NCBI GenBank assembly: GCA_022828145.1
Contig: JAJEJA010000087.1
Coordinates: 1-64,000 of the forward strand
DNA: 64,000 bases
Reading direction: 5' to 3'
Source of the DNA: Candidatus Poribacteria bacterium
GTDB lineage: Bacteria > Poribacteria > WGA-4E > WGA-3G
Below the pieces are notes generated by a model. It had not been told where the DNA came from. It saw only the letters and a list, made by a program, of their open reading frames with translations, and ran no database searches. Below, one piece after another: positions 1-64,000 of the stretch. Position 1 is the first letter of the stretch. Each line of letters opens with the position of its first letter. Made by a program: the position numbers and the translations under genes.

Positions 1-39
1 GTGCTACAAAGAGAAGCACAATCTAACAGAATGTGCTAC
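1..39. repeat. Hairpin repeat (GCACAATC...ATGTGC family)
   Basis: Short imperfect palindrome whose arms AGCACAA and ATGTGCT can pair. A near-identical copy lies at about 48602-48640, and related copies occur at 5385, 10153, 29495 and 44370-44880. The element is cut by the window edge and carries no coding sequence. Confidence 0.75.
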
Positions 40-117
40 TTTGTTGCAGGTCTGTATCTTCTCAGAAGTCGTTGGATACGTTGGGGTAGACTGATAAAAG
101 GCATGATCAGTGCAAAA

Positions 118-161
118 GATAAGGCTTGAAATCAGAGTTATACTGATTTCAAGCCCTTATC
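118..161 (-). terminator. Intrinsic terminator of the first LamG gene
   Basis: Near-perfect inverted repeat with arms GATAAGGCTTGAAATCAG and CTGATTTCAAGCC(C)TTATC around a 7-nt loop. It lies 20 nt past the stop codon of the minus-strand gene ending at 182. Read on the minus strand it is followed by a T-rich stretch (TTATCTTTT), as expected of a rho-independent terminator. Confidence 0.65.
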
Positions 162-181
162 AAGATGATCTATCTATGTAA

Positions 182-964
182 TTAACGGGATTTTATGTTG
201 CCCCATGTCGTAGTGAGTTTTGATTCGGGTTCTACAGACAGAAATTCACCATCTTTTACCTGATTGATTTCGCTTTCAGATAATGCGCGTGCAAAAATGT
301 AGTAATCATCCAACAACCCTTGATACCATCTATCATTTTTGTGGTGTCCAATTCCTGCGTTCACTCCCCATTCAGCCGATAGTTTTCCACTTCCCTTAAC
401 AGAGTGCGTTTCTTTACCATCAATATAGGTTTTCGCATCTCCACTGTCACTATCATAGGTGCCTGCGAAATGAACCCATTCACCTGCATCAATTACGGGG
501 CCCGGATTGATATTAAAGACAGTCGTATTTGTCTCGTTTCGGTGAAAAAAACGGAATCCACCAGGACGAATTTCCATGTGATAAAGTCCACTTTCAATTG
601 TTGTACCAATGGCATCAAGCAATGTTTGCGGATTGGGGGAACCGTTGTGGTTAACCCAGACTGCTAATGTAAATCCGTCTACTGGACCGTTCTCAAATTC
701 CGGACCATTCATATTAACCCATATATTGGTATCTAAAGCGATGGCTTTTCCATAGACACCTTTTTCCCATGTAGCATTTCCCTGAACTTCCCCGTCGTTC
801 CCGTTTTTTGATCCATCTTTAACCGTTTTACTTTCTTCATCAAAGCTATAGTAAACGGACAGTGTCGGGTCATTTAAATCAGCCTGAACGGAAAATACAC
901 ATGTCCCGAAAAGAATCAATACGGTTAGATAGATGGGCAGTTTCTTACGCATATCAATATACAT
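182..964 (-). CDS. Secreted LamG-domain protein with TWG C-terminal tail
   Basis: 260-residue exported protein. Residues 1-28 form a signal peptide (basic MRKK, hydrophobic core, VQA cleavage). The rest is one concanavalin-A-like LamG/laminin-G-3 jelly roll, recognisable from LSVYYSFDEES, GFTLAVWVN, WVHFAGTYD and the closing DDYYIFARALSESEI. LamG domains usually bind carbohydrate or protein ligands; no catalytic motif is seen. The last residues, KLTTTWGNIKSR, are shared with four other secreted proteins in this window. The start at 964 has AGGAG six bases upstream. The next gene upstream (987-1772) is a close paralogue in the same orientation, 22 bp away, so the pair looks like a tandem duplication and probably one transcript. 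Ligand unknown. Confidence 0.85.
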   Translation of the reverse strand: MYIDMRKKLPIYLTVLILFGTCVFSVQADLNDPTLSVYYSFDEESKTVKDGSKNGNDGEVQGNATWEKGVYGKAIALDTNIWVNMNGPEFENGPVDGFTLAVWVNHNGSPNPQTLLDAIGTTIESGLYHMEIRPGGFRFFHRNETNTTVFNINPGPVIDAGEWVHFAGTYDSDSGDAKTYIDGKETHSVKGSGKLSAEWGVNAGIGHHKNDRWYQGLLDDYYIFARALSESEINQVKDGEFLSVEPESKLTTTWGNIKSR

Positions 965-986
965 TTTCTACTCCTATATGTGTAAT

Positions 987-1772
987 TTAACGGGATTTAA
1001 TATTTCCCCATGTGGTTGAGAGTTTATCTTGTGGTTCAACTGGTGTTACAAAGGCGCCTTCCATAATCTGCTGTATTTCATCTGCAGACACCGCGCGTGC
1101 AAAGATGTAATATTCATCCAGCATCCCGTTAAACCACCGAGCGTTCTTATGGTGTCCGATTCCTGCCGAAACGCCCCAATTGGCTGCGAGTTCTCCACCA
1201 CCGACAGCACTGTGGGTTTCCTCACCATCAACATAAGTCTTTATCTCACCACTTTCGGTATCATAAGTACCAGCAAAATGAACCCATTTATTAGCTTCTA
1301 ACACTGGACCCGGGTTGATATTAAAGACAGTAGTATTCGTATGGTTTCTGTGGAAGAATCTGAATCCAGCAGGACGAATTTCCATGTGGAAGAGTCCACT
1401 ACCATGGTCAGTACCGATTGCATCCAGGAGTGTCTGAGGATCAGATGAACCTGTATGATTAACCCAAGTGGCTATTGTGAATCCGTCACTGGGAAGATTC
1501 TTAAATTCGGGACCGTTCATGTCAATCCACGAATCCGTCTCTAAGACAATCGCCTTCCCCATTACACCATCTACTCTATTGACGTTGCCGATTATGGTTC
1601 CATTATTACCACTTAGGGAACCGTCAACGACAGTTTCACCCTCTCCATCAAAACTATAGTAGACAGAAAGTGTCTCATCACTCAGGTCAGCATTGACAGT
1701 GAATGTGAAAACAGATAGCAGGGCAGCCATTACAATCAAGATTTGAAGCGATCTCATTAATTCAAAACGCAT
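987..1772 (-). CDS. Secreted LamG-domain protein, paralogue of the neighbour
   Basis: 261 residues from the chosen ATG. An in-frame TTG 15 bases upstream is possible, but GGAG sits nine bases before the ATG. A signal peptide with a long hydrophobic core (QILIVMAALLSVFTFTV) precedes one LamG jelly roll that matches the downstream neighbour nearly throughout: LSVYYSFDGEGETV, ATWVNHTGSSDPQTLLD, WVHFAGTYDTESGE, DEYYIFARAVS. The tail KLSTTWGNIKSR is again present after a VEP linker. Probably surface-exposed or secreted and ligand-binding. Being a tandem duplicate, it may differ from its neighbour mainly in binding specificity; this is inference. Confidence 0.85.
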   Translation of the reverse strand: MRFELMRSLQILIVMAALLSVFTFTVNADLSDETLSVYYSFDGEGETVVDGSLSGNNGTIIGNVNRVDGVMGKAIVLETDSWIDMNGPEFKNLPSDGFTIATWVNHTGSSDPQTLLDAIGTDHGSGLFHMEIRPAGFRFFHRNHTNTTVFNINPGPVLEANKWVHFAGTYDTESGEIKTYVDGEETHSAVGGGELAANWGVSAGIGHHKNARWFNGMLDEYYIFARAVSADEIQQIMEGAFVTPVEPQDKLSTTWGNIKSR

Positions 1773-1993
1773 TTTATTGTTCTCCAATTATTTGAGGTTT
1801 ATAGTTGTAGGTTCTCAAGGTTATCATCCCCGTTGGTGGGATGCTTGTTCTAATTACCTACACTGAATTTGTTATGGCATTTTATAAATCTATCTAATTT
1901 TTGTCAAGCAAAAAGATAAAATGTTTCATACTTTCAATCTACATGTTATTTAATTTTCTATAGTGAGTTCTATGATTACCTTTACATCTCTGG

Positions 1994-2412
1994 GGTGCGG
2001 TTAGGAAACCGAACCATAGGCGTCAATTTAGGGAGAATTACGCTATAAGTCCCAGGTCGGTAGGTGCGGTTTCCTAACCGAACCATAGGTGTCAATTTAA
2101 GAAGATAAACATAATCTAATAGTAACCTCAGTCCCGTAGGGACGATATGTTATGCGACGGTATTTATAAACATATCGTCCCTAATGAAGTTAAAGTATTA
2201 AATCGGGTAATATTTTATTTTCCCAGACTCGGTAGGTGCGGTTTCCTAACCGCACTGGGTATCTCCACGAATTACCCAAAATATTATTTTAACTTCATAC
2301 GGGACTAAAGAGGGACAATCTCAATAATCATACGCCCTTAGAGGTGTTCATAATAACCTAGACATTTTCTAAAGTTGACGCCTATAGTTCGGTTAGGAAA
2401 CCGAACCTACCG
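1994..2412. repeat. Cluster of palindromic repeats in a 0.7-kb gene-free stretch
   Basis: The stretch 1773-2479 has no supportable gene. It holds at least four copies, in both orientations, of a palindrome built on GGTGCGGTT and AACCGCACC with a short AGGA core (near 1994, 2065, 2232 and 2387). A second motif, CAGTCCCGTAGGGACGATATG (2129), has an inverted partner at about 2170-2182. Two larger arms (GAAGTTAAAGTA near 2185 and TTTTAACTTC near 2290) enclose one copy, so the elements are nested. Confidence 0.75.
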
Positions 2413-2479
2413 TAGTGTGTTTATAATTATGGTTTTTACTATAATTGTAAAATCGACTATAAGAACACTTCTATTGATA

Positions 2480-5077
2480 CTATTTCAAAATAAACATCTT
2501 CCGTGAAGCAGTAAAATCACTTGCTTTGAGTGTATAGACATACACACCACTCGCGACAGGTTCACCTTGTGTGTTTCTACCGTCCCAATAGGCAGCACGG
2601 TTTCGGTTTTGATAAATACCCGCGACTTGATGCCCTAAATCAATTTTCCGCACCACCGTGCCATCTGTCGCATAGATGGTGATGCAAACCTCTGCGGGTG
2701 TTTCCAACTTATAAGGTATCCACGTCTCAGGGTTGAACGGATTAGGATAGTTGGCAAGAAGTGCCGTCTTGGCAGGAACAACATTAAATAGTTGCTCAAG
2801 CACCGCAATTCCTTTGTCCACAACCGCATCAGGTAAATTGGTATAAGCTTGTTGCCAATCCATTTTTGTTAAAAGTGTTGGTGCACTTGCAACTGGTGTC
2901 ATGTCATCAGTTACAAGGATAATATCATTTAAATCAACAATACCATTTCGGTTAACATCAGGATTCGGAAAAGTATCACCTTCAATTGTTTCACCATAAC
3001 GCACAGCCACAAGCACGAGATCAATGATGTTGACAACACCATCGTCGTTGACATCGGTATAATTGTCGATCGTTTTGGGTTTACGGTGTATAAGGCGAGC
3101 ATTTGCTATGACAAAATGATCACATCCATTGCCATCCCAAGCATCTGTGACAGTGATCGTAAGTGTTTGCGTGCGTTTAGGTATATCAAATGCTATCGCA
3201 ACATTTCTCGTATCCCTTAGTATTCCAGAATTGTATATCTGATTACCGTCAGCGAGACATATTAATTCTACAGATGCAACATTACCACAAGGATTTGGCA
3301 TATCAAATTGCGCTTCAAATCTCGCATAGTTACCACCGCTTAGATCGTAGATAAACCTGCTGTCAGCGTGGGAATAAAAGAAATGATCCCATTCATCATA
3401 AAATTGTTGTAAAGTGTTTGAGTTTATAAAGCCTTGGTGGGGCCGGTCTGGGAGAACACCATCAGGTGTTTTTTCCCAGATCCCAGATGCCCAATCCGAC
3501 CATTCCGATCTGGGATTTGTCGGTACAAGTGCATCTGGACTATTATAATCAATTGTAAGATACGTCTCGATTCTATCAGTATCAATTGTTTCTGTTATCG
3601 TTTCTGTTTCTGTTCCAATATAAAACAGTCGTGGATTTCCGACAACAAAATGATCGCAGCGATCATCGTTAGGACCATCAGTTATATTGATAGTCAGTGT
3701 TTTTGTTCCAGCAGGAATATCAAAAGAGATCTGATGTCTATTTTGCTGTTTTTCTGCTACACCACTCAACACACCAGAATTGTATATCTCTGTCCCATCA
3801 GCTGAACAGATCACTTCCATTGATGCAGGCGGAGGAACAGAGGCACACGGGTTAGCAAGATAAAACAGACACTCGAATCTGGTATAATCTTTGTCGCTTA
3901 TATCGTAAACGAGGCGACTCTCGGCATGTGCGTAAAACCAATGCTCCCAAGTGTTAACGTAAGGATGGGTAATAAAATAGGTAGGCTTTTCGGTAATATT
4001 TCCATCAGGTGTTTTTTCCCAAATCCACCCACGCCATCCAGCCCACTGCCCGCGGGCGTTTGTTGGTATAAGTGAGTCAGGACTGTTGTGTGAGATCGTC
4101 AGGTATGTAATCGCTTCAGTTGTTTCAGTCGTCTTTATCTCTTCTGATGCCTCAAGTGTCCATTCCTTTGTGGTAATATATCCGTTCTGGTCAACAACAC
4201 GTATCCAGACCCTATTTGTTTCGACTGAACTTGCATCAGGTGGGAGTGTGAATTCTACCGTCTCAGTTTCCGTATTATCAAACTTCTTACAATCGGTCAA
4301 ACTTGCTATATCTTCGGCAGGCGCATGCTCAAATTGGACTTGATAGATACCATCGGAATCACTTACCTTGAATTGAAGCGACACAGTTTCTGCATTAGCA
4401 GGATATGTCCACGGTGTCAGCAATTCTATTGACGCTGAAGTGTTTGTGTTGTTACGCGAATCATTGAAAAATGGACTAACATTCAGAAGTGCTGCTGCAC
4501 AATCCGAGAACTCAGTTCGATTATGACCGTAAGACATGATATGTGAATCATTACGGAAATCATGAACAAGGTTAAAAGTGTGTCCAAGCTCATGTGCTAT
4601 CAACACAACACCGTTGTCATCTTTCATACAATCGCCAGACGCTGGCACTATCGCCGGTCCACCGTCATACCTTCCTATCCCGCAATACCCATCAACCAAT
4701 TCTGTGCTAACATCAAGGACAATGAGATAGACATCGGTTTCTATATTGAAACGACCTGATATTTCGTCAATAGTTTTGTTGAGTGAATCTTCATGATAGT
4801 GCGTATCGTCATGCAGACCGAACACAGGATGCACAATTAATGTGTCATCGTCATCTGTTTCAATGCCAAAAGTCTTTCTGCCAAAGCCGTGTGCTTCCAT
4901 CTGGTCAGCATATAAAGACTGAACCTTTTTGATCTGCGTATCAAGTGTCTGTGGTATTGTCCATTGAAATGTCCGATCGCGTGGCACGAAGTAGATAACT
5001 TTCACGATCCCTTCTGCTACAACGACGGTTGGTAGGAAAAAAAAGAGTAGAAAATAAAATATAGTCTTCTTTTGCAT
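2480..5077 (-). CDS. Secreted zinc metalloprotease with repeated beta modules, dockerin-like and FlgD-like tail
   Basis: About 865 residues from the ATG at 5077 (a TTG lies three codons upstream). A signal peptide is followed by a metzincin-like domain with HELGHTFNLVHD (H162, E163, H166, H172), the zinc-binding HExxHxxxxxH/D pattern, then a SYGH Met-turn-like segment. Two homologous modules follow at about 324-485 and 505-658 (LTISHNSPDSLIPTN and LTIDYNSPDALVPTN; both contain an NPC segment and end in CDHFV). Next come two dockerin-like calcium loops at about 668-728 (DVNDDGVVN, DVNRNGIVD). The last 90 residues start with NYPNPFNPETWIPY and resemble FlgD-Ig / type-IX sorting tails. It probably degrades extracellular protein; the modules probably bind glycans. 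The substrate cannot be read from sequence. Confidence 0.8.
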   Translation of the reverse strand: MQKKTIFYFLLFFFLPTVVVAEGIVKVIYFVPRDRTFQWTIPQTLDTQIKKVQSLYADQMEAHGFGRKTFGIETDDDDTLIVHPVFGLHDDTHYHEDSLNKTIDEISGRFNIETDVYLIVLDVSTELVDGYCGIGRYDGGPAIVPASGDCMKDDNGVVLIAHELGHTFNLVHDFRNDSHIMSYGHNRTEFSDCAAALLNVSPFFNDSRNNTNTSASIELLTPWTYPANAETVSLQFKVSDSDGIYQVQFEHAPAEDIASLTDCKKFDNTETETVEFTLPPDASSVETNRVWIRVVDQNGYITTKEWTLEASEEIKTTETTEAITYLTISHNSPDSLIPTNARGQWAGWRGWIWEKTPDGNITEKPTYFITHPYVNTWEHWFYAHAESRLVYDISDKDYTRFECLFYLANPCASVPPPASMEVICSADGTEIYNSGVLSGVAEKQQNRHQISFDIPAGTKTLTINITDGPNDDRCDHFVVGNPRLFYIGTETETITETIDTDRIETYLTIDYNSPDALVPTNPRSEWSDWASGIWEKTPDGVLPDRPHQGFINSNTLQQFYDEWDHFFYSHADSRFIYDLSGGNYARFEAQFDMPNPCGNVASVELICLADGNQIYNSGILRDTRNVAIAFDIPKRTQTLTITVTDAWDGNGCDHFVIANARLIHRKPKTIDNYTDVNDDGVVNIIDLVLVAVRYGETIEGDTFPNPDVNRNGIVDLNDIILVTDDMTPVASAPTLLTKMDWQQAYTNLPDAVVDKGIAVLEQLFNVVPAKTALLANYPNPFNPETWIPYKLETPAEVCITIYATDGTVVRKIDLGHQVAGIYQNRNRAAYWDGRNTQGEPVASGVYVYTLKASDFTASRKMFILK

Positions 5078-5565
5078 AAATTCCAATTAGATTAGGTATA
5101 GTTATAGATAGAACTAATAACCTTAGCGATCACATGGAAAACTATCAAGGCATTGCTGCAGTTTATACAGTAGCATATTTTAAAAGGTTATGTTATAAAC
5201 ACTTGTCGCAACCTTTTTTTATGACTTATTAATACAAAACGATGTGAAAAATATTACGTTTCAAATCTGAATGCCATACGCGCATTCATAGCGTTGATTT
5301 CGGGGCAGAAGGTACGGGTTATAATCGGTCTTATATAGTTTACTAACAAGAAGGAATATCCTCAAAATGACGTATAAGGTGGTTGTAGAAGAAGCACAAT
5401 CAAGGATGAATGTGCTACAAAGAAACGCACAATCTAACAGAATGTGCTACACTTCCAATACTGGGCACAAAATGGAGGATGAATGGGGTTGTAAAGGTAT
5501 TGTTTCATGGACATGTGCCGATATCCTGTGTTATCATGTAATAAAACGAAGAAGGAGATAGAACA
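5078..5565. other. Gene-free stretch with hairpin repeats
   Basis: No supportable gene. At 5385-5451 there is a double copy of the GCACAATC...ATGTGC hairpin family: one unit with AAGGATGA in the loop and one with TAACAGA. At 5182-5220 an AAAAGGTT / AACCTTTT stem with a 20-nt loop runs into seven T residues on the plus strand. It resembles a weak terminator, but no plus-strand gene precedes it. Confidence 0.6.
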
Positions 5566-6423
5566 ATGGAACATAGTGTTATAATTCGCTGCATGATTAT
5601 ATGTATCCTCTTTTCCGCAATGATGATCTTACCCGCTTATGCAACAGATGTAACTGTTGGATTCTTGGCAGGAAGCAATCAACTCGGTGAAGTAGAGGAA
5701 GCTGCTTATGAATGGGTAGCGGATACATTTCAGACGAAAATGCTCATTGCTGATAAGAGTGGTAACTTTAAAACGAATACCGGGTCAGCGATGAAGTTAG
5801 ACCAATTTGCTGTGTTATGGCTTTTCTATACAGAAACGAACACGTTGCCAGAACCCTTTCTTGAGGATGCAACTAAAAAGAACCTGCTCGATTATTTGGA
5901 GGCGGGTGGTAGTATATTCCTCTCTGCACTCGGACTTAAGTATGTTATAGATTTAGAGGTTGATGAAGGGAATGTACGCGTCTTTCAACCACTCGGTAAA
6001 GGTCCACCCGAAATAGGTGTTATGGCAACTGATGATCATAAAGACCATCCTGTGTTTGAAGGTTTTGATACTGGTGATCCCATTTTTCTTACCAGTATGG
6101 ATCAAGCAGGTTTTACCGCAGATTTCATCAATTTTAATGCAAGTCCTCCCGCGGGTAAGATACTTGGTACGAAAACGCGTGGTGGTGGTGCAGGTGCCGG
6201 AGAACGTCCACTTGTTGAATATGATGTGGATGATGGAAAAATCATCACACTTGGACATCACAACGGGGTCTATACCGATACGAACTCTAAGGAGGGTGAG
6301 AACCTGAGAAAACTATCTGAGAACGTGCTTAATTACCTCGGTGAAACTTCTGTGTTTTTTGATGTTGAACCCGATGGGAAATTGGCAACTACATGGGGTA
6401 ATCTAAAGTCTGCATTGAGATAG
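5566..6423 (+). CDS. Secreted ThuA/DUF4960-like protein with TWG tail
   Basis: 285 residues. The start has GAAGGAG eight bases upstream. A signal peptide (CILFSAMMILPAYAT) is followed by a fold resembling the class-I glutamine-amidotransferase-like ThuA group: VTVGFLAGS strand, LDYLEAGGSIFLSALGLKY (loop after a helix, typical of this fold), HPVFEGFDTGDPIF and KIITLGHHNG. No catalytic Cys-His-Glu triad is evident, so a binding or structural role is more likely than amidotransferase activity. The C-terminus KLATTWGNLKSALR carries the tail shared by five secreted proteins here. The exact family (ThuA, DUF4960 or other) is uncertain; secretion is clear. Confidence 0.65.
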   Translation: MEHSVIIRCMIICILFSAMMILPAYATDVTVGFLAGSNQLGEVEEAAYEWVADTFQTKMLIADKSGNFKTNTGSAMKLDQFAVLWLFYTETNTLPEPFLEDATKKNLLDYLEAGGSIFLSALGLKYVIDLEVDEGNVRVFQPLGKGPPEIGVMATDDHKDHPVFEGFDTGDPIFLTSMDQAGFTADFINFNASPPAGKILGTKTRGGGAGAGERPLVEYDVDDGKIITLGHHNGVYTDTNSKEGENLRKLSENVLNYLGETSVFFDVEPDGKLATTWGNLKSALR

Positions 6424-6459
6424 TAGTGGATAGTCTAGTGGATAGTCCAGACTAAATAA

Positions 6460-6543
6460 GTAGGTTGGGTTGAGCGAAGCGAAACCCGACACGTAATGAT
6501 TATGTCTATCATGTTGGGTTTCGCTTCGCTCAACCCAACCTAC
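6460..6543. repeat. Long perfect inverted repeat (28-bp arms)
   Basis: Arms 6460-6487 and 6516-6543 are exact reverse complements beginning GTAGGTTGGGTTGAGCGAAG and separated by 28 bp. Flanking pieces GGATAGTCCAG and CTTGGACTGTCC are themselves roughly inverted, suggesting a larger element of about 130 bp. It lies 36 bp after the gene ending at 6423 and may also act as its terminator. No coding content. Confidence 0.8.
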
Positions 6544-6598
6544 AAGTTTAACTTGGACTGTCCAATAGGGTAATTGTTTGCATTAAAATCGTATTTCT

Positions 6599-6633
6599 GT
6601 AGGCGTGATCTCCGATTTGGAGATCACGCCTAC
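6599..6633. repeat. Perfect 15-bp inverted repeat
   Basis: GTAGGCGTGATCTCC and its exact complement flank a 5-nt loop (GATTT). It sits between the convergent genes ending at 6423 and 6665, next to the 28-bp inverted repeat. It resembles a larger, imperfect element at 10219-10282 that also contains GATCTCCGA. Confidence 0.8.
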
Positions 6634-6664
6634 ATAGTACGTACAGGTTAATTACAGATCACAA

Positions 6665-6934
6665 CTATAGCAGATCATCGTGCGGTTCTACTTGTCTAAC
6701 GCCAATAGCTGGATTAAGACGAGAATGATGCATTAGCCAATAAGCAACAGTAACTATTATTCCGCCAAAAAGTGTGGCAATTAACCATATCTCAGCCTGA
6801 ACGAAAATAGCACTTCCCCTCTGCTTTGCATCCCGATATATGCCGATAGCAAATGATATATGCACAACTGCTACGAATATAACAAAGAAAAAACTCCAAA
6901 ATAAGAATATAATTAACTCAAAGAATCCTATCAT
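6665..6934 (-). CDS. Small two-segment membrane protein
   Basis: 89 residues when started at the ATG at 6934, which has GGAGGA three bases before it. A longer frame back to 7000 would overlap the helicase gene and has no such signal. Two hydrophobic segments (FFELIIFLFWSFFFVIFVAV and the LIATLFGGIIVTVAYWLM region) flank a short basic loop IYRDAKQRG. The layout resembles the small PLDc_N-like or two-TM inner-membrane proteins of unknown function. It follows the helicase gene by 41 bp on the same strand and may share its transcript. No function is claimed. Confidence 0.55.
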   Translation of the reverse strand: MIGFFELIIFLFWSFFFVIFVAVVHISFAIGIYRDAKQRGSAIFVQAEIWLIATLFGGIIVTVAYWLMHHSRLNPAIGVRQVEPHDDLL

Positions 6935-6975
6935 AATTCCTCCGTTTTGTTCTGGTATATGTTTAGATATTTCGT

Positions 6976-9900
6976 TTACATGTGTGTTGGTGAACTCCAC
7001 TTCTCCATATAGTTAGACGGCATTTCGTGGATAAACATAGATGTTACGTGTCCTCGGTCGTTGAAACGATATACAGCAGAAGATAGATAGAGTTGTTTCT
7101 GTGCACGTGTCATGCCTACATAGAACAGACGCCGTTCCTCTTCAAGTTCCTCCAATGTCAGACTACTCCTACCTATTGGAAAATTCCCGTCCTCCATCCC
7201 TATTATAAAAACCACCGGAAATTCTGTGCCTTTTGCAGCATGTAATGTCATGAGTGTGAGTTGCTCTGTTTTATTATCAAGTTCATCAAAACTGGTCAGT
7301 AGTTTCTGGTAATCTAAGAAATCGATCAGCCGATGTCCGTATCCCGCTTTTTCAAAGTTTAGGACAACATTCAGGAATCGTGACTTGTGTTCAATCCAAT
7401 CACTGTCCTCTTTGTCAACAGGAACATCAGACTTCCTAAGCAAATTGAAGAATTCAGTTACCTGTTCTTTCTCTGTCTGTTCAAAAGGCACATCATCAGG
7501 AAAGACATTATGATTGACTTTCACATACCTTTTCGCAGCATTTAGATATGCTTCAATTTCAGGTGATATTTCCGCTTCATCAATATCAGAGGTTTTAGCA
7601 AGGATGCCGAGACCAACCCAGGGTAAGAATTCAGTGAGTGATTTTAGCTGCTGTTTCTGTGTGTCAATTCTGATGAGTTCCTGGAAGATTTTGCGGTTGA
7701 CTTCTACATCCTCCGGTGCACTATGTAGACTTTCGTATCCGATTCCGAATTTTTCAGCGAGTGCCTGAATACCGCGTCGCTGTCTTGGAAAAAGCCTTCG
7801 CGCTGTAACCAACGTGTCATAATGCGGATTCGGCAATCCTCGTTTCAGATGTTCTTGAAGAACACGTTCAAGTATAGGATTATCATAATTCGCGACATTG
7901 TGTCCGATGAGGATACGATCTTGAATGAAACGACAAAATTCGGGAAGCACCATTTCAATACTCGGGCAATCTTTAACGGTCTCTTCATCTATACGGTGTA
8001 TTCGGGTAGTTTCTCTCGGTATGTGTCCACCCGGGGGTTTTACTAATGTATAGTATCGTTCTATTCCATTCCCAACAGCATTGAGACGTTGTGCGGCTAT
8101 CTCAACGATGTTCGCATATCTCGTATCAACGCCAGTTGTTTCTAAATCGTATATGACCATATCTGCCATGTTTGGTGATTCAAAACCACTCAATAGACGT
8201 TGACAGAGCCTAAAGGCAGCGACACTGCGAATACCGTCAGATTGAAGTTGAAGTGTACTGATACCCTCTGCAGCGGTTGTTCCGATTATTATAATGCGCG
8301 AATCTGCTGATGTTTCGTCTAACTCATCGAAATCTCCAATTAAGAGATTGATTCCATTTTCGCTCAGCGTCGGTTTACTTCTGTCCGTATCTTTCGGTAA
8401 TAGATGTATCTCTGCATTCTTATTCAGATAGGTTTTGAAGGTCTGATGTATGATACTTGCTGCACAGTATTCATCTACACCGTAGCTTGCAGTAATCGTA
8501 ATGGGTTCATCTCGATTAAGCGCGCTATACAGTACATCTTGTATAAGGGAAACATTCTGCATTTCGGGTTGACTTTCAATTGTTACTAGTTCTTTTTGAC
8601 GGTATGGCGAACGAAAGATATCCAATGTCGCAAATAACTTCTGGACAATTTTATCTATCTTCTCCGCTTTTATCTCCTCAGATAGAGCCTCAAGTCGTCC
8701 CCAAAATTCTTGAATGTTACGTCGTGCAAATGGACCAACATCTTCTGGATAGGCATCAATGTTTTTTAGGAGTTCTGCTAAAGTTATCTTCTTGCGGATC
8801 GCTAACCACTTGAGACGAACCCACGTTAGATCGTCAATTCGTCTTTCAGGAAAGTTGATCGCATTCTCAAGGTCTTGTGGGAGGTTCCATTGAATGAAAC
8901 GGAGGTAGGAGAAGATACCTTTACTGATTTCTTTATCAAAAGAGTTCGTGGGTCGGATACGTTGAAATTTTATCTGCTGCCTGAGCAATTCCTCTGCTAA
9001 AACATCCGCAAGTTTGTGAGTTCGGTAGAAGATGGCGATATCGCGATAGGAGACACCGCGATGCATAATCAGATTTCGGATGATTTTTATGATATTTTGT
9101 GCTTCCTCAGTTGCTGTACTAAAGGTATAGTGAAATATATTCCGTCCGACATCTCTGTGTGTTTTAAGCGTGTGCTGTTTTTGTCTTTCCGTATTCCTAC
9201 CGATGACCTCTTCTGCAGCCCGTAGTATTTTCTCACTACACCGATAGTGTTCATCCAATTCAACGATTTCGGGTGAGAAATCATCTATAAAATGTTCAAT
9301 ATACTGCGGATTAGATCCGCGCCAACTGTAAATTGATTGATCAGCATCCGCAACTACCATCAGATTATTGTTCGGGGATGCACTGATGAGTTTAAGTAAC
9401 GTGTACTGGACACTATTCACATCGTGGTATTCATCCACAAGGATATAAGAGATGTTTTTGTGGTAATCGATTTGTATTTCTGATTCCTGTTTGAAAAGTT
9501 CAACCGTCTTAACGAGAAGATCGTCAAAGTCAAGTGCATTGTATTCTGTGAGTTTGTGCTGATATGCCCTGATTGCCCGCTTTATGTTTTCTGCTGCATC
9601 TGGATCATCTATTTCTGCGATTATGTCAGGATCAATTTCCAAGTCATCAGTTATATTTTTAAGTTTACATTTTGCGTCACTGATGATATTTCGCAATCGC
9701 CATGAAGGATAGATGCGTGAGTTAAGGTGCAATTCGCGTACCACCTCTTCCAAGATTTCGTCTTGGATTTCTTGATCAAAGATGGCGAAGTTTTCACTGA
9801 GCCCTATCTGTTGTGCATGTTTTCGTAGTACCTTTACACAGAATGCATGAAAGGTGCTGACCTTTATGTCAGATCCGTGCGGTTCACCGATTTCATTGTT

Positions 9901-10113
9901 AACCCGTTCCCGCATCTCTTCTGCTGCTTTATTCGTGAAAGTGATTGCAAGGATGTTGTAAGGTTTGATACCATACTCACGAATTAAGTAAGCGATGCGA
10001 TGTGTGATGACTTTCGTTTTACCAGTTCCTGGTCCCGCAATAACGAGTATCGGTCCATCTTTATGTTTGACTGCTTCAGTCTGTTTTTCATTTAAATCGT
10101 GTAAAATATTCAT
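6976..10113 (-). CDS. UvrD/Rep-type helicase with embedded DEDDh 3'-5' exonuclease
   Basis: 1045 residues; typical UvrD/PcrA proteins are about 720. N-terminal SF1A helicase motifs: Walker A GPGTGKTK (K32), motif II VDEYHD (227-231, where Q normally stands at H230), motif III ADADQSIYSWRG. Residues about 535-645 form an extra domain containing GVDEYCAASII and LLIGDFDEL, faintly like a degenerate DHH domain. Residues about 650-820 are a DnaQ-like exonuclease with all five DEDDh residues: D656 and E658 (YDLETTG), D744 (NYDN), H797 and D802 (HSAPED). The chain then returns to helicase motifs V and VI (LMTLHAAKGTEFPVVF, FYVGMTRAQ). An ATP-driven unwinding enzyme with its own 3'-5' nuclease is inferred, acting in DNA repair. 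An SD is not obvious; ATG at 10113 is the natural start. Confidence 0.9.
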   Translation of the reverse strand: MNILHDLNEKQTEAVKHKDGPILVIAGPGTGKTKVITHRIAYLIREYGIKPYNILAITFTNKAAEEMRERVNNEIGEPHGSDIKVSTFHAFCVKVLRKHAQQIGLSENFAIFDQEIQDEILEEVVRELHLNSRIYPSWRLRNIISDAKCKLKNITDDLEIDPDIIAEIDDPDAAENIKRAIRAYQHKLTEYNALDFDDLLVKTVELFKQESEIQIDYHKNISYILVDEYHDVNSVQYTLLKLISASPNNNLMVVADADQSIYSWRGSNPQYIEHFIDDFSPEIVELDEHYRCSEKILRAAEEVIGRNTERQKQHTLKTHRDVGRNIFHYTFSTATEEAQNIIKIIRNLIMHRGVSYRDIAIFYRTHKLADVLAEELLRQQIKFQRIRPTNSFDKEISKGIFSYLRFIQWNLPQDLENAINFPERRIDDLTWVRLKWLAIRKKITLAELLKNIDAYPEDVGPFARRNIQEFWGRLEALSEEIKAEKIDKIVQKLFATLDIFRSPYRQKELVTIESQPEMQNVSLIQDVLYSALNRDEPITITASYGVDEYCAASIIHQTFKTYLNKNAEIHLLPKDTDRSKPTLSENGINLLIGDFDELDETSADSRIIIIGTTAAEGISTLQLQSDGIRSVAAFRLCQRLLSGFESPNMADMVIYDLETTGVDTRYANIVEIAAQRLNAVGNGIERYYTLVKPPGGHIPRETTRIHRIDEETVKDCPSIEMVLPEFCRFIQDRILIGHNVANYDNPILERVLQEHLKRGLPNPHYDTLVTARRLFPRQRRGIQALAEKFGIGYESLHSAPEDVEVNRKIFQELIRIDTQKQQLKSLTEFLPWVGLGILAKTSDIDEAEISPEIEAYLNAAKRYVKVNHNVFPDDVPFEQTEKEQVTEFFNLLRKSDVPVDKEDSDWIEHKSRFLNVVLNFEKAGYGHRLIDFLDYQKLLTSFDELDNKTEQLTLMTLHAAKGTEFPVVFIIGMEDGNFPIGRSSLTLEELEEERRLFYVGMTRAQKQLYLSSAVYRFNDRGHVTSMFIHEMPSNYMEKWSSPTHM

Positions 10114-10152
10114 TTTTTCGTCATTACCATCTGTTAGAAAATAAATACAGAG

Positions 10153-10181
10153 AACGGCACAATCTGGAAAAATGTGCTACA
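10153..10181. repeat. Hairpin repeat (GCACAATC...ATGTGC family)
   Basis: Single diverged copy, GGCACAATCTGGAAAAATGTGC followed by TAC, in the 302-bp gene-free gap between the helicase and truD. The same gap also holds the imperfect inverted repeat at 10219-10282. Confidence 0.65.
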
Positions 10182-10218
10182 ATATAGTAAATTATGTAAA
10201 TAAGTTTACATATATTCT

Positions 10219-10282
10219 GTAGGAGCGATCTCCGAATCGCGACGCAACCCCTAATAGTCGGGAATCGGAGTTCCCTCCTACA
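10219..10282. repeat. Imperfect inverted repeat (GTAGGAGCGATCTCCGA family)
   Basis: Arms TGTAGGAGCGATCTCCGAAT and ATCGGAGTTCCCTCCTACA with a few mismatches, about 14 bp apart. Related in sequence to the perfect hairpin at 6599-6633. It lies downstream of truD's stop at 10416 and could also aid termination there. Confidence 0.65.
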
Positions 10283-10415
10283 TCTTAAAATGTCAAGTTA
10301 ATTGTAAAATCCACTATAACTACAATAAAGGGCATTATCAATTAGAAACGGTATAAGTATATAACAGATATCCCAAAAATACAAGGAATTTTCGTATTTA
10401 CCAGAGCGATTCCTG

Positions 10416-11480
10416 TCAACAATATCTGAGTTCTTCCAATACAACCGTTGCATAACTGCCGGCAGGTAGTGTAAAAGAGAGATGAACGCCGTTGTCAACT
10501 GCCTTTACTTGATGCAAATCCATCTGAACACGCAGCGGTCTACGTGTGCCTGATAATCGCACACCCGCAACCTTGCGAAAAGACTCTGGTTTAACTCTCT
10601 CCGCTGATAGTAGTTCTTGCTCCATTTCCAAAACTTTACCGGTAGGTTGCCGCATTTTGTACCCGAAGATAGGACCGGAAGGACTAATTTCAAACGCATC
10701 TGCCCGGGGTTGTTCAATCTCCGCGTTTTCAACGAGGAAAGGTGCACCATTACGATGCTTGATGGCTATATCACCATTTAACAACTGTCTTAAATCTGGT
10801 AATCTTCTCTCCACAATACGATTAAACAGATGTGCCTGATATGCGGATAGATAGAGTTTTCGCATACGGTGTGGAACATAAGCGACTACTTTTTCAAGTG
10901 AATCATGCTTTTTCATATCTTTGATCCGCTTTGCCAAGTTAGTGAACTGTGCCGTTTCAGTATCCAGAACATATTCTAATGCCCTCTCCCAGTCCTTATT
11001 CAGTAATGCCTTCCCTATCAGGTGTGAATCCTGTTTATTGCCGAATCGCTGTTCACCATAACGATTTGGTATACCTTCAGTAGATAACTGTGCTATTTTT
11101 TTCTCAACATCGGGTAAGGTTTGCGGCGCAGTCCAACGCACTGTTATTTCAAACCGATTGGCTTTAAGATGTCCTACACGCAATTTATGTGAATGTCGTT
11201 CTGCCCATAAAACTTCAATTCGATGGATATTTAGTTTCAAAATTTGTTCAGGTGGAATTCCTTCAACAGATAATACCTGTGTTGTGATTGCATGTTTGTC
11301 CTTCAAACCAGCATATCCGATACTTCTATGATTCACGTGGAGTTCACGCGCAATTCGGTTTATAGCCTCATAAGTACTGAGACTGCGTTTTCGAATAGCG
11401 AAGAAGGTATGTGTGCCTGATCGTGAAGGTTTATATAAAGGTATTTCTTCAACGATGAAGTCTTCAGGTTCAAATCTCAT
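10416..11480 (-). CDS. truD: tRNA pseudouridine(13) synthase TruD
   Basis: 354 residues from the ATG at 11480, which has GGAG seven bases upstream; a TTG four codons earlier is less likely. TruD isomerises U13 in some tRNAs, notably tRNA-Glu. Diagnostic sequence: FEPEDFIVEEIPLY at the N-terminus, GYAGLKDKHAITTQ with catalytic D61, NRYGEQRFG, and YLSAYQAHLFN in the later part of the catalytic domain. The TRUD insertion region is present but moderately short. It is divergent from mutL across a 244-bp gap and co-directional with the helicase gene downstream. Cytoplasmic. The call is secure. Confidence 0.95.
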   Translation of the reverse strand: MRFEPEDFIVEEIPLYKPSRSGTHTFFAIRKRSLSTYEAINRIARELHVNHRSIGYAGLKDKHAITTQVLSVEGIPPEQILKLNIHRIEVLWAERHSHKLRVGHLKANRFEITVRWTAPQTLPDVEKKIAQLSTEGIPNRYGEQRFGNKQDSHLIGKALLNKDWERALEYVLDTETAQFTNLAKRIKDMKKHDSLEKVVAYVPHRMRKLYLSAYQAHLFNRIVERRLPDLRQLLNGDIAIKHRNGAPFLVENAEIEQPRADAFEISPSGPIFGYKMRQPTGKVLEMEQELLSAERVKPESFRKVAGVRLSGTRRPLRVQMDLHQVKAVDNGVHLSFTLPAGSYATVVLEELRYC

Positions 11481-11505
11481 ATAGTTCTCCAAGAATTTAT
11501 TGCAC

Positions 11506-11534
11506 TTGACATCTGTCCCTTTTTATGCTAAATT
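11506..11534 (+). promoter_or_regulatory. Likely sigma-70 promoter for mutL
   Basis: TTGACA (11506) and TAAATT (11529) separated by 17 bp, pointing at mutL (start 11725). The predicted transcript start near 11541 leaves a 5' leader of about 180 nt that contains the palindromic repeat at 11593-11619. Confidence 0.55.
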
Positions 11535-11592
11535 AAACGAAGAAATAATTACTATAATGAACGTGAGTTTGATAAATCAGATTTCCGTATCC

Positions 11593-11619
11593 GGTGCGGT
11601 TAGGAAACCGCACCTACCG
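11593..11619. repeat. GGTGCGGTT palindrome, single copy
   Basis: One copy of the dispersed palindrome (GGTGCGGTT, short core, AACCGCACC, then TACCG), identical in design to those at 1994-2412 and 60516. It lies in the truD-mutL gap inside the predicted mutL leader. Confidence 0.75.
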
Positions 11620-11724
11620 GGTCTGTGTGAGTAATATTTTGGGTTAAATGAAGTCTATATACCTGTTATCAAATTCACGTTATAATGACAATCCACGATC
11701 CAAAAATAAGGTTCACAAAAGCAC

Positions 11725-13623
11725 ATGCCAAAAATCAGAATCCTCTCAGCAGATGTAGCGAATAAAATAGCTGCAGGTGAAGTTGTTGAACGTCCTGCAT
11801 CTGTCGTAAAAGAGCTCATAGAAAACGCAATAGACGCCGAAAGTACAAGCATCCGAGTTGAAATTCGGGCAGGGGGTAAGAGTCTTATTCGTGTGTCGGA
11901 CAACGGAACCGGTATGGAACGTGAAGATGCACTCCTCGCTTTAGAACGCCACGCTACCAGCAAAGTCAATAACATAGAAGACCTTGAAAATATTAACACC
12001 TTCGGTTTCCGTGGTGAAGCGTTAGCAAGTATTGCCTCTGTATCACAGTTTGAACTCCTAACCCGCACCGCAGATGCGGTTCAAGGTACAAAAATTAGTG
12101 TTGAAGGAGGTGTGTTCCGTTCTGTTGAGGAGAGTGGGTGTTCCCCCGGCACACACATCTCTATTAATAACCTTTTCCACAATGTACCAGCGCGTCTCAA
12201 ATTCATGAAGACTGAGACAACTGAATTAAACCATATTACTAAGCAGGTGACCTGGGCTGCGTTAGCACACCCGAAGATACATTTTATCCTCTCTCATAAC
12301 GGTAGATCCATCTTGGATGTGCGTGCATGCGATTCAAATCTGGAACGTGCCAGATTGGTATATGGTAAAGAATTTGCAGATAACCTTATAGAATTTAATG
12401 AAGAACTGCCAGATTTCAAACTCTCTGGTATGCTCGGAAAACCTGATTTTACCAAACCCAACAGAGAATATCAACTCTTTTTCATGAATCAACGTCCGAT
12501 TCGTAGCAGTATGATCGCTGCAGCACTCAAAGAGGCACTCGGTGCAACAATTCAGAAGGATCGTCATGCTGTAGCGGTGCTCTTTATGACGGTTGAACCC
12601 AATACGGTTGATGTGAACGTCCATCCGGCTAAGATAGAGGTGCGATTCCGAAATGAACGCACGATTTTCAGCGGAATTGTGAAGATGCTTCGTAACGTCA
12701 TAAATAGAGAGAAATTTATACCGAAAATTGAAACAACTGTAGATAGAACAGCTGAAAGAACCCATACTGAAGATGTCCCGGTTGGAAATGCATATATTGA
12801 CACGGGAAGAAAAACCTTCACACCGCAATCCACAACACAACCGACTAATGCTACAGATAGAAATGTAGAACGCAAGCAGACACCCGCAAGAGAAGCGAGA
12901 CCCACTACAAAAATTGAATCTGCACCTATTGACACTGAACCTAAAGTTGACGAAGGTAGTAAAACAGATACGGAAGTCCCCAGAACCGTAATGCAACCGC
13001 CACAGCAGACCATCCCAGAAGGTGTGAAACTCAAACTCCTTGATTTTGAGAATGTGGAGTTGAAAACAAATCTTTTCAAAACATATATCGTTGCTGAAGG
13101 TGAAGATAAAGTCTTTTTTATTGACCAACATGTTGCTGCGGAACGGGTGCTCTATGAACGATTCGTGAACCAACTCAAGTCAGAAGGAATTCCTGTGCAG
13201 GGATTATTACTTCCCGTTACTGTTGAGGCAACGCCACAACAGATTGCCGTTTTTAAAGTGCATGGTGAGATTTTTGAGAAACTCGGTTTTGAACTGGAGG
13301 AATTCGGTGGCAATACGATACTCATCCGTGCCATGCCCGCCCCGCTACCCACGCGAGTTGCTGCACAGACAATAACGGATATACTTGATAAACTCCCCGA
13401 ACAACCGCACGGTGAAGTCGCGTTACCCAAAGCGATAGATGATGCGTTGATAACGCTTGCCTGCCGTGCTGCTGTAAAAGCTGGCGATACTTTAGATACT
13501 AAAGAGATGATCAACCTCGTACGCGAGTTATCAGAAGCAAAGCATCCTTTCAATTGTCCACATTCACGACCGATTATCATTGAAATGGGACGTGATGAAT
13601 TGGAGCGCAGATTCCATAGATAA
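11725..13623 (+). CDS. mutL: DNA mismatch repair protein MutL (endonuclease type)
   Basis: 632 residues. The N-terminal GHKL ATPase shows ENAIDA, DNGTGM, RHATSK and TFGFRGEALASI. A low-complexity linker (about 330-430) leads to the C-terminal dimerisation/endonuclease domain. That domain has DQHVAAERVLYE (D467, H469, E473, E478), matching the DQHA(x)2E(x)4E metal-binding motif with A changed to V, plus ACRAAVK and CPHSRP, which complete the nuclease site in nicking MutL proteins. It should therefore nick DNA itself, as expected where no MutH exists. No mutS1 is in the window; mutS2 is at 35326. A WD40 gene follows 37 bp downstream. Confidence 0.95.
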   Translation: MPKIRILSADVANKIAAGEVVERPASVVKELIENAIDAESTSIRVEIRAGGKSLIRVSDNGTGMEREDALLALERHATSKVNNIEDLENINTFGFRGEALASIASVSQFELLTRTADAVQGTKISVEGGVFRSVEESGCSPGTHISINNLFHNVPARLKFMKTETTELNHITKQVTWAALAHPKIHFILSHNGRSILDVRACDSNLERARLVYGKEFADNLIEFNEELPDFKLSGMLGKPDFTKPNREYQLFFMNQRPIRSSMIAAALKEALGATIQKDRHAVAVLFMTVEPNTVDVNVHPAKIEVRFRNERTIFSGIVKMLRNVINREKFIPKIETTVDRTAERTHTEDVPVGNAYIDTGRKTFTPQSTTQPTNATDRNVERKQTPAREARPTTKIESAPIDTEPKVDEGSKTDTEVPRTVMQPPQQTIPEGVKLKLLDFENVELKTNLFKTYIVAEGEDKVFFIDQHVAAERVLYERFVNQLKSEGIPVQGLLLPVTVEATPQQIAVFKVHGEIFEKLGFELEEFGGNTILIRAMPAPLPTRVAAQTITDILDKLPEQPHGEVALPKAIDDALITLACRAAVKAGDTLDTKEMINLVRELSEAKHPFNCPHSRPIIIEMGRDELERRFHR

Positions 13624-13660
13624 TAGATAGCAGAATATATCCTTCGTGGAGGGGACATCC

Positions 13661-15610
13661 ATGAAAACAGTACGGCTATCCCTCATAACACTTCTCTTCA
13701 ATTTTCTACTAATCCTACCAAACACCTTTGCTCAAGATTATACAACTTGGAGTCTACCCGATGGTGCTATGGCACGACTCGGTAAAGGTAAAATAACTGG
13801 TAATATTGCATTCACACCTGATGGTAATCGGCTTGCGGTTGCCAGTTCTATCGGTATATGGATTTATGATGTGCGTCCTGGGAAAGAAAAGGAACTCGAT
13901 TTACTCACTGGACATACAGGAAGTGTCACCGTCATTGCATTCTCTCCTGATGGCAAAATACTCGCAAGTGGAGGAAGAGACGGAACGATACGATTATGGG
14001 ACGTTGTAACGGGAGAACAGAAAAAACAACTCATAGGACACAAATGGACAATATCTGCATTAGCGTTTTCTCCTGATGGACAAACACTCGCATCCGCAAT
14101 TGGACATGAGGCTGAAATGATTCCTCCACAGATTGGTATAGAGATAGATATTAAATTATGGAACATAGAGACTGGTGAAGTCGCAGCTACATTCAGAGGT
14201 CACGGTAAAGATATAACGTCATTAGCGTTTTCACCTGATGAAAAGACACTTGCAAGTAGTGGTAAGGATAGCAAGGTATTATTGTGGAATGTTGCAACTG
14301 GCAGAAATGCCATGCTATTAACTGAACATGATGAAAATGTTTTCTACATAGGTTTTTCACCTGATGGAAAAACTATCGCTACAGGCAGCTGGGACGACAC
14401 CGTGAAACTTTGGGATGCAACGACAAGTAGTCTCAAGAATACAATTATTGAGAAGGGGTTTGTAGGTGTTTCTTCAGTAGCATTTTCACCTAAAGACTCA
14501 ACTATTGCTGTCGGAGGCCACGATACAATTCGGCTTTGGGATCTGCAGACAAAAACCCATATAAGGTCATTCAAGGGACATGGTGGAAACATTTCTTCAA
14601 TTGCATTTTCTCCAGATGGCAACACGTTTGCCACTGTTGGTGATAGGTTTGATAATACAATTATGTTATGGGATTTGCGGGCAGCGAAACATAGAACAAC
14701 AATTAAGGAGCATACCTCAGCTGTTAGGTGTCTAACCTATTCTCCAGATGGAAAAACAATTGCCTCAGGTGGGAGGAATGGGGATGGCTATTTATGGGAT
14801 GCGCAAACAGGAGAACGCAAGGCAACACTAAAGGGACATTACGATGAGATGAAATTTATAACCTATACATCTGATGGCAGTACCGTCATTACCGGGGGAC
14901 GGAATAGGTCAGTCCATCAATGGGAGGGACGCAAACGTCTACTACAGACACGGACAAGAAAACCGAAATCTTCACTTCGTCTTGCAACAACCTCCGGTGT
15001 TTCTCGTATTCGATCAATGACATACTCTCCCGATGGTAATTTCGTTGCAGCTACAGGTAGGGACAAATGGATTCTGATGATATGGAATGCCAGAACTGGA
15101 CGTAAGGTAAATGTTCATAGCGATCAATCACATAGATCATGGCGTGTTCTCTTTTCTCCAGATGGTAGTATTCTCGCTGAGGCAGATAATACTTTGAAAA
15201 TCCGATTGTGGAATCCTAAAACAGGACAGATCACAAAAACGTTAAACCTACATGGCCGTTTTGAACAAAGAAATACGCACATGGCATTTTCTGCTGATGG
15301 TAAACTCTTAGCTAATACAAGAGAAGAGGATACTGTGCAAATTTGGGATGTGGCATCGGGAAAAGAGGTAGCTTTGATGAAAATGCCAGAATCGGGTGTT
15401 ACAAAAGTCCAGTTTTCACCGAACGGTGCTCTAATCGCTACAGCTTTTAAGGATGGTACGATGCACATATTTAGCAGGCACACAGAGGAACACTTAGCAG
15501 GTTATAAAGGACATACGGAAGGTATTTCTGCCCTCACATTTTCTCCTGATAGTCGTGCGATTGCCAGTGGTAGTGATGATGGGACTATCCTAATCTGGGA
15601 ATTGCAGTAG
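13661..15610 (+). CDS. Secreted WD40 double beta-propeller protein
   Basis: 649 residues from the ATG at 13661, preceded by GGAGGGG (a GTG five codons earlier is the longer alternative). A signal peptide (VRLSLITLLFNFLLILP, cleavage near FAQ) precedes a conserved entry segment, TWSLPDGAMARLGKGK, then 14 WD-type blades counted from the xLWDxxTG strands and AFSPDGKxLA motifs. That fits two seven-bladed propellers. The entry segment and blades closely match the sensor half of the sigma-WD40 protein encoded next (15734). Bacterial WD40 domains are protein-binding scaffolds; no catalytic domain is present. It is probably extracytoplasmic. It might compete with or present a ligand to the sigma-WD40 protein; that is inference from homology and adjacency only. 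Confidence 0.8.
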   Translation: MKTVRLSLITLLFNFLLILPNTFAQDYTTWSLPDGAMARLGKGKITGNIAFTPDGNRLAVASSIGIWIYDVRPGKEKELDLLTGHTGSVTVIAFSPDGKILASGGRDGTIRLWDVVTGEQKKQLIGHKWTISALAFSPDGQTLASAIGHEAEMIPPQIGIEIDIKLWNIETGEVAATFRGHGKDITSLAFSPDEKTLASSGKDSKVLLWNVATGRNAMLLTEHDENVFYIGFSPDGKTIATGSWDDTVKLWDATTSSLKNTIIEKGFVGVSSVAFSPKDSTIAVGGHDTIRLWDLQTKTHIRSFKGHGGNISSIAFSPDGNTFATVGDRFDNTIMLWDLRAAKHRTTIKEHTSAVRCLTYSPDGKTIASGGRNGDGYLWDAQTGERKATLKGHYDEMKFITYTSDGSTVITGGRNRSVHQWEGRKRLLQTRTRKPKSSLRLATTSGVSRIRSMTYSPDGNFVAATGRDKWILMIWNARTGRKVNVHSDQSHRSWRVLFSPDGSILAEADNTLKIRLWNPKTGQITKTLNLHGRFEQRNTHMAFSADGKLLANTREEDTVQIWDVASGKEVALMKMPESGVTKVQFSPNGALIATAFKDGTMHIFSRHTEEHLAGYKGHTEGISALTFSPDSRAIASGSDDGTILIWELQ

Positions 15611-15733
15611 TTTTTCTCAAGGTTTTTGGTTGACCCCTAATTGTTAAAGAATTATGCGACCGTTTGCTGTCCTACTCGCGTCACTATGAGTGAAGTCACA
15701 TGAATTTAATCTTTTCTTTTATTGAGGTGCCTG

Positions 15734-18463
15734 ATGAAACATAATGACGTTGAACTTATCCGTCGTGTTCTTGAGGGTGATGATTCTGCTTTTACCAGTT
15801 TGGTGATACAATACGAAAGACAGGTTCATGCTCTCGCTTGGAAAATTATTGGTGATTTCCATGTCGCTGAAGAGATAACACAGGATACCTTCCTTAAAGT
15901 CTATCAGAAACTGGATACTTTGAAGAATCCACAACAGTTTGCTGGATGGTTGTATGTTATTGCTTCCCGTTTATGTTACAAATGGAAACGAAAGAATCGT
16001 AGGCAAATAGAATTATTGGGTGACACAGAAATTGACATGTTGGATGAGACTGCCTATTCCAAATATGTTGCGGATGAAAATACTAAAGTTAGAATAGATG
16101 CACAACGTAAGGTCGTCCATAAATTGCTCTCAAAACTACAGGAGAGTGAACGTACGGTGATGGTGCTGCATTACTTTAGTGAAATGACCTGTGAAGAAAT
16201 AAGTCGCTTCTTAGGTGTATCTACCAGCGCAATCAAAAGTCGCCTTAGTCGGGCAAGACAACGGCTGAAGAAGGACGAACCGATGATTCGAGAAGCACTC
16301 AGCAATTTTCAGATTTCCCCAAACTTAACTCAAGACATAATCAGACAGATTAGACATCTCAAGCCCGTTACGCCATCTGGAGGCAATCCTTTTCTTCCTT
16401 GGTTGATGGCTGCTTCCAGTTTTGTCTTAGTTGTGTTGATGCTTGGAATGGGAAGTAAAAGATTAGCACGATACCAGCAACCCTACAGTCTGAATTTGGA
16501 GGCTGCTATGTCAGTGGAACTTATTGATGCACAAATAGTCCAGAATATAGATGAAAAACAGAATCTCAGAACCTTGCAAGGTAATAGGTCAGATACAATC
16601 GGTACAGATAACAATGACGGTCAGGAATCAGACCAGGCTTTCACGGATCAAGTGGATTATACGCAATGGGGATTACCTGATGGTGCGAAAGCACGTATTG
16701 GTAAAGGTTGGTTAACAGGGAATGTGGCATTCTCACCAGATGGCAGACGACTTGCAGTTGCAGGTATCATCGGTACTTGGCTTTATGATATACGACCTGG
16801 GAAGATAAAAGAACTTGATCTGCTGGCTGGACATACTGACAGGGTTCGATTCGTATCGTTTTCTCCGGATGGCAGTAGAATCGCAAGTGCAAGTAACGAT
16901 ATGACGGTGCGTTTATGGGAGGCAGCCACAGGAGAACACATAACAACACTTGAAGGACATACAGGACCAGTCGGTCGCTTAGCGTTTTCACCGGATGGAA
17001 AAACAATCGCTACTGGAAGTTCAGACCATACAGTAATGTTATGGGATGCTTACACAGGAAAACATAAGAAAACACTAAAAGGACATTCTGATTGGGTTTG
17101 TTCTATAGCATATTCACCTGATGGAGATACTATCGCTACTGGAAGTGGAGATTACACTACCCGTTTGTGGGACGCACACACAGGAGAACATAAGAAAACA
17201 CTAAAAGGACATTCTGATGATGTAGATACCGTAGCATTCTCACCTGATGGAAAGACAATCGCTACCGGAAGTGAAGATAAGACTGTCTGGTTGTGGGATA
17301 CGCAAACAGCAAAACACATTACCACCCTCAATGGACATACAGCAGCTGTAATGACTGTTATCTATTCTCCAGATGGGGATACTATTATTACCGAAGGTTC
17401 AGACAAGACAGTGCGTCTATGGGACGCAGAAACAGGGAAACAGATACGCAAGACTATACTTGAAGATCAAGAGAGGTTGCCCATTTCCGTAGCATTTTCT
17501 CCAGATGGAGAGACAATCGCTATTCCAAATGATTATGGTGTGCAATTGTGGAATGTCAATACCGGTCAACAGAAAGATGGAATTACAGGACATATAAACG
17601 CGGGAGGTGAAGGTATAACCTTTTCTCCAGATGGTAAGACGATTGCCTTCGGAGATGATGAACGGAATGTCCAGTTGTGGGACGTGAACACAACACAACC
17701 GAAAATGGTCCTTGCGGGACATACAGGACGTGTCCGAAGTATCGCTTTTTCACCAGATGGGAATACAATCGCATCGGGCAGCTACGACAAAACAGCAAAG
17801 TTGTGGGATGTTAACATTGGACATACACTCAATACGCTTACCGGTCATACGAAATATGTAAACGCAATCGCTTATTCACCGGATGGAAAGACTATCGCCA
17901 CCGGTAGTGATGACAAAACTGTGAGGTTGTGGGATGCTCAAACAGGTGATCATATATCCACACTAACAGGTCTTAAGAATACTGTGACGGATGTTGCATA
18001 TCTTCCAGATGGCAACACTTTCGTATGTTCTCTGTGGTTTGGTTGTAGAGTGGAGTTGTGGAATGCGCATTCATGGGAACGTAAAGGCAAATTTCGTTTG
18101 CGTTCATCGAAATTTAGTACGCCAGCCACTTTTGTAGCGTGTTCACCTGATAGTAGTACTCTCGCCACATTGGCTGCAAAAAAGTCAGTGCAATTGTGGG
18201 ATTTAAATACAGAAGAGAGTATCGCTACATTTAAGGGACATACGGATGAAGTCACTTCAGCTGCATTCTCTCCGGATGGCAGCATTCTCGCGACAGGGAG
18301 TGATGACTATACAGTGCGGCTGTGGGATATTCATAATAAAACACATTTAACCACACTACAAGGACATACATTGAGTATCCAATCCGTTGCGTTTTCGCCG
18401 GATGGAAGTACACTCGCCAGTCTTAGTTATGATGGAACGATTCTATTTTGGAAAATACATTGA
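15734..18463 (+). CDS. Membrane-tethered ECF sigma factor fused to a 14-blade WD40 sensor
   Basis: 909 residues from the ATG at 15734 (GAGG eight bases upstream; TTG four codons earlier possible). Residues 1-90 are sigma region 2 (AEEITQDTFLKVYQKL, PQQFAGWLYVIASRL). Residues about 115-170 are region 4 with its helix-turn-helix (MTCEEISRFLGVSTSAIKSRLSRARQRL). One hydrophobic segment at about 223-240 (WLMAASSFVLVVLMLGMG) follows, then a linker. From residue 308 comes the entry segment (DYTQWGLPDGAKARIGKG) and 14 WD40 blades. The topology predicts a cytoplasmic sigma and an extracytoplasmic propeller, a one-protein signal transducer without a separate anti-sigma factor. The adjacent secreted WD40 protein is its close paralogue. 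How the sigma half would be released or activated cannot be seen. Confidence 0.85.
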   Translation: MKHNDVELIRRVLEGDDSAFTSLVIQYERQVHALAWKIIGDFHVAEEITQDTFLKVYQKLDTLKNPQQFAGWLYVIASRLCYKWKRKNRRQIELLGDTEIDMLDETAYSKYVADENTKVRIDAQRKVVHKLLSKLQESERTVMVLHYFSEMTCEEISRFLGVSTSAIKSRLSRARQRLKKDEPMIREALSNFQISPNLTQDIIRQIRHLKPVTPSGGNPFLPWLMAASSFVLVVLMLGMGSKRLARYQQPYSLNLEAAMSVELIDAQIVQNIDEKQNLRTLQGNRSDTIGTDNNDGQESDQAFTDQVDYTQWGLPDGAKARIGKGWLTGNVAFSPDGRRLAVAGIIGTWLYDIRPGKIKELDLLAGHTDRVRFVSFSPDGSRIASASNDMTVRLWEAATGEHITTLEGHTGPVGRLAFSPDGKTIATGSSDHTVMLWDAYTGKHKKTLKGHSDWVCSIAYSPDGDTIATGSGDYTTRLWDAHTGEHKKTLKGHSDDVDTVAFSPDGKTIATGSEDKTVWLWDTQTAKHITTLNGHTAAVMTVIYSPDGDTIITEGSDKTVRLWDAETGKQIRKTILEDQERLPISVAFSPDGETIAIPNDYGVQLWNVNTGQQKDGITGHINAGGEGITFSPDGKTIAFGDDERNVQLWDVNTTQPKMVLAGHTGRVRSIAFSPDGNTIASGSYDKTAKLWDVNIGHTLNTLTGHTKYVNAIAYSPDGKTIATGSDDKTVRLWDAQTGDHISTLTGLKNTVTDVAYLPDGNTFVCSLWFGCRVELWNAHSWERKGKFRLRSSKFSTPATFVACSPDSSTLATLAAKKSVQLWDLNTEESIATFKGHTDEVTSAAFSPDGSILATGSDDYTVRLWDIHNKTHLTTLQGHTLSIQSVAFSPDGSTLASLSYDGTILFWKIH

Positions 18464-18489
18464 AACGTCGAAAACGCTGGAGGACACAG

Positions 18490-18987
18490 ATGCGATCTAA
18501 CATAATTTCATTGAGTGGCGTACAGGGGGCAGGAAAGTCAACAGTAGCAGAACATCTAAAGACGCATATACCCGACTCTATTATCTATGATGGTAAACGT
18601 GAATTTAAAATATATTTAGAAAATCAAGAGGAAACAGGGACTGTTATCATTGTTGAATATGCATCTGTCATACTCTTTCCTGATGGATACTTAGATCCGA
18701 GAAATACAAAAAGGTTCTCAAAATGTGATCTCATTGACGTTCAGTACTTTCAAAAAGGTAAACATTTTTTTCTGGACGTACTGTCCGAGATGACGCAGTA
18801 TGAAAGACTGTTAAAACGAAACAACGGAATAGATAGTGGATACGTACAACTCATGGGGAAGGAGTACGTTTCCAGATCCCAATATCTAAGAATGTTGGCA
18901 AACAAAGGGTATTTTACTAAGGTCATAAGTGTTGACGAAAAATCAGTTGACACAATTACGCAAGAAATAATGGATGTAATAACCTAA
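18490..18987 (+). CDS. P-loop NTPase / small kinase-like protein
   Basis: 165 residues from the ATG at 18490, which has GGAGG eight bases upstream. A longer frame from 18448 would overlap the preceding gene. The N-terminus ISLSGVQGAGKSTVAEHL is a Walker A motif (GxxGxGKST) as in nucleotide kinases and AAA_33-type ATPases. Further features: IIVEYASVILFPDGYLD (possible Walker B region) and YERLLKRNNG. The usual lid and nucleoside-binding motifs of named kinases were not recognised. It follows the sigma-WD40 gene by 26 bp and is probably co-transcribed. Substrate unknown. Confidence 0.6.
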   Translation: MRSNIISLSGVQGAGKSTVAEHLKTHIPDSIIYDGKREFKIYLENQEETGTVIIVEYASVILFPDGYLDPRNTKRFSKCDLIDVQYFQKGKHFFLDVLSEMTQYERLLKRNNGIDSGYVQLMGKEYVSRSQYLRMLANKGYFTKVISVDEKSVDTITQEIMDVIT

Positions 18988-19006
18988 TACACACAACGTA
19001 GCCATA

Positions 19007-19555
19007 TTAGAAATTTTCAGGGAATACGATAGAAACAAGGTCATTTTTGACAGATTCTCTGAAATGTGCCAGCAGTTCTTCTTCAGTCTGGGTAGGATAT
19101 ACATAAGACAATCGCAAGTATTCAACGATTAACGGGTCGAATGTCCTGATATATTCAAAGTAAAACTGCCCAAGTGTATTTTCAGATAACCTTTTTGCGA
19201 AAGCATCTTGTAATCTACCGTATCCATCCGTAACTGTGGCATCATCGGTCTTTTCGGATCGAAATATGTCAACCAATTCTATCCAGAAAGCTTTCCTAAA
19301 ATTGAGTTCTTCTATTAGGATGTTCTCGGAGTCGATGAATATTGCCGTATAATTTCCGGCTGTATCTGCTTTTTGTTGGGATTCTGTTCTCCGCTGATTG
19401 ACTCTCGCCATGTCAGCGGTTGCCTTTTCTAAATTTGTCGGTGTCTCTGGTGGTGGAATAATATCTTTAATAGGTTGTGACATGCCTTGGTCACAACCCA
19501 TAAATAGTATGACTGTAAAAAGACTTACAACATACAACTTCGCAATTAACCGCAT
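19007..19555 (-). CDS. Putative lipoprotein of unknown function
   Basis: 182 residues. A short signal sequence ends in a lipobox (LFMGC, cysteine at about residue 21), so it is probably lipid-anchored. The mature part is mostly helical with charged residues (MARVNQRRTESQQKADT, ELNFRKAFWIELVDIF, EELLAHFRESVKNDLV). No family recognised. A good SD (GAGGAG) precedes the start. It converges with the P-loop gene ending at 18987, with no clear terminator between them. Confidence 0.6.
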   Translation of the reverse strand: MRLIAKLYVVSLFTVILFMGCDQGMSQPIKDIIPPPETPTNLEKATADMARVNQRRTESQQKADTAGNYTAIFIDSENILIEELNFRKAFWIELVDIFRSEKTDDATVTDGYGRLQDAFAKRLSENTLGQFYFEYIRTFDPLIVEYLRLSYVYPTQTEEELLAHFRESVKNDLVSIVFPENF

Positions 19556-19597
19556 TCTGTCTCCTCGTTGAAAATTGAAATAAAACTAAATGGACAG

Positions 19598-21484
19598 TTA
19601 GAACACCCAAACTGCCATCTGTCCTGCTTCCCGATTGCACCATGCATAATAAGGAATTGCAGTAACATCTGTCTGTTTCACATTCGGTTCTGAAAGATAT
19701 AGGTTATTATCCCAATCGGTGGGATCATATACTGTACCTGTGCCGCGAATTACCGTGATGCCACCAAGAAGTGTACTGTCAAATACCGCTTCCATATAAC
19801 CGCTCTTAGCAAGCGATAACGTCTCGAAAGCACTATCCGGATTGTCAATATCCTCAAAGCAGTAAACAAGTGGACCGCGCCGTAATGCTGACCTCCCAAG
19901 ATTCTCTCTGACATAAGGGTGTGCGTAAACCCGTTCTACTGGCATGTCTAAGTTCAATTCCACACTATCGTCTGTCTTCCACGTTCTATCAATTGAAAGA
20001 TAACCGTTAGCACCGACAGTTGCACGTTGTGTTTCACCATTGATGCTCAGATCAAATTTGCCACACCAATCAGGAATCCGTAAATTCAGATTAAACTTTA
20101 TCGGTTTCTCAGGTTGAATAGTTATCTTTACATCTCCGGACCACGGATAATCTGTTTCTTGTGTTATTTTCACGGGGACATCCGCTACTGTTGCATCAGC
20201 AGTACCTCCGACATATAAGTTCACCCACAGGTCTGCTTCAGATTGTGCATAGATGTACTGTCCGAGGGAACCGATCAGTCGTGCGATGTTCGGAGGACAG
20301 CATGCACATCCAAACCACGCATGACGGTGTCTTCCACCACGACTTGCTAACGGATTCTGATAGAAGAAATCTGTGCCTTCAAGCGAAATACCTGATAATG
20401 CCCCGTTGTATAGAGCTGTTTCCAACACATCAACATATCGTGATTCACCCTTCAGCAGGAACATCCGATGTGCCCAAAATATCAATCCGACTGATGCACA
20501 CGTTTCGGCGTAAGCGGAGAAATTAGGTAATTCATAGTCTTGTGTGAAACCTTCATTGTGCCCTGATGGTCCTACGCCACCAGTGACATAAAGTCGCTTT
20601 TCCACATTTTGCCATAAGGCATCTAGTGCAGTTGCAATACCGTGGTTTCCAGTTTCAGCTGCGATGTCTGCAGCACCGGCATAGAGATACATGGCACGCA
20701 CTGCATGTCCCACACATTCAGTCTGTTCATGCATCGGTAGATGATCTTGAGAATAAATCCCTTCATATTTATCATCTCGGGTGTAGTGGTGTTTATATGC
20801 ACCGAGCCCACCCGGGATGTCAGGGTTTTCCAGTTCCTTTTCAAAAACAGAAGGTCTTTGTCCGCGTGTTGTAACAAAATAATCTGCAAGCGACATATAA
20901 CGTTTTTCACCTGTTGCACGTGCCAATTTGACTAAAGCGAGTTCAATGCCTTGATGCCCAGGAAGTCCCGCGCGCTTACCGTGTCCAAACGTTTTGTCAA
21001 TGAGATCAGCAAAACGACATGCCACATCAAGTAGTTTCTGTTGTCCAGTAGCTTGATAGTGAGCGGCACCTGCTTCAAAGAGATGTCCTGCACAATACAA
21101 CTCGTGCATCATACCCAAATTCTGCCATCTCTTTTCGGGTTCAACTAACGTGAAATAGGAGTTCAGATAACCATCCGGTTGTTGACTTTTAGCAATTGTA
21201 TCTATCACTTCATCTAATTCGGATTCCCATTTTGGATTTGGATGTGTCTGCAATGTATAGGACGCAGCTTCCACCAATTTATGCACATCCGAATCGTTGA
21301 AGAAGATACCTTCAAAATTGCCGGACTCTAAACCGGCGGCTTTTGCAAAGTTACTGATCCTGCCTGTTATTCGGCACTGTTCAAGTTCGTGTGGGATCGT
21401 TTTCTCCGAATTTGTTGCCTGTCGGGGTGACCAGAAACGATCTTTTATCGTTACATCATTAAATGGTATTGCTTTCAAACTCAT
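19598..21484 (-). CDS. Glycoside hydrolase family 127 (beta-L-arabinofuranosidase-type, DUF1680)
   Basis: 628 residues from the ATG at 21484, which overlaps the stop codon of the upstream oxidoreductase gene as ATGA; a longer frame starts at 21517. GH127 enzymes use a zinc-held cysteine as nucleophile. The metal/nucleophile residues are visible: E327 and C329 (YAETCAS), C395 and C396 (GCACCPPN). Other family marks are VTIKDRFWSPRQ, NDSDVHKLVEAASY and QQPDGYLNSYF. No signal peptide, so it acts in the cytoplasm on imported oligosaccharides. Translational coupling with a Gfo/Idh/MocA enzyme suggests one sugar-degradation operon. The exact sugar is not certain, because GH127 members also accept other furanosides. 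Confidence 0.9.
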   Translation of the reverse strand: MSLKAIPFNDVTIKDRFWSPRQATNSEKTIPHELEQCRITGRISNFAKAAGLESGNFEGIFFNDSDVHKLVEAASYTLQTHPNPKWESELDEVIDTIAKSQQPDGYLNSYFTLVEPEKRWQNLGMMHELYCAGHLFEAGAAHYQATGQQKLLDVACRFADLIDKTFGHGKRAGLPGHQGIELALVKLARATGEKRYMSLADYFVTTRGQRPSVFEKELENPDIPGGLGAYKHHYTRDDKYEGIYSQDHLPMHEQTECVGHAVRAMYLYAGAADIAAETGNHGIATALDALWQNVEKRLYVTGGVGPSGHNEGFTQDYELPNFSAYAETCASVGLIFWAHRMFLLKGESRYVDVLETALYNGALSGISLEGTDFFYQNPLASRGGRHRHAWFGCACCPPNIARLIGSLGQYIYAQSEADLWVNLYVGGTADATVADVPVKITQETDYPWSGDVKITIQPEKPIKFNLNLRIPDWCGKFDLSINGETQRATVGANGYLSIDRTWKTDDSVELNLDMPVERVYAHPYVRENLGRSALRRGPLVYCFEDIDNPDSAFETLSLAKSGYMEAVFDSTLLGGITVIRGTGTVYDPTDWDNNLYLSEPNVKQTDVTAIPYYAWCNREAGQMAVWVF

Positions 21485-22497
21485 ATTCTTACAGCGACCT
21501 CCCTTTTTTCTTTCCATGAGGTAACGATAGCTTCTGTAATCCGTAGTGCTTGTAAGCCGTCTCTACCTGTAGGTACTGGTGTGCGGTCATTCAGTAAATC
21601 ATCAACCAATGCAGCCATACGTAGTGCAAAAGTGCCATCAAAAGCGAGTTGTTCCATACGGAAAATAGATGGCCGGTATTCTTCAACGACCTGATTGTCG
21701 CGCTTCATCAACGTTGCTTTACTGAGGACATTATCAACGACGATTTCGCCTGCGGATCCACATATTTCTAATCGTTCAATTGGGTGTATAAAATCGCTAT
21801 CCCAACTTGCTAATAGTGTTGCTACGATCTCGGTTTCATATCGGAGTGAAATTGCCATACTTGTGTAGCATGCGTCTTCACCTTCCCGTGCTTCGTGTTT
21901 TCTCGGTTTTGCCATTTCTGCACATACAGCGACGACTTCACCTCCGAACCACCGTAAGAGGTCGAGTGCGTGCGTCTGTAGTTCGTAGAGTAGATAGTAC
22001 TCGCCTTTCCAAGTAGACGCTGGACCGCCTTGAGACAATTTCATATCTAGATAATATATCTGTCCTATACTTTCGGCATCAAACCATTTTCTTGCTTGTA
22101 CGTAACCTGGTGCGAATCGTCTATTATAGTCTATGGCAAGATGAACCCCTTTTTCGTTAGCTTTTGCTACCATTTGTTCAGCTTCATCTATATCTAACGA
22201 CAAAGGTTTTTCAGATATTACATGTTTACCAGCATCAAGACATTCCATTACAGGTTCAAAGTGCAAGTGATCAGCAGTTACAACATCGACGAGATCACAT
22301 TCTTCATTCGTTAACATCTCATGTATTGAGGGGTACCATCTTTCTAAACCGAGTTCTCTTGCGCGTGCTTCGGCTTTGGCGGTATCAATATCACATACTG
22401 CCACGAGTTCTGCGCCTTGATGTTGTAGGTATCCCTTCTGATGTAATAACCCGATGCCACCACAACCTACTGCTGCGACTTTTAGCTTTCCTGCCAT
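21481..22497 (-). CDS. Gfo/Idh/MocA-family oxidoreductase
   Basis: 338 residues from the ATG at 22497, preceded by AAGGAGG at eight bases; the frame opens 37 codons earlier, but that part looks non-coding. A Rossmann dinucleotide site lies at the N-terminus (VAAVGCGGIGLLHQKGYLQH). The family signature is HVISEKPLSLDIDEAEQMV, with the catalytic lysine in EKP. A C-terminal alpha/beta domain carries IDYNRRFAPGYVQARKW. These enzymes oxidise or reduce sugars and inositols with NAD(P). It overlaps GH127 by 4 bp (ATGA), so the two are translated together. Substrate unknown. Confidence 0.9.
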   Translation of the reverse strand: MAGKLKVAAVGCGGIGLLHQKGYLQHQGAELVAVCDIDTAKAEARARELGLERWYPSIHEMLTNEECDLVDVVTADHLHFEPVMECLDAGKHVISEKPLSLDIDEAEQMVAKANEKGVHLAIDYNRRFAPGYVQARKWFDAESIGQIYYLDMKLSQGGPASTWKGEYYLLYELQTHALDLLRWFGGEVVAVCAEMAKPRKHEAREGEDACYTSMAISLRYETEIVATLLASWDSDFIHPIERLEICGSAGEIVVDNVLSKATLMKRDNQVVEEYRPSIFRMEQLAFDGTFALRMAALVDDLLNDRTPVPTGRDGLQALRITEAIVTSWKEKREVAVRI

Positions 22498-22741
22498 GTT
22501 CGTGTCCTCCTTGTGAGATATAAGAAGATTGGACAATTGCGTTAATTGAGTGACAGAAAACAGGAAAAAGGTCAACTCTTTAGCATGACAGATCTTATGA
22601 GTTGTCACCTCTCCACTAAATTTTTATATTATCAGATATATTGAGACATTGCAAGCATTTTATTTTTTATAGGTTCGTACTTTGAACACCTTGACTAAGA
22701 AGATGCCTTTATAATTACCACCCTGCATTCCCTTTTTTTGT
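22498..22741. other. Upstream region of the oxidoreductase gene
   Basis: Gene-free. It contains the Shine-Dalgarno of the oxidoreductase and AT-rich DNA. No clear repeat or promoter was recognised here. The small-RNA promoter starts at 22742. Confidence 0.5.
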
Positions 22742-22770
22742 TTGACAAAAGTGAGTTCGGCTGGTATAAT
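22742..22770 (+). promoter_or_regulatory. Consensus sigma-70 promoter of a small RNA
   Basis: Exact TTGACA (22742-22747), 17-bp spacer and exact TATAAT (22765-22770). It points into a 150-bp intergenic stretch that ends against the convergent ABC transporter gene, with no credible plus-strand protein gene downstream. Confidence 0.8.
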
Positions 22771-22776
22771 TTACAT

Positions 22777-22866
22777 AAGCCTTAAGTGCAACAGAAATAT
22801 ATCATTAAATTCACGATTTTTTTGTTTAGCAATAAGGTTTTGGAGAGGAGCCCTGCCTCTCTTTTT
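22777..22866 (+). ncRNA. Putative small RNA of about 90 nt
   Basis: Delimited by a perfect promoter (22742-22770) and a strong intrinsic terminator (22843-22866). The predicted transcript begins close to AAGCCTTA, which can pair with TAAGGTTT (about 22831-22840) with one G-U pair, closing an AT-rich loop of about 50 nt just before the terminator hairpin. A GTG-started frame here lacks an SD and runs through the terminator, so a protein is unlikely. It does not look like SRP RNA, 6S RNA or tmRNA. Function unknown; a regulatory sRNA is the simplest guess. Confidence 0.6.
22843..22866 (+). terminator. Intrinsic terminator of the small RNA
   Basis: GAGAGG (22843-22848), 7-nt loop, CCTCTC (22856-22861), then TTTTT. 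The T-tract is only on the plus strand, so this does not serve the convergent ABC transporter gene. Confidence 0.8.
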
Positions 22867-22921
22867 CATTTCCAACTATTATTTAGAAGGCATTGCGTAA
22901 GTCCTGAGAGTTACAGAATCA

Positions 22922-24727
22922 CTAACTACTCTTCGCTTGTCCCTTATATTGCAGTTGGTATAGACGATAATAGATACCTCCCTTTTGTAGCAATTCATTA
23001 TGATTACCGGTCTCGCGTATCTCGCCACGGTGCATCACAATAATCCTGTCTGCATTTTGGATTGTAGAGAGTCTGTGTGCAATAACGACGGATGTGCGAT
23101 CTTGCATCAGACGACTTAACGCATCTTCAATCAATAGTTCCGTTTCGGTGTCGACGCTTGATGTGGCTTCATCAAGAACCAAGATGCTGGGATCGGATGC
23201 TAATGCACGTGCAAATGCGACTAACTGTTTCTGTCCTACGGATAACCCTGCTCCATCTTCTTTGATCTCAGTTCTATAGATATCAGGCATTTTCTGGACG
23301 AAACGGTCTAAATGTACATCTTTGGATGCATTTACTATCTGTTCATCTGTTATTGAGGGGTTTCCTAAACTGATATTACGTTCAATTGTATCGGAGAATA
23401 GAAATATGTTCTGTTGTACGATACTGATTGCCCTCCGTAGTTCTTCCAAATTCATCTTTTGGATGTCTACACCGTCAATCAGGATTTGTCCTTTGTTAAT
23501 TTCATAGAATCGGCACAGCAGATTGATGATAGTGGTTTTACCTGCTCCTGTATGTCCAACAAGTGCGACCTTTTCACCCGGTTTAACCCTGAACGATACA
23601 TCTTTTAAGATATAATCTTCGTCATTGTATGCAAACCAGACGTTTTTGAACTCTATCTCACCCTTGAGTGTATCAATTCCACGTTTGTCGGTTGTTGAGA
23701 CAATACTGGGTTCTGTGTCCAGCAACTGAAAGATCCGCTCTGATGATGCCATTGCATTTTGGAAGATTGTGTATTTCTCGCTGAGTTCTCTGATGGGCCA
23801 AAAGAATCTTTCTGCATATTGGATGAACGCCACTAATGTGCCAAATGATAACGCGCCCTGAACAATCTGTCCGCCTCCATACCAGATGATAACAGCTGTC
23901 GCAAGTGATGCTGTGACTTCAATTAGTGGATGGAAGATAGAAAAGTAAAAGATACTGCGAAGGTTTGCTGCCAAGTATCTCCTGTTCCGTTCGTTAAAAC
24001 GGAGATGGCTACGCCGTTCTTGTGCGAACAGTTTCATCGTTGTCATACCGACAATGTTCTCTTGCAAGAATGCGTTGATGCGTGCATACTGTTTGCGTTG
24101 TTCACGAAAAGCGCGTCGTGAGTAGATCTGATAGATGAGTGTTGCCCCGAAAATTATCGGTATAACAGTAAACGAAACACATGCAAGTTTCCAGTTGTAA
24201 AGAAGCATCGCCACCATGATCCCCAGTATACTCAACAGATTCCCGAAGGATGTAATGACTCCCGATGTAAAGAGTTCATTGAGCACCTGTACATCACCCA
24301 TCACCCGCGTCATTAGGCGTCCGACTGGGTTCTTGTCGAAATACTGCACATCCAAACGTTGTAGATGTGAGAATAGAGTCTGTCGGAGGTCACGCATCAC
24401 ATGTTGTCCGACCATTAACTGGCGGTATTCCTCAAAATAGGCGAAGACAAACTCACCTACCAAACTCAAGACAAACAAGCCTGCAAAGAAACTTAGACCG
24501 TCTAAGTCACCCGGGATAATATGTCGATCAATAGCCATCTGAATGATAATGGGACCGGCTAAACGGGATAGTGTTGTGCCTACCATAAAGATGGCGATGA
24601 CGAGTAATTGAAATTTGTACGGTTTGAGGTATTGAAGCAGTCGCTTCATCAAGACTCGGTCATATACCTTTCCGAGTTCCTGTTCCTCGTCGCTATATTC
24701 ATGGAGTTCTCTACCCATTCCAAACAT
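22922..24727 (-). CDS. ABC exporter subunit B (canonical Walker B, altered signature)
   Basis: 601 residues, a half-transporter with an N-terminal six-TM type-I exporter domain and a C-terminal ATPase. Walker A LVGHTGAGKTT, Walker B ILVLDEATSSVDT with the catalytic glutamate, H-loop VVIAHRLSTI. The signature is GLSVGQKQ, where the usual LSGGQ glycine is replaced by valine. It follows the partner subunit by 14 bp on the same strand. In the heterodimer the altered signature would complete the partner's ATP site, which also has an atypical Walker B, giving one degenerate and one normal site. Substrates of this class include drugs, lipids and peptides; none can be assigned here. Confidence 0.9.
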   Translation of the reverse strand: MFGMGRELHEYSDEEQELGKVYDRVLMKRLLQYLKPYKFQLLVIAIFMVGTTLSRLAGPIIIQMAIDRHIIPGDLDGLSFFAGLFVLSLVGEFVFAYFEEYRQLMVGQHVMRDLRQTLFSHLQRLDVQYFDKNPVGRLMTRVMGDVQVLNELFTSGVITSFGNLLSILGIMVAMLLYNWKLACVSFTVIPIIFGATLIYQIYSRRAFREQRKQYARINAFLQENIVGMTTMKLFAQERRSHLRFNERNRRYLAANLRSIFYFSIFHPLIEVTASLATAVIIWYGGGQIVQGALSFGTLVAFIQYAERFFWPIRELSEKYTIFQNAMASSERIFQLLDTEPSIVSTTDKRGIDTLKGEIEFKNVWFAYNDEDYILKDVSFRVKPGEKVALVGHTGAGKTTIINLLCRFYEINKGQILIDGVDIQKMNLEELRRAISIVQQNIFLFSDTIERNISLGNPSITDEQIVNASKDVHLDRFVQKMPDIYRTEIKEDGAGLSVGQKQLVAFARALASDPSILVLDEATSSVDTETELLIEDALSRLMQDRTSVVIAHRLSTIQNADRIIVMHRGEIRETGNHNELLQKGGIYYRLYQLQYKGQAKSS

Positions 24728-24741
24728 TTTGATATTTCCTT

Positions 24742-26448
24742 CTATAATTCATCAAGTTCATCCTGTAAGAGTTGTGTTTCATAGATTCCAGCGTATATTC
24801 CGTTTTTTTTCAGCAACTGGTCGTGTGTGCCTGATTCGACGATGCTTCCATCATTTAGGACGACGATGTTATCTGCTGCCTTTACTGTTGATATCCTGTG
24901 TGAGATGAGGATAGTTGTTCGATCCTTCATTATCTCGTCCAGTCGGTTGAGTATTGTGTCTTCTGTCTGTGTATCAACATTCGCAAAGGCATCATCAAGT
25001 ATAAGGATTTTGGGTTTAATTAGGATGGCTCTTGCGAGTGCGCTGCGTTGACGTTGTCCGCCTGAGATCGTAATGCCGCGTTCACCGAGAAAAGTTTGTA
25101 AACCGTCAGGGAATTCTTCAATCTGTGATAGCAGATCGGATGTGTGTGCAGCATCTCTGATCTCTTCGTCATCTGGTGTCTCAACACCGTAAGCGATGTT
25201 ATTCCGTAGATAGTCCGAGAACAGAAATGGTTCCTGTTCTACAAAACCTATATTAGACCGAAGCACGTTTAAGGGTATATCCTGTATATCTACGCCGTCA
25301 ATAAAGATAGTGCCTCGTTCTGATTGTCGGATACGCGGGATGAGATTAACAAGAGTGGATTTTCCTGAACCTGTTCCGCCAACGATCGCGAGCGTTGTTC
25401 CCTGTTCAATCTTCAAATTGACGTTCTTTAACACGGGAGGACCGCCGTTGTAAGCAAAGTTAAGGTTGCGGAATTCTATCGCTCCTTTAATGTTTTTTAT
25501 ATTCCATTTGACATTTTCACCATCAATTATCTCAGGTTCTTCAGTGAGGATCGCATTCATACGATCCATTGATGCAGCACCCCGTTCGAATGTGTTGACA
25601 ATAAACCCCAGCATTATCATTGGACGGACCAACATTAATAGATATGCGTTGAAAGCGATAAATTCACCGAATGTTATTTCCTGTTGAATGACGAGTAGTC
25701 CTCCCATCCAGAGAAGGACTACTCTACCAATTCCAGGGAGAAATCGGAACAGTGGAAAGAAAAAGGTCATCAAGCGGATCTGTTTATGATTACTGTTGAC
25801 AAATTCTTGATTGAGTTTCCTAAAATGTTCTACTTCATTTGTTTCAAGAGTGTAGGCTTTAACGACCCGCACACCGGATAAGTTCTCTTGAACCTTTGTA
25901 TTCATTGTTGAGAAGGCTTCCTGAATTCCTTCATAGTGCGTATGCAGCCGTTTCCCGAGTAATCGGATGATTATCGCGAGTATCGGATATGGCAACAGAG
26001 CAACCAGAGTCAGTGTAACATCAATCTGTAGCATAATGACAAGTGCCAAACCGAAGAACACGATTGCATCGGCAGTATACATGATTGCGCTGCTGAGTAC
26101 CATCCGAATAGCGTTGAGGTCACTGGTTGCTCTTGTCATCAAGTCGCCAGTACGGACATTGTCATAATAAGATGCTGATAGTTTTTGAAGATGGAGGAAA
26201 AAGTCGGCGCGAAGATGAAACTCAATCTTTCGTGCAACACCTTGAATGGTACGTCTCTGGAAAAAACGGATAATACCACCCACAAGAGCAACACCGAGAA
26301 TAAGCGTGGCAAAAAATAGAATCCTACCACTTGATAATGTGATACTTGTGTCTCTAAAACTGCGTTCTAACGCATCAAATACTGCCTGCAAGATTTTAGG
26401 ACTAATCAGCAGAAGTCCATTCGTTATCAGAACAAGAATGAAGCTCAA
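24742..26448 (-). CDS. ABC exporter subunit A (Walker B Asp variant)
   Basis: 568 residues from a TTG at 26448. The reading frame continues upstream to an ATT at 26505 that has GGAGG nine bases before it. That would add 19 residues ending RSLFGLKKYVKRYKYTIT, a typical exporter N-terminus, so the true start may be the rare codon ATT. Features: six-TM domain, Walker A VGGTGSGKST, canonical signature ISGGQRQR, H-loop LISHRISTV. Walker B reads ILILDDAFANVDT, with aspartate in place of the catalytic glutamate. That change is known from the degenerate site of heterodimeric exporters such as TM287/288. It is first in a two-gene operon. Confidence 0.9.
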   Translation of the reverse strand: MSFILVLITNGLLLISPKILQAVFDALERSFRDTSITLSSGRILFFATLILGVALVGGIIRFFQRRTIQGVARKIEFHLRADFFLHLQKLSASYYDNVRTGDLMTRATSDLNAIRMVLSSAIMYTADAIVFFGLALVIMLQIDVTLTLVALLPYPILAIIIRLLGKRLHTHYEGIQEAFSTMNTKVQENLSGVRVVKAYTLETNEVEHFRKLNQEFVNSNHKQIRLMTFFFPLFRFLPGIGRVVLLWMGGLLVIQQEITFGEFIAFNAYLLMLVRPMIMLGFIVNTFERGAASMDRMNAILTEEPEIIDGENVKWNIKNIKGAIEFRNLNFAYNGGPPVLKNVNLKIEQGTTLAIVGGTGSGKSTLVNLIPRIRQSERGTIFIDGVDIQDIPLNVLRSNIGFVEQEPFLFSDYLRNNIAYGVETPDDEEIRDAAHTSDLLSQIEEFPDGLQTFLGERGITISGGQRQRSALARAILIKPKILILDDAFANVDTQTEDTILNRLDEIMKDRTTILISHRISTVKAADNIVVLNDGSIVESGTHDQLLKKNGIYAGIYETQLLQDELDEL

Positions 26449-26532
26449 TGTGATGGTGTATTTGTAACGTTTGACGTATTTTTTGAGACCGAATAGACTG
26501 CGAATGGTAGGTTTCCTCCAGAAAATAGTCTG

Positions 26533-26569
26533 ACCTATTCTGTGTCAAGCAGCTGTGCGTAGAATAGGT
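26533..26569. promoter_or_regulatory. Operator-like dyad upstream of the ABC exporter operon
   Basis: Perfect 9-bp inverted repeat ACCTATTCT / AGAATAGGT separated by 19 bp, starting 13 bp upstream of the GGAGG of the exporter operon. A TTGACA on the minus strand lies inside the loop, so a repressor bound here could cover a promoter. No regulator gene is adjacent. Confidence 0.5.
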
Positions 26570-26612
26570 ATTATATTTTGACGTGAAAGTGTGCATGTTG
26601 TTTATATTCATT

Positions 26613-26738
26613 CAGGACTTACGCATTTTTTCTTAAAGTCCCCTTGATAAGGGGGGTTAAAAAGGCTAAAAACAGTGAAATATTGCACCATTTAACCCCC
26701 CTAACCCCCCTTATCAAGGGGGGAATGCGTAAGTCCTG
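26613..26738. mobile_element. MITE-like inverted-repeat element (126 bp)
   Basis: Terminal inverted repeats CAGGACTTACGCATT (26613-26627) and its exact complement (26724-26738) enclose a second inverted pair containing CCCCTTGATAAGGGGGG and CCCCCCTTATCAAGGGG. No coding capacity. Partial ends occur alone at about 22889 (GCGTAAGTCCTGA) and about 56768 (GCGTAAGGTCTGA). The structure fits a non-autonomous transposon; a target-site duplication is not obvious. It occupies much of the 26449-26842 gap. Confidence 0.7.
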
Positions 26739-26842
26739 TTCATTATTAAAAGATGCATCCATAAATGTGTATAAGTGATTCTATTAGAGGCTGTATGCAG
26801 CGAAAAATTGATTAGGAATACATAACAGATAAAGGAGTCTAT

Positions 26843-28885
26843 ATGAAACAAAACAAGCAACCCACACCCAAAAATGCTGTCCCAGGAGACACGGAAGGAC
26901 TTACATGGGCACTGCCAGAAGGCGCAATTGCACGCTTAGGGAAAGGAAGAGGTCCTAAAATAGTACTCTCGCCTAATAGCAAGTATTTCGCAGTGGGAAC
27001 CATGATCGGTCTTTGGTGGTATGATATATCCTCAAAGTCTCCTATTGCGTTGTGGGAAAATGAAAGAGGATTGATTTCTATTGCCAAGTTTTCTCCAAAT
27101 GGTGAATGGATCGCAATAGCAAATTGGGATGGTGTCATAAAACTATTAGATCTTCAGACTGGTGAATGCCTGGCACAGATGAAACGGATGGAAGATCAAA
27201 ATCTCTATTATTATCTCGGTTTTTCACACGATAGTAAGCGGATTGCTACTGCGAGCTGGAAGGGAATCATAGAGGTGTTGGATGTGCAGCAAGGTGTATG
27301 TATTGCACAGATGGACCGAGGGGATCGTGACGTCATTTCTGCTGATATTAACCAATTGGAATTCTCTCCTGATGGACGTTACGTTGCTGCAAGTGCAGAT
27401 GAACGTGAGACAAAAGGAACACAGACTTTCATTTGGTGTTCAGAAACAGGTAAGATCGTCTGTAAGTTTGCGGGTATAGGGTTCGTCTTCTCTCAAGATA
27501 GTCGCCTTTTTGCTGCTGCTACACCTGACGAATCCATCAATGATGATGACGATTGGAAAGCAAAATGTGTCTCAGTGTGGGATATAGCGACATGTGATCG
27601 CATCGCACATTTTGAGGGACATAGTGACTGGGTAGATCATATCACTTTTTCACTTGATGGAAAGCTACTTGCATCAAGTAGTAGAGATCAAAGTTTGCGC
27701 GTCTGGGACATCGCAAAGGGTGAGCAAAAGGATGTTTATACTGATTTTAATTCTACCCGAATTAAACCGTTCTATACGGAAGCTGGTGGACTCCTCGCGA
27801 TTGTAGATGCTGAAGATCTGCTTGATGTCTGGAATGTGGAAAGTGGTGAAAAACTATCCATACCTGAAGTTAATACTAACAGTATTGATGCTGCGTTGTT
27901 TAAAGAGTACCCGCAACCTATTTTGGCTGATTTAGAGCAAAACAGAGAAACCAGAATCGGTAATAATATAAATTTACTGTCAGATCTTTGGAGATTTAAT
28001 CATGTGCCACAACCTGTTGTATTCTTACCGGATGGAAAGACATTGGCAAGCACAAGTGATTTTAGAGGTGTAGTGTTTTGGGATGTTGACACTAAGCAGG
28101 TGCAAAAAACAGTGCTTGAGGACAAACGTATCACGTCTTTTACTGTATTGTCTTGTGGAAACATCCTCGCTGTCTATATTCGCCCAAACGAAGACTTTGG
28201 CTATGTGTGGGATGCTAAGAAACCTGAGGAAACTATTCTTAAAATAAAAGAGGAAGCACAACTGACGTGGAAAATTGATTTCACACCAACAGGAGATCAG
28301 ATCGCTATCAGTAGTAGAGCAGGTACGATTTATAAATGGGACATTGAGAATAAGACAAGGTTAGAGCCATTCGTTGGGCATAAAGAGTTCATCTGGTCTG
28401 TAAAATATTCACCAGATGGCAAACGGCTCGTTAGCGGCTCAAGTGATAAAACCGCTCGTGTGTGGGATGTGGAGACAAGTAAAGAGATTGCGACTTTACC
28501 ACTGAGAAAGAGAAGCGTACTGATGAATATTGCATTTTCTCCTTGTGGGAGATACATTGCTGGTGGTATGCATAGGGAAATACGTTTGTGGTGCGCAGAT
28601 AGTTATGAAACGCTTTTGGTTATTCCCCAGACAGAGACTATAAGTCCCTACGCCTTATCATTTTCGCACTGTGGACGATATCTGGCAAGCGGGACTTGGT
28701 GGCAGAAGGATATGGAGAAAATGGCAATTAGGTTATGGGATGTTAGCAGTGGTGAGAACATAGCAACCCTTTGGGGGCATCCGACAGATATTCAGTCGCT
28801 TGCATTCTCACTAGATGACACTGTTTTAGCAAGTGGAAGTTTTGATGGCACTATCATACTTTGGGATACGAAACCTTATATGTAG
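26843..28885 (+). CDS. WD40 double beta-propeller protein without signal peptide
   Basis: 680 residues. AAGGAG lies seven bases before the start. The polar N-terminus has no signal peptide or membrane segment, so it is likely cytoplasmic. After residue 20 it has the same entry segment as the two other WD40 proteins here (TWALPEGAIARLGKGRG), then 14 WD-type blades (for example VSVWDIATC, ARVWDVETS, IRLWDVSSG), again fitting two seven-bladed propellers. Several blades have lost the standard residues (LDLQTG, LDVQQG). No catalytic domain. It precedes a 150-residue unknown protein by 14 bp, and the two are probably one operon. It may scaffold a protein complex; partner unknown. Confidence 0.75.
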   Translation: MKQNKQPTPKNAVPGDTEGLTWALPEGAIARLGKGRGPKIVLSPNSKYFAVGTMIGLWWYDISSKSPIALWENERGLISIAKFSPNGEWIAIANWDGVIKLLDLQTGECLAQMKRMEDQNLYYYLGFSHDSKRIATASWKGIIEVLDVQQGVCIAQMDRGDRDVISADINQLEFSPDGRYVAASADERETKGTQTFIWCSETGKIVCKFAGIGFVFSQDSRLFAAATPDESINDDDDWKAKCVSVWDIATCDRIAHFEGHSDWVDHITFSLDGKLLASSSRDQSLRVWDIAKGEQKDVYTDFNSTRIKPFYTEAGGLLAIVDAEDLLDVWNVESGEKLSIPEVNTNSIDAALFKEYPQPILADLEQNRETRIGNNINLLSDLWRFNHVPQPVVFLPDGKTLASTSDFRGVVFWDVDTKQVQKTVLEDKRITSFTVLSCGNILAVYIRPNEDFGYVWDAKKPEETILKIKEEAQLTWKIDFTPTGDQIAISSRAGTIYKWDIENKTRLEPFVGHKEFIWSVKYSPDGKRLVSGSSDKTARVWDVETSKEIATLPLRKRSVLMNIAFSPCGRYIAGGMHREIRLWCADSYETLLVIPQTETISPYALSFSHCGRYLASGTWWQKDMEKMAIRLWDVSSGENIATLWGHPTDIQSLAFSLDDTVLASGSFDGTIILWDTKPYM

Positions 28886-28899
28886 AAAGGAGGTGAGAT

Positions 28900-29352
28900 A
28901 TGATGGATAGATTTGAACCGAACAACATTGAGGAAGTTGATGCGGCTTTAAAGTACTTCAATGATTTTCACGATGGATACGTTGAAGGTTTTGAAGTAAA
29001 GTTCGAAAACTACAAGAGCATTGATGAAAACGGTATCGCACATGGCATCGGACAGGCTGATATGACAATTATTCTCACTGTAAACGCTTATCCTTATGGT
29101 AAAGAACATAACCAATTAGTGAGGGTTGAATTCATTGATGTCAAGTCTTATGAGATCATATCTGAAAGACATGATCCGTTTCCGATGTGGGGTATTTCTG
29201 AAGCAACTACAAGATCTGCCCCTGTGCCTAATGAAGATGATATATATTGGGATTTTGCTTTTTTGGGAGACAAAACAACTTTCAATGTAACGTGCTCCAG
29301 AATCGTCTTTACAAATATCGGTTATGTTATGAATGAAGAAAAACAGTCGTAA
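28900..29352 (+). CDS. Small acidic protein of unknown family
   Basis: 150 residues. A near-perfect SD (AAGGAGGTGA) lies six bases before the start; a second ATG follows directly. The protein is acidic, without signal peptide or membrane segment. It begins with a helical part (ALKYFNDFHDGYVEGFEVKF) followed by beta-rich sequence (MTIILTVNAYPYG, LVRVEFIDVKSYEI, TFNVTCSRIVFTNIGYVM). The FHDGYVEG start loosely recalls small immunity-type or DUF proteins with an FHD motif, but no family is claimed. Its coupling to the cytoplasmic WD40 gene suggests a partner. Confidence 0.65.
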   Translation: MMDRFEPNNIEEVDAALKYFNDFHDGYVEGFEVKFENYKSIDENGIAHGIGQADMTIILTVNAYPYGKEHNQLVRVEFIDVKSYEIISERHDPFPMWGISEATTRSAPVPNEDDIYWDFAFLGDKTTFNVTCSRIVFTNIGYVMNEEKQS

Positions 29353-29714
29353 ATTATGCTAAAAATGTTGTCTGAGTCGCGCCAAATATATCGCTGGCGC
29401 GGATTACGCGGAGGACGCGGAAGGGGAAAAGGGATGACAGAATGGCAGAATGGAAGAGGGAATGGGTGGGAGGATAGAAGAATGGAAGAATGGAAGAAGC
29501 ACAATCAAGGATGAATGTGCTACAAATCGGATGTCCTTTATTCGCTGCAAGGATTTCCGGGGTTGTTTTTCTCTCCGTTAGAGAGAATTGAGCGTAGCCC
29601 GAGCAAAAAGTTTTAGGTATCTCGTTATTGAATGATGGCGTTAGTCGTTTGGACTTGGAAAAGCGGTTCGTTCTAAGTGTCAGGCAACGCATCTGATGCT
29701 GTCATGACTTTCGT
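29353..29714. other. Gene-free stretch with purine-rich and hairpin repeats
   Basis: No credible gene. Around 29400-29495 there is purine-rich, slightly repetitive DNA built on GGAATGGAAGA and GGCAGAATGG. At 29495-29523 there is one GCACAATCAAGGATGAATGTGC hairpin-family copy. The rest shows nothing recognisable. Confidence 0.55.
29495..29523. repeat. Hairpin repeat (GCACAATC...ATGTGC family)
   Basis: Single copy with the AAGGATGA loop, matching copies at 5385, about 44700 and 48590. Arms GCACA and TGTGC pair. Confidence 0.7.
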
Positions 29715-30632
<918 letters not shown>

Positions 30633-30760
30633 AACTATTGGGTTTCCTCTCTCATATTGTTTATTAGGATTATATCGTAGGGAAGAGGTTTCCCTGCTAA
30701 TTCTTGCGTTGCAATCGGTCGGGGAGCCCCTACCCCTACGACTGTCTACAATACAGTTAG

Positions 30761-30905
30761 TTATTTTTTGCTCCCGCGTTGATCCAGTCAATAATAAGTT
30801 GAATCTGATTTGCGTCAAGATAAGGACCCTCAGGCGGCATCTTAAAGAGTTTAGCAATTTTTGTGCCAACTTTTACAACAAGCAGGAAGCCATATCTTGG
30901 TAGGA
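30761..30905 (-). pseudogene. Decayed cytochrome-c-type domain remnant
   Basis: In a frame different from the neighbouring gene, the minus strand encodes GTKIAKLFKMPPEGPYLDAN followed by QIQLIIDWINAGAKNN and a stop at 30761. This matches the end of the cytochrome domains in the adjacent gene (MPPxGPxL, then IQxFRDWIN). The upstream part with the CX4CH motif is missing, so this is a 5'-truncated remnant of a third domain or an older gene copy. The gap 30633-30971 otherwise holds a 17-bp direct repeat at 30920-30957. Confidence 0.6.
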
Positions 30906-30919
30906 TAATCTGAATTTTT

Positions 30920-30957
30920 TGTTCAGAATTTGGACAGGACTGTTCAGAATTTGGACA
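30920..30957. repeat. 17-bp direct repeat
   Basis: TGTTCAGAATTTGGACA occurs at 30920-30936 and again at 30941-30957, separated by GGAC. Located between the decayed cytochrome remnant and the DUF309 gene. Meaning unknown. Confidence 0.7.
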
Positions 30958-30971
30958 ACCTTGTCATTGCG

Positions 30972-31541
30972 CTAAAGCTGCAGCAGTATGAGTGGAGGTG
31001 CTTTTATCTCTTGGTAGGTTTTTTCTGTGACTTGATCTGAAAAAAACGGTGCGAAGAATGTGTCTGCGATGTCTAAAAATTCAGGTAGGTCTATACCCAT
31101 GTAATTGCTTGCCATATCACCACTTTCAACAACGACTTGGCGCAGCTTACTACGTCCAGCGGTTGAAAGGGTGCGTAATGGTCGCAACATCCGCATGTGA
31201 TATTTTATGAGAGACGCTGATACCTGAATTAACCCTTGTAGAAACAGACGATACGTGTCCTCTGCACGATGCCATAACCCTTCCCAGGCTTCGTGTGCCT
31301 CCCACCAATAAGCGAAATTGTAAAGATCAACACCGTATAAGTAATCTTCATTCTGCCTCCACATTTCTGGCGGTGGCGGGTTGTCATCATGTGCTTCCTC
31401 TATACCGTAACTGTGTCCCAGTGGGTCACGAATCGGATGGGGTGTGACACCGGGAAGATGTCTATAAGGCGGAAAGGGTATGTGTGGACAATACCGATGC
31501 CAATTTGTATCAAAGGGTTCTGGTTGTTTGTGCCTTTCCAT
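30972..31541 (-). CDS. DUF309-like protein
   Basis: 189 residues, cytoplasmic. The core LYNFAYWWEAHEAWEGLWHR followed by YRLFLQGLIQVSASLIKYHM is the DUF309 signature (FNxGxFWEAHExxExxW then FLQGLIQxAA). This small helical domain has a conserved His-Glu pair and no established function. An N-terminal extension of about 70 residues is rich in Pro and His (CPHIPFPPYRHLPG). It starts 15 bp after the UDP-glucose dehydrogenase gene on the same strand and is likely co-transcribed. Confidence 0.75.
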   Translation of the reverse strand: MERHKQPEPFDTNWHRYCPHIPFPPYRHLPGVTPHPIRDPLGHSYGIEEAHDDNPPPPEMWRQNEDYLYGVDLYNFAYWWEAHEAWEGLWHRAEDTYRLFLQGLIQVSASLIKYHMRMLRPLRTLSTAGRSKLRQVVVESGDMASNYMGIDLPEFLDIADTFFAPFFSDQVTEKTYQEIKAPPLILLQL

Positions 31542-31556
31542 ATCTGTAATTTGAAT

Positions 31557-32915
31557 CTACCTGCCGATGCCGATGTAATGGAAACCGGCACTTCTCGCTT
31601 CTTGTGGCGAAAAGACATTGCGTCCATCAATAAGTATCGGTGTCTTCATCTGTTTGGCAAGCTTACGGAGTTCTAACCTGTGATAAAGTTCCCATTCCGT
31701 CACAAGTACCAATGCATCTGCGTTATAAGAGAGTTGGTACACATCTTCTACAAAGTTGATCTGAATATCGTGCAATAATTTATGCGTGTTCGGCATTGCA
31801 ATAGGGTCGTGAACGGTAACTTTCGCACCTTCAGCAACGAGTTGACGGATAATATCAAGCGAAGGTGCTTCCCGTATATCATCTGTGTTAGGTTTAAATG
31901 CGAGTCCAAGGATACCGATTCTTTTTCCGTGTAACGTCTTTAGAACAGCTCGCAATTTTTCCACGATGCGTTTCCGTTGTTGAAAGTTGACTGTTCGTGC
32001 GGCTGCTGTTATTGGCATTTCGTATCCAGCTTGTGCAGCGACACCTAAGAGTGCAGCAGTATCTTTCGGGTAGCAGCTGCCCCCCCATCCTAAACCTGCC
32101 CGGAGGAAGCGGTGTCCGATCCGAGAGTCAAGTCCGATACCGCGAGCGACCTCTGTCACATCTGCCTCTACCTCCTCACAGAGTCCTGCAATTTCATTGA
32201 TAAAACTGATTTTAAGTGCAAGAAAAGTGTTTGCGGCGTATTTTATCATCTCTGCGCTGTTCGGGTCAGTTGTCATCATAGGCGGTAGATGGTAAGACGG
32301 TGGACGTGGTAACCAAGAGGGTGGATCGAAGGTCTGTTCTAAGATCGGTTTATATAGCCTACGCAATGCTTCTATGGCATTATCGCTGTTTGCGCCGACG
32401 ACGATCCTGTCAGGATAGAATGCGCCTTGCAGTGCCAAACCTTCCTGCAGAAACTCTGGATTAGATGTGATAGATACATCTCCCTGAATCTTACGTTGTG
32501 AAAAGACTTCATTAACGACTTCTGCTACACGTCTGTTCGTCCCGATAGGCACAGTTGATTTTATGACAAGCGTATAATGTTTATCTGGATCACAGAATTG
32601 TGCGACTTCTTTTGCGGCATCTTCTACGTGTCGTGTATCTGCCTCTCCACTTTTCTTCGGTGGTGTGCCGACAGCAATCATGATAAGTTCTGCGTCTGGA
32701 ACAACTTCATCAAAACGTGATGTGAAACGGATCGTATGTCCGACATTGTCTATTAGGTCTTGTATGCCGGGTTCGTGAATAGGACTTTCACCTGTGTGTA
32801 ACAGGTTAAGTTTATTATTGTCTTTATCAACAGCAGCGACATCGTGGTTTAGATATGCGAGTACTACAGCCGTAGTTAGTCCTACATATCCTGTGCCAAT
32901 AATTGTAACTTTCAT
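31557..32915 (-). CDS. ugd: UDP-glucose 6-dehydrogenase
   Basis: 452 residues. It oxidises UDP-glucose to UDP-glucuronate with two NAD, supplying uronic acid for capsule or exopolysaccharide. N-terminal Rossmann motif IGTGYVGLTTAVVLA; central DPNSAEMIKYAANTFLALKI; catalytic C281 in GWGGSCYPKDT; C-terminal domain with GILGLAFKPNTDDIREAPS. Length is normal (family about 430-470). A segment around 205-225 (PSWLPRPPSYHLPPMM) is a proline-rich insertion not usual in the family. GDP-mannose dehydrogenase-type relatives share the fold, but the motifs favour UDP-glucose. Cytoplasmic. Confidence 0.9.
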   Translation of the reverse strand: MKVTIIGTGYVGLTTAVVLAYLNHDVAAVDKDNNKLNLLHTGESPIHEPGIQDLIDNVGHTIRFTSRFDEVVPDAELIMIAVGTPPKKSGEADTRHVEDAAKEVAQFCDPDKHYTLVIKSTVPIGTNRRVAEVVNEVFSQRKIQGDVSITSNPEFLQEGLALQGAFYPDRIVVGANSDNAIEALRRLYKPILEQTFDPPSWLPRPPSYHLPPMMTTDPNSAEMIKYAANTFLALKISFINEIAGLCEEVEADVTEVARGIGLDSRIGHRFLRAGLGWGGSCYPKDTAALLGVAAQAGYEMPITAAARTVNFQQRKRIVEKLRAVLKTLHGKRIGILGLAFKPNTDDIREAPSLDIIRQLVAEGAKVTVHDPIAMPNTHKLLHDIQINFVEDVYQLSYNADALVLVTEWELYHRLELRKLAKQMKTPILIDGRNVFSPQEARSAGFHYIGIGR

Positions 32916-32990
32916 ATTTTCCTCAAGTGGATAGTGTTCCGTGTTTATTATATCATATTTACGAATGAATAGGTTTTAAAATCTTAACCT

Positions 32991-33019
32991 TGACAACGCA
33001 ACCTAAGATATGGTATAAT
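32991..33019 (+). promoter_or_regulatory. Consensus sigma-70 promoter of the tRNA-Gly operon
   Basis: TTGACA (32991-32996), 17-bp spacer, TATAAT (33014-33019). The predicted start near 33026 is about 9 nt before the tRNA. No terminator separates the tRNA from the following protein genes. Confidence 0.8.
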
Positions 33020-33034
33020 TTCTATAACGGCAGC

Positions 33035-33106
33035 GCGGGTGTAGCTCAGCGGTAGAGCATCAGCTTCCCAAGCTGAGGGTCGCGGGTTCAATTCCCGTCG
33101 CCCGCT
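33035..33106 (+). tRNA. tRNA-Gly (CCC anticodon)
   Basis: 72 nt with a complete cloverleaf. Acceptor GCGGGTG / CGCCCGC; D arm GCTC / GAGC; anticodon stem TCAGC / GCTGA around loop TTCCCAA (anticodon CCC, reading GGG). T arm GCGGG-TTCAATT-CCCGT; discriminator U73, usual for glycine. CCA is not encoded. Confidence 0.95.
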
Positions 33107-33138
33107 TGAACGTTAATTATAAGTCTGAAGAGGAAATC

Positions 33139-34299
33139 ATGGCAAAAAATAAACGACCGACCAAAGAAGAAATCCAAGAAGATAAATTTATCAATCTTGT
33201 CCTATCATGTTACGGGTTCTTGAAAGACAATGTCAGAACCATAAGCATCACATTAGCAGTACTTATCGTTGCAGTCGCTGCGTATACTATCTATACACAA
33301 AATCAGGAAAGAGAGTATGCTGAAGCTTCTGCAGATTTCAATGCTGCAAGAAAAATCTCTACAGAAGCTGAAACGAACTATTTTGATACGACTTCTCCCG
33401 AAGATACCGAGGATACCGAGGATACCGAGGATGACCCTGAAGAAGAGAAAGCATCCTTTGAAGATTCAGAAGAAAAACTGAAGGCATTTTTAGATAAATA
33501 TCCCAAGATTACTTATACTGATAAAGCAAGATATAATTATGCCAAGAATCTCTATTATCAAGGGAAATATGAAGAAGCCCGCAAAGAATTTGAGAATGTG
33601 ATTGAAACACATCAACCGGAGAATGAGATTTACGCATTTTATGCGCAGAAGGCTGTCGGTAACTGCTACGAGCAGGAAGGGAAATACGAAGAAGCAATCT
33701 CCGCTTATGAAGAACGCGAATTTCCAAAAACTGCACAACTGCCACAGGAAATACGGCAATATGTGCTTTCAAACGCAAAACTGAATCAAGCACTCTGTTA
33801 TGAAAAGATAAATGCTCCGGAAGACGCAAAGGCAGCATATAAAGAAATTATAGATGATTTTAAGCAGTCACTTGAAATCGCAATCCAGAAAAAAAGCAAA
33901 GATTTGATCAAAGAAGTAAAAGAGGTACTCAAAATTATTGAGGAACCACTTGACCTTCAAAAAGCCGAACATACGGAAACAGAACAGCACTACTATACAG
34001 CACTTGTTGAATACACCGATACGATCCGAACCTATAAAGTCCAGAAAGATATAAAAGGTGGGTTGCCGGAAGATGTTCGAAAACGTATCAGAAGTTTTGA
34101 AGATGTGACAACGGCTTTTATGACAAACGTACAAACTGCCCGCAACCATGAGAAATCTGATTCTATCAGTAATACACTGTATTACTATAACGCCGCTGTA
34201 GAATTTGAAAAGTTTGGATTCAGCAGAGATCTTTATGAGAAGGCGCTCCTTAATTATAATCGTCTCGCCGCTATTGGAATCGGAGGATCGGATGAATAA
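33139..34299 (+). CDS. Membrane-anchored TPR protein
   Basis: 386 residues from the ATG at 33139, with GAGGA six bases upstream; the longer frame would begin in the tRNA. A cytoplasmic basic stretch of about 45 residues precedes one TM segment (ITLAVLIVAVAAYTIYT), then an acidic repeat (TED three times, from a 9-bp tandem repeat at 33403-33429). A long helical region with TPR-like units follows (ARYNYAKNLYYQGKYEEARK, AVGNCYEQEGKYEEAISAYE, LNQALCYEKINAPEDAKAAY). The layout resembles YfgM-type ancillary proteins of the envelope. It probably scaffolds protein complexes outside the membrane. It is first protein gene after tRNA-Gly and overlaps the next gene by 8 bp. Confidence 0.75.
   Translation: MAKNKRPTKEEIQEDKFINLVLSCYGFLKDNVRTISITLAVLIVAVAAYTIYTQNQEREYAEASADFNAARKISTEAETNYFDTTSPEDTEDTEDTEDDPEEEKASFEDSEEKLKAFLDKYPKITYTDKARYNYAKNLYYQGKYEEARKEFENVIETHQPENEIYAFYAQKAVGNCYEQEGKYEEAISAYEEREFPKTAQLPQEIRQYVLSNAKLNQALCYEKINAPEDAKAAYKEIIDDFKQSLEIAIQKKSKDLIKEVKEVLKIIEEPLDLQKAEHTETEQHYYTALVEYTDTIRTYKVQKDIKGGLPEDVRKRIRSFEDVTTAFMTNVQTARNHEKSDSISNTLYYYNAAVEFEKFGFSRDLYEKALLNYNRLAAIGIGGSDE
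33403..33429 (+). repeat. Three tandem 9-bp units (GATACCGAG)
   Basis: Encodes Asp-Thr-Glu three times inside the TPR protein just after its TM segment. In-frame slippage could change the copy number. Confidence 0.8.
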
Positions 34300-35317
34300 T
34301 GACAAAACCTTTGACTCCTCTTCTAACGTCCGTATTGCATACAAACTGATCTGTTCATTGTTTGGTATACTATGCGTTACCGTTTTTCTACCTATTACTG
34401 TAGCAGCTCAGTTGGAAGGACGGATTGCTTATGCGGTTTCGGGCTTTAACGAAAAGCTCGGTAGATCGGATTTTAATCTATACATGACAACTTTTACCGA
34501 AAAGGAAGATTTTGAAACGATTGCGTTGAATCATTCAGGATTGTATCCTGTGTGGAGTCCGAAGGATGACACGTTATACTTTGTCCAACATGTTGGCACT
34601 GAATCTCATATCTTTTCTATTGATGTGACGAAACCAAAGCAAAAGACACAACTTACTGCCATTGGTGGTACCTACCGTTTTCTTTCGGTTTCACCTAACG
34701 GTAAAAAACTCGCCTTCAACGGATATACGAATCAACAGTTACAACAAGATAACCAGATTTGGATACTTGATCTTGATACGGGTGAGATGGAAACGGTCAC
34801 CTCTATTCCACATTTTGGGAGAACGTTCTTCTTTTACGGCATCTCTTGGGGGCCTCAAAGTCAAAGATTGGTGTTTTCATTGGAAAGATCCGGCGGGTTA
34901 GAACAACTTTACTTGTTGGACATTGAGACACAAGAAATAGAAGTATTGACTGAGTTCAATATAGATTATTATCCTGTGTGGTCGCCAGATGGACAGAAGA
35001 TTTTGTTCCGTAGGTGGAACAGAGAATTTGACACATTGCTTACCATTGATGTTGAAACAAGAGCGATTTCACCACTATTCACCGTAGATAAACAAACGTC
35101 AATGTGGACAGACTGGTCATTTGATGGACGATCTATTATTTATTCGCGATGGGGAGTATTCTACCTATATGATATTGATTCTGGCAAAGCAGAAGAACTT
35201 TTTCAAGTAGAGGGTGGTATTTTTGCAATTTCTTGGTGGCGTCAGGCCGTGCTACCTGTAGAACCTAAACAGAAGTTGGCAACAACGTGGGGAGATGTCA
35301 AGAGCGACTCAAGATAA
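34292..35317 (+). CDS. Secreted TolB/PD40-like beta-propeller with TWG tail
   Basis: 341 residues from the ATG at 34292, which overlaps the end of the TPR gene by 8 bp and has GGAGG just upstream; translational coupling is likely. A signal peptide (ICSLFGILCVTVFLPITVAA) precedes about six PD40/TolB-type blades (LYPVWSPKDDTLYFVQH, FLSVSPNGKKLAFNG, YPVWSPDGQKILFRRW, WTDWSFDGRSIIYSRW). The C-terminus VEPKQKLATTWGDVKSDSR is the tail shared with other secreted proteins here. TolB itself works with Pal in the envelope; whether this one does is unknown. It is encoded inside a replication/transcription gene cluster. Confidence 0.8.
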   Translation: MNNDKTFDSSSNVRIAYKLICSLFGILCVTVFLPITVAAQLEGRIAYAVSGFNEKLGRSDFNLYMTTFTEKEDFETIALNHSGLYPVWSPKDDTLYFVQHVGTESHIFSIDVTKPKQKTQLTAIGGTYRFLSVSPNGKKLAFNGYTNQQLQQDNQIWILDLDTGEMETVTSIPHFGRTFFFYGISWGPQSQRLVFSLERSGGLEQLYLLDIETQEIEVLTEFNIDYYPVWSPDGQKILFRRWNREFDTLLTIDVETRAISPLFTVDKQTSMWTDWSFDGRSIIYSRWGVFYLYDIDSGKAEELFQVEGGIFAISWWRQAVLPVEPKQKLATTWGDVKSDSR

Positions 35318-35325
35318 TACGATAA

Positions 35326-37794
35326 ATGACGGTTAGACCGATGCTGTTTAATGTAGAAAAAACCTTAGAATACGATAAAATCAAAGAACATTTAATCAAG
35401 TATACCGCTTCTCAGTTAGGAAAGGCGCGGGTTGATAAACTCACGACTTACGATACACTTGATGCTGTTCAGCACCAACTCAAGTTGTGTTCAGAGGTAA
35501 AATCATTTCATCAACAGTGTGGAGGGATACCATTAGATGGTCTCATGGATGTCAGTAGTCAACTACAGCAAGCGTCCAAAACCGGTGCTATCTTAACCTC
35601 CGAAGAATTGCTAAATATTGCGAAAGTTGCCAAACTTCCATCCCTCATCAAAAAGAAATTCAGACGTGAAAATTGTGAGGAACTTAACAGATTACGACAG
35701 ATTATAGAATCTTTGCCAGTATTTGACCAACTTGTTGAATCTATTGGTTACTGTATCAGTCCAGAAGGTGCAGTGCTTGACCGTGCGAGTCCAGACTTAC
35801 GTTCTATCCGCCGCAAACTTATAAAGATTCGTGACACTATACATCAGAAATTAGAAGCGATCCTCCGTTCTCCTGATCACGAAAAATCGATACAAGAATC
35901 GGTTATCACTTCCAGAAACAACCGTTTTGTGATACCGATCAAACAGGATGCGAAAGCCTTTTTCAACGGTGTTGTTCAGGGGCAATCTACCAGCGGGGCG
36001 ACCTACTTTATGGAACCGCTGTCAATAGTTGAGATGAACAATGCACTCCACGAAGCAACAGAAGCAGAACAACGCGAGATTCAAAGGATACTCTTAGATT
36101 TAACGGATCAACTTCGTGAAGAACTTACCTATTTTGAACTTGCCCTTAACATTCTGGCGGAACTTGATTTCCTAAAGGCAAAAGCACTGTTGAGTATAGA
36201 CCTAAACGCTGTTGAACCCAAATTAAATACAGAGGGAACCCTTAATCTACTAAAAGCACGACATCCGCTGCTTGTATTCCAGACGCGGGCAAATAAACAT
36301 GCCAAAGAACAGAAGGCAGACGAACTTGATAACAGAGATCAGCCTACAGCGGTTGTACCTACAGATGTTTATGTCGGAGATAAGTTCAAGACACTTGTTA
36401 TTACGGGACCAAATACGGGCGGTAAAACAGTTGTTCTCAAGACGGTAGGATTATTGAGTTTGATGGCACAGTCAGGTTTGCATATACCCGCAGCACACGG
36501 CAGTGAACTTCCTATTTTCCATAACATTTTTGCGGACATTGGTGATGATCAGAACATTGAGCAGAATCTCAGCACATTTTCCTCACACATTACAAAAATT
36601 AGTAAGATGTTAAACACGATTGAAAACGGTGAAACGACACACACATTGGTGCTTTTAGATGAAATCGGTGCGGGGACTGATCCGACAGAAGGCACAGCAC
36701 TCGGTATCGCTATTCTATCATGGCTAAGCGAAAGGAATGTCAGCACCATCGTTACGACGCATTACGGTGCACTTAAGGCTTATACGCATACACAGAACAG
36801 GATGGAAAACGCGTCAATGGAATTTGATTGGAGTACGTTACGTCCAACCTACCGACTGAAGATAGGTGTGCCTGGCAGTAGTAATGCTATAAAGATCGCC
36901 GAACAACTCGGTCTCCCACAATCAATCCTTACCGATGCTGAAAATCAATTGGGTCATAACAATCTGGCTGTGGAAGATCTGCTAATTGAACTGCAACGCA
37001 CACAACAGAAATTGGATGCTGAACGTGAACAACTCAAGGAACAGACACGACAGACTGAAATAGAACAGAATAAGTATAAACACCTTATTGGTACATTTGA
37101 GGCAGAACAGGGAACACGACAACAGCATGCAGAAGATGAAGCGTATGAAATCATAGCGACGGCACGGAGAACAGTAGACAACGTTGTCGCTGATATACGA
37201 AGAGAACAAGCCTCCAAAGCAAGCATCCGAGAAGCATTTTCCAAAATAGAGAACGCCAAAAGCCAACTCAGACCTGAACCTCCCCCAGAAGAAAAACCGA
37301 AGAAAACTCAATCTAATGGGAGTGCCATTGCTAATGTTAATGTAGGCGACAAAGTGCGGATTATACAGATAAATCGTTTTGGTCAAGTTACTGCTATCCA
37401 TAAACAGAGCAATACTCCGTTACAGGTACGTGTTGGTGCTATGCAGATGCAGCTCTCCTACGATAAAATTGATAAAGTGATACCGAAAAAAGAATCGCAA
37501 CACATTGCAAACTCTGTTTTAGAAATTCAATACAACAAAGCGAGTTCTATCAAAGAGGAACTCTCAATTCACGGAATGCTTGTCAAAGAAGGGATTGATA
37601 TTGCCGATAAATATCTGGATGATGCCTATCTTGCAGGATTATTAAGTGTCAGGATTCTTCATGGAAAAGGAACGGGTGCTTTGCGTAGCGCGATCCATGA
37701 AACATTAGAAGCGAATCCTCACGTTGTTGATTTTCAGTACGCACCGCATAGTGAAGGCGGTGAAGGTGTAACAGTCGTTAAATTCAAGGAATAG
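35326..37794 (+). CDS. mutS2: MutS2 family protein with Smr nuclease domain
   Basis: 822 residues. N-terminal MutS core domains (YDKIKEHLIKYTAS, FVIPIKQDAKAFFNGVVQGQS), then the ABC-type ATPase: Walker A TGPNTGGKTVVLKT, Walker B LLDEIGAGTDPTEG, THYGALKAY. A long coiled coil (QRTQQKLDAEREQLKEQTRQ) leads to a C-terminal Smr domain with LSIHGM and RILHGKGTGALR. MutS2 lacks the mismatch-reading domain; it suppresses recombination and/or rescues collided ribosomes. The SD is weak, and the gene starts 8 bp after the TolB-like gene, so it may depend on coupling. Call secure; cellular role debated in the literature. Confidence 0.95.
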   Translation: MTVRPMLFNVEKTLEYDKIKEHLIKYTASQLGKARVDKLTTYDTLDAVQHQLKLCSEVKSFHQQCGGIPLDGLMDVSSQLQQASKTGAILTSEELLNIAKVAKLPSLIKKKFRRENCEELNRLRQIIESLPVFDQLVESIGYCISPEGAVLDRASPDLRSIRRKLIKIRDTIHQKLEAILRSPDHEKSIQESVITSRNNRFVIPIKQDAKAFFNGVVQGQSTSGATYFMEPLSIVEMNNALHEATEAEQREIQRILLDLTDQLREELTYFELALNILAELDFLKAKALLSIDLNAVEPKLNTEGTLNLLKARHPLLVFQTRANKHAKEQKADELDNRDQPTAVVPTDVYVGDKFKTLVITGPNTGGKTVVLKTVGLLSLMAQSGLHIPAAHGSELPIFHNIFADIGDDQNIEQNLSTFSSHITKISKMLNTIENGETTHTLVLLDEIGAGTDPTEGTALGIAILSWLSERNVSTIVTTHYGALKAYTHTQNRMENASMEFDWSTLRPTYRLKIGVPGSSNAIKIAEQLGLPQSILTDAENQLGHNNLAVEDLLIELQRTQQKLDAEREQLKEQTRQTEIEQNKYKHLIGTFEAEQGTRQQHAEDEAYEIIATARRTVDNVVADIRREQASKASIREAFSKIENAKSQLRPEPPPEEKPKKTQSNGSAIANVNVGDKVRIIQINRFGQVTAIHKQSNTPLQVRVGAMQMQLSYDKIDKVIPKKESQHIANSVLEIQYNKASSIKEELSIHGMLVKEGIDIADKYLDDAYLAGLLSVRILHGKGTGALRSAIHETLEANPHVVDFQYAPHSEGGEGVTVVKFKE

Positions 37795-37855
37795 TTGTTC
37801 GACTGAAATTTGTATCTACAATCAACAATTCACGTATAGATTTAAGGGTGAACTC

Positions 37856-39715
37856 ATGGCAGCAAAGAATTATATTTCACGAGAAATAACTGAAGAGGTC
37901 CGGAGTCGTAACAATATCGTTGACGTGATATCGGAGTGTGGTGTTGCGCTGAGGCAAGTTGGTAGCAACCATAAAGCGCTCTGTCCATTTCACGAAGAAA
38001 AGACTCCTTCTTTTTCAGTGTCCTCAGAAAGGCAGATGTTCTACTGTTTTGGGTGTGAAGTTGGCGGTGATGTCATCAAGTTTTTGCAGAAACATGAGGG
38101 TAAAAGTTTCATTGAGTCTGTTGAATGGCTTGCGAATAGGGCACATATAACGTTGCCAGCGCGAGATGCGAAATACAGTGCGCGTCAAAAACGTATCAAT
38201 GATCTCAGTGAACTCAACACGTTTGCTGTCAAATACTATCACGAACTCCTACGTACTGGGCAGCACAGTCAGTATGCCCGTGAGTACCTTAAAAATCGCG
38301 GGATTGTGGCAAAGACGACAAAGCTATTCCAATTGGGATATGCAAAAACACAGCGGAATGACTTCGTAAAAGCTGCAACACATGAAGGATGGGCAGTTGA
38401 GCAGTTAGTTGATGTAGGACTAATAAAGAGCGAGGATAAAGGTCCACAAGACAGATTTTGGAACCGTCTTTTATTCCCGATTCATAATGAAAGAGGCGTT
38501 CCTGTCGGTTTTGGTGGCCGCGCACTCTCTAACGAACATCAACCGAAATATCTGAACTCACCCGGGACTGACCTATATAACAAAAGCAGAATTCTATACA
38601 ATCTGGACAAAGCACGACAATCTATAGCCCGAAAAAAGTCCGCAATTCTTGTAGAGGGATATATGGATGTGTTGATGCTCCACCAACATGGCATAGAAAA
38701 TGTAATTGCAGCGTCTGGCACATCATTAAGCGAAGAACACGCGGCACTGCTGAGACGTTACACCCCTGAAGTTGTTATCGTCTTTGATGGAGACGTATCC
38801 GGTTTGCAGGCAGCACAACGGGGGTTGAATAGACTCATTGCGGAAGAGATCCGGGTCCGTATAGCATTGATGCCGAAGGGAGACGATCCAGATTCCTTCG
38901 TTAAAGAAAATGGTGCGGATGCTTTTACCGACCGCATTGATAGATCCATTAATCTGATAGAGTTCCAAATCCAAGCTGCTGTTCAAGAAAAGAATATCAG
39001 ACGTCCCGATGTAATAACCCATGTCGTTAGAGATGTAAGTGGACTCCTTGTCAATATCAAGCACAGAGTCGAACGTGCAGAGTATGTAAAATACGCGGCC
39101 AGGGAACTCAATGTGGATGCAGAATTAATCTGGAGAGAATTGCGAGATTTAGGATTGAAAGAGACTCATACTGTAAGCCGTTCTTCTTCAACCCGTAAGG
39201 CACCCATAAAAAAAATGACAATACGCGAACAAATTGAACTCCAATTTATCCAATCTTTACTACAAGCACCGGAATATATTCCAGCTGTTAAATCTGTATT
39301 TGACTATAGTGATATTTCGCAACCGCACCTTGCAAAAATTGCTGAGATGCTTTGGCATGCAAGCGAAAATGGCGGTACTGTTGAAACGCAACATATTCTT
39401 GATAATTGTGAGGACGAAAAACTAAACAGTGCTATTACCAGATTACTTATGAGCGGTCAAGCAATTTCAAACCATTACGCGATAATTCAGGGTTGTATCA
39501 AAAAACTGATAAATTATATATGCCAAGATGTTGAACAACGTGAACGTTCTGACACCGTTTCTGAAGGAGACGACGATCTTGAGAAATTAAAGAAACTTGT
39601 GACACTATCAAATGAGAGACGAGCCTATGTTCAGAAAAAGGTAGAACAACTGAAACAGAACACAGAACATACAGATGTAGCGACAGATACATCTGGAATT
39701 GCAGACATCAAATAG
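37856..39715 (+). CDS. dnaG: DNA primase DnaG
   Basis: 619 residues. Makes RNA primers for replication. An N-terminal CHC2 zinc ribbon is visible (CPFHEEKTPSFSV...YCFGCEVGGD). The catalytic core has RFWNRLLFPIHNERG and the TOPRIM motifs AILVEGYMDVLML and VIVFDGDVSGLQAAQRG. A C-terminal helicase-binding region from about 440 onward is diverged, as is usual. It lies 61 bp after mutS2 and 12 bp before a sigma fragment gene, then rpoD. A dnaG-rpoD pair is a widespread arrangement. Confidence 0.95.
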   Translation: MAAKNYISREITEEVRSRNNIVDVISECGVALRQVGSNHKALCPFHEEKTPSFSVSSERQMFYCFGCEVGGDVIKFLQKHEGKSFIESVEWLANRAHITLPARDAKYSARQKRINDLSELNTFAVKYYHELLRTGQHSQYAREYLKNRGIVAKTTKLFQLGYAKTQRNDFVKAATHEGWAVEQLVDVGLIKSEDKGPQDRFWNRLLFPIHNERGVPVGFGGRALSNEHQPKYLNSPGTDLYNKSRILYNLDKARQSIARKKSAILVEGYMDVLMLHQHGIENVIAASGTSLSEEHAALLRRYTPEVVIVFDGDVSGLQAAQRGLNRLIAEEIRVRIALMPKGDDPDSFVKENGADAFTDRIDRSINLIEFQIQAAVQEKNIRRPDVITHVVRDVSGLLVNIKHRVERAEYVKYAARELNVDAELIWRELRDLGLKETHTVSRSSSTRKAPIKKMTIREQIELQFIQSLLQAPEYIPAVKSVFDYSDISQPHLAKIAEMLWHASENGGTVETQHILDNCEDEKLNSAITRLLMSGQAISNHYAIIQGCIKKLINYICQDVEQRERSDTVSEGDDDLEKLKKLVTLSNERRAYVQKKVEQLKQNTEHTDVATDTSGIADIK

Positions 39716-39727
39716 GAGACTCACATA

Positions 39728-40279
39728 ATGTATAAGGCACATACAGACACATCCACTATCAAGTTTAAAGATGTTCAGCAAAACATCAATAAGCGTGAAC
39801 AAGAGATATCACGCCTCATGAAGCAACATGGCATACCTACAGAATGGTTTGATGCAGAATTCAGACCTGAAACCCATAATTTCAGGACAGATGCTGTGAA
39901 GGATGCTTATACCACTATTGTCTGTTATCAACAAGAGATTTATCAATATATTGACGCTTTCTGTATATCCCGCAATAGCCTAAAAACTGTTGAAGGAGAG
40001 ATTGACACCCGTATCGTGGAAGCACATGATGCCAAGATGGCGATCGTCAATGCACATCTCTGGTTGGTTGTTAGGATTGCTAAGCATTTTCGGAAGAAGA
40101 CACACGGTGTTGAATTTCTTGATATAATTCAGGAAGGCACCATCGCTCTTATGAAAGCAATTGATAATTTTGATTATCAAAGCGGATACAAGTTTAGAAC
40201 TTATGCCACCTGGTGGATACGGCAAGGTATTGTACGTGCCATGACGAAACAGGAAAATACGTCAAATAGCGAAGAATAG
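39728..40279 (+). CDS. Stand-alone sigma-70 region-2 protein (partial RpoD paralogue)
   Basis: 183 residues, own SD (AGGAG) and clean start and stop. It aligns end to end with the middle of the rpoD product encoded 58 bp downstream: the coiled-coil segment (NKREQEISRLMKQHGIP), then region 2.1-2.4 ([53 protein letters not shown]). It stops just where RpoD continues into region 3, so it lacks regions 1.2, 3 and 4. Region 2 is the core-binding and -10-reading part. The frame is intact despite clear divergence, arguing that it is translated and under selection. It may compete for RNA polymerase core or recognise -10 elements alone; alternatively it is a young decaying duplicate. Confidence 0.8.
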   Translation: MYKAHTDTSTIKFKDVQQNINKREQEISRLMKQHGIPTEWFDAEFRPETHNFRTDAVKDAYTTIVCYQQEIYQYIDAFCISRNSLKTVEGEIDTRIVEAHDAKMAIVNAHLWLVVRIAKHFRKKTHGVEFLDIIQEGTIALMKAIDNFDYQSGYKFRTYATWWIRQGIVRAMTKQENTSNSEE

Positions 40280-40337
40280 TGAACCGAAAACGCATAATGT
40301 AATATAGGACTATCAAATCAAAAAGGAGAGTTTACTT

Positions 40338-41960
40338 GTGGACTTTGGAAATACGCACCCCCCCGATTTTAATGAAGCCGACGAGCCGGATCAAGTTGAG
40401 TTTGATGAATTAATTGATTTACCCCCCGGGGAAATCAGTGAACGCGAAGATTCAATTAAAGTCTATCTGCGTAACATAGGCAAAATTCCGTTGCTGGACA
40501 AAGATAAAGAGATCGAGTTGTCTCAGCAGATAGAACAGGGTTTGCGTCAAGCACAAGAAGCAACATTTGCGACGCGTTTAGCGGTCGTTGAAGTACGCAA
40601 ACTGCTATATAAAATTATCATCGCGAAAAAACGGGCATCTGATATTGTTGATATGGTAGTTAAAAGCAATTCGACGCGTGATAAGGAGCGGAAACTTCGG
40701 GATAAAGTTGAAAAGACAATGTGCGTCATTGAATCTTTAGAATTGGAATATCTGACGACACTCAAAGAAGCCAGAAATGACGGGTCTAAGGAGGACGCTG
40801 CGTTTGTAGAACTTCAAACTGTCGGAAAACATGCTACTTTTGTTAAGCATCTTGAACAGTTGAAAATTGACAGGGAAGAAATTAGTAAGATTTCTGGTCT
40901 GGTCAAAGAAGTTGATCGCAACATTAGCAATAAAGAAAAAGAGATTGAACGACTTCAGAAACGACATAATCTACCAGCGTCGTGCTTCAACGGTACCCCC
41001 AATCCTAAAACCCGTAAGTTCAAAAACGGGGCAGCAAAGCAGGCATATATAGATATCGTTCGTTACCAACGCGAAATTCAGCAGTATATCAAGACCATCG
41101 GTATGCCGCGGGATACGCTTCAGTTTATTACAAAGCAGATTTCTATCGGTGAAGACAACGCTGAAGCTGCTAAAAACGCAATCGTTGAAGCGAACCTACG
41201 TTTAGTTGTTAGCATCGCTAAGAAGTATCGTAATCAAGCCCCGGGGCTTGATTTCCTTGACCTTATTCAAGAAGGTACTATCGGATTGATGCGTGCAGTT
41301 GATAAGTTTGATTATCAGCGAGGCTATAAGTTCAGCACTTATGCAACATGGTGGATACGACAGAGTATTACCCGGGCAATTGCTGACCAAGGACGCACAA
41401 TCCGTATTCCTGTCCACATGCATGAAAGAATCAATAAACTCAGGCGTACGGAACGTTCACTTCTTCAAGAATTAGGACGGAGGCCAACGCCAGAAGAGAT
41501 CGCAGAAGATATGGGAATCCAACCAGAAAAAATTAAAGAAGTACAACGGAATATCCCGGAAACTGTATCATTAGAAACACCCATCGGAGACGATGACGAT
41601 GATAGTCAATTAGGCGATTTTATTGAGGATGTGAGTGTCCTATCACCTGCTACAGAAGCCGAACTGAGCATACTCAAAGAACGGATTCAAGAAGCACTTG
41701 CGGATTTATCCGAACGGGAACGCGAAGTGATCGTGCTACGATTCGGTATTGAAGACGATTCCGTGAAGCCGTTGTTATCTGAAACAACCCGGAATAGGAT
41801 TGCTGCGTTGTGTATTACAACCGGTTATCCCAAAACGCTTGAAGAGGTGGGGGTTGTCTTTGATGTAACTCGGGAACGTATTCGGCAAATTGAAGCAAAA
41901 GCACTCCGCAAACTTCGCCATCCAATACGGAGTTACCGTCTACGAGGATTTATAGAATAA
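40338..41960 (+). CDS. rpoD: Primary sigma factor RpoD with insertion in region 4
   Basis: 540 residues from a GTG start with AAGGAG ten bases upstream. Region 1.2 ([16 protein letters not shown]), non-conserved region, region 2 ([45 protein letters not shown]), region 3 ([15 protein letters not shown]) and region 4 ([20 protein letters not shown]) are all present, so this is the housekeeping factor. Between LRFGIEDD and TLEEVG, where most RpoD proteins have about six residues, there are about 25 more (including [16 protein letters not shown]). This places an insertion between regions 4.1 and 4.2. It lies downstream of dnaG and the region-2 duplicate in one orientation. Confidence 0.95.
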
Positions 41961-42053
41961 TCGTTCTAAAATTCTAATACCCCTCTCCACTGTTCCTGCA
42001 TAAGGATGCCCCTGGATACTGCTTAGAAATCTATTTCTCTTTTTTTGCATATT

Positions 42054-42090
42054 TGCTATAATGTAAAAACTTACAAGATGGACTTGTAAG
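42054..42090 (+). promoter_or_regulatory. Extended -10 promoter with overlapping dyad
   Basis: TGCTATAAT (42054-42062) is an extended -10 element with a poor -35. From 42070, about where transcription should start, CTTACAAG and CTTGTAAG (42083-42090) form an 8-bp inverted repeat with a 5-bp centre, a likely operator or a 5' leader hairpin for the gene at 42132. Confidence 0.55.
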
Positions 42091-42131
42091 AAATTACTTC
42101 TACTAACGCATAATACGCAAGGAGGCATGTT

Positions 42132-42578
42132 ATGTTTGGAAGAAAAAAGAAGATGATCCCGACTATTAGTTCTGGGGTCGCAGGTCCGCTCGGAGTCTTA
42201 CATCTCCCACGATTTTGGTCAAAAGTGTTGATGGATGCCAAAGGTGTTCTGCACGATGACTATCCTGCATGTGGCGCAGGATTTGACCAGATGGTCTTGG
42301 ATGGTCTTGGACTTGATAAAGACGCAACACTGGCATATATCCAGGATAACTCACCGACATACCCACAATTTGAAGCGTGGGTTTTAGAGCAAAAAGGCGG
42401 TAGCCTTGATGCTGATGCAGTCGCTCAGTTAAACGATGCCATCACGGGTTACAATCACGATGACGATACCCGAACAGGCATCCTCGGTGCAAGCGGTGTT
42501 GAAGACGATGGGTCTATTTTAGACGCTGTCAATCTTAACAACCTTGATGATTGGTATGAACTTCACGCAAATTTATAA
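42132..42578 (+). CDS. DUF5069-like small protein
   Basis: 148 residues, cytoplasmic, strong SD (AAGGAGG, seven bases). GPLGVLHLPRFWSKVLMDAK resembles the LGGIVHLPRxxDKxRA core of DUF5069 proteins, followed by a small helical domain (FDQMVLDGLGLDKDATLAYI, YPQFEAWVLEQ) and an acidic C-terminal half. No function is established for the family. It has its own promoter with a dyad and is followed by a 17-bp perfect hairpin, so it is probably a monocistronic, regulated gene. Confidence 0.6.
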   Translation: MFGRKKKMIPTISSGVAGPLGVLHLPRFWSKVLMDAKGVLHDDYPACGAGFDQMVLDGLGLDKDATLAYIQDNSPTYPQFEAWVLEQKGGSLDADAVAQLNDAITGYNHDDDTRTGILGASGVEDDGSILDAVNLNNLDDWYELHANL

Positions 42579-42588
42579 TGGTTTTTTG

Positions 42589-42633
42589 ACATCTCCACAA
42601 TATGTTTAGATAGAACACATATTGTGGAGATGT
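42589..42633. terminator. Perfect 17-bp hairpin between convergent genes
   Basis: ACATCTCCACAATATGT (42589) and its exact complement (42617-42633) around an 11-nt loop, between genes ending at 42578 (+) and 42661 (-). The T-tract is weak on both sides, so termination is likely but not classical. Confidence 0.55.
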
Positions 42634-42660
42634 TCCTTTGTTGAAATAATATTGAAACAA

Positions 42661-43728
42661 CTACTTATCTGCGGCTGTTGTGAGTTCAATTGCGGTACCC
42701 GTTTCGGAGGATTTGAGTCCAGCAAGCAAAATCTCAGTAGCATGTCGCGCCGTGTATACATTTGAGAGAGGAGGTTGTGTCCCCGCCCGGATATGTTCAG
42801 CGAAATGTGCGTGCATTCCACTGGGTGCAGCGTCGTTACAGTCTATCGCTTTTGTATCCACCGGTGCATGTTCTCGTGTATAGGATGTAGGTGTCCACTG
42901 TGTGAGAGCCGCGCCATCTTTACCGGGCATCGTGAACTTGCCAGCAGTACCGTGTACACTTGATTCGCCTGTTCGTGCTGGATCACACCAGCTGGTTTCA
43001 GCGGTAACGAGTCCACCCGACTGCATTTCAAGCACGAGTGTTGCGACATCTTCTAATTCAGTTGGTTTGTCGAATGTTGATACGAAACCTGTGACGCGTT
43101 TGAAAGTACCGAGCATAGCAACAAGACCGGAGACAGCATAAACCCCCATATCAAAAAGTGCGCCGACGCTTGCTTGTTTCGCATCGAAAAACCATAGGTC
43201 ATCTCCCGATTCACCGAAAATATCTCGGATTTCGGCATAGTAAATCTCAGGTCCTCCGTGGCTGCTTCGCATTCTTGCGCCAGATACGCGTCCGATGGCT
43301 TCTTCGGCGATCAGTTGACGGACTTTATAGATGGCAGCACTGAAATGTGGTAGACACATGACTGTTTTACCGCTTGCTTCGGTAGCAGCAACAAATTGAT
43401 TTGCTTCGTCCATTTCGCCGCAGAGCGGTTTTTGCATCAACACATGTTTGCCTGCTTCTAACGCTTTAACACCCCATGAAACGTGTAATGGATGTGGGGT
43501 ACCAACGAGTATAGCATCAAGTGTGTCATCTGCGATAATTGCGTCGTAATCCTGTGTCCAACGTGATATATCAAATTCTTGACATTGATGTTTTAGGCGG
43601 TGTTCGCGTCTGCCACCAATGACAACAACTTCAAAATCTTCTCCTCTTTTCAAATCTGGTAGATGCATGCGGCAGACGATACCGCCAGCACCAATAACAC
43701 CGAGTTTAAATTTATCCATATTTCTCAT
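42661..43728 (-). CDS. Gfo/Idh/MocA-family oxidoreductase
   Basis: 355 residues. Rossmann site at the N-terminus (LGVIGAGGIVCRMHLPDL), family signature HVLMQKPLCGEMDEANQFV (the usual EKP reads QKP, keeping the catalytic Lys), and VMCLPHFSAAIYKVRQL. The C-terminal domain ends in ARHATEILLAGLKSSETG, as common in this family. NAD(P)-linked sugar dehydrogenase of unknown substrate. AAGGA lies five bases before the ATG at 43728. Divergent from the methyltransferase gene with only 12 bp between start codons, so the two must share or overlap control DNA. Confidence 0.9.
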   Translation of the reverse strand: MRNMDKFKLGVIGAGGIVCRMHLPDLKRGEDFEVVVIGGRREHRLKHQCQEFDISRWTQDYDAIIADDTLDAILVGTPHPLHVSWGVKALEAGKHVLMQKPLCGEMDEANQFVAATEASGKTVMCLPHFSAAIYKVRQLIAEEAIGRVSGARMRSSHGGPEIYYAEIRDIFGESGDDLWFFDAKQASVGALFDMGVYAVSGLVAMLGTFKRVTGFVSTFDKPTELEDVATLVLEMQSGGLVTAETSWCDPARTGESSVHGTAGKFTMPGKDGAALTQWTPTSYTREHAPVDTKAIDCNDAAPSGMHAHFAEHIRAGTQPPLSNVYTARHATEILLAGLKSSETGTAIELTTAADK

Positions 43729-43740
43729 GATTCCTTCTAA

Positions 43741-44250
43741 ATGAAACAGTTACGTAATAAAGCACTTAAACGGTTTTTAAGACAGTCAGGTTCTCCATCA
43801 GTTGAACTTGTTTTTGTTCTACAAGATGTTGAGGATCCTGTTAACGTTGGTGCGATTTTCAGAATTGCCGATGCATGTTGTGTCCGTGAGATCGTGTTAG
43901 CGGGTATTAGCGTGCATCCACCTGATCCGACTATTGCGGGTATTGGACGTGGGACACATCGACGTGTTCCGTGGCACACAACAAAATACGCTGCCGATGC
44001 CATTGAAGCATATAAAGCGGAAGGGTATCTTGCATGTGCGTTAGAGGTTGCAACGGATGCTGTGCCGTATCATACAGTAGAGTATCCAGAGAAAGTGTGC
44101 TTGATTGTCGGCAACGAATTTCGTGGTATTTCCCGACGGACTTTTGACGTCTGCGATAAAGCAATATACCTACCAATGTATGGCAAAGTCGGTTCTTTGA
44201 ATGTGCATGTTGCATTAGCGGTAGCAACCTACCATATTTTGCACCAATGA
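43741..44250 (+). CDS. SpoU/TrmH-family RNA 2'-O-methyltransferase
   Basis: 169 residues. All three SPOUT motifs are present: motif 1 DPVNVGAIFRIADACCV with the catalytic Arg, motif 2 CLIVGNEFRGIS, motif 3 IYLPMYGKVGSLNVHVALAV. These form a trefoil-knot SAM site that methylates ribose 2'-OH in tRNA or rRNA. It lacks the N-terminal substrate-binding domain of rRNA enzymes such as RlmB, like short TrmH/TrmL types. No SD precedes ATG 43741, and only 12 bp separate it from a divergent start, so it may be leaderless. Confidence 0.9.
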   Translation: MKQLRNKALKRFLRQSGSPSVELVFVLQDVEDPVNVGAIFRIADACCVREIVLAGISVHPPDPTIAGIGRGTHRRVPWHTTKYAADAIEAYKAEGYLACALEVATDAVPYHTVEYPEKVCLIVGNEFRGISRRTFDVCDKAIYLPMYGKVGSLNVHVALAVATYHILHQ

Positions 44251-44369
44251 TGCTCGTGTATGTTAACTATGTCAGAAGAACCTCTTATTGCACATATTAG
44301 CAATTTGAAGGGGAATTGTCAACAACTTTACACCATAAGCGTTAATATAGCGATTCCTAAGACATGACT

Positions 44370-44880
44370 GTAGCACATTCTGTTAGATTGTGCCTCTTTC
44401 CGCAACATTCATCATTCATTGCCATTCTCTGCACAACGTCCATATTGATAGTACTGTAGCACATTCATCCTTGATTGTGCTTCTTTCTACAACCACCTTA
44501 TGCGTCAATTTTAGGAAACGAATTTATTATTGGTGTGTCTTCAGTCCCGTAGGGACGATATGTTTATAGAAAAATGTTTAGTTAATTGCAATTAATCTGT
44601 GTTGAAAATATGGTGTATTCTTCAAAAAAACTGGTGTCTACCGTAATGAAGGATGAATGTGCTCCAAAGAGATGCACAATCTAACAGAATGTTGTAGAAA
44701 GAAGCACAATCAAGGATGAATGTGCTACAGCAGTCTCAATATGTATGTTATACGGAGAAGTTCAATGGAGGATGAATGTTGCTCAAAGAAATGCACAATC
44801 AAGGATGAATGTGCTGCAAGGGTGACAAACTGGAAAGTTTGTGCTACAAAGAAACTCACAATCTAACAGAATGTCTGTTA
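44370..44880. repeat. Dense cluster of hairpin repeats in a 0.66-kb gene-free stretch
   Basis: The gap 44251-44909 has no gene. It holds at least six copies of the GCACAATC...ATGTGC hairpin family, two inverted (44370-44400 and 44455-44493) and the rest direct (about 44650-44738 and 44765-44880), including variants with GGAAAG or TAACAGA loops. Also present are CAGTCCCGTAGGGACGATATG (44542, as at 2129) and the left 53-bp direct repeat (44582-44634). Confidence 0.8.
44582..44634 (+). repeat. 53-bp direct repeat, left copy
   Basis: Identical over 53 bp to 48502-48554 (begins TTAATTGCAATTAATC, ends AAAAAAACTGG). The two copies bracket the pair of paralogous genes 44910-48458. Flanking bases differ, so the repeat boundaries are sharp. 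Confidence 0.9.
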
Positions 44881-44909
44881 TTAGCGACGGGGTTGAATTA
44901 GAAACGGTA

Positions 44910-46643
44910 TTACTTTGTCGGATTAAAAAGTTTCGGATCAATTTCAACGTTGAATCTGATGTTTGTGAGAACTGTTTCAAAGTGTTCGTGATGCGTCTCA
45001 ATCCAATGATGCGAAATTTTGATACCTTCTACACCCTTATACTGCCCCAAAGAGGTAACCCTGTTTAAGGGTGCCACTTCCTTCACAAACTGCACAATAT
45101 AGCCAGTTTGTTCGCTGATGAAAATCTTGAGCGGTGTTCCAGAAGGTTGCCAAACACGAAGTACAGAAGCAATCCCATCTTTAACCTTCTCTGTTCCAAC
45201 ATATTGAATAGGTGCCTCATTTTGAGTAAGTGTTACCAAGAGCCATATCGGTTCACTGAATATTATATCCTTATATTGCTCTAACATAAACTTGGCATGT
45301 ATACCAGTCATCTGTTTATAAGTTCCATCAATTTGTTGATCATATATTGCAGTACCATCAAATATCCGGCTGAACTGAGCACCTGTCTTGCGCGTCAAAT
45401 CATAACGGTACTTATTACGGGTATGGTATGCTTTACCATTGCTCTCATTAGCAATAGACCCGTCTGGATGGCGTTGAAAGGAATGAAAGTTATACACAAA
45501 GTTTTCTACAGCTTTAAGTCTCTCAAGTCCACCGTGTGCCTCAACAGCCTTTGCGACAATTTTTTGCGTTCTCGGATCATCATAAGTTGCAAGGTTTTCC
45601 TTCACCAGTTCATCAACTGCTTTCTCAAGATCCTCCTCATCAAGATCCGTCTTTCGAACAACACCATTAGCATCCATCAGAAAGACTGCGGGTAAAGTGT
45701 GTATTTGAAACATGTTCATTAGCATCCCATATAAGTCGTAGTAGTGGATCCATGCGGCACGTTTTCGCACTAACGGATCGGAAATTTGGGTTTTAGATAC
45801 GTCTGCATTCGCAGTGATAAGCTGGAACTTTTTGTTTTTATATTTGCTATAAACTACTTTCAGATTCAGACTTTGCGTCTCTGCTTCGTTAACACCATAA
45901 TACAACAATACTACCTTTCCACGATAATGACGTGTGTCGCCTTGTTGCCAGCGTGAGTTTTCATTTATTATCTCAAAGTGTGGTGCTGTTTGCCCTATCC
46001 AACCGTTGTGCTTTTTTGGTACTTCTCCTGTTCGTGAAGCAGTATCCAAATCAAGAATCTGTCTCGCAATTCCTGCCTGCATTCCATCAGCAAATTCTGG
46101 GTGGTTTATCAATTTTTTATAGACAGCATCAGCTTTACCGTGTGCTTTCTGTTTATCATACGCTAACCCTAATTCCAGCAAGCCGCGTTCAAGTGAACGC
46201 CACCTGAACGCATCCCCTATTGACATAGGAAAACGCGTCCCAGGAACATAATCAGGTGGTGTAATCCTTATCAGTTTTTCAAGTGCGGCGATCCCTGTTT
46301 CAACGCGTCCTAATTTCACTGATGCCTTGCCAAGGTAGTAATAAACCTTATCTACACGTTCAGATGATGGGTGTGCAGTAATAAAATCATTTGACATCAC
46401 TACCAATTTCTCTAATTCTTCAGTATCGTTAGGATCAATGAGATGCTTCATAAATGCCTTCATTGCCGCATACGAGATTGCTTTATAAGCATCAAATATT
46501 TTTTGATTATCAGGTTTTCTCAGATTCACACTTGTGTCTGTACCTGCCTGCTGTGAATAGGAGATATTCACACATAAGGCTGTGATCAGTACCAGAACAG
46601 TGTTCAAATACATACCTAATTTTGCATGTTTTTGGAAGAACAT
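44910..46643 (-). CDS. Exported TPR / cysteine-free thioredoxin-fold / LolA-like protein (copy 1)
   Basis: 577 residues. A signal peptide (YLNTVLVLITALCVNISYS) precedes three parts. Residues about 40-210 are a TPR-like helical region (VYYYLGKASVKLGRVETGIA, GLLELGLAYDKQKAHGKADA). Residues about 220-360 are a TlpA/redoxin-like domain (IGQTAPHFEI, GKVVLLYYG, FQIHTLPAVFLMDANGVV) in which the expected CxxC after the first strand is absent. The C-terminal about 200 residues begin KAVEAHGGLERLKAVENF and resemble LolA/MucB-like lipid-binding folds. A non-redox, binding or carrier role in the periplasm is inferred. It is a close paralogue of the next gene upstream. Confidence 0.75.
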   Translation of the reverse strand: MFFQKHAKLGMYLNTVLVLITALCVNISYSQQAGTDTSVNLRKPDNQKIFDAYKAISYAAMKAFMKHLIDPNDTEELEKLVVMSNDFITAHPSSERVDKVYYYLGKASVKLGRVETGIAALEKLIRITPPDYVPGTRFPMSIGDAFRWRSLERGLLELGLAYDKQKAHGKADAVYKKLINHPEFADGMQAGIARQILDLDTASRTGEVPKKHNGWIGQTAPHFEIINENSRWQQGDTRHYRGKVVLLYYGVNEAETQSLNLKVVYSKYKNKKFQLITANADVSKTQISDPLVRKRAAWIHYYDLYGMLMNMFQIHTLPAVFLMDANGVVRKTDLDEEDLEKAVDELVKENLATYDDPRTQKIVAKAVEAHGGLERLKAVENFVYNFHSFQRHPDGSIANESNGKAYHTRNKYRYDLTRKTGAQFSRIFDGTAIYDQQIDGTYKQMTGIHAKFMLEQYKDIIFSEPIWLLVTLTQNEAPIQYVGTEKVKDGIASVLRVWQPSGTPLKIFISEQTGYIVQFVKEVAPLNRVTSLGQYKGVEGIKISHHWIETHHEHFETVLTNIRFNVEIDPKLFNPTK

Positions 46644-46733
46644 CGTATACCTCTATAAACGGAACTCAAATTGTTGGATTTCTATCATTATACTTCCTTA
46701 TCAGACTGTGGCACTTTTGAAACCGGTACCGTC

Positions 46734-48458
46734 TTAATTCTTCAGATTAAAAAGTTTCGGATCAATTTCAGCGTTGAAACTGATATTGGAAATATTTACC
46801 TCATTATGTGACTCGTTCTTGAAAACGGTTTGATGTGAGATTATGATACCATCTACTTTCTTGAATTGCTTGAAAGACTGAACTGTATCTACACGTCCAT
46901 CGCTAAATATATACTGCACAATAAGATGTGTTTTTTCACTGATGAAGATTTTTAATGGTTTCCCTGAAGGTTGACGAACACGTAGCACAACAGCAGATCC
47001 ACCATTTACTGCCTCTGTCCCGACATATTGTATGGGTATCTTTTTCTGAGCGAGTTTTATCAATAACCATATCGGTTCATGAAAAACCATATCCTTGTGT
47101 CGGTTAATTACATATTTAGCTTCTTCATGGGGTAACTGCTGAAGTTTACCACCTTCTGATACATAGAGTGAAGTGCCATCAAATAGTTGGATTGATCGTT
47201 CCCTTTCCTTCGTATAGAATTCTGCCCGGAATCGATCTGGGTAATGGTAGACTTTACCGAATCCCTCCATCTCAGAAGTACCATCAGGGAAGTATTCATA
47301 GAGGCTTACATTCATCACCATGTTTTCTACTGCTTGCAGTTTCTCAAATCCCCCGTGTGCTTCAACAGCCTTTGTAACCAAGTTTTGTGTTCTCGGATCG
47401 GCATAAGTGTTAAGGTTTTCTTCTACCAGTTCAGCGACTGTTTTTTCAAGTGTTGCTGCGTCAATATGTGTCTCTTGCACAATACCATCACTATCCAATA
47501 GAAAGACAGCGGGTAACGTGTGTATCTGAAACATATCGGCAAATTTTCCGTGTGTGTCTCGGAAATGAATCCATGCGTCCGCTTTAGTCTCAACCGGTTT
47601 CGCGACAGGTTTTACTGCAACATCTGGGTTCATAGAGATAATCTGAAACTTTTGGTCTTTATATTTATCATGAAGTTGTTTCAGATTTAGATTTTGTGTG
47701 TCCGTAGCACCGTAATAGAGCAAAACGATCTTACCTTGATAGTGCTTCAAACAGATTCTCTGTTGTCTACTTTCTCCCTGGCGCATCCAGAAATTGGGTG
47801 CGGTTTGACCTTTCCATACAATGTGAGTTTTTAGAAATACTCCTGTCCGAGAGGTAATGTCTGTTTCAAGAATCTGTCTTGCACTCTGGGCTTGTACCCC
47901 TCCCGCATAATCTGGATCTGTTATCAGTTTTTTGTATACAGCATCAGCTTTATCGTATGCTTTCTGTTTGTCATACGCTAACCCTAATTCCAGCAAACCA
48001 TATTCATAAGGTCTCCACTTTAATGCATCCACCATTCCATCTGAATAGTAAGTCGTAGCAATATGATCAGGTGAGACATTCGCAATCAGTTTTTCAAAAA
48101 TAGCAATGCCTTTTTCAACCTGACCGAGTTGCGTCAATGCTTTACCGTAGTAGTAGTAAACTTCACCAATCCGTTCAGATGAGGGATACTTTTTGATAAA
48201 ATCATCTGATAATGTAACCAATTTCTCTAACGTATCCGTATCATTTGGATCGGTAAGGTGCTTCATAAATCCAAGCACTGCTGTTGAGGAAATTTCCTTA
48301 TACGTTTCATCCATTGCGCGAATATCAAGCTTTCTCAGGGTCGCACTTGCACTTGAGCCCACTTGCTGTGCATAAGATGTACTAATACAAAGAACTGTAA
48401 ACAGTACCAGAACACTTTTCAAGAACATGCTTAACTTTGTTTGTTGTCGGAAAAACAT
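46734..48458 (-). CDS. Exported TPR / cysteine-free thioredoxin-fold / LolA-like protein (copy 2)
   Basis: 574 residues with the same order of parts as copy 1: signal peptide (FLKSVLVLFTVLCISTSYA), TPR-like region (VYYYYGKALTQLGQVEKGIA), TlpA-like fold (KGQTAPNFWM, GKIVLLYYGATDTQNLNL, FQIHTLPAVFLLDSDGIV), and a LolA-like domain (KAVEAHGGFEKLQAVENM, ending DPKLFNLKN). Again no CxxC in the redoxin part. GGAGG precedes the start. The gap to copy 1 is 90 bp. Identity between the copies is clearly high at the ends and lower in the middle, as expected of an old tandem duplication. Confidence 0.75.
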   Translation of the reverse strand: MFFRQQTKLSMFLKSVLVLFTVLCISTSYAQQVGSSASATLRKLDIRAMDETYKEISSTAVLGFMKHLTDPNDTDTLEKLVTLSDDFIKKYPSSERIGEVYYYYGKALTQLGQVEKGIAIFEKLIANVSPDHIATTYYSDGMVDALKWRPYEYGLLELGLAYDKQKAYDKADAVYKKLITDPDYAGGVQAQSARQILETDITSRTGVFLKTHIVWKGQTAPNFWMRQGESRQQRICLKHYQGKIVLLYYGATDTQNLNLKQLHDKYKDQKFQIISMNPDVAVKPVAKPVETKADAWIHFRDTHGKFADMFQIHTLPAVFLLDSDGIVQETHIDAATLEKTVAELVEENLNTYADPRTQNLVTKAVEAHGGFEKLQAVENMVMNVSLYEYFPDGTSEMEGFGKVYHYPDRFRAEFYTKERERSIQLFDGTSLYVSEGGKLQQLPHEEAKYVINRHKDMVFHEPIWLLIKLAQKKIPIQYVGTEAVNGGSAVVLRVRQPSGKPLKIFISEKTHLIVQYIFSDGRVDTVQSFKQFKKVDGIIISHQTVFKNESHNEVNISNISFNAEIDPKLFNLKN

Positions 48459-48501
48459 CAGATTGCCTCCATAATTTTATATATGATTAACTGGTTTTCT
48501 T

Positions 48502-48554
48502 TTAATTGCAATTAATCTGTGTTGAAAATATGGTGTATTCTTCAAAAAAACTGG
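48502..48554 (+). repeat. 53-bp direct repeat, right copy
   Basis: Exact copy of 44582-44634, directly upstream of the second paralogue. Recombination between the two copies would delete both paralogous genes (about 3.9 kb). Confidence 0.9.
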
Positions 48555-48577
48555 ATCAAGATGGATGTGGTACGGAG

Positions 48578-48729
48578 AAAGAAGCACAATCAAGGATGAA
48601 TGTGCTACAAAGAGAAGCACAATCTAACAGAATGTGCTACAGCGATATGAAGATGGATGGGGCAGGGAGAATGGCAATGAAGGATAAATGTAGTAGAAAG
48701 TAGCACAATCAAGGATGAATGTGCTACAG
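48578..48729. repeat. Hairpin repeat cluster
   Basis: At least three GCACAATC...ATGTGC units: AAGGATGA loop (about 48584-48609), TAACAGA loop (48614-48640, identical in part to 1-39) and AAGGATGA loop (48702-48728). Mirrors the cluster at 44370-44880 on the other side of the paralogous pair. Confidence 0.8.
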
Positions 48730-48753
48730 TAGATATAGCAAGAGACTGAATGA

Positions 48754-49404
48754 TTACGTATCTAAAACAACATTACGATAGGCAACAGGACCGTGGTCAC
48801 CCTGCAAGAGTAAGGGACCCTTTACAGCTTCCTCATTTAGCATTGCCCCACGTGTAACCCCTACGACCTCAACGTCCTCGTGCACTATTTGTTCATTCCA
48901 CACGACTTTGACAAAAGTTGCATTAGCGGTTTTATTGCCGTTTGCATCAAACTTTGGGGCACGGAAGGTAATGTCGTAAGATTGCCATTCTCCGGGAGGT
49001 TTGCTGGCATTCACACGGGGTGGTACACCATCAACAGGTTTATTGTCTATCCAACGGCAATAGACACCACCACATGATCCGTAGTTGAGCTCTGTTGCAC
49101 CCCAACTATCCAATATTTGGATTTCGTATCTACCCATCACGTAGACCCCTGAGTTGGAACCTTGTGGCACCATAAATTCCACGTGCAGTTGGCAATCACC
49201 GTGTTCATATTCTGTATAGAGATCGGCTGTTCGTCCAGTCGGTCCATTGTAAAAGATGCCTTCGCCGGGAGTTGCTGTTAACAACTTACGATCATCGGGG
49301 TTGAGTGCGACATCACCGATAGCAGACCACGCATGTTCTGAGGCACCGCCTCTTGCATGCCAATTATCCAAATTTTTCCCATTAAAAAGTTCAACTTGCG
49401 TCAT
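48754..49404 (-). CDS. DUF1080 / 3-keto-disaccharide hydrolase-like protein
   Basis: 216 residues, one jelly-roll domain of the DUF1080 family: VELFNGKNLDNWHARGG at the start, DCQLHVEFMVPQGSNSGVYV, GRYEIQILDSWG, GEWQSYDITFRAPKFD, GPLLLQGDHGPVAYRNV at the end. Some members cleave 3-keto-glycosides; others only bind. No signal peptide is visible, unlike many relatives, so it may be cytoplasmic. AAGGAGA precedes the start. It is alone on its strand between a hairpin cluster and the divergent nucleotidyltransferase gene. Confidence 0.85.
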   Translation of the reverse strand: MTQVELFNGKNLDNWHARGGASEHAWSAIGDVALNPDDRKLLTATPGEGIFYNGPTGRTADLYTEYEHGDCQLHVEFMVPQGSNSGVYVMGRYEIQILDSWGATELNYGSCGGVYCRWIDNKPVDGVPPRVNASKPPGEWQSYDITFRAPKFDANGNKTANATFVKVVWNEQIVHEDVEVVGVTRGAMLNEEAVKGPLLLQGDHGPVAYRNVVLDT

Positions 49405-49690
49405 AAAAAGTCTCCTTATTTGAAATAGCGAATACCGGTATGTATAGAAATTGTTGTCCTAAACCTATGGATAGTGCCAATTAGCTTGTGTTGACACTGA
49501 CTAATTCTTGGTATTATATCACTGATTAATGTTTTTTTCTATATTTACTATAGTCTGGACAATTTTAGGGATTCTTAGTAGTTGACAGATTGAATGTAAC
49601 ATAGAATCTATCTGCTGGTGCTATACATCTAAGTAACCCAAGACTTTACACATCCTTGCCAAAACAATCAATACGTGATAAACTTATAAG

Positions 49691-50182
49691 ATGATGTCAC
49701 AGGAGAAAATCTATACCCGCAAAGAACTTGCTACAATACTTGAACACTTGAAAAGCAAAAGCAAGGTTGTTGTCACAACTAACGGATGCTTTGATGTTCT
49801 ACATTTAGGTCATCTCCGCTACCTCCAAGCTGCACGCAAACTCGGCGATTGCCTTGTTGTCGCGATAAATAGCGACACTTCTGTAACACAACTGAAAGGT
49901 CAAAACCGTCCACTCGTTCCTGAGGATGAACGCGCTGAAATGTTGGCAGGATTGGCATGTGTTGACTATGTCGTTATCTTCCCTGAATTGACACCAGTTG
50001 ATTTACTATCTGAACTCAAACCAAACATTCATGTCAAAGGTGGGGACTATACGTTAGAACAACTCATTGAAAGAGATACCGTTGAAGCAAATGGGGGAAA
50101 GGTGATAGTTGGACTAAATGTCCCTGGGAAATCCACTACGGACCTTATTGAAGTAATTTGCGAGAGATATATGAACTCATGA
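49691..50182 (+). CDS. D-glycero-beta-D-manno-heptose 1-phosphate adenylyltransferase-type enzyme
   Basis: 163 residues. A nucleotidyltransferase of the RfaE2/HldE C-terminal type: TNGCFDVLHLGHLRYLQAAR with the HxGH site, VAINSDTSVTQLKGQNRPLV, ERAEMLAGLACVDYVVIF, HVKGGDY. It would activate heptose-1-phosphate with ATP or CTP for LPS or S-layer glycan synthesis. The kinase half (RfaE1) is not in this window. Two ATGs start the frame and no SD is seen. It lies 14 bp before the HAF-repeat gene. The 286-bp gap upstream has a possible TTGACA at 49491 with a poor -10. Confidence 0.85.
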   Translation: MMSQEKIYTRKELATILEHLKSKSKVVVTTNGCFDVLHLGHLRYLQAARKLGDCLVVAINSDTSVTQLKGQNRPLVPEDERAEMLAGLACVDYVVIFPELTPVDLLSELKPNIHVKGGDYTLEQLIERDTVEANGGKVIVGLNVPGKSTTDLIEVICERYMNS

Positions 50183-50196
50183 AGGAGATTTTTATT

Positions 50197-52875
50197 ATGC
50201 AAGCTCATATTAAAACAAGTTTCTTATTTTTCATGTTTACGCTTTTCATGTGTGTTAATTTCTTTTTTTTAACAAACGCCGCTGCGCAAGTCAACATTAC
50301 ACCCGTTGATGCGCCCAATGACTCAGACTACACCTTTGAAAGTATTGAAGTTGAAGGAATAAATAAATTATCTTTGACAGCAAGTAGTGATTTTGACGAT
50401 TATGCAGGCTACACGCAGCTTGCGGACGGGGAAAAAGAGATTGCTTTCACAATCATTGATGGCGTTTTTACGACCTATGAGTTCCCAGACGCACAGAATA
50501 CTTATTTCTACGCGCTCGGTAATGATGGGCGCGCTGCGGGGTACTACGAGGATAGCAAGGGTTTACACCACGGTGTTATCTTGGAAAATGGTGAGTTACG
50601 TCAATACGATTTTCCCAATGCTGTGCAAACACAGATATACGGTATTAGTGACGCGACAGGAGTATTGACAGGTAATTGGATAGATGCTGCTGGGGTTAGA
50701 CGTGGATTTACAGGAGACAAAATCCTTGAGTTCCCCGGGGCAACAGCAACATTCGCCGATTTTGTCAACTCGGATGGCAATTTGTTTGGCAGCTACATAG
50801 ATGCTAACGGGGTGTTTCAAGAATACGCATATTCCTCGGATGGCAGGTATGTAGCTTTCGAACTCACAAATGCAGAAAACCTTGAATTCTTTTATGTCCA
50901 TGGGGTTAACGATGCACTCGTAAGGATCGCCCGAGGTAAAGTGTTCGGTGATGTCATTCGCACTTATATTGGTACATTTACTGACGGTCTGCGGGAATTG
51001 AAGGTTCCGGACAGTGTTAGCACACAAGGTTATAATATCAATCAGGATGGCTCTGTTGTCGGGTTCTATGACACATCTGATGAACGTAGACACGGGTTTA
51101 TCGCTAAACCCATTGAAGTCGTTAATCAACCCGTTTTCCAAATCAGTGGTTTCGACTATACTTACGAGAGTATTGATGTTCCGGGTGTAGATTTTTTAGC
51201 CTTGACAGCGAGTTCTGACTTTGAAGATTATGCAGGTTACACGGAAAGTGCAGATGGCGAAAAAATGGTAGCCTTTACCCTCATTGATGGTGTTTTTAAG
51301 ACATACGATTTTCCGGGTTCACAGAACACCTATTTCTATGCCCTCGGTAATGATGGACGGGCTGCCGGACACTACGAGGATAGTGAGGGACACCACCGCG
51401 GTATCATCCTACAAGATGGTGAGTTACAACCATACGATTTTCCAGGATCCGTTGAAACGGAGATATGGGGTATCAGTGATGCGACAGGGAATCTGACGGG
51501 TAATTGGACAGATGCTTCGGGCGTGCGACGCGGATTCACAGGGGACATCATCGTTGAGTATCCGGGGGCAGTGGAAACTTATGCCGATTTTATCAACGCG
51601 TTAGGGGGTATGTTTGGTAGCTACGTAGATGAAGAAGGTACATATACGCCATACCTACGCGCACCGGATGGCAGGTATGTATCTTTCACCCCTCCAACCC
51701 AAGAAACTTATGAATTCTTTTTTGTGCACGGTTTCACAGATACAAAGATTTCCGTTTCCCGAGGCAAGGTTGTCGGCGAGGTCACCCGCACTTATGTCGG
51801 TACATTTCTTGGCGGACTTCATGAATTGAAATTTCCTGGCAGCATTAGAACGGAGGGGTACAATATCAATCAGGACACTTCTGTCGTTGGACACTATGAC
51901 TCACCCGATGGACGCAGACACGGATTTATCGCAAGACCCGCTGATAAGACTGATAGCATTTTTTTTGGCAACGCCTACACCGTAAAGTTGACTAAAGGCT
52001 TGAACATGCTTTCGGTGCCATTGGCAGCCACAACACCGATGAACGCCAAGGACCTTGTCGCTTTGGCAGGTGCTACAACTGTCATAACACTTGATGCCGA
52101 AAACCAACGTTTTATCGGTTGGACACCAAGCGCGCCCGATGCTGGTTTCTCAATAGAAGGCGGAAAAGGCTATATCGTCAATGTTCCCAAAGCTCGCAAC
52201 TTTGCATTTGTCGGCTCGCAGTGGACAGGTCAAACAGAGGATGCCGCTGCACCTCCCATAACCACACAGATGCCTAAGGAAGCGTGGGCGTTTGTTGTCA
52301 GTGGACATTTGTCAGGGAAACTAACATTTGACGGTTACAAGGTCATCGTCCGCAACATGAGAACAAACAGCGCGATAACTGCCTCAGTGCAAGGCGATTA
52401 CTTCGCAGCTGCAACTGCAGACCTGTCGCGACGCAGTGTTGTCCAAGCCGGAGACATGATTGAAGTTCGCGTAGTCGGTCCCGATGGCAATGTTGAATCA
52501 CAAACCCGCAGTTTTAAAGCGACGCTTGAGCACCTTGCAAACGCTGTTCTGGCTGTCAATCTTGATAGCATCGGTCAACCAATGCAGAATCAACTATTAC
52601 AGAACTATCCGAACCCGTTCAACCCAGAAACGTGGATCCCGTATCAACTCTCGGAAGACAGTGCTGTAACTATATCCATTTACGATGCAAGTTGTAAGTT
52701 AATTAGAACACTGTCGCTCGGCACACAATCCGCAGGTTTCTATAATAGTCGGGAACGCGCGGCGTATTGGGATGGACGTAATGCATTGAATGAACGTGTT
52801 GCAAGTGGTATCTATTTTTACCAGTTGACAACCCCTACCTTCCAACAAACGCGGCGGCTTGTCATTGTAAAGTAG
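50197..52875 (+). CDS. Secreted HAF-repeat protein with FlgD-like sorting tail
   Basis: 892 residues from the ATG at 50197 (AAGGAG nine bases upstream; the longer frame overlaps the previous gene). A signal peptide ends at AAAQ. Two copies of a module of about 270 residues follow (roughly 40-310 and 325-590), each with ESI-x-V-x-G, LTASSDF, DYAGYT, NTYFYALGNDGRAAG, ISDATGxLTGNW and SVVGxYD segments. These are like the extracellular HAF repeats that form beta-propeller-like blades. A further beta domain leads to a C-terminal NYPNPFNPETWIPYQL tail with AAYWDGRN and SGIYFYQLTT, the same tail as in the metalloprotease at 2480. Surface or secreted; function unknown. Confidence 0.75.
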   Translation: MQAHIKTSFLFFMFTLFMCVNFFFLTNAAAQVNITPVDAPNDSDYTFESIEVEGINKLSLTASSDFDDYAGYTQLADGEKEIAFTIIDGVFTTYEFPDAQNTYFYALGNDGRAAGYYEDSKGLHHGVILENGELRQYDFPNAVQTQIYGISDATGVLTGNWIDAAGVRRGFTGDKILEFPGATATFADFVNSDGNLFGSYIDANGVFQEYAYSSDGRYVAFELTNAENLEFFYVHGVNDALVRIARGKVFGDVIRTYIGTFTDGLRELKVPDSVSTQGYNINQDGSVVGFYDTSDERRHGFIAKPIEVVNQPVFQISGFDYTYESIDVPGVDFLALTASSDFEDYAGYTESADGEKMVAFTLIDGVFKTYDFPGSQNTYFYALGNDGRAAGHYEDSEGHHRGIILQDGELQPYDFPGSVETEIWGISDATGNLTGNWTDASGVRRGFTGDIIVEYPGAVETYADFINALGGMFGSYVDEEGTYTPYLRAPDGRYVSFTPPTQETYEFFFVHGFTDTKISVSRGKVVGEVTRTYVGTFLGGLHELKFPGSIRTEGYNINQDTSVVGHYDSPDGRRHGFIARPADKTDSIFFGNAYTVKLTKGLNMLSVPLAATTPMNAKDLVALAGATTVITLDAENQRFIGWTPSAPDAGFSIEGGKGYIVNVPKARNFAFVGSQWTGQTEDAAAPPITTQMPKEAWAFVVSGHLSGKLTFDGYKVIVRNMRTNSAITASVQGDYFAAATADLSRRSVVQAGDMIEVRVVGPDGNVESQTRSFKATLEHLANAVLAVNLDSIGQPMQNQLLQNYPNPFNPETWIPYQLSEDSAVTISIYDASCKLIRTLSLGTQSAGFYNSRERAAYWDGRNALNERVASGIYFYQLTTPTFQQTRRLVIVK

Positions 52876-52953
52876 GGTTGTATATCGCAACCTGTATGAA
52901 GATTAAGAAATTATTTCGGTAATTCTAATTTTTACCTAACCTGGTCAATCAAT

Positions 52954-52978
52954 GCTGAATACACGCAGGGTATTCAGC
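52954..52978. promoter_or_regulatory. Dyad just upstream of the GH88 gene
   Basis: Perfect 9-bp inverted repeat GCTGAATAC / GTATTCAGC with a 7-bp centre, ending 14 bp before the ATG at 52993 and right before its SD. It could be an operator or an mRNA hairpin limiting translation. No T-tract follows, so it is not a normal terminator of the preceding gene. Confidence 0.5.
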
Positions 52979-52992
52979 AAGAATGGAGAATC

Positions 52993-54363
52993 ATGAATAT
53001 AGATGCTACTGTACAAATAAATGAGCTCAAACCACAGATTGAAAGAGTTTTTGCATGTTCCGGTCAGAAGATATTAGCTATTGAAGACACTTGGAAACCA
53101 GAGAATGGAACACCTGTCTTTACGGTTGCCGGAACTTATACAACACGAGGATGGACAGAATGGACACAAGGATTCCAATTCGGTTCCGCTATTCTACAAT
53201 TCGATGCGACAGGCGATGAAACGTTTCTTGAAATCGGCAGGAAAAATACGATTGAGAAGATGTCACCCCATGTTACACATATCGGGGTGCATGACCACGG
53301 ATTTAATAACGTCTCTACATACGGAAACTTACGACGGTTGATGCGCGAAGGTTTAATTCCTTGGAATGACAACGAGATGCATTTCTATGAACTTGCACTA
53401 AAAGCATCAGCAGCAGTTCAGGCGAGTCGATGGACAACGATAAAAGATGGAGGGGGATACATTGCATCTTTCAACGGACCCCATTCACTCTTTTCCGATA
53501 CGATACGTTCACTCAGGGTTTTAGCAGTCGGACATACACTCGGCGCAGTGTTGATGGGTGAAGGTGATGTGGCAGTTGACCTATTGGAAAGATTGATACA
53601 GCATTCACAGACAACGGCAAAGTACAATGTGTATTACGGTCAAGGTCGTGATGCTTATGATGTCAGAGGACGAGTTGTGCATGAATCTATATTCAACACA
53701 AACGATGGCAATTATCGTTGTCCGAGTACACAACAGGGGTACTCACCCTTCTCTACATGGACGCGGGGATTAGCCTGGATTCTGACAGGATATGCTGAGC
53801 AGCTTGAATTTTTTGATACAATTTCGGACGATGACCTTGAAACTTACGGTGGACATTCCGAAGTCATTGAACACATGCAGGAGGCTGCCGTTGCAACCGC
53901 GGATTTCTACATTGATAATACAGCGCAAGACGGAATACCGTATTGGGATACAGGTGCTCCCGGTCTGTCAAAACTTGGTGATTATTTGAATACTCCGTCA
54001 AATCCATATAATGATTATGAACCTGTTGATAGTTCCGCAGCCGCAATCGCAGCACAAGGTCTCATTAGACTCGGGAACTGGTTTAGAAAACATGGAGAGG
54101 ATGAAACAGGAAGTCGATATTATCAAGCCGGACTCACAGTAGCCAGAACACTTTTTAGTGAACCTTATCTCTCTACATCAGAGAACCATCAAGGATTGTT
54201 GTTGCATTCAGTATATCACCGTCCGAATGGATGGGATTATGTGCCAGAGGGTCAGAGTGTTCCGTGCGGAGAAGCATCTATGTGGGGAGACTATCACGCA
54301 CGAGAACTGGCAGTCTTACTCTGGCGGGAGATGAATGGCAAACCGTATTTGACGTTCTTTTAA
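52993..54363 (+). CDS. GH88-like unsaturated glucuronyl hydrolase
   Basis: 456 residues, cytoplasmic. Family 88/105 (alpha/alpha)6-barrel features: WTEWTQGFQFGSAILQF, HDHGFNNVSTYGNL (first catalytic Asp region), GYSPFSTWTRGLAWILTGYA (tryptophan/arginine lining), IPYWDTGAPG and PVDSSAAAIAAQGLIRL (the DSSAAAIAA signature). These enzymes hydrate the 4,5-unsaturated uronic acid left by polysaccharide lyases. The neighbouring rhamnonate-dehydratase-like enzyme and sulfatase suggest a sulfated, uronate- and deoxysugar-containing polymer as source. The polymer itself is inference; the family call is good. Confidence 0.8.
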   Translation: MNIDATVQINELKPQIERVFACSGQKILAIEDTWKPENGTPVFTVAGTYTTRGWTEWTQGFQFGSAILQFDATGDETFLEIGRKNTIEKMSPHVTHIGVHDHGFNNVSTYGNLRRLMREGLIPWNDNEMHFYELALKASAAVQASRWTTIKDGGGYIASFNGPHSLFSDTIRSLRVLAVGHTLGAVLMGEGDVAVDLLERLIQHSQTTAKYNVYYGQGRDAYDVRGRVVHESIFNTNDGNYRCPSTQQGYSPFSTWTRGLAWILTGYAEQLEFFDTISDDDLETYGGHSEVIEHMQEAAVATADFYIDNTAQDGIPYWDTGAPGLSKLGDYLNTPSNPYNDYEPVDSSAAAIAAQGLIRLGNWFRKHGEDETGSRYYQAGLTVARTLFSEPYLSTSENHQGLLLHSVYHRPNGWDYVPEGQSVPCGEASMWGDYHARELAVLLWREMNGKPYLTFF

Positions 54364-54417
54364 ACACCATGACCAATCATTTAAGGATATGGCGATGCAT
54401 AATGTATTCATCTAAGG

Positions 54418-55623
54418 TTACAAGCGATCAACAGTATACGCTTCAAGCAAGGGTTTGTCAAGTTCTACCCCGAATCCTGGCGCATCGTTAAGCACGAATT
54501 CACCATTTTGTGGCGTAGGACGTAACCTTTGGTATAGTTCATTCTCTACATCCTCCCGTGAGGGACCAAAAGTTTCTGCCATACATTGCATCGGTAAACA
54601 GGCAGTGAGATGTAATCCCCACGGTGTTCCCGCTTGATGTAACCATGTTGGGATATTCATATCTGCAGCTTCCCTCGCTATACGGAGACATTCAGTAAAA
54701 CCCCCTGCCCAACTAATGTCTGGTTGAATCATATCTGCAGCTTTCCAGCGTAAGAGTTCTCGAAATCCGTATCGTGTGAATTCGTGTTCGCCTGAGACGA
54801 TCCATATTGGATCAATTTCTCTCACTAAGCGCGCCATTCCCTCGTAATCATCAAGTGGAATTGGTTCTTCAATCCATTTTATGTTAAGATCACTAACCGC
54901 TTCTGCAAATCGGAGTGTATAGTCCACATCCCAACGGAGATATATGTCTGTCATCAGGTCAACATCTGAAGCGATAGCATCGCGTGCAGCTCGTGTCATT
55001 TCGACGTTTTCTGCGAATCCTTTATCCCCTTCAGCAATTCCATTTCTTAAGGGAAGTTTGCATGCGGTAAAACCGCTATCAGCGTAATAACCGACATCAG
55101 TACCTGTTGCGTAAGCTGGAATCTGCAAACGTGGTGTATCGGTGAATAGATTGTAGACTGGGGTGTCCAATATCTTTCCACAGAGGTCAACAAGTGCTAG
55201 CTCAATTCCACTCAATGCGTAGATAACCAGTCCGCGTCGTCCATATATTGAGGTAATATGGTAGAGATGTTCCCAAATGTCTTCGACATCAAGCGGGTCT
55301 TTGTTGAGAACGAAGTGCTGGAGATGGTGTTTAATGATCATTGCACCTGCAAGTCCGCCCCCGCCGAGTCCGTATCCCTTTAGTCCTTTATCAGTCGTAA
55401 CCTCAACGATGAGTGCCCCTGCCTGTGCGGCAAAAGGACCACGCCAATCAACGTGTACATTTTTTGGATGAACCTGTTTGGGTATTTCTCCTTTTGCAAA
55501 ACCGAGGGTTGGCATTGCGCGCGGGTTCAAATTGACATGCCATGTTTGTATACCGGATACAACATGAAGAGTTTTAGCATTTGCTTTCCATTCTGTAGAC
55601 AGTTTCGTCTGATTTGTATTCAT
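54418..55623 (-). CDS. Enolase-superfamily sugar-acid dehydratase (L-rhamnonate dehydratase-like)
   Basis: 401 residues. A capping domain (GALIVEVTTDKGLKGYG) and a TIM barrel with KLPLRNG (catalytic Lys region), metal ligands in DIYLRWD, WIEEPIP and SGEHEFTRYGF, then MIQPDISWAGGFTE and the His of WLHQAG. The GEHEFTRYGFR block and IQPDISWAGG closely follow the L-rhamnonate dehydratase subgroup, which removes water from rhamnonate-type acids to 2-keto-3-deoxy acids. The usual PHG motif reads LHQ, so the substrate may differ. Convergent with GH88 (55 bp). No signal peptide. Confidence 0.8.
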   Translation of the reverse strand: MNTNQTKLSTEWKANAKTLHVVSGIQTWHVNLNPRAMPTLGFAKGEIPKQVHPKNVHVDWRGPFAAQAGALIVEVTTDKGLKGYGLGGGGLAGAMIIKHHLQHFVLNKDPLDVEDIWEHLYHITSIYGRRGLVIYALSGIELALVDLCGKILDTPVYNLFTDTPRLQIPAYATGTDVGYYADSGFTACKLPLRNGIAEGDKGFAENVEMTRAARDAIASDVDLMTDIYLRWDVDYTLRFAEAVSDLNIKWIEEPIPLDDYEGMARLVREIDPIWIVSGEHEFTRYGFRELLRWKAADMIQPDISWAGGFTECLRIAREAADMNIPTWLHQAGTPWGLHLTACLPMQCMAETFGPSREDVENELYQRLRPTPQNGEFVLNDAPGFGVELDKPLLEAYTVDRL

Positions 55624-55748
55624 AGTTCGGTATTTTTACCGTTTTATATCAGATTAATAGCAGTTCACTGAACGTCTAAGTTCAATTGGTGCTATTCATT
55701 ATACACAACGCGAACTATGTCCAGGATAATCTGCGAAGGTACTGTCAT

Positions 55749-56501
55749 CTATTCAGGTTTCTTCATGTGTGCCCATGTGACCGCAAGTTTATCTGTTGCA
55801 TCTACTGCTGCTCCAAATCCAAGCATACTTGCATTTATGTCGGATTCAGATAATGCCCGGTCCCAAAGCGTTACCTCATCTATAGATCCGTTGAACCGTT
55901 CATTACCATCCCATGAACCAATTATCGTATCTCCACTTGTTCCCATAAAAAGTGATTTGTTCTGGTCTTGCGCTTTTGACTCAGCATTAATATAGATTCT
56001 ACGGGTATTGCTGTCAGCATCACACCAGAAACAGATATGTGACCACTCATTGGCTTTAACTGCCCCAGGCGCGTCAAGATCATTCCCATAGAATCCCATT
56101 CGGACCTGTCCACTCGTATAGATACGGTAATGTAGACTCAGGTTTGTAGTATTCTCTTGTTTCTGTGTAAATACACATTGTTGGTCACCGCCTGTCAGTG
56201 TTGGTTTGACCCACATCGTAACCGTAAAACTCTTATTGTTAATCGGAATATAGGGTGCCCTTACCTCACCAGTTGCACTAAGTTTAAGTGCTTTTCCAAC
56301 TTTCCCATCTTCATAGTCGATGCTTCCTGAGACAGTCCCATCATTTCCGTGGGTTGAAAGATCTTTAACAGTGTTCATGTCCTCACCGTCAAATGAAAAA
56401 TAGAGTAACAGATCGTCATCTCTAATATCTAATGCTGAGGTGTCTTGAGACATCAACAGAAATCCTGTTAGGGTAACGCATACTAAAATAAAATGATACA
56501 T
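55749..56501 (-). CDS. Secreted LamG-domain protein with variant tail
   Basis: 250 residues from the ATG at 56501; GGAGG lies 11 bases before it, and an ATG six codons earlier is possible. Signal peptide (FILVCVTLTGFLLM), then one LamG domain: LLLYFSFDGEDMNTVKDLS, SFTVTMWVKP, EWSHICFWCDADSN, FNGSIDEVTLWDRALSESDI. It ends DKLAVTWAHMKKPE, a diverged version of the K-L-x-T-T-W-G tail. Less similar to the 182 and 987 proteins than they are to each other. Probably surface-located and glycan-binding. Confidence 0.8.
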   Translation of the reverse strand: MYHFILVCVTLTGFLLMSQDTSALDIRDDDLLLYFSFDGEDMNTVKDLSTHGNDGTVSGSIDYEDGKVGKALKLSATGEVRAPYIPINNKSFTVTMWVKPTLTGGDQQCVFTQKQENTTNLSLHYRIYTSGQVRMGFYGNDLDAPGAVKANEWSHICFWCDADSNTRRIYINAESKAQDQNKSLFMGTSGDTIIGSWDGNERFNGSIDEVTLWDRALSESDINASMLGFGAAVDATDKLAVTWAHMKKPE

Positions 56502-57014
56502 TCTATACAATTCCTCCATTAAAATTCATATAATAACTATGAGACCTTTGCCTACTTAGATACAATCTTATCACAATGTCAGCTTGTTTTCAAGTATAAA
56601 AATCTCCAACTGAATAGAAAAAAGATTTGACTCTTTATCCAGGAATATGGTATAATAAATTTGTACTTTACGTAAACTTTTGTTAAATTGTTTCACTATG
56701 ATTATAGTTTTGTCCAAATGCGTATTTCACTAAAGCATAGCATTTTGAGTATAGTGATTCATTGTGCATTGCGTAAGGTCTGACTGAATCATGATCTAAG
56801 TGATCATCTGATTCACATTTTGGTGGAGTAGGTCATTGATCTTTAGAGAGTGCCGACTCTATTCACCAGAGGATCACCGAGTCCTCAAAAAATGAGGGAT
56901 GCGTTGATAACGCTTTGAGAGTGCCGACTCTACCTCCACTATTAAATTAATGCAATGACTTTGAATCAAATGAGCTGCGTAGATCAACAAAAAACAACCC
57001 ATGTTGAGTCATTT
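56502..57014. other. Gene-free stretch with repeats and dyads
   Basis: No gene. It holds the promoter at 56627, a TTTACGTAAA palindrome (56667), a partial MITE end (GCGTAAGGTCTGA near 56770), a dyad GAATCATGATC / GATCAT(CT)GATTC (56786-56814) and two direct copies of GAGAGTGCCGACTCTA (56846 and 56917). Near 57000 the minus strand has a weak CAAC / GTTG stem followed by six T, a possible terminator of the membrane-protein gene. Confidence 0.6.
56627..56656 (+). promoter_or_regulatory. Orphan sigma-70 promoter
   Basis: TTGACT (56627), 18-bp spacer, TATAAT (56651-56656), followed at about +4 by the palindrome TTTACGTAAA. It points into the gene-free stretch ahead of a convergent gene. No plus-strand gene or clear terminator was found downstream. 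Confidence 0.5.
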
Positions 57015-59021
57015 TTAACGCGGTAAAGCCTGGTAACCGATACCACTGAAGAATCCGACTACCATCCATATACCTACCATAACATACTCTCCAAATATTA
57101 GACCAAAAGCCACAGGACGTATCCGTCTATACATCATGGGTCCCCCAAATTTCAATGTGATGTATTTAATGAGCCATCCAAAAAAGATAGATGACCACAA
57201 GTGAAACGAAGGGTAGGTTGCCCCTAACAGATACCCGATTGGATGCAGTGACCACCAAACGAAACTTTGACGCATCCATAGCATAAAACCGGTGAATCCT
57301 GCTCCAGCTATCATACTGTAAACTTCATCCCATTTTGTTTCATCAGGGAATTGTATCAGTTTATTCATCCTGTTGAAATAGCCCCGCGGTGCATTGATAA
57401 AGGGCCAATTCTGTAGAAAAAGTGCTCCTTTATCGTAGACAAGTGTTAATGTGGCATAAACTGATATGACAAGCGCAACGACTATTGAGATGGCGAGTAT
57501 CGGTACGATTTTGCGACGCGTAAGGTTAACTTCATCCGATGCTTTAAAGCTGTGCAGGAAATTAGGCATCATGAATTCTCCCCAATCTCGCAGAAAAGTC
57601 CGTTGAAAACTTAGAACTGCAAGACTTTTCTGACCAATGGCAGCAGACCCAACTGTAAAGTTCATATAATCTGATGGGAAGAACGGTGCTTGGACAAGTA
57701 GCAGTCCACCATTAACTACCATCCAGGATAGAACAACAGAGGTGGCAAAGATGGAGAGCAGTGTGACAACTGCCACCCAACCTGTTATACCAGCAAGCAT
57801 TAGAAAAGCAATCAGTGTTACAAATCCCAATATAAAACCGAGTAGTGCTAAGCGATAAGGTAAAGGTTCATCAGAATCGTCTATATGAACCTGATCCACT
57901 AATGTGTTTGTATGACGGTGTTTGAGACCAAATGTCTTCCTAATGATACTCTTGATATGTTCACGTCCTCCCCAGAACACAGCAGGAACAAACACGAGAT
58001 AACCCCCCATAACCTGACGACTACAGCTCAACCACGGTCCGATACCAACACCTGTTACATTCATGATGATATATTGCAGTTTGAAAAAAAGAAAAAAGAA
58101 CCACAGACTAAAGGATACTTCAAGTGTTAACAACACAGCGACACCTATAACCGAAAAATAGATTGCAATGTTCATCCCTGGCCACATTCTGAGTGTGTGC
58201 CACGGTTTCTCGGTAAAAGCGCGACTGATATTATAGATCAGAGGGATTTCTGGGACATTTGGAAAATGTGCATTTAATCCGTTGATAAAATGTATCAGCA
58301 CGGGTAATGCCATGCCGACCCACAACAACTTATTCTTGAAGAAAGCATTGAGAAGAGAGCCGCGTTCGGGTTCTCCAGCAAGTTGGACGGGGATTTGGAT
58401 TAACGGGAATGAAAATCGCTCGCGTTCAACCCACTGTTTGCGAAGGATTGTGGACAGACAGAGAATAGTGAAATAGAAAACGATGACGAAGAGTGTCCAG
58501 ATGAGTAGGGGTTTGATCCACGCTTGCCACGGAACACCACCCCCCGAAGAGAGTCCTTCATAGAAATCGGTTACAGCGTGTGAATCTGTGACCACCATCC
58601 AATCTGGAATGTGGGGTTGAAGCGTTTCTGCCCAATCGTTTTCTGCAGTGGTAAAATATTGGAGTGCTACAAGACACGGAATAAGGAACTGTAGTAGACC
58701 CATAGAGGGGATACCGACAGCAACAATCAACATCATCCAGACGACTGTTAATTCAGGGGCGGAGAATGCGAATCTACCCTTCCGCAACAATAATCGTAAT
58801 GGAACATTAACAATAAAGACAAGTAAAAGAAGACTGAAGATTGAACCGACAGGAAGATGATTACCCGCGATTCTTGAATTCTCTATAAAATAGTTGTTGT
58901 AAGGGGTTATAGCACATAAACCCCCTACTAATAAAAGTCCTATTAGGATCGCAGAGAATCGAATTTTAGGGTGACTTTGTAATGATATGGGTATTGATTT
59001 GGATATTTTATTCACTCCCAT
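57015..59021 (-). CDS. Large polytopic membrane protein (DUF6785-like)
   Basis: About 668 residues from the ATG at 59021, overlapping the sulfatase stop by 14 bp; frames open to 59057. At least 12 hydrophobic segments are spread over the chain (ILIGLLLVGGLCAITPYN, WIKPLLIWTLFVIVFYFTIL, LTLEVSFSLWFFFLFF and others). The SAPELTVVWMMLIV, WVERERFSFPLIQIPVQLAG and SFHLWSSIFFGWLIKYITLKF segments recall the DUF6785/OPT-transporter-like proteins frequent in Planctomycetes and Poribacteria. A transport role is likely but unproven. Translationally coupled to the sulfatase gene, which suggests uptake of a sulfated compound or a partner in its use. Confidence 0.75.
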   Translation of the reverse strand: MGVNKISKSIPISLQSHPKIRFSAILIGLLLVGGLCAITPYNNYFIENSRIAGNHLPVGSIFSLLLLVFIVNVPLRLLLRKGRFAFSAPELTVVWMMLIVAVGIPSMGLLQFLIPCLVALQYFTTAENDWAETLQPHIPDWMVVTDSHAVTDFYEGLSSGGGVPWQAWIKPLLIWTLFVIVFYFTILCLSTILRKQWVERERFSFPLIQIPVQLAGEPERGSLLNAFFKNKLLWVGMALPVLIHFINGLNAHFPNVPEIPLIYNISRAFTEKPWHTLRMWPGMNIAIYFSVIGVAVLLTLEVSFSLWFFFLFFKLQYIIMNVTGVGIGPWLSCSRQVMGGYLVFVPAVFWGGREHIKSIIRKTFGLKHRHTNTLVDQVHIDDSDEPLPYRLALLGFILGFVTLIAFLMLAGITGWVAVVTLLSIFATSVVLSWMVVNGGLLLVQAPFFPSDYMNFTVGSAAIGQKSLAVLSFQRTFLRDWGEFMMPNFLHSFKASDEVNLTRRKIVPILAISIVVALVISVYATLTLVYDKGALFLQNWPFINAPRGYFNRMNKLIQFPDETKWDEVYSMIAGAGFTGFMLWMRQSFVWWSLHPIGYLLGATYPSFHLWSSIFFGWLIKYITLKFGGPMMYRRIRPVAFGLIFGEYVMVGIWMVVGFFSGIGYQALPR

Positions 59022-60462
59022 CTCGTAGGACTGGATCATAGAGACAGAGTTCGGCATCTACAATCCTTCCATCAGGTAATGTATACTGGTTCGGCGTACC
59101 ACCACCCCACGGTGCAGCCCATTCTTTGCTGCGTTCCTTTTCATCTTCCTTCTTTTGTTGAACAGCTTCCCAAGAGAATCCATCCATGAGCTGTTTGTGT
59201 AAGGATGATTCTACTTCACGATGTTCAGGTTTTCCAGCAAGGTTCTCAAATTCTTCAGGATCATTTTCTAAATCAAACAGGATTGATTCATCTTCAGGGA
59301 AGGCGACGTATTTATAGCGAGGTGTTCTCAACATACGCATGGGACCGGTTGTTTGATTTGCCCAGTATTCGCTGATTGCTGTATTTCTCCATCCATCGGT
59401 ATTTCCAGTCATAAGATTCGATAAGTCTGAACCATCCAAACCATCCGGAATTGGGATACCTGCTCTTGCACAGAGTGTTGGGAATAGATCGTTTAATTCG
59501 ACGGGTGCATTTACACTTATCCCGTGTGTGTTATCCGCTCTTGTATCATATATAATCAGTGGTACTCGTGCGGCAGCTTCATAATAACTGGATTTCCACC
59601 ACTGTCCGTGTTCACCTGCCATCTCACCGTGGTCAGTTGTGTAGACAATAATCGTATTTTCTAACAGACCATCTCGGTTTAGAATAGTGAATAAGTCACC
59701 GAGGCATTCATCCAGGAATTCACAGCAGGCGTAATATGCAGCCCGTGCTTTCCTTGTTTCCTCTTCGTCAATGGCTGCAGTATTGAAAGTCTTGCGTAGT
59801 CCTTTTGCAAAGCGATGTGTCTGTTCTAAATGTCCAGGTGGGATATTCGGCATGTCCACATTGTCAGGATAGTATTTATCTAAGAGTCTTTTTGGAGCAG
59901 TGAGTGGAAAGTGTGGACGACTGTAGCTTGCAAGGAGGAACCACGGTTGGTCATCGGGTTGCGACCTGATGTATTCAATTGTTTCCTCATTTACGACTCG
60001 TTCTTGCAATAGGCTTGTTGGGATTTCTGTCACACCAGCATCTTTTGTGCGGTTGCGGTTGCCTCTGAGTGGGTCTCGTTGGTGTCCTGCCCGGCCGCGC
60101 AGGTCACCGTAAGGACGTGATTGGAAACCGTTGTGCTGTTCTTTCCCGCCAAAGTGCATTTTTCCCACAAGAGCAGTGGAATAACCGTGTTCAGCAAAAT
60201 GCCCAGGTATTGTCGTATGTTCTGGGAATAGGATTGAACCGTTCGTCCATGCAGAACAGCGATGTGCATGTTTTCCTGTCAGCATACACATCCTTGAGGG
60301 TGTACAAAGGGGAAATTGACAGTAAGCGGCGTTAAAGTAGTTACCTGATTTAGCAAGTTGATCAAGGTGTGGGGTCTGAACGATCTCGTTGCCTTCACAC
60401 CCGATAGCGTGCGGACTGTGTTCATCACTCTGAAGGAATAGGATATTCGGTTTTTGAGACAT
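59008..60462 (-). CDS. Sulfatase (formylglycine type)
   Basis: 484 residues. Alkaline-phosphatase-fold sulfatase: metal site NILFLQSDEHSPHAIG (the usual DD reads SDEH), catalytic C53 in CTPSRMCMLTGK (CxPSR, converted to formylglycine), STALVGKMHFGG, HFPLTAP, TTDHGEMAGEHGQWWKSSYYE (metal-binding DHG). The C-terminal domain ends in an extended tail (GGGTPNQYTLPDGRIVDAEL). No signal peptide, so probably cytoplasmic, acting on imported sulfated sugars. AAGGAGA precedes the start. It is first gene of an operon with the membrane protein. A sulfatase-maturing enzyme is not in the window. Confidence 0.9.
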   Translation of the reverse strand: MSQKPNILFLQSDEHSPHAIGCEGNEIVQTPHLDQLAKSGNYFNAAYCQFPLCTPSRMCMLTGKHAHRCSAWTNGSILFPEHTTIPGHFAEHGYSTALVGKMHFGGKEQHNGFQSRPYGDLRGRAGHQRDPLRGNRNRTKDAGVTEIPTSLLQERVVNEETIEYIRSQPDDQPWFLLASYSRPHFPLTAPKRLLDKYYPDNVDMPNIPPGHLEQTHRFAKGLRKTFNTAAIDEEETRKARAAYYACCEFLDECLGDLFTILNRDGLLENTIIVYTTDHGEMAGEHGQWWKSSYYEAAARVPLIIYDTRADNTHGISVNAPVELNDLFPTLCARAGIPIPDGLDGSDLSNLMTGNTDGWRNTAISEYWANQTTGPMRMLRTPRYKYVAFPEDESILFDLENDPEEFENLAGKPEHREVESSLHKQLMDGFSWEAVQQKKEDEKERSKEWAAPWGGGTPNQYTLPDGRIVDAELCLYDPVLRDGSE

Positions 60463-60515
60463 ACTGCAAAATCTCCTTTATAGTAAAATTTTGAATTAAT
60501 TATACAGTCTGTACC

Positions 60516-60543
60516 AGTGCGGTTGGGAAACCGCACCTACCGT
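60516..60543. repeat. GGTGCGGTT palindrome, single copy
   Basis: AGTGCGGTTGGGAAACCGCACC-type copy followed by TACCG, between the sulfatase and groES. Same family as 1994-2412 and 11593. Confidence 0.7.
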
Positions 60544-60694
60544 GGTCCGAAAGTGTGTAATTATTTTCAAAATTCACTATAATCTGATTTATGGGTCATG
60601 GAATTGTTCGTTAGTTTCCTTCATTCTACATCTATTTTCTGATGTAATCAAGCATTATTTTCTTGGTCTGACTAATCCGGTATAAAACCTTCGC

Positions 60695-60715
60695 AATGTG
60701 TCAAAATGGCACATT
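60695..60715. promoter_or_regulatory. Upstream dyad 1 (candidate activator site for groESL)
   Basis: Imperfect palindrome with core TGTCA-AAA-TGGCA and outer AATGTG / CACATT arms. Its centre is about 139 bp upstream of the predicted groESL transcript start and 40 bp from dyad 2, a typical place for sigma-54 activator sites. Confidence 0.55.
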
Positions 60716-60738
60716 ATGAGTCAGGGATATTGAAAAAA

Positions 60739-60751
60739 TGACAAAATGTCA
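60739..60751. promoter_or_regulatory. Upstream dyad 2 (candidate activator site for groESL)
   Basis: Perfect palindrome TGACA-AAA-TGTCA, centred about 99 bp upstream of the predicted start. It shares the TGnCA-AAA-TGnCA design with dyad 1. Confidence 0.55.
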
Positions 60752-60817
60752 CGTTTTAAATGAGATTAGATAGCAGATAGAATCTCTTAATCGTGTGTAC
60801 GTCTACATTTTCTGTTT

Positions 60818-60833
60818 TGGCACATATATTGCT
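60818..60833 (+). promoter_or_regulatory. Sigma-54 (-24/-12) promoter of groESL
   Basis: TGGCAC, five bases, TTGCT, with exactly ten bases between GG and GC, matching the sigma-54 consensus. The predicted transcript start is near 60844, leaving a leader of about 75 nt before groES. No CIRCE element (TTAGCACTC-N9-GAGTGCTAA) is present in the 455-bp gap. Confidence 0.75.
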
Positions 60834-60917
60834 ATAGATGAAGTATATTTTGTATTTAGCAATCGGGTTTGTATACCCGTTTAACATTTTATTTCCATAG
60901 TAGGAGGAAGAAAAGGT

Positions 60918-61208
60918 ATGGCACTAATACCTCTTGGCGATCGAATCCTCGTCAAACGTTCCGAAGAGAATGAACAGACTACCAGTGGCGGGATTATCAT
61001 CCCAGATACCGCGAAAGAAAAACCACAAGAAGGTGAAGTGGTTGCTGTTGGAAAGGGTCGTATACTTGACAGTGGCGAAAGACAGGCAGTTGACGTAGAA
61101 GTTGGCGATAAAGTCCTGTTTGCCAAATATGGCGGTACCGAAGTTACTTATGACAATATTGAATATCTCATCTTGCGCGAAGATGATATCTTAGCCAAGG
61201 TTAACTAA
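60918..61208 (+). CDS. groES: Co-chaperonin GroES
   Basis: 96 residues, normal length. [20 protein letters not shown] with the mobile loop ([18 protein letters not shown]), then [13 protein letters not shown] and [11 protein letters not shown], closing with [13 protein letters not shown]. Caps GroEL and closes the folding chamber. AGGAGG lies ten bases before the start. groEL follows after 21 bp. Transcribed from the sigma-54 type promoter at 60818. Confidence 0.97.
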
Positions 61209-62855
<1,647 letters not shown>

Positions 62856-62920
62856 ATAGGCTCTTTCTCATAGTTAGTATATTATGAAACCTGTGGTAGG
62901 TACTATGGGAGAAGTCGTAG

Positions 62921-62968
62921 AAAAAGAGAGATCGGATGGATTATATGTCTGTCCGATTTCTCTTTTTT
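62921..62968 (+). terminator. Intrinsic terminator of groESL
   Basis: Stem AAAAAGAGAGATCGGA / TCCGATTTCTCTTTTT with one mismatch, 15-nt loop, and a run of six T. About 65 bp after the groEL stop. Confidence 0.8.
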
Positions 62969-62973
62969 ATATG

Positions 62974-63047
62974 GACGGCACTCGGAGCGTGCCTACTACT
63001 ATTATAAGAGGACGGCACTCGGAGCGTGCCTGCTACTATTATAAGAG
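62974..63047. repeat. Two tandem 37-bp repeats with internal hairpins
   Basis: Units 62974-63010 and 63011-63047 differ at one base. Each contains GGCAC-TCGGAGC-GTGCC, a 5-bp stem-loop, and ends in an ACTATTATAAGAG spacer. Directly after the groESL terminator. Confidence 0.85.
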
Positions 63048-63053
63048 GGATGG

Positions 63054-63668
63054 CTATGGATTCTTTTCAGCGAAACCGTACAACTTGATTTCTGCTATCT
63101 TTGCTGGAGCCTTTAAAGGACCATACACTTTGTAAACGGGTCTTCCACGTCGCACTTGACCACTCGGTGTTATTTCGTTCTCTCTTTCAATTTTCAGATT
63201 CTTACGTTTCTGTTCACCATCATCTGTGGTACTGCGCACGACTAATTTGATTGAATCGGTGATATATGAAGGTTTAATGCGTAGATCAAAGATCGGTTGA
63301 TGCTTACCTTTATGTTCATGAATAATATTCCATCCACCATTTGTATCCCGTGCCATCAGCTCGTATTCTTGTAGATTTGTAGAATGAATCACAACCCGGT
63401 GAACGGATTTCTTTTCAGGTAATAGAATAACTGATTCTGAAGGTATATACAGATCAACCTCTAAGCTTCCCGATTTTCGAATGACTTGTGATTGTCCTAC
63501 GGTCTGAAGATTTCCATCAATGATTAAAGGGTCATTTGATCTTGCGCCCTCCAGCGATGCATAGTTTTCACTCCATTGCTGACTTAAAACACAGGCTGAA
63601 AACAGAATTGTAAAACAGGTCGGTATTAACATAATTTTTTTAATTGATTTCTTTTTTACTTTAGTCAT
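63054..63668 (-). CDS. Lipoprotein with discoidin-like domain
   Basis: 204 residues. A basic start and hydrophobic core end in a lipobox (LFSAC, Cys at about 26), so it is lipid-anchored. The mature part is beta-rich: SLEGARSNDPLIIDGNLQTV, SVILLPEKKSVHRVVIHSTN, YELMARDTNGGWNIIHEHKG, SIKLVVRSTTDDGEQ, IAEIKLYGF. This resembles an F5/8-type C (discoidin) ligand-binding jelly roll, where an N-terminal DGN turn and a closing I-x-E-I-x-x-Y-G strand are typical. It overlaps the upstream gene's stop by 8 bp, so translation is coupled. Confidence 0.65.
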   Translation of the reverse strand: MTKVKKKSIKKIMLIPTCFTILFSACVLSQQWSENYASLEGARSNDPLIIDGNLQTVGQSQVIRKSGSLEVDLYIPSESVILLPEKKSVHRVVIHSTNLQEYELMARDTNGGWNIIHEHKGKHQPIFDLRIKPSYITDSIKLVVRSTTDDGEQKRKNLKIERENEITPSGQVRRGRPVYKVYGPLKAPAKIAEIKLYGFAEKNP

Positions 63669-64000
63669 CAGTTACGCTCCTTTTTTGTGTTTTCGTTTGC
63701 AGTTGTGCTTTTGTTTGTTCTATCTGTTTAAGTATATCCGATTTTTCCCATTTTTGAACATCAAAATGCAGTTCTTTAAAGAACGGCACCAAGTCTTCAC
63801 CGGCTGCTTGACTAAAGTAATAAACGACAAAACTCGTAGGTGTTCTGCCGAGAAGCCTTTCATGTAGTCTATCTTTTTGCATTAACGCAAATACTTTGAT
63901 ATAAAAGTCGTGTCCATATCGTTCTCTTAGTTCAGATACTACGGTATAAGCGTATCTATATCGCCAAGAGGAAAGTTTTGAATTGTCATTGTCACCATGT
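63661..64000 (-). CDS. C-terminal part of a peptidase M60-like protein (cut by window edge)
   Basis: The frame is open to the window end, giving about 113 residues of C-terminus; the true start lies outside. Readable segments: SKLSSWRYRYAYTVVSEL, RERYGHDFYIKVFALM, SFVVYYFSQAAGEDLVPFF and KELHFDVQKWE. The pattern helix, FSxAAGxDLxPFFxxLxFxV resembles the C-terminal end of M60/enhancin-like metallopeptidase domains. The HExxH site would be upstream of the window, so the call is tentative. It overlaps the discoidin-like lipoprotein gene by 8 bp; the two may work together at the surface. Confidence 0.5.
   Translation of the reverse strand, partial: HGDNDNSKLSSWRYRYAYTVVSELRERYGHDFYIKVFALMQKDRLHERLLGRTPTSFVVYYFSQAAGEDLVPFFKELHFDVQKWEKSDILKQIEQTKAQLQTKTQKRSVTDD

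Follow-up and report, generated by a model that had tools for sequence, protein, structure and literature searches.

One protein encoded in the window (the whole 64,000-nucleotide stretch of DNA analysed here) joins an ECF sigma factor to a membrane anchor and to a large sensor, which is probably outside, in a single chain, and its family runs to dozens of copies per genome in Poribacteria, uncultured bacteria that are best known from marine sponges. We favor, with some reserve, the reading that this protein is a one-polypeptide transmembrane receptor whose output, the ECF sigma factor, would be released by proteolysis. The gene and its parts are located as follows.

15734..18463, + strand: ECF sigma–TM–double WD40 propeller protein, 909 amino acids (ORF list, domain matches)
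15788..16273, + strand: ECF sigma regions 2 and 4, residues 19-180 (TIGR02937, AlphaFold2, family co-variation)
16238-16240, + strand: codon of residue 169, in a sigma-4 helix, varying with one -35 base across the family
16319..16360, + strand: conserved linker helix PNLTQDIIRQIRHL, residues 196-209, family form NLTENIM (family alignment, AlphaFold2)
16391..16447, + strand: predicted membrane segment, residues 220-238 (hydropathy and family conservation; no helix in AlphaFold2)
16454..16561, + strand: conserved juxtamembrane stretch, residues 241-276, containing RYQQPYSLNLEAAMSVELIDAQIV (family alignment)
16685..18454, + strand: 14-blade WD40 double propeller, residues 318-907 (Pfam, AlphaFold2, PDB structure matches)

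The open reading frame extends from an ATG at 15734 to a stop at 18463, giving 909 amino acids and bearing out the coordinates of an earlier, sequence-only reading of this DNA, with an alternative TTG start possible at 15722. Sigma regions 2 and 4 are present and region 3 is absent, and the sigma70-ECF model TIGR02937 matches residues 19-180 well above its family cut-off (4.3e-25; 88.3 bits against 42.9), which places the protein among the ECF factors. AlphaFold2 folds both sigma domains as helical units with pLDDT mostly 80-94. Regions 2 and 4 are intact, as the sequence-only reading had it, and they are apparently under selection, judged by the promoter co-variation described below. Across the window protein and 108 relatives, one cysteine is conserved (C81 in 106/109, C153 in 36/109), and residues 1-310 hold no other column with more than 10 cysteines of 109. 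No anti-sigma-like domain was identified among the 25 of 64 Pfam matches listed for the window protein, nor an anti-sigma (FecR-like) domain at E 0.001 in the Pfam matches of four relatives with the membrane segment (L031, L040, L048, and L049). At the other end of the chain, AlphaFold2 draws 55 strands over residues 318-907, which make up the 14 four-stranded blades that had been counted from the sequence, most blocks having pLDDT above 85. Among the matches in the Protein Data Bank, 2ymu ranks first, and 1nr0, whose title reads "Two Seven-Bladed Beta-Propeller Domains", ranks 32nd.

The sequence-only reading treated this as a single protein and named Planctomycetes as known carriers of ECF factors with WD40 extensions; it is instead one member of a large Poribacteria family with swapped sensors. 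The linker-TM cassette recurs across the phylum: it gives 35 matches in the host genome, 67 of the 84 genomes of the phylum carry it, and up to 65 linker matches occur in one genome. Behind the membrane segment stand WD40, BNR/sortilin, M16-like, lectin, redoxin, or LRR sensors, WD40 accounting for 54 of the 130 complete sensors, such that an ECF57-like WD40 extension describes the family only in part.

While the sensors change, the juxtamembrane motif FQxPYSLDAxSE stays constant, with Q248 in 109/109, Y251 in 108/109 and P250 in 104/109 of the window protein and its relatives. This near invariance in front of unrelated sensors supports the receptor model, and residues 241-276 are a candidate site-1 cleavage or coupling region. 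In this model, the sigma part would be cytoplasmic, anchored through a single membrane helix and held off its promoters, while the propeller, outside the cytoplasmic membrane, would sense something there, probably a partner protein or polymer. Upon a signal, the chain would most likely be cut in the juxtamembrane stretch and then inside the membrane, and the freed sigma factor would read GAATTATGC[A/G][A/C]C-N16-18-CGTCA promoters, first its own, and in some other family members also that of a gene row encoding a secreted relative of the sensor. Counting against the model, neither a cleavage site nor a ligand was identified. Among the proteins of the host genome are an M50 site-2-type protease and HtrA-like proteases, a finding that proves little, since M50 matches occur in 14/14 and HtrA-type matches in 12/14 control genomes. 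HtrA genes do lie beside ECF genes (C36, C41), one of them with a family site, at about the frequency expected by chance on a rough estimate.

A sigma factor acting without cleavage, with the propeller changing dimerization or the exposure of sigma regions 2 and 4, is the strongest of the alternatives and still unlikely. CadC and ToxR act while in the membrane, and a mechanical link between the two sides could be formed by the linker helix at residues 196-209 together with the juxtamembrane motif. However, a sigma factor has to travel with core polymerase, and a fixed anchor hinders this. A TM-fused ECF factor also argues for release: IutY (ECF243) of Pseudomonas putida combines, as is predicted for the protein here, a sigma factor with a C-terminal part bound to the membrane, and is activated by stepwise proteolysis, as described in PMC8999054. 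IutY is a sigma/anti-sigma fusion in iron cell-surface signaling, whereas a propeller, or another of a set of unrelated domains, makes up the outside part here. Release by cutting is at least as likely as the permanent membrane binding proposed in the sequence-only reading.

The membrane segment itself, placed earlier at about residues 223-240, is predicted here at 220-238, the only separate 19-residue segment of the window protein above 1.6 on the Kyte-Doolittle scale (2.11); the WD part reaches at most 0.83. Among 32 window ORFs of at least 250 amino acids, named by eye except for MutL, the MutL, TruD-like and UvrD-like proteins reach 0.89-1.14 and two ABC-transporter-like proteins reach 2.12 and 2.38, although the scale alone is not proof, because a probably soluble oxidoreductase-like ORF (42661-43728) also exceeds 1.6 (1.76). 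A segment of at least 1.6 over 19 residues is found at the expected place in 145/145 family ORFs with sigma and linker parts, counting identical proteins once and including partial ORFs at contig edges, and this count is to be read with the fact that the linker model was built from members having the segment. The 15 residues before the segment hold more Lys and Arg than the 15 after it in 119 of the 145, equal numbers in 18 and fewer in 8, a positive-inside bias that would put the N side in the cytoplasm; the window protein's own C side is basic as well (GSKRLARY). Neither AlphaFold2 model draws a helix at 220-238, where pLDDT is mostly below 50, which is weak evidence against the segment. Hydrophobicity and charge bias support the earlier claim of a membrane segment.

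Two further observations bear on which side the sensor occupies. In sigma-less derivatives (L041_5212, L121_1469, and others) the segment lies close to the N-terminus, where an export signal or anchor would be expected, and in two clear cases the sensor is a copy of a neighbor bearing a signal peptide (M16-like, 62% identity over 422 amino acids; lectin type, 30% over 435). Since some paralogs carry sensors copied from secreted neighbors, and the charge bias puts the N side in, the sensor of the window protein probably lies outside the membrane, a placement that is well supported, though short of proof, and agrees with the sequence-only reading. These data also make it improbable, roughly a one-in-ten matter, that the whole protein is cytoplasmic with an uninserted segment, its propeller being a protein-interaction module as proposed for ECF57 factors with WD40. 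That reading draws on the WD40 ECF factors of Planctomycetes (PMC8999054, PMC8567305), on four distinct segment-less ECF-WD40 proteins in the host genome itself (five rows, one a cut duplicate) and on the missing AlphaFold2 helix, and it is opposed by the retention of the segment in every one of the 145 ORFs, its charge bias, the sensors copied from secreted proteins and the N-terminal position of the segment in sigma-less derivatives. The ECF57-type proteins of Planctomycetes, expanded in Gemmataceae, resemble the window protein in joining an ECF sigma factor to a C-terminal WD40 part in one chain (PMC8999054, PMC11032199, PMC8567305), and are described there as having an extension for protein interaction and two conserved cysteines that may link sigma regions 2 and 4. 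Unlike them, the family here has the membrane segment and juxtamembrane motif in between and C81 as its one conserved cysteine.

Very unlikely, too, is a polyprotein that is processed at the segment at once, so that sigma factor and secreted propeller would constitutively exist as separate proteins. The segment of the sigma-less L121_1469 does end in AFAQQ, like a signal peptidase site, but in the window protein and in the family consensus the chain continues into FQxPYSLDA, where by eye there is no clear signal peptidase site, and this conserved juxtamembrane stretch would be purposeless. An internal translation start before the segment was also considered and was rejected for members with the segment; by eye, no ribosome site recurs there in them, while one does recur at the junction of nine ECF fusions without it.

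The genes of the family share a promoter, which in the window lies just upstream of the receptor gene.

15649..15688, + strand: ECF-type promoter, -35 TTATGCGACC, 18-base spacer (matrix used), -10 CGCGTCACTATG (family matrix)

This is the best site in the window at 32.5 bits, itself among the sites used to build the family matrix, compared to 14.2 bits for the next real site and 17.0 for the best of 20 one-strand shuffles. Such a promoter precedes 115 of 138 family genes and 1 of 138 in the shuffled control, the control being what counts, as sites of these very genes went into the matrices and the ECF hits are partly training data. The remaining 23 genes have no site passing the threshold of 10 bits; nine of these are among the 29 of the host genome, and for one of the nine (L050) a site is present at a greater upstream distance (C101). 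Four ECF genes (L049, L086, L090, and L092) have no site themselves but sit downstream of a gene that does, the site for L049 being weak. The known ECF rule is AAC at -35 and CGT at -10 (PMC8103513). Among the 115 sites, the -10 CGTC is clear (C 106, G 105, T 112, C 115), AAC at -35 occurs in at most 60, the rest having ACC or, as in the window, GAC, and the spacer is 18 bases in 90, 17 in 22 and 16 in 3. New here are this common promoter and a -35 base that tracks sigma-4 residue 169: the normalized mutual information between base 8 and residue 169 is 0.82 (median of positions 0.08), with C paired with Ser in 96 of the 115, A with Asn in 9, and T with Leu in 5. Across 5 independent tree pairs, the two change in the same direction in a mean of 4.9, the top result among 128 positions, where a sign test on five pairs cannot reach 0.05 alone. 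Because the promoter is common to the family and one of its bases follows residue 169, the tethered sigma factors have the look of functional regulators that are wired to themselves.

The least probable reading is that much of the family arose by runaway duplication and does little, the window gene perhaps being a non-functional copy, for although truncated, sigma-less and stop-split copies exist (L038_6611, L041_5212, L056_3626, L100_3552/4137), the window copy is intact with its promoter present and an ortholog in conserved synteny in another Poribacteria genome, and the promoter-sigma co-variation suggests selection. Two ORFs listed as sigma-less (L037_18102, L117_1) are cut by the stretch end and not truly so, and the two ORFs of L100, separated by a single in-frame stop late in region 4, are more simply a broken copy than an ancestral split sigma/TM pair. 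Of other genes with family sites, a secreted WD40 gene (C94) with a perfect promoter was set aside as a target, since an ECF gene start (MKDNDAELI...) follows and then breaks off, probably a relic, and a site at C123 is probably chance, lying inside an opposite-strand ORF, with some 1.3 kb between it and the next ORF that is read in its own direction. An S55/SpoIVB-like lipoprotein (L039_1901) with a family promoter, its Pfam score of 23.9 below the cut-off of 25, is only a lead.

Two genes flank the receptor gene.

13661..15610, + strand: neighboring WD40 paralog, Sec-type signal peptide by eye (MKTVRLSLITLLFNFLLILPNTFA), 38% identity over 631 aligned columns
18475..18987, + strand: small P-loop ORF directly downstream, AAA_18 match below cut-off (ORF list, Pfam)

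The secreted paralogous propeller reported earlier is confirmed as a paralog, with its signal peptide judged by eye, and is retained next door in one syntenic relative; its significance was over-read. The host genome is so rich in WD40 genes, with 382 matching stretches, that a WD40 sensor adjoins another WD40 gene no more often than chance predicts (19/54 against a permutation mean of 18.6). The neighbor, which no family promoter precedes, was rejected as a proven partner. WD40-type ECFs have a WD40 neighbor in 16/54 cases and BNR-type in 9/57, with no clear difference, and BNR sensors adjoin their like in 6/57 (5.7 expected), mostly ORFs cut at the stretch end. The other sensors do so in 8/18 against 1.7 (maximum 5 in 1000 permutations), but L086, L090, L092, and L130 are one kind of gene row and L043 and L088 are short WD40 members beside WD40 ORFs, leaving L048, L049 and one row type as independent cases. 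The best match in the pool is the neighbor for 5/130 sensors, one of them a cut ORF (L103), with 0.84 expected and a maximum of 4 in 2000 permutations. At the position of the P-loop ORF, the syntenic relative (L070) has no ORF of this kind of at least 150 amino acids.

ECF factors with WD40 or TM extensions are already known (PMC8999054), and the cassette of sigma factor, membrane segment and propeller varies this theme. SCO4117 (ECF52) and the ECF48/ECF53 groups of Actinobacteria have in common with the layout predicted here a TM extension at the C-terminus, to which SCO4117 adds a proline-rich region in the periplasm and a carbohydrate-binding domain (PMC8999054); they differ in having a zinc finger, absent here from L031, L040, L048, and L049, in having one or two TM helices, and in phylum. 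The membrane Ser/Thr kinases of Ca. Uabimicrobium amorphum likewise combine a cytoplasmic output with massively expanded WD40/TPR arrays, which are predicted to lie in the periplasm and belong for the most part to single-spanning proteins (PMC11032199). Their output is a kinase, not a sigma factor. In the RsgI-type anti-sigma factors of Clostridium thermocellum, the outside sensor resembles domains of the secreted proteins that the system controls, but there the sigma factor and sensor are separate proteins, whereas here they share one chain.

To relay a signal inward, bacteria generally require a sigma factor, an anti-sigma factor and proteases. In this family a single gene encodes sensor, tether and sigma factor, and it can be duplicated and re-sensored as a unit, as the lineage has done dozens of times. 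Tentatively, and at somewhat less than even odds because the L049 site is weak and sensor-twin cases are few, the one-chain sigma receptors of one family of Poribacteria may be a repertoire built on a fixed cassette with swapped outside domains, some copied from the secreted gene of their own row, such that a receptor would sense what its regulon secretes, with each promoter wired by the -35 base that residue 169 reads. If true, this would be a receptor system that is modular by nature and whose promoter code can be read, in uncultured bacteria known chiefly from sponges, and the promoter motif would offer a handle on which genes each receptor controls.

The window protein joins an ECF sigma factor, a single hydrophobic segment and a predicted double WD40 propeller in one chain of 909 residues, and has another WD40 protein as its upstream neighbour:

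13661-15610, WD40 protein, signal peptide recognised by eye
15734-18463, forward strand, ECF sigma factor, TM segment and double WD40 propeller

The ECF sigma model TIGR02937 fits residues 19-180 with a score comfortably over its cut-off. The sole hydrophobic segment, residues 220-238, has a mean Kyte-Doolittle hydropathy of 2.11, and no second separate segment in the protein exceeds 1.6. For calibration, the 32 ORFs of the window with 250 or more amino acids (named by eye, MutL excepted) gave values of 0.89-1.14 for MutL, TruD-like and UvrD-like proteins, 2.12 and 2.38 for two ABC-transporter-like proteins, and 1.76 for an oxidoreductase-like ORF that is probably soluble. In the AlphaFold2 model, 55 strands across residues 318-907 are predicted to form 14 WD40 blades, and matches to the propeller in the PDB include 2ymu, a repetitive propeller, and 1nr0, a two-propeller structure.

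Scanning named genomes with the N-terminal alignment gave 75 loci among the best 80 matches listed; every one bears the title Candidatus or uncultured Poribacteria, a listing that carries no information on other phyla. Among the syntenic relatives seen for the window locus, the nearest, L070 (JAPOQK, APA_bin_83), keeps the gene order from the mutL end through two secreted WD40 copies and the ECF-TM-WD40 gene to lipoprotein-like and GH127-like ORFs (labels read from sequence) on the opposite strand. With contig-edge pieces counted, residues 1-272 have 63 matches in the own genome, of which 39 reach E 4e-38 or better; the linker-TM alignment has 35 (sigma-less copies counted). This linker-TM cassette is present in 67 of 84 genomes of the phylum, a count in which at most 53 candidates were scored per genome. 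Matches per genome number 14-42 in own-genus relatives (n = 17), 2 to 65 in the sister genus g2, 1-2 in genus g3, 1-2 in family f2 and 0-3 in f4; the cassette is absent from 3/3 f3 genomes and from 12/12 genomes outside the order. We gathered 145 distinct sigma + linker ORFs (own genome 31, relatives 114).

The segment exceeds a Kyte-Doolittle value of 1.6 in 145/145 of these ORFs, and the 15 residues on its N-side hold more Lys and Arg than the 15 on its C-side in 119 (equal in 18, fewer in 8). Across the window protein and 108 relatives, conservation extends from the tether (P222 109/109, P219 108/109, G238 107/109) into the juxtamembrane stretch, residues 241-276 (Q248 109/109, Y251 108/109, P250 104/109), and Q248, P250 and Y251 are each conserved in at least 90% of the 28 members from the own genome. 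Because this stretch stays constant while the sensor behind it changes, it is a good candidate for a cut or coupling site. Also within these 109 sequences, one cysteine of sigma region 2, C81 (window 15974-15976), is retained in 106, with no equally conserved partner.

Three observations argue for a sensor outside the cytoplasmic membrane: the segment is conserved with a positive-inside bias, some sensors copy neighbours that have hydrophobic N-terminal signals, and sigma-less relatives place the segment close to the N-terminus (followed by AFAQQ in L121_1469). The M16-like sensor shares 62% identity over 422 aa with its neighbour (genes 57 bases apart), and the lectin-type sensor 30% over 435 aa with a neighbour containing CarboxypepD_reg and Lectin_C domains (genes 10 bases apart). 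Counting against an outside sensor, neither of two AlphaFold2 models draws a helix at the segment. The second of these scores the sigma domains mostly at 80-94 and residues 212-310 mostly below 50, so we take the missing helix to be barely informative and not to refute the segment.

By simple motif counts, the 130 complete members comprise 54 WD40, 57 BNR/Asp-box, 1 weak BNR and 18 other sensors. Pfam domains found behind the cassette are Sortilin/BNR (L031), M16 C domain (L049), C-type lectin (L048), Redoxin (L104), leucine-rich repeats (L133) and Big_5 (L084, L115); at E 0.01 there was no match in L111 and L086, two of the complete "other" members scanned. Decayed relatives also occur (L038:6611-10318, L041:5212-7374, L056:3626-7054), with either a truncated sigma region 2 joined to the TM segment or the TM segment and propeller left after sigma loss. 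WD40 proteins are extremely common in the own genome, where 382 stretches on many contigs match the window propeller.

The own genome also encodes TM-less ECF fusions, including in-frame fusions to an FtsZ/tubulin GTPase at L060:2821-4578 (contig C89; Pfam Tubulin E 1.6e-36) and L054:1934-3199 (contig C81; 6.8e-44). The long form, a single-frame match from sigma to the FtsZ end, occurs in 8 of the 12 other genomes of the genus that were searched; some frames reach ~1400 aa, and separate FtsZ-like ORFs of ordinary length coexist. Nine TM-less fusions examined have a purine-rich ribosome-binding-like site and an in-frame ATG at the sigma/partner junction:

L043_3278
L044_5720
L058_444
L059_2149
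L060_2821
L054_1934
L054_14856
L054_5638
L054_10375

The C-terminal partner may thus also be produced alone, via a putative internal start.

Upstream regions of the family share the motif GAATTATGCAMC-N16-18-CGTCACTATA. A two-block matrix at 10 bits passes 115/138 of these regions vs 1/138 shuffled (own genome, 20/29), and the median distance from the beginning of the -35 core to the start codon is 76 bases. The top site in the window, both strands scanned, lies at 15649 with 32.5 bits, compared with 14.2 for the next real site and a maximum of 17.0 among 20 one-strand shuffles. A strict pattern matches 9 times in the 5.06 Mb genome vs 0 in the reversed control: 7 ahead of family genes (one gene sigma-truncated, one ~246 bases off), one on contig C94 ahead of a secreted WD40 gene and one on C123 within an opposite-strand ORF. 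The looser two-mismatch pattern has 27 vs 3. Among 108 sites in fetched loci, 95 precede family genes, 10 other ORFs and 3 none; of the 10 other ORFs, 7 seem by eye to be secreted or lipoproteins, four being of one kind, and the comparison rate for a hydrophobic N-terminus is 163/450 neighbours. A perfect family promoter, with a short ECF-start remnant, lies ahead of the C94 gene (L188:2592-4445), which looks like a former receptor gene that has lost its sigma and tether. A lipoprotein-like ORF with a family promoter, L039:1901-3721, adjoins an ECF-TM-BNR gene and weakly resembles SpoIVB (S55) peptidase, below the Pfam cut-off.

Five ECF genes in the loci examined (L049, L086, L090, L092, L130) lack a site immediately in front. 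At L049 the site (C71:8983-9016) precedes a 197-aa ORF, a secreted M16-like gene and the ECF-TM-M16-like gene; it fits the two-mismatch pattern only, and is weak because the matrix at 14 bits missed it. At L086 and L092 sites lie ahead of a secreted ORF, and the next ORF directly behind has a 125-residue domain in common with the sensor of the ECF protein (57-63% identity). For L090 the site lies farther up (shared domain 53%), and for L130 none was found (49%). The window's secreted paralog upstream of the ECF gene has no family promoter in front, so it is at most a possible target.

The literature describes related designs: ECF57 sigma factors with WD40 extensions, the fused sigma factor IutY (ECF243), activated by Prc and RseP, and SCO4117 (ECF52), with a TM segment and a carbohydrate-binding part (all from PMC8999054); single-span kinases with periplasmic WD40 arrays (PMC11032199); and many WD40 proteins in Poribacteria (PMC3909097, where a main-text search gave 0 occurrences of 'sigma'). 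Searches on Poribacteria sigma/ECF factors, on ECF factors with WD40 and transmembrane parts, beta-propellers or Planctomycetes C-terminal extensions, and on fused extracellular sensor domains and membrane-bound sigma factors found no description of the family among the papers listed; it may have been mentioned before.

The most likely mechanism, fairly probable when taken as one statement, is a tethered receptor whose sigma part would be released by two cuts. For M50 proteases the own genome shows one strong match plus a second, weaker gene; HtrA-type matches number 21, spread over about 20 genes. Such proteases occur in nearly all control genomes, and their presence is little distinctive. 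A family site precedes L035_7878, one of the HtrA genes, which also encodes TPR repeats.

Base 8 of the -35 block (numbering begins at 0) varies among C, A and T, and residue 169, in the region 4 recognition helix, changes with it among S, N and L. The 115 pairs comprise 96 C-S, 9 A-N, 5 T-L, 4 exceptions (A-T 2, A-S 1, T-T 1) and one gap, with a normalised mutual information of 0.82 vs a median of 0.08. On a tree built without region 4, the two co-move in an average of 4.9 of 5 independent comparisons, the top of 128 positions, where 5 independent pairs by themselves cannot reach p < 0.05. Mutual information ties base 10 (A or C) to region 4 residues 157, 148, 175 and 165, unlike the tree, where position 12 ranks first, and no pairing is claimed for this base. 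On the plain reading of this covariation, each family sigma factor would read its own gene's promoter, which suggests that the tethered sigma factors still work on DNA.
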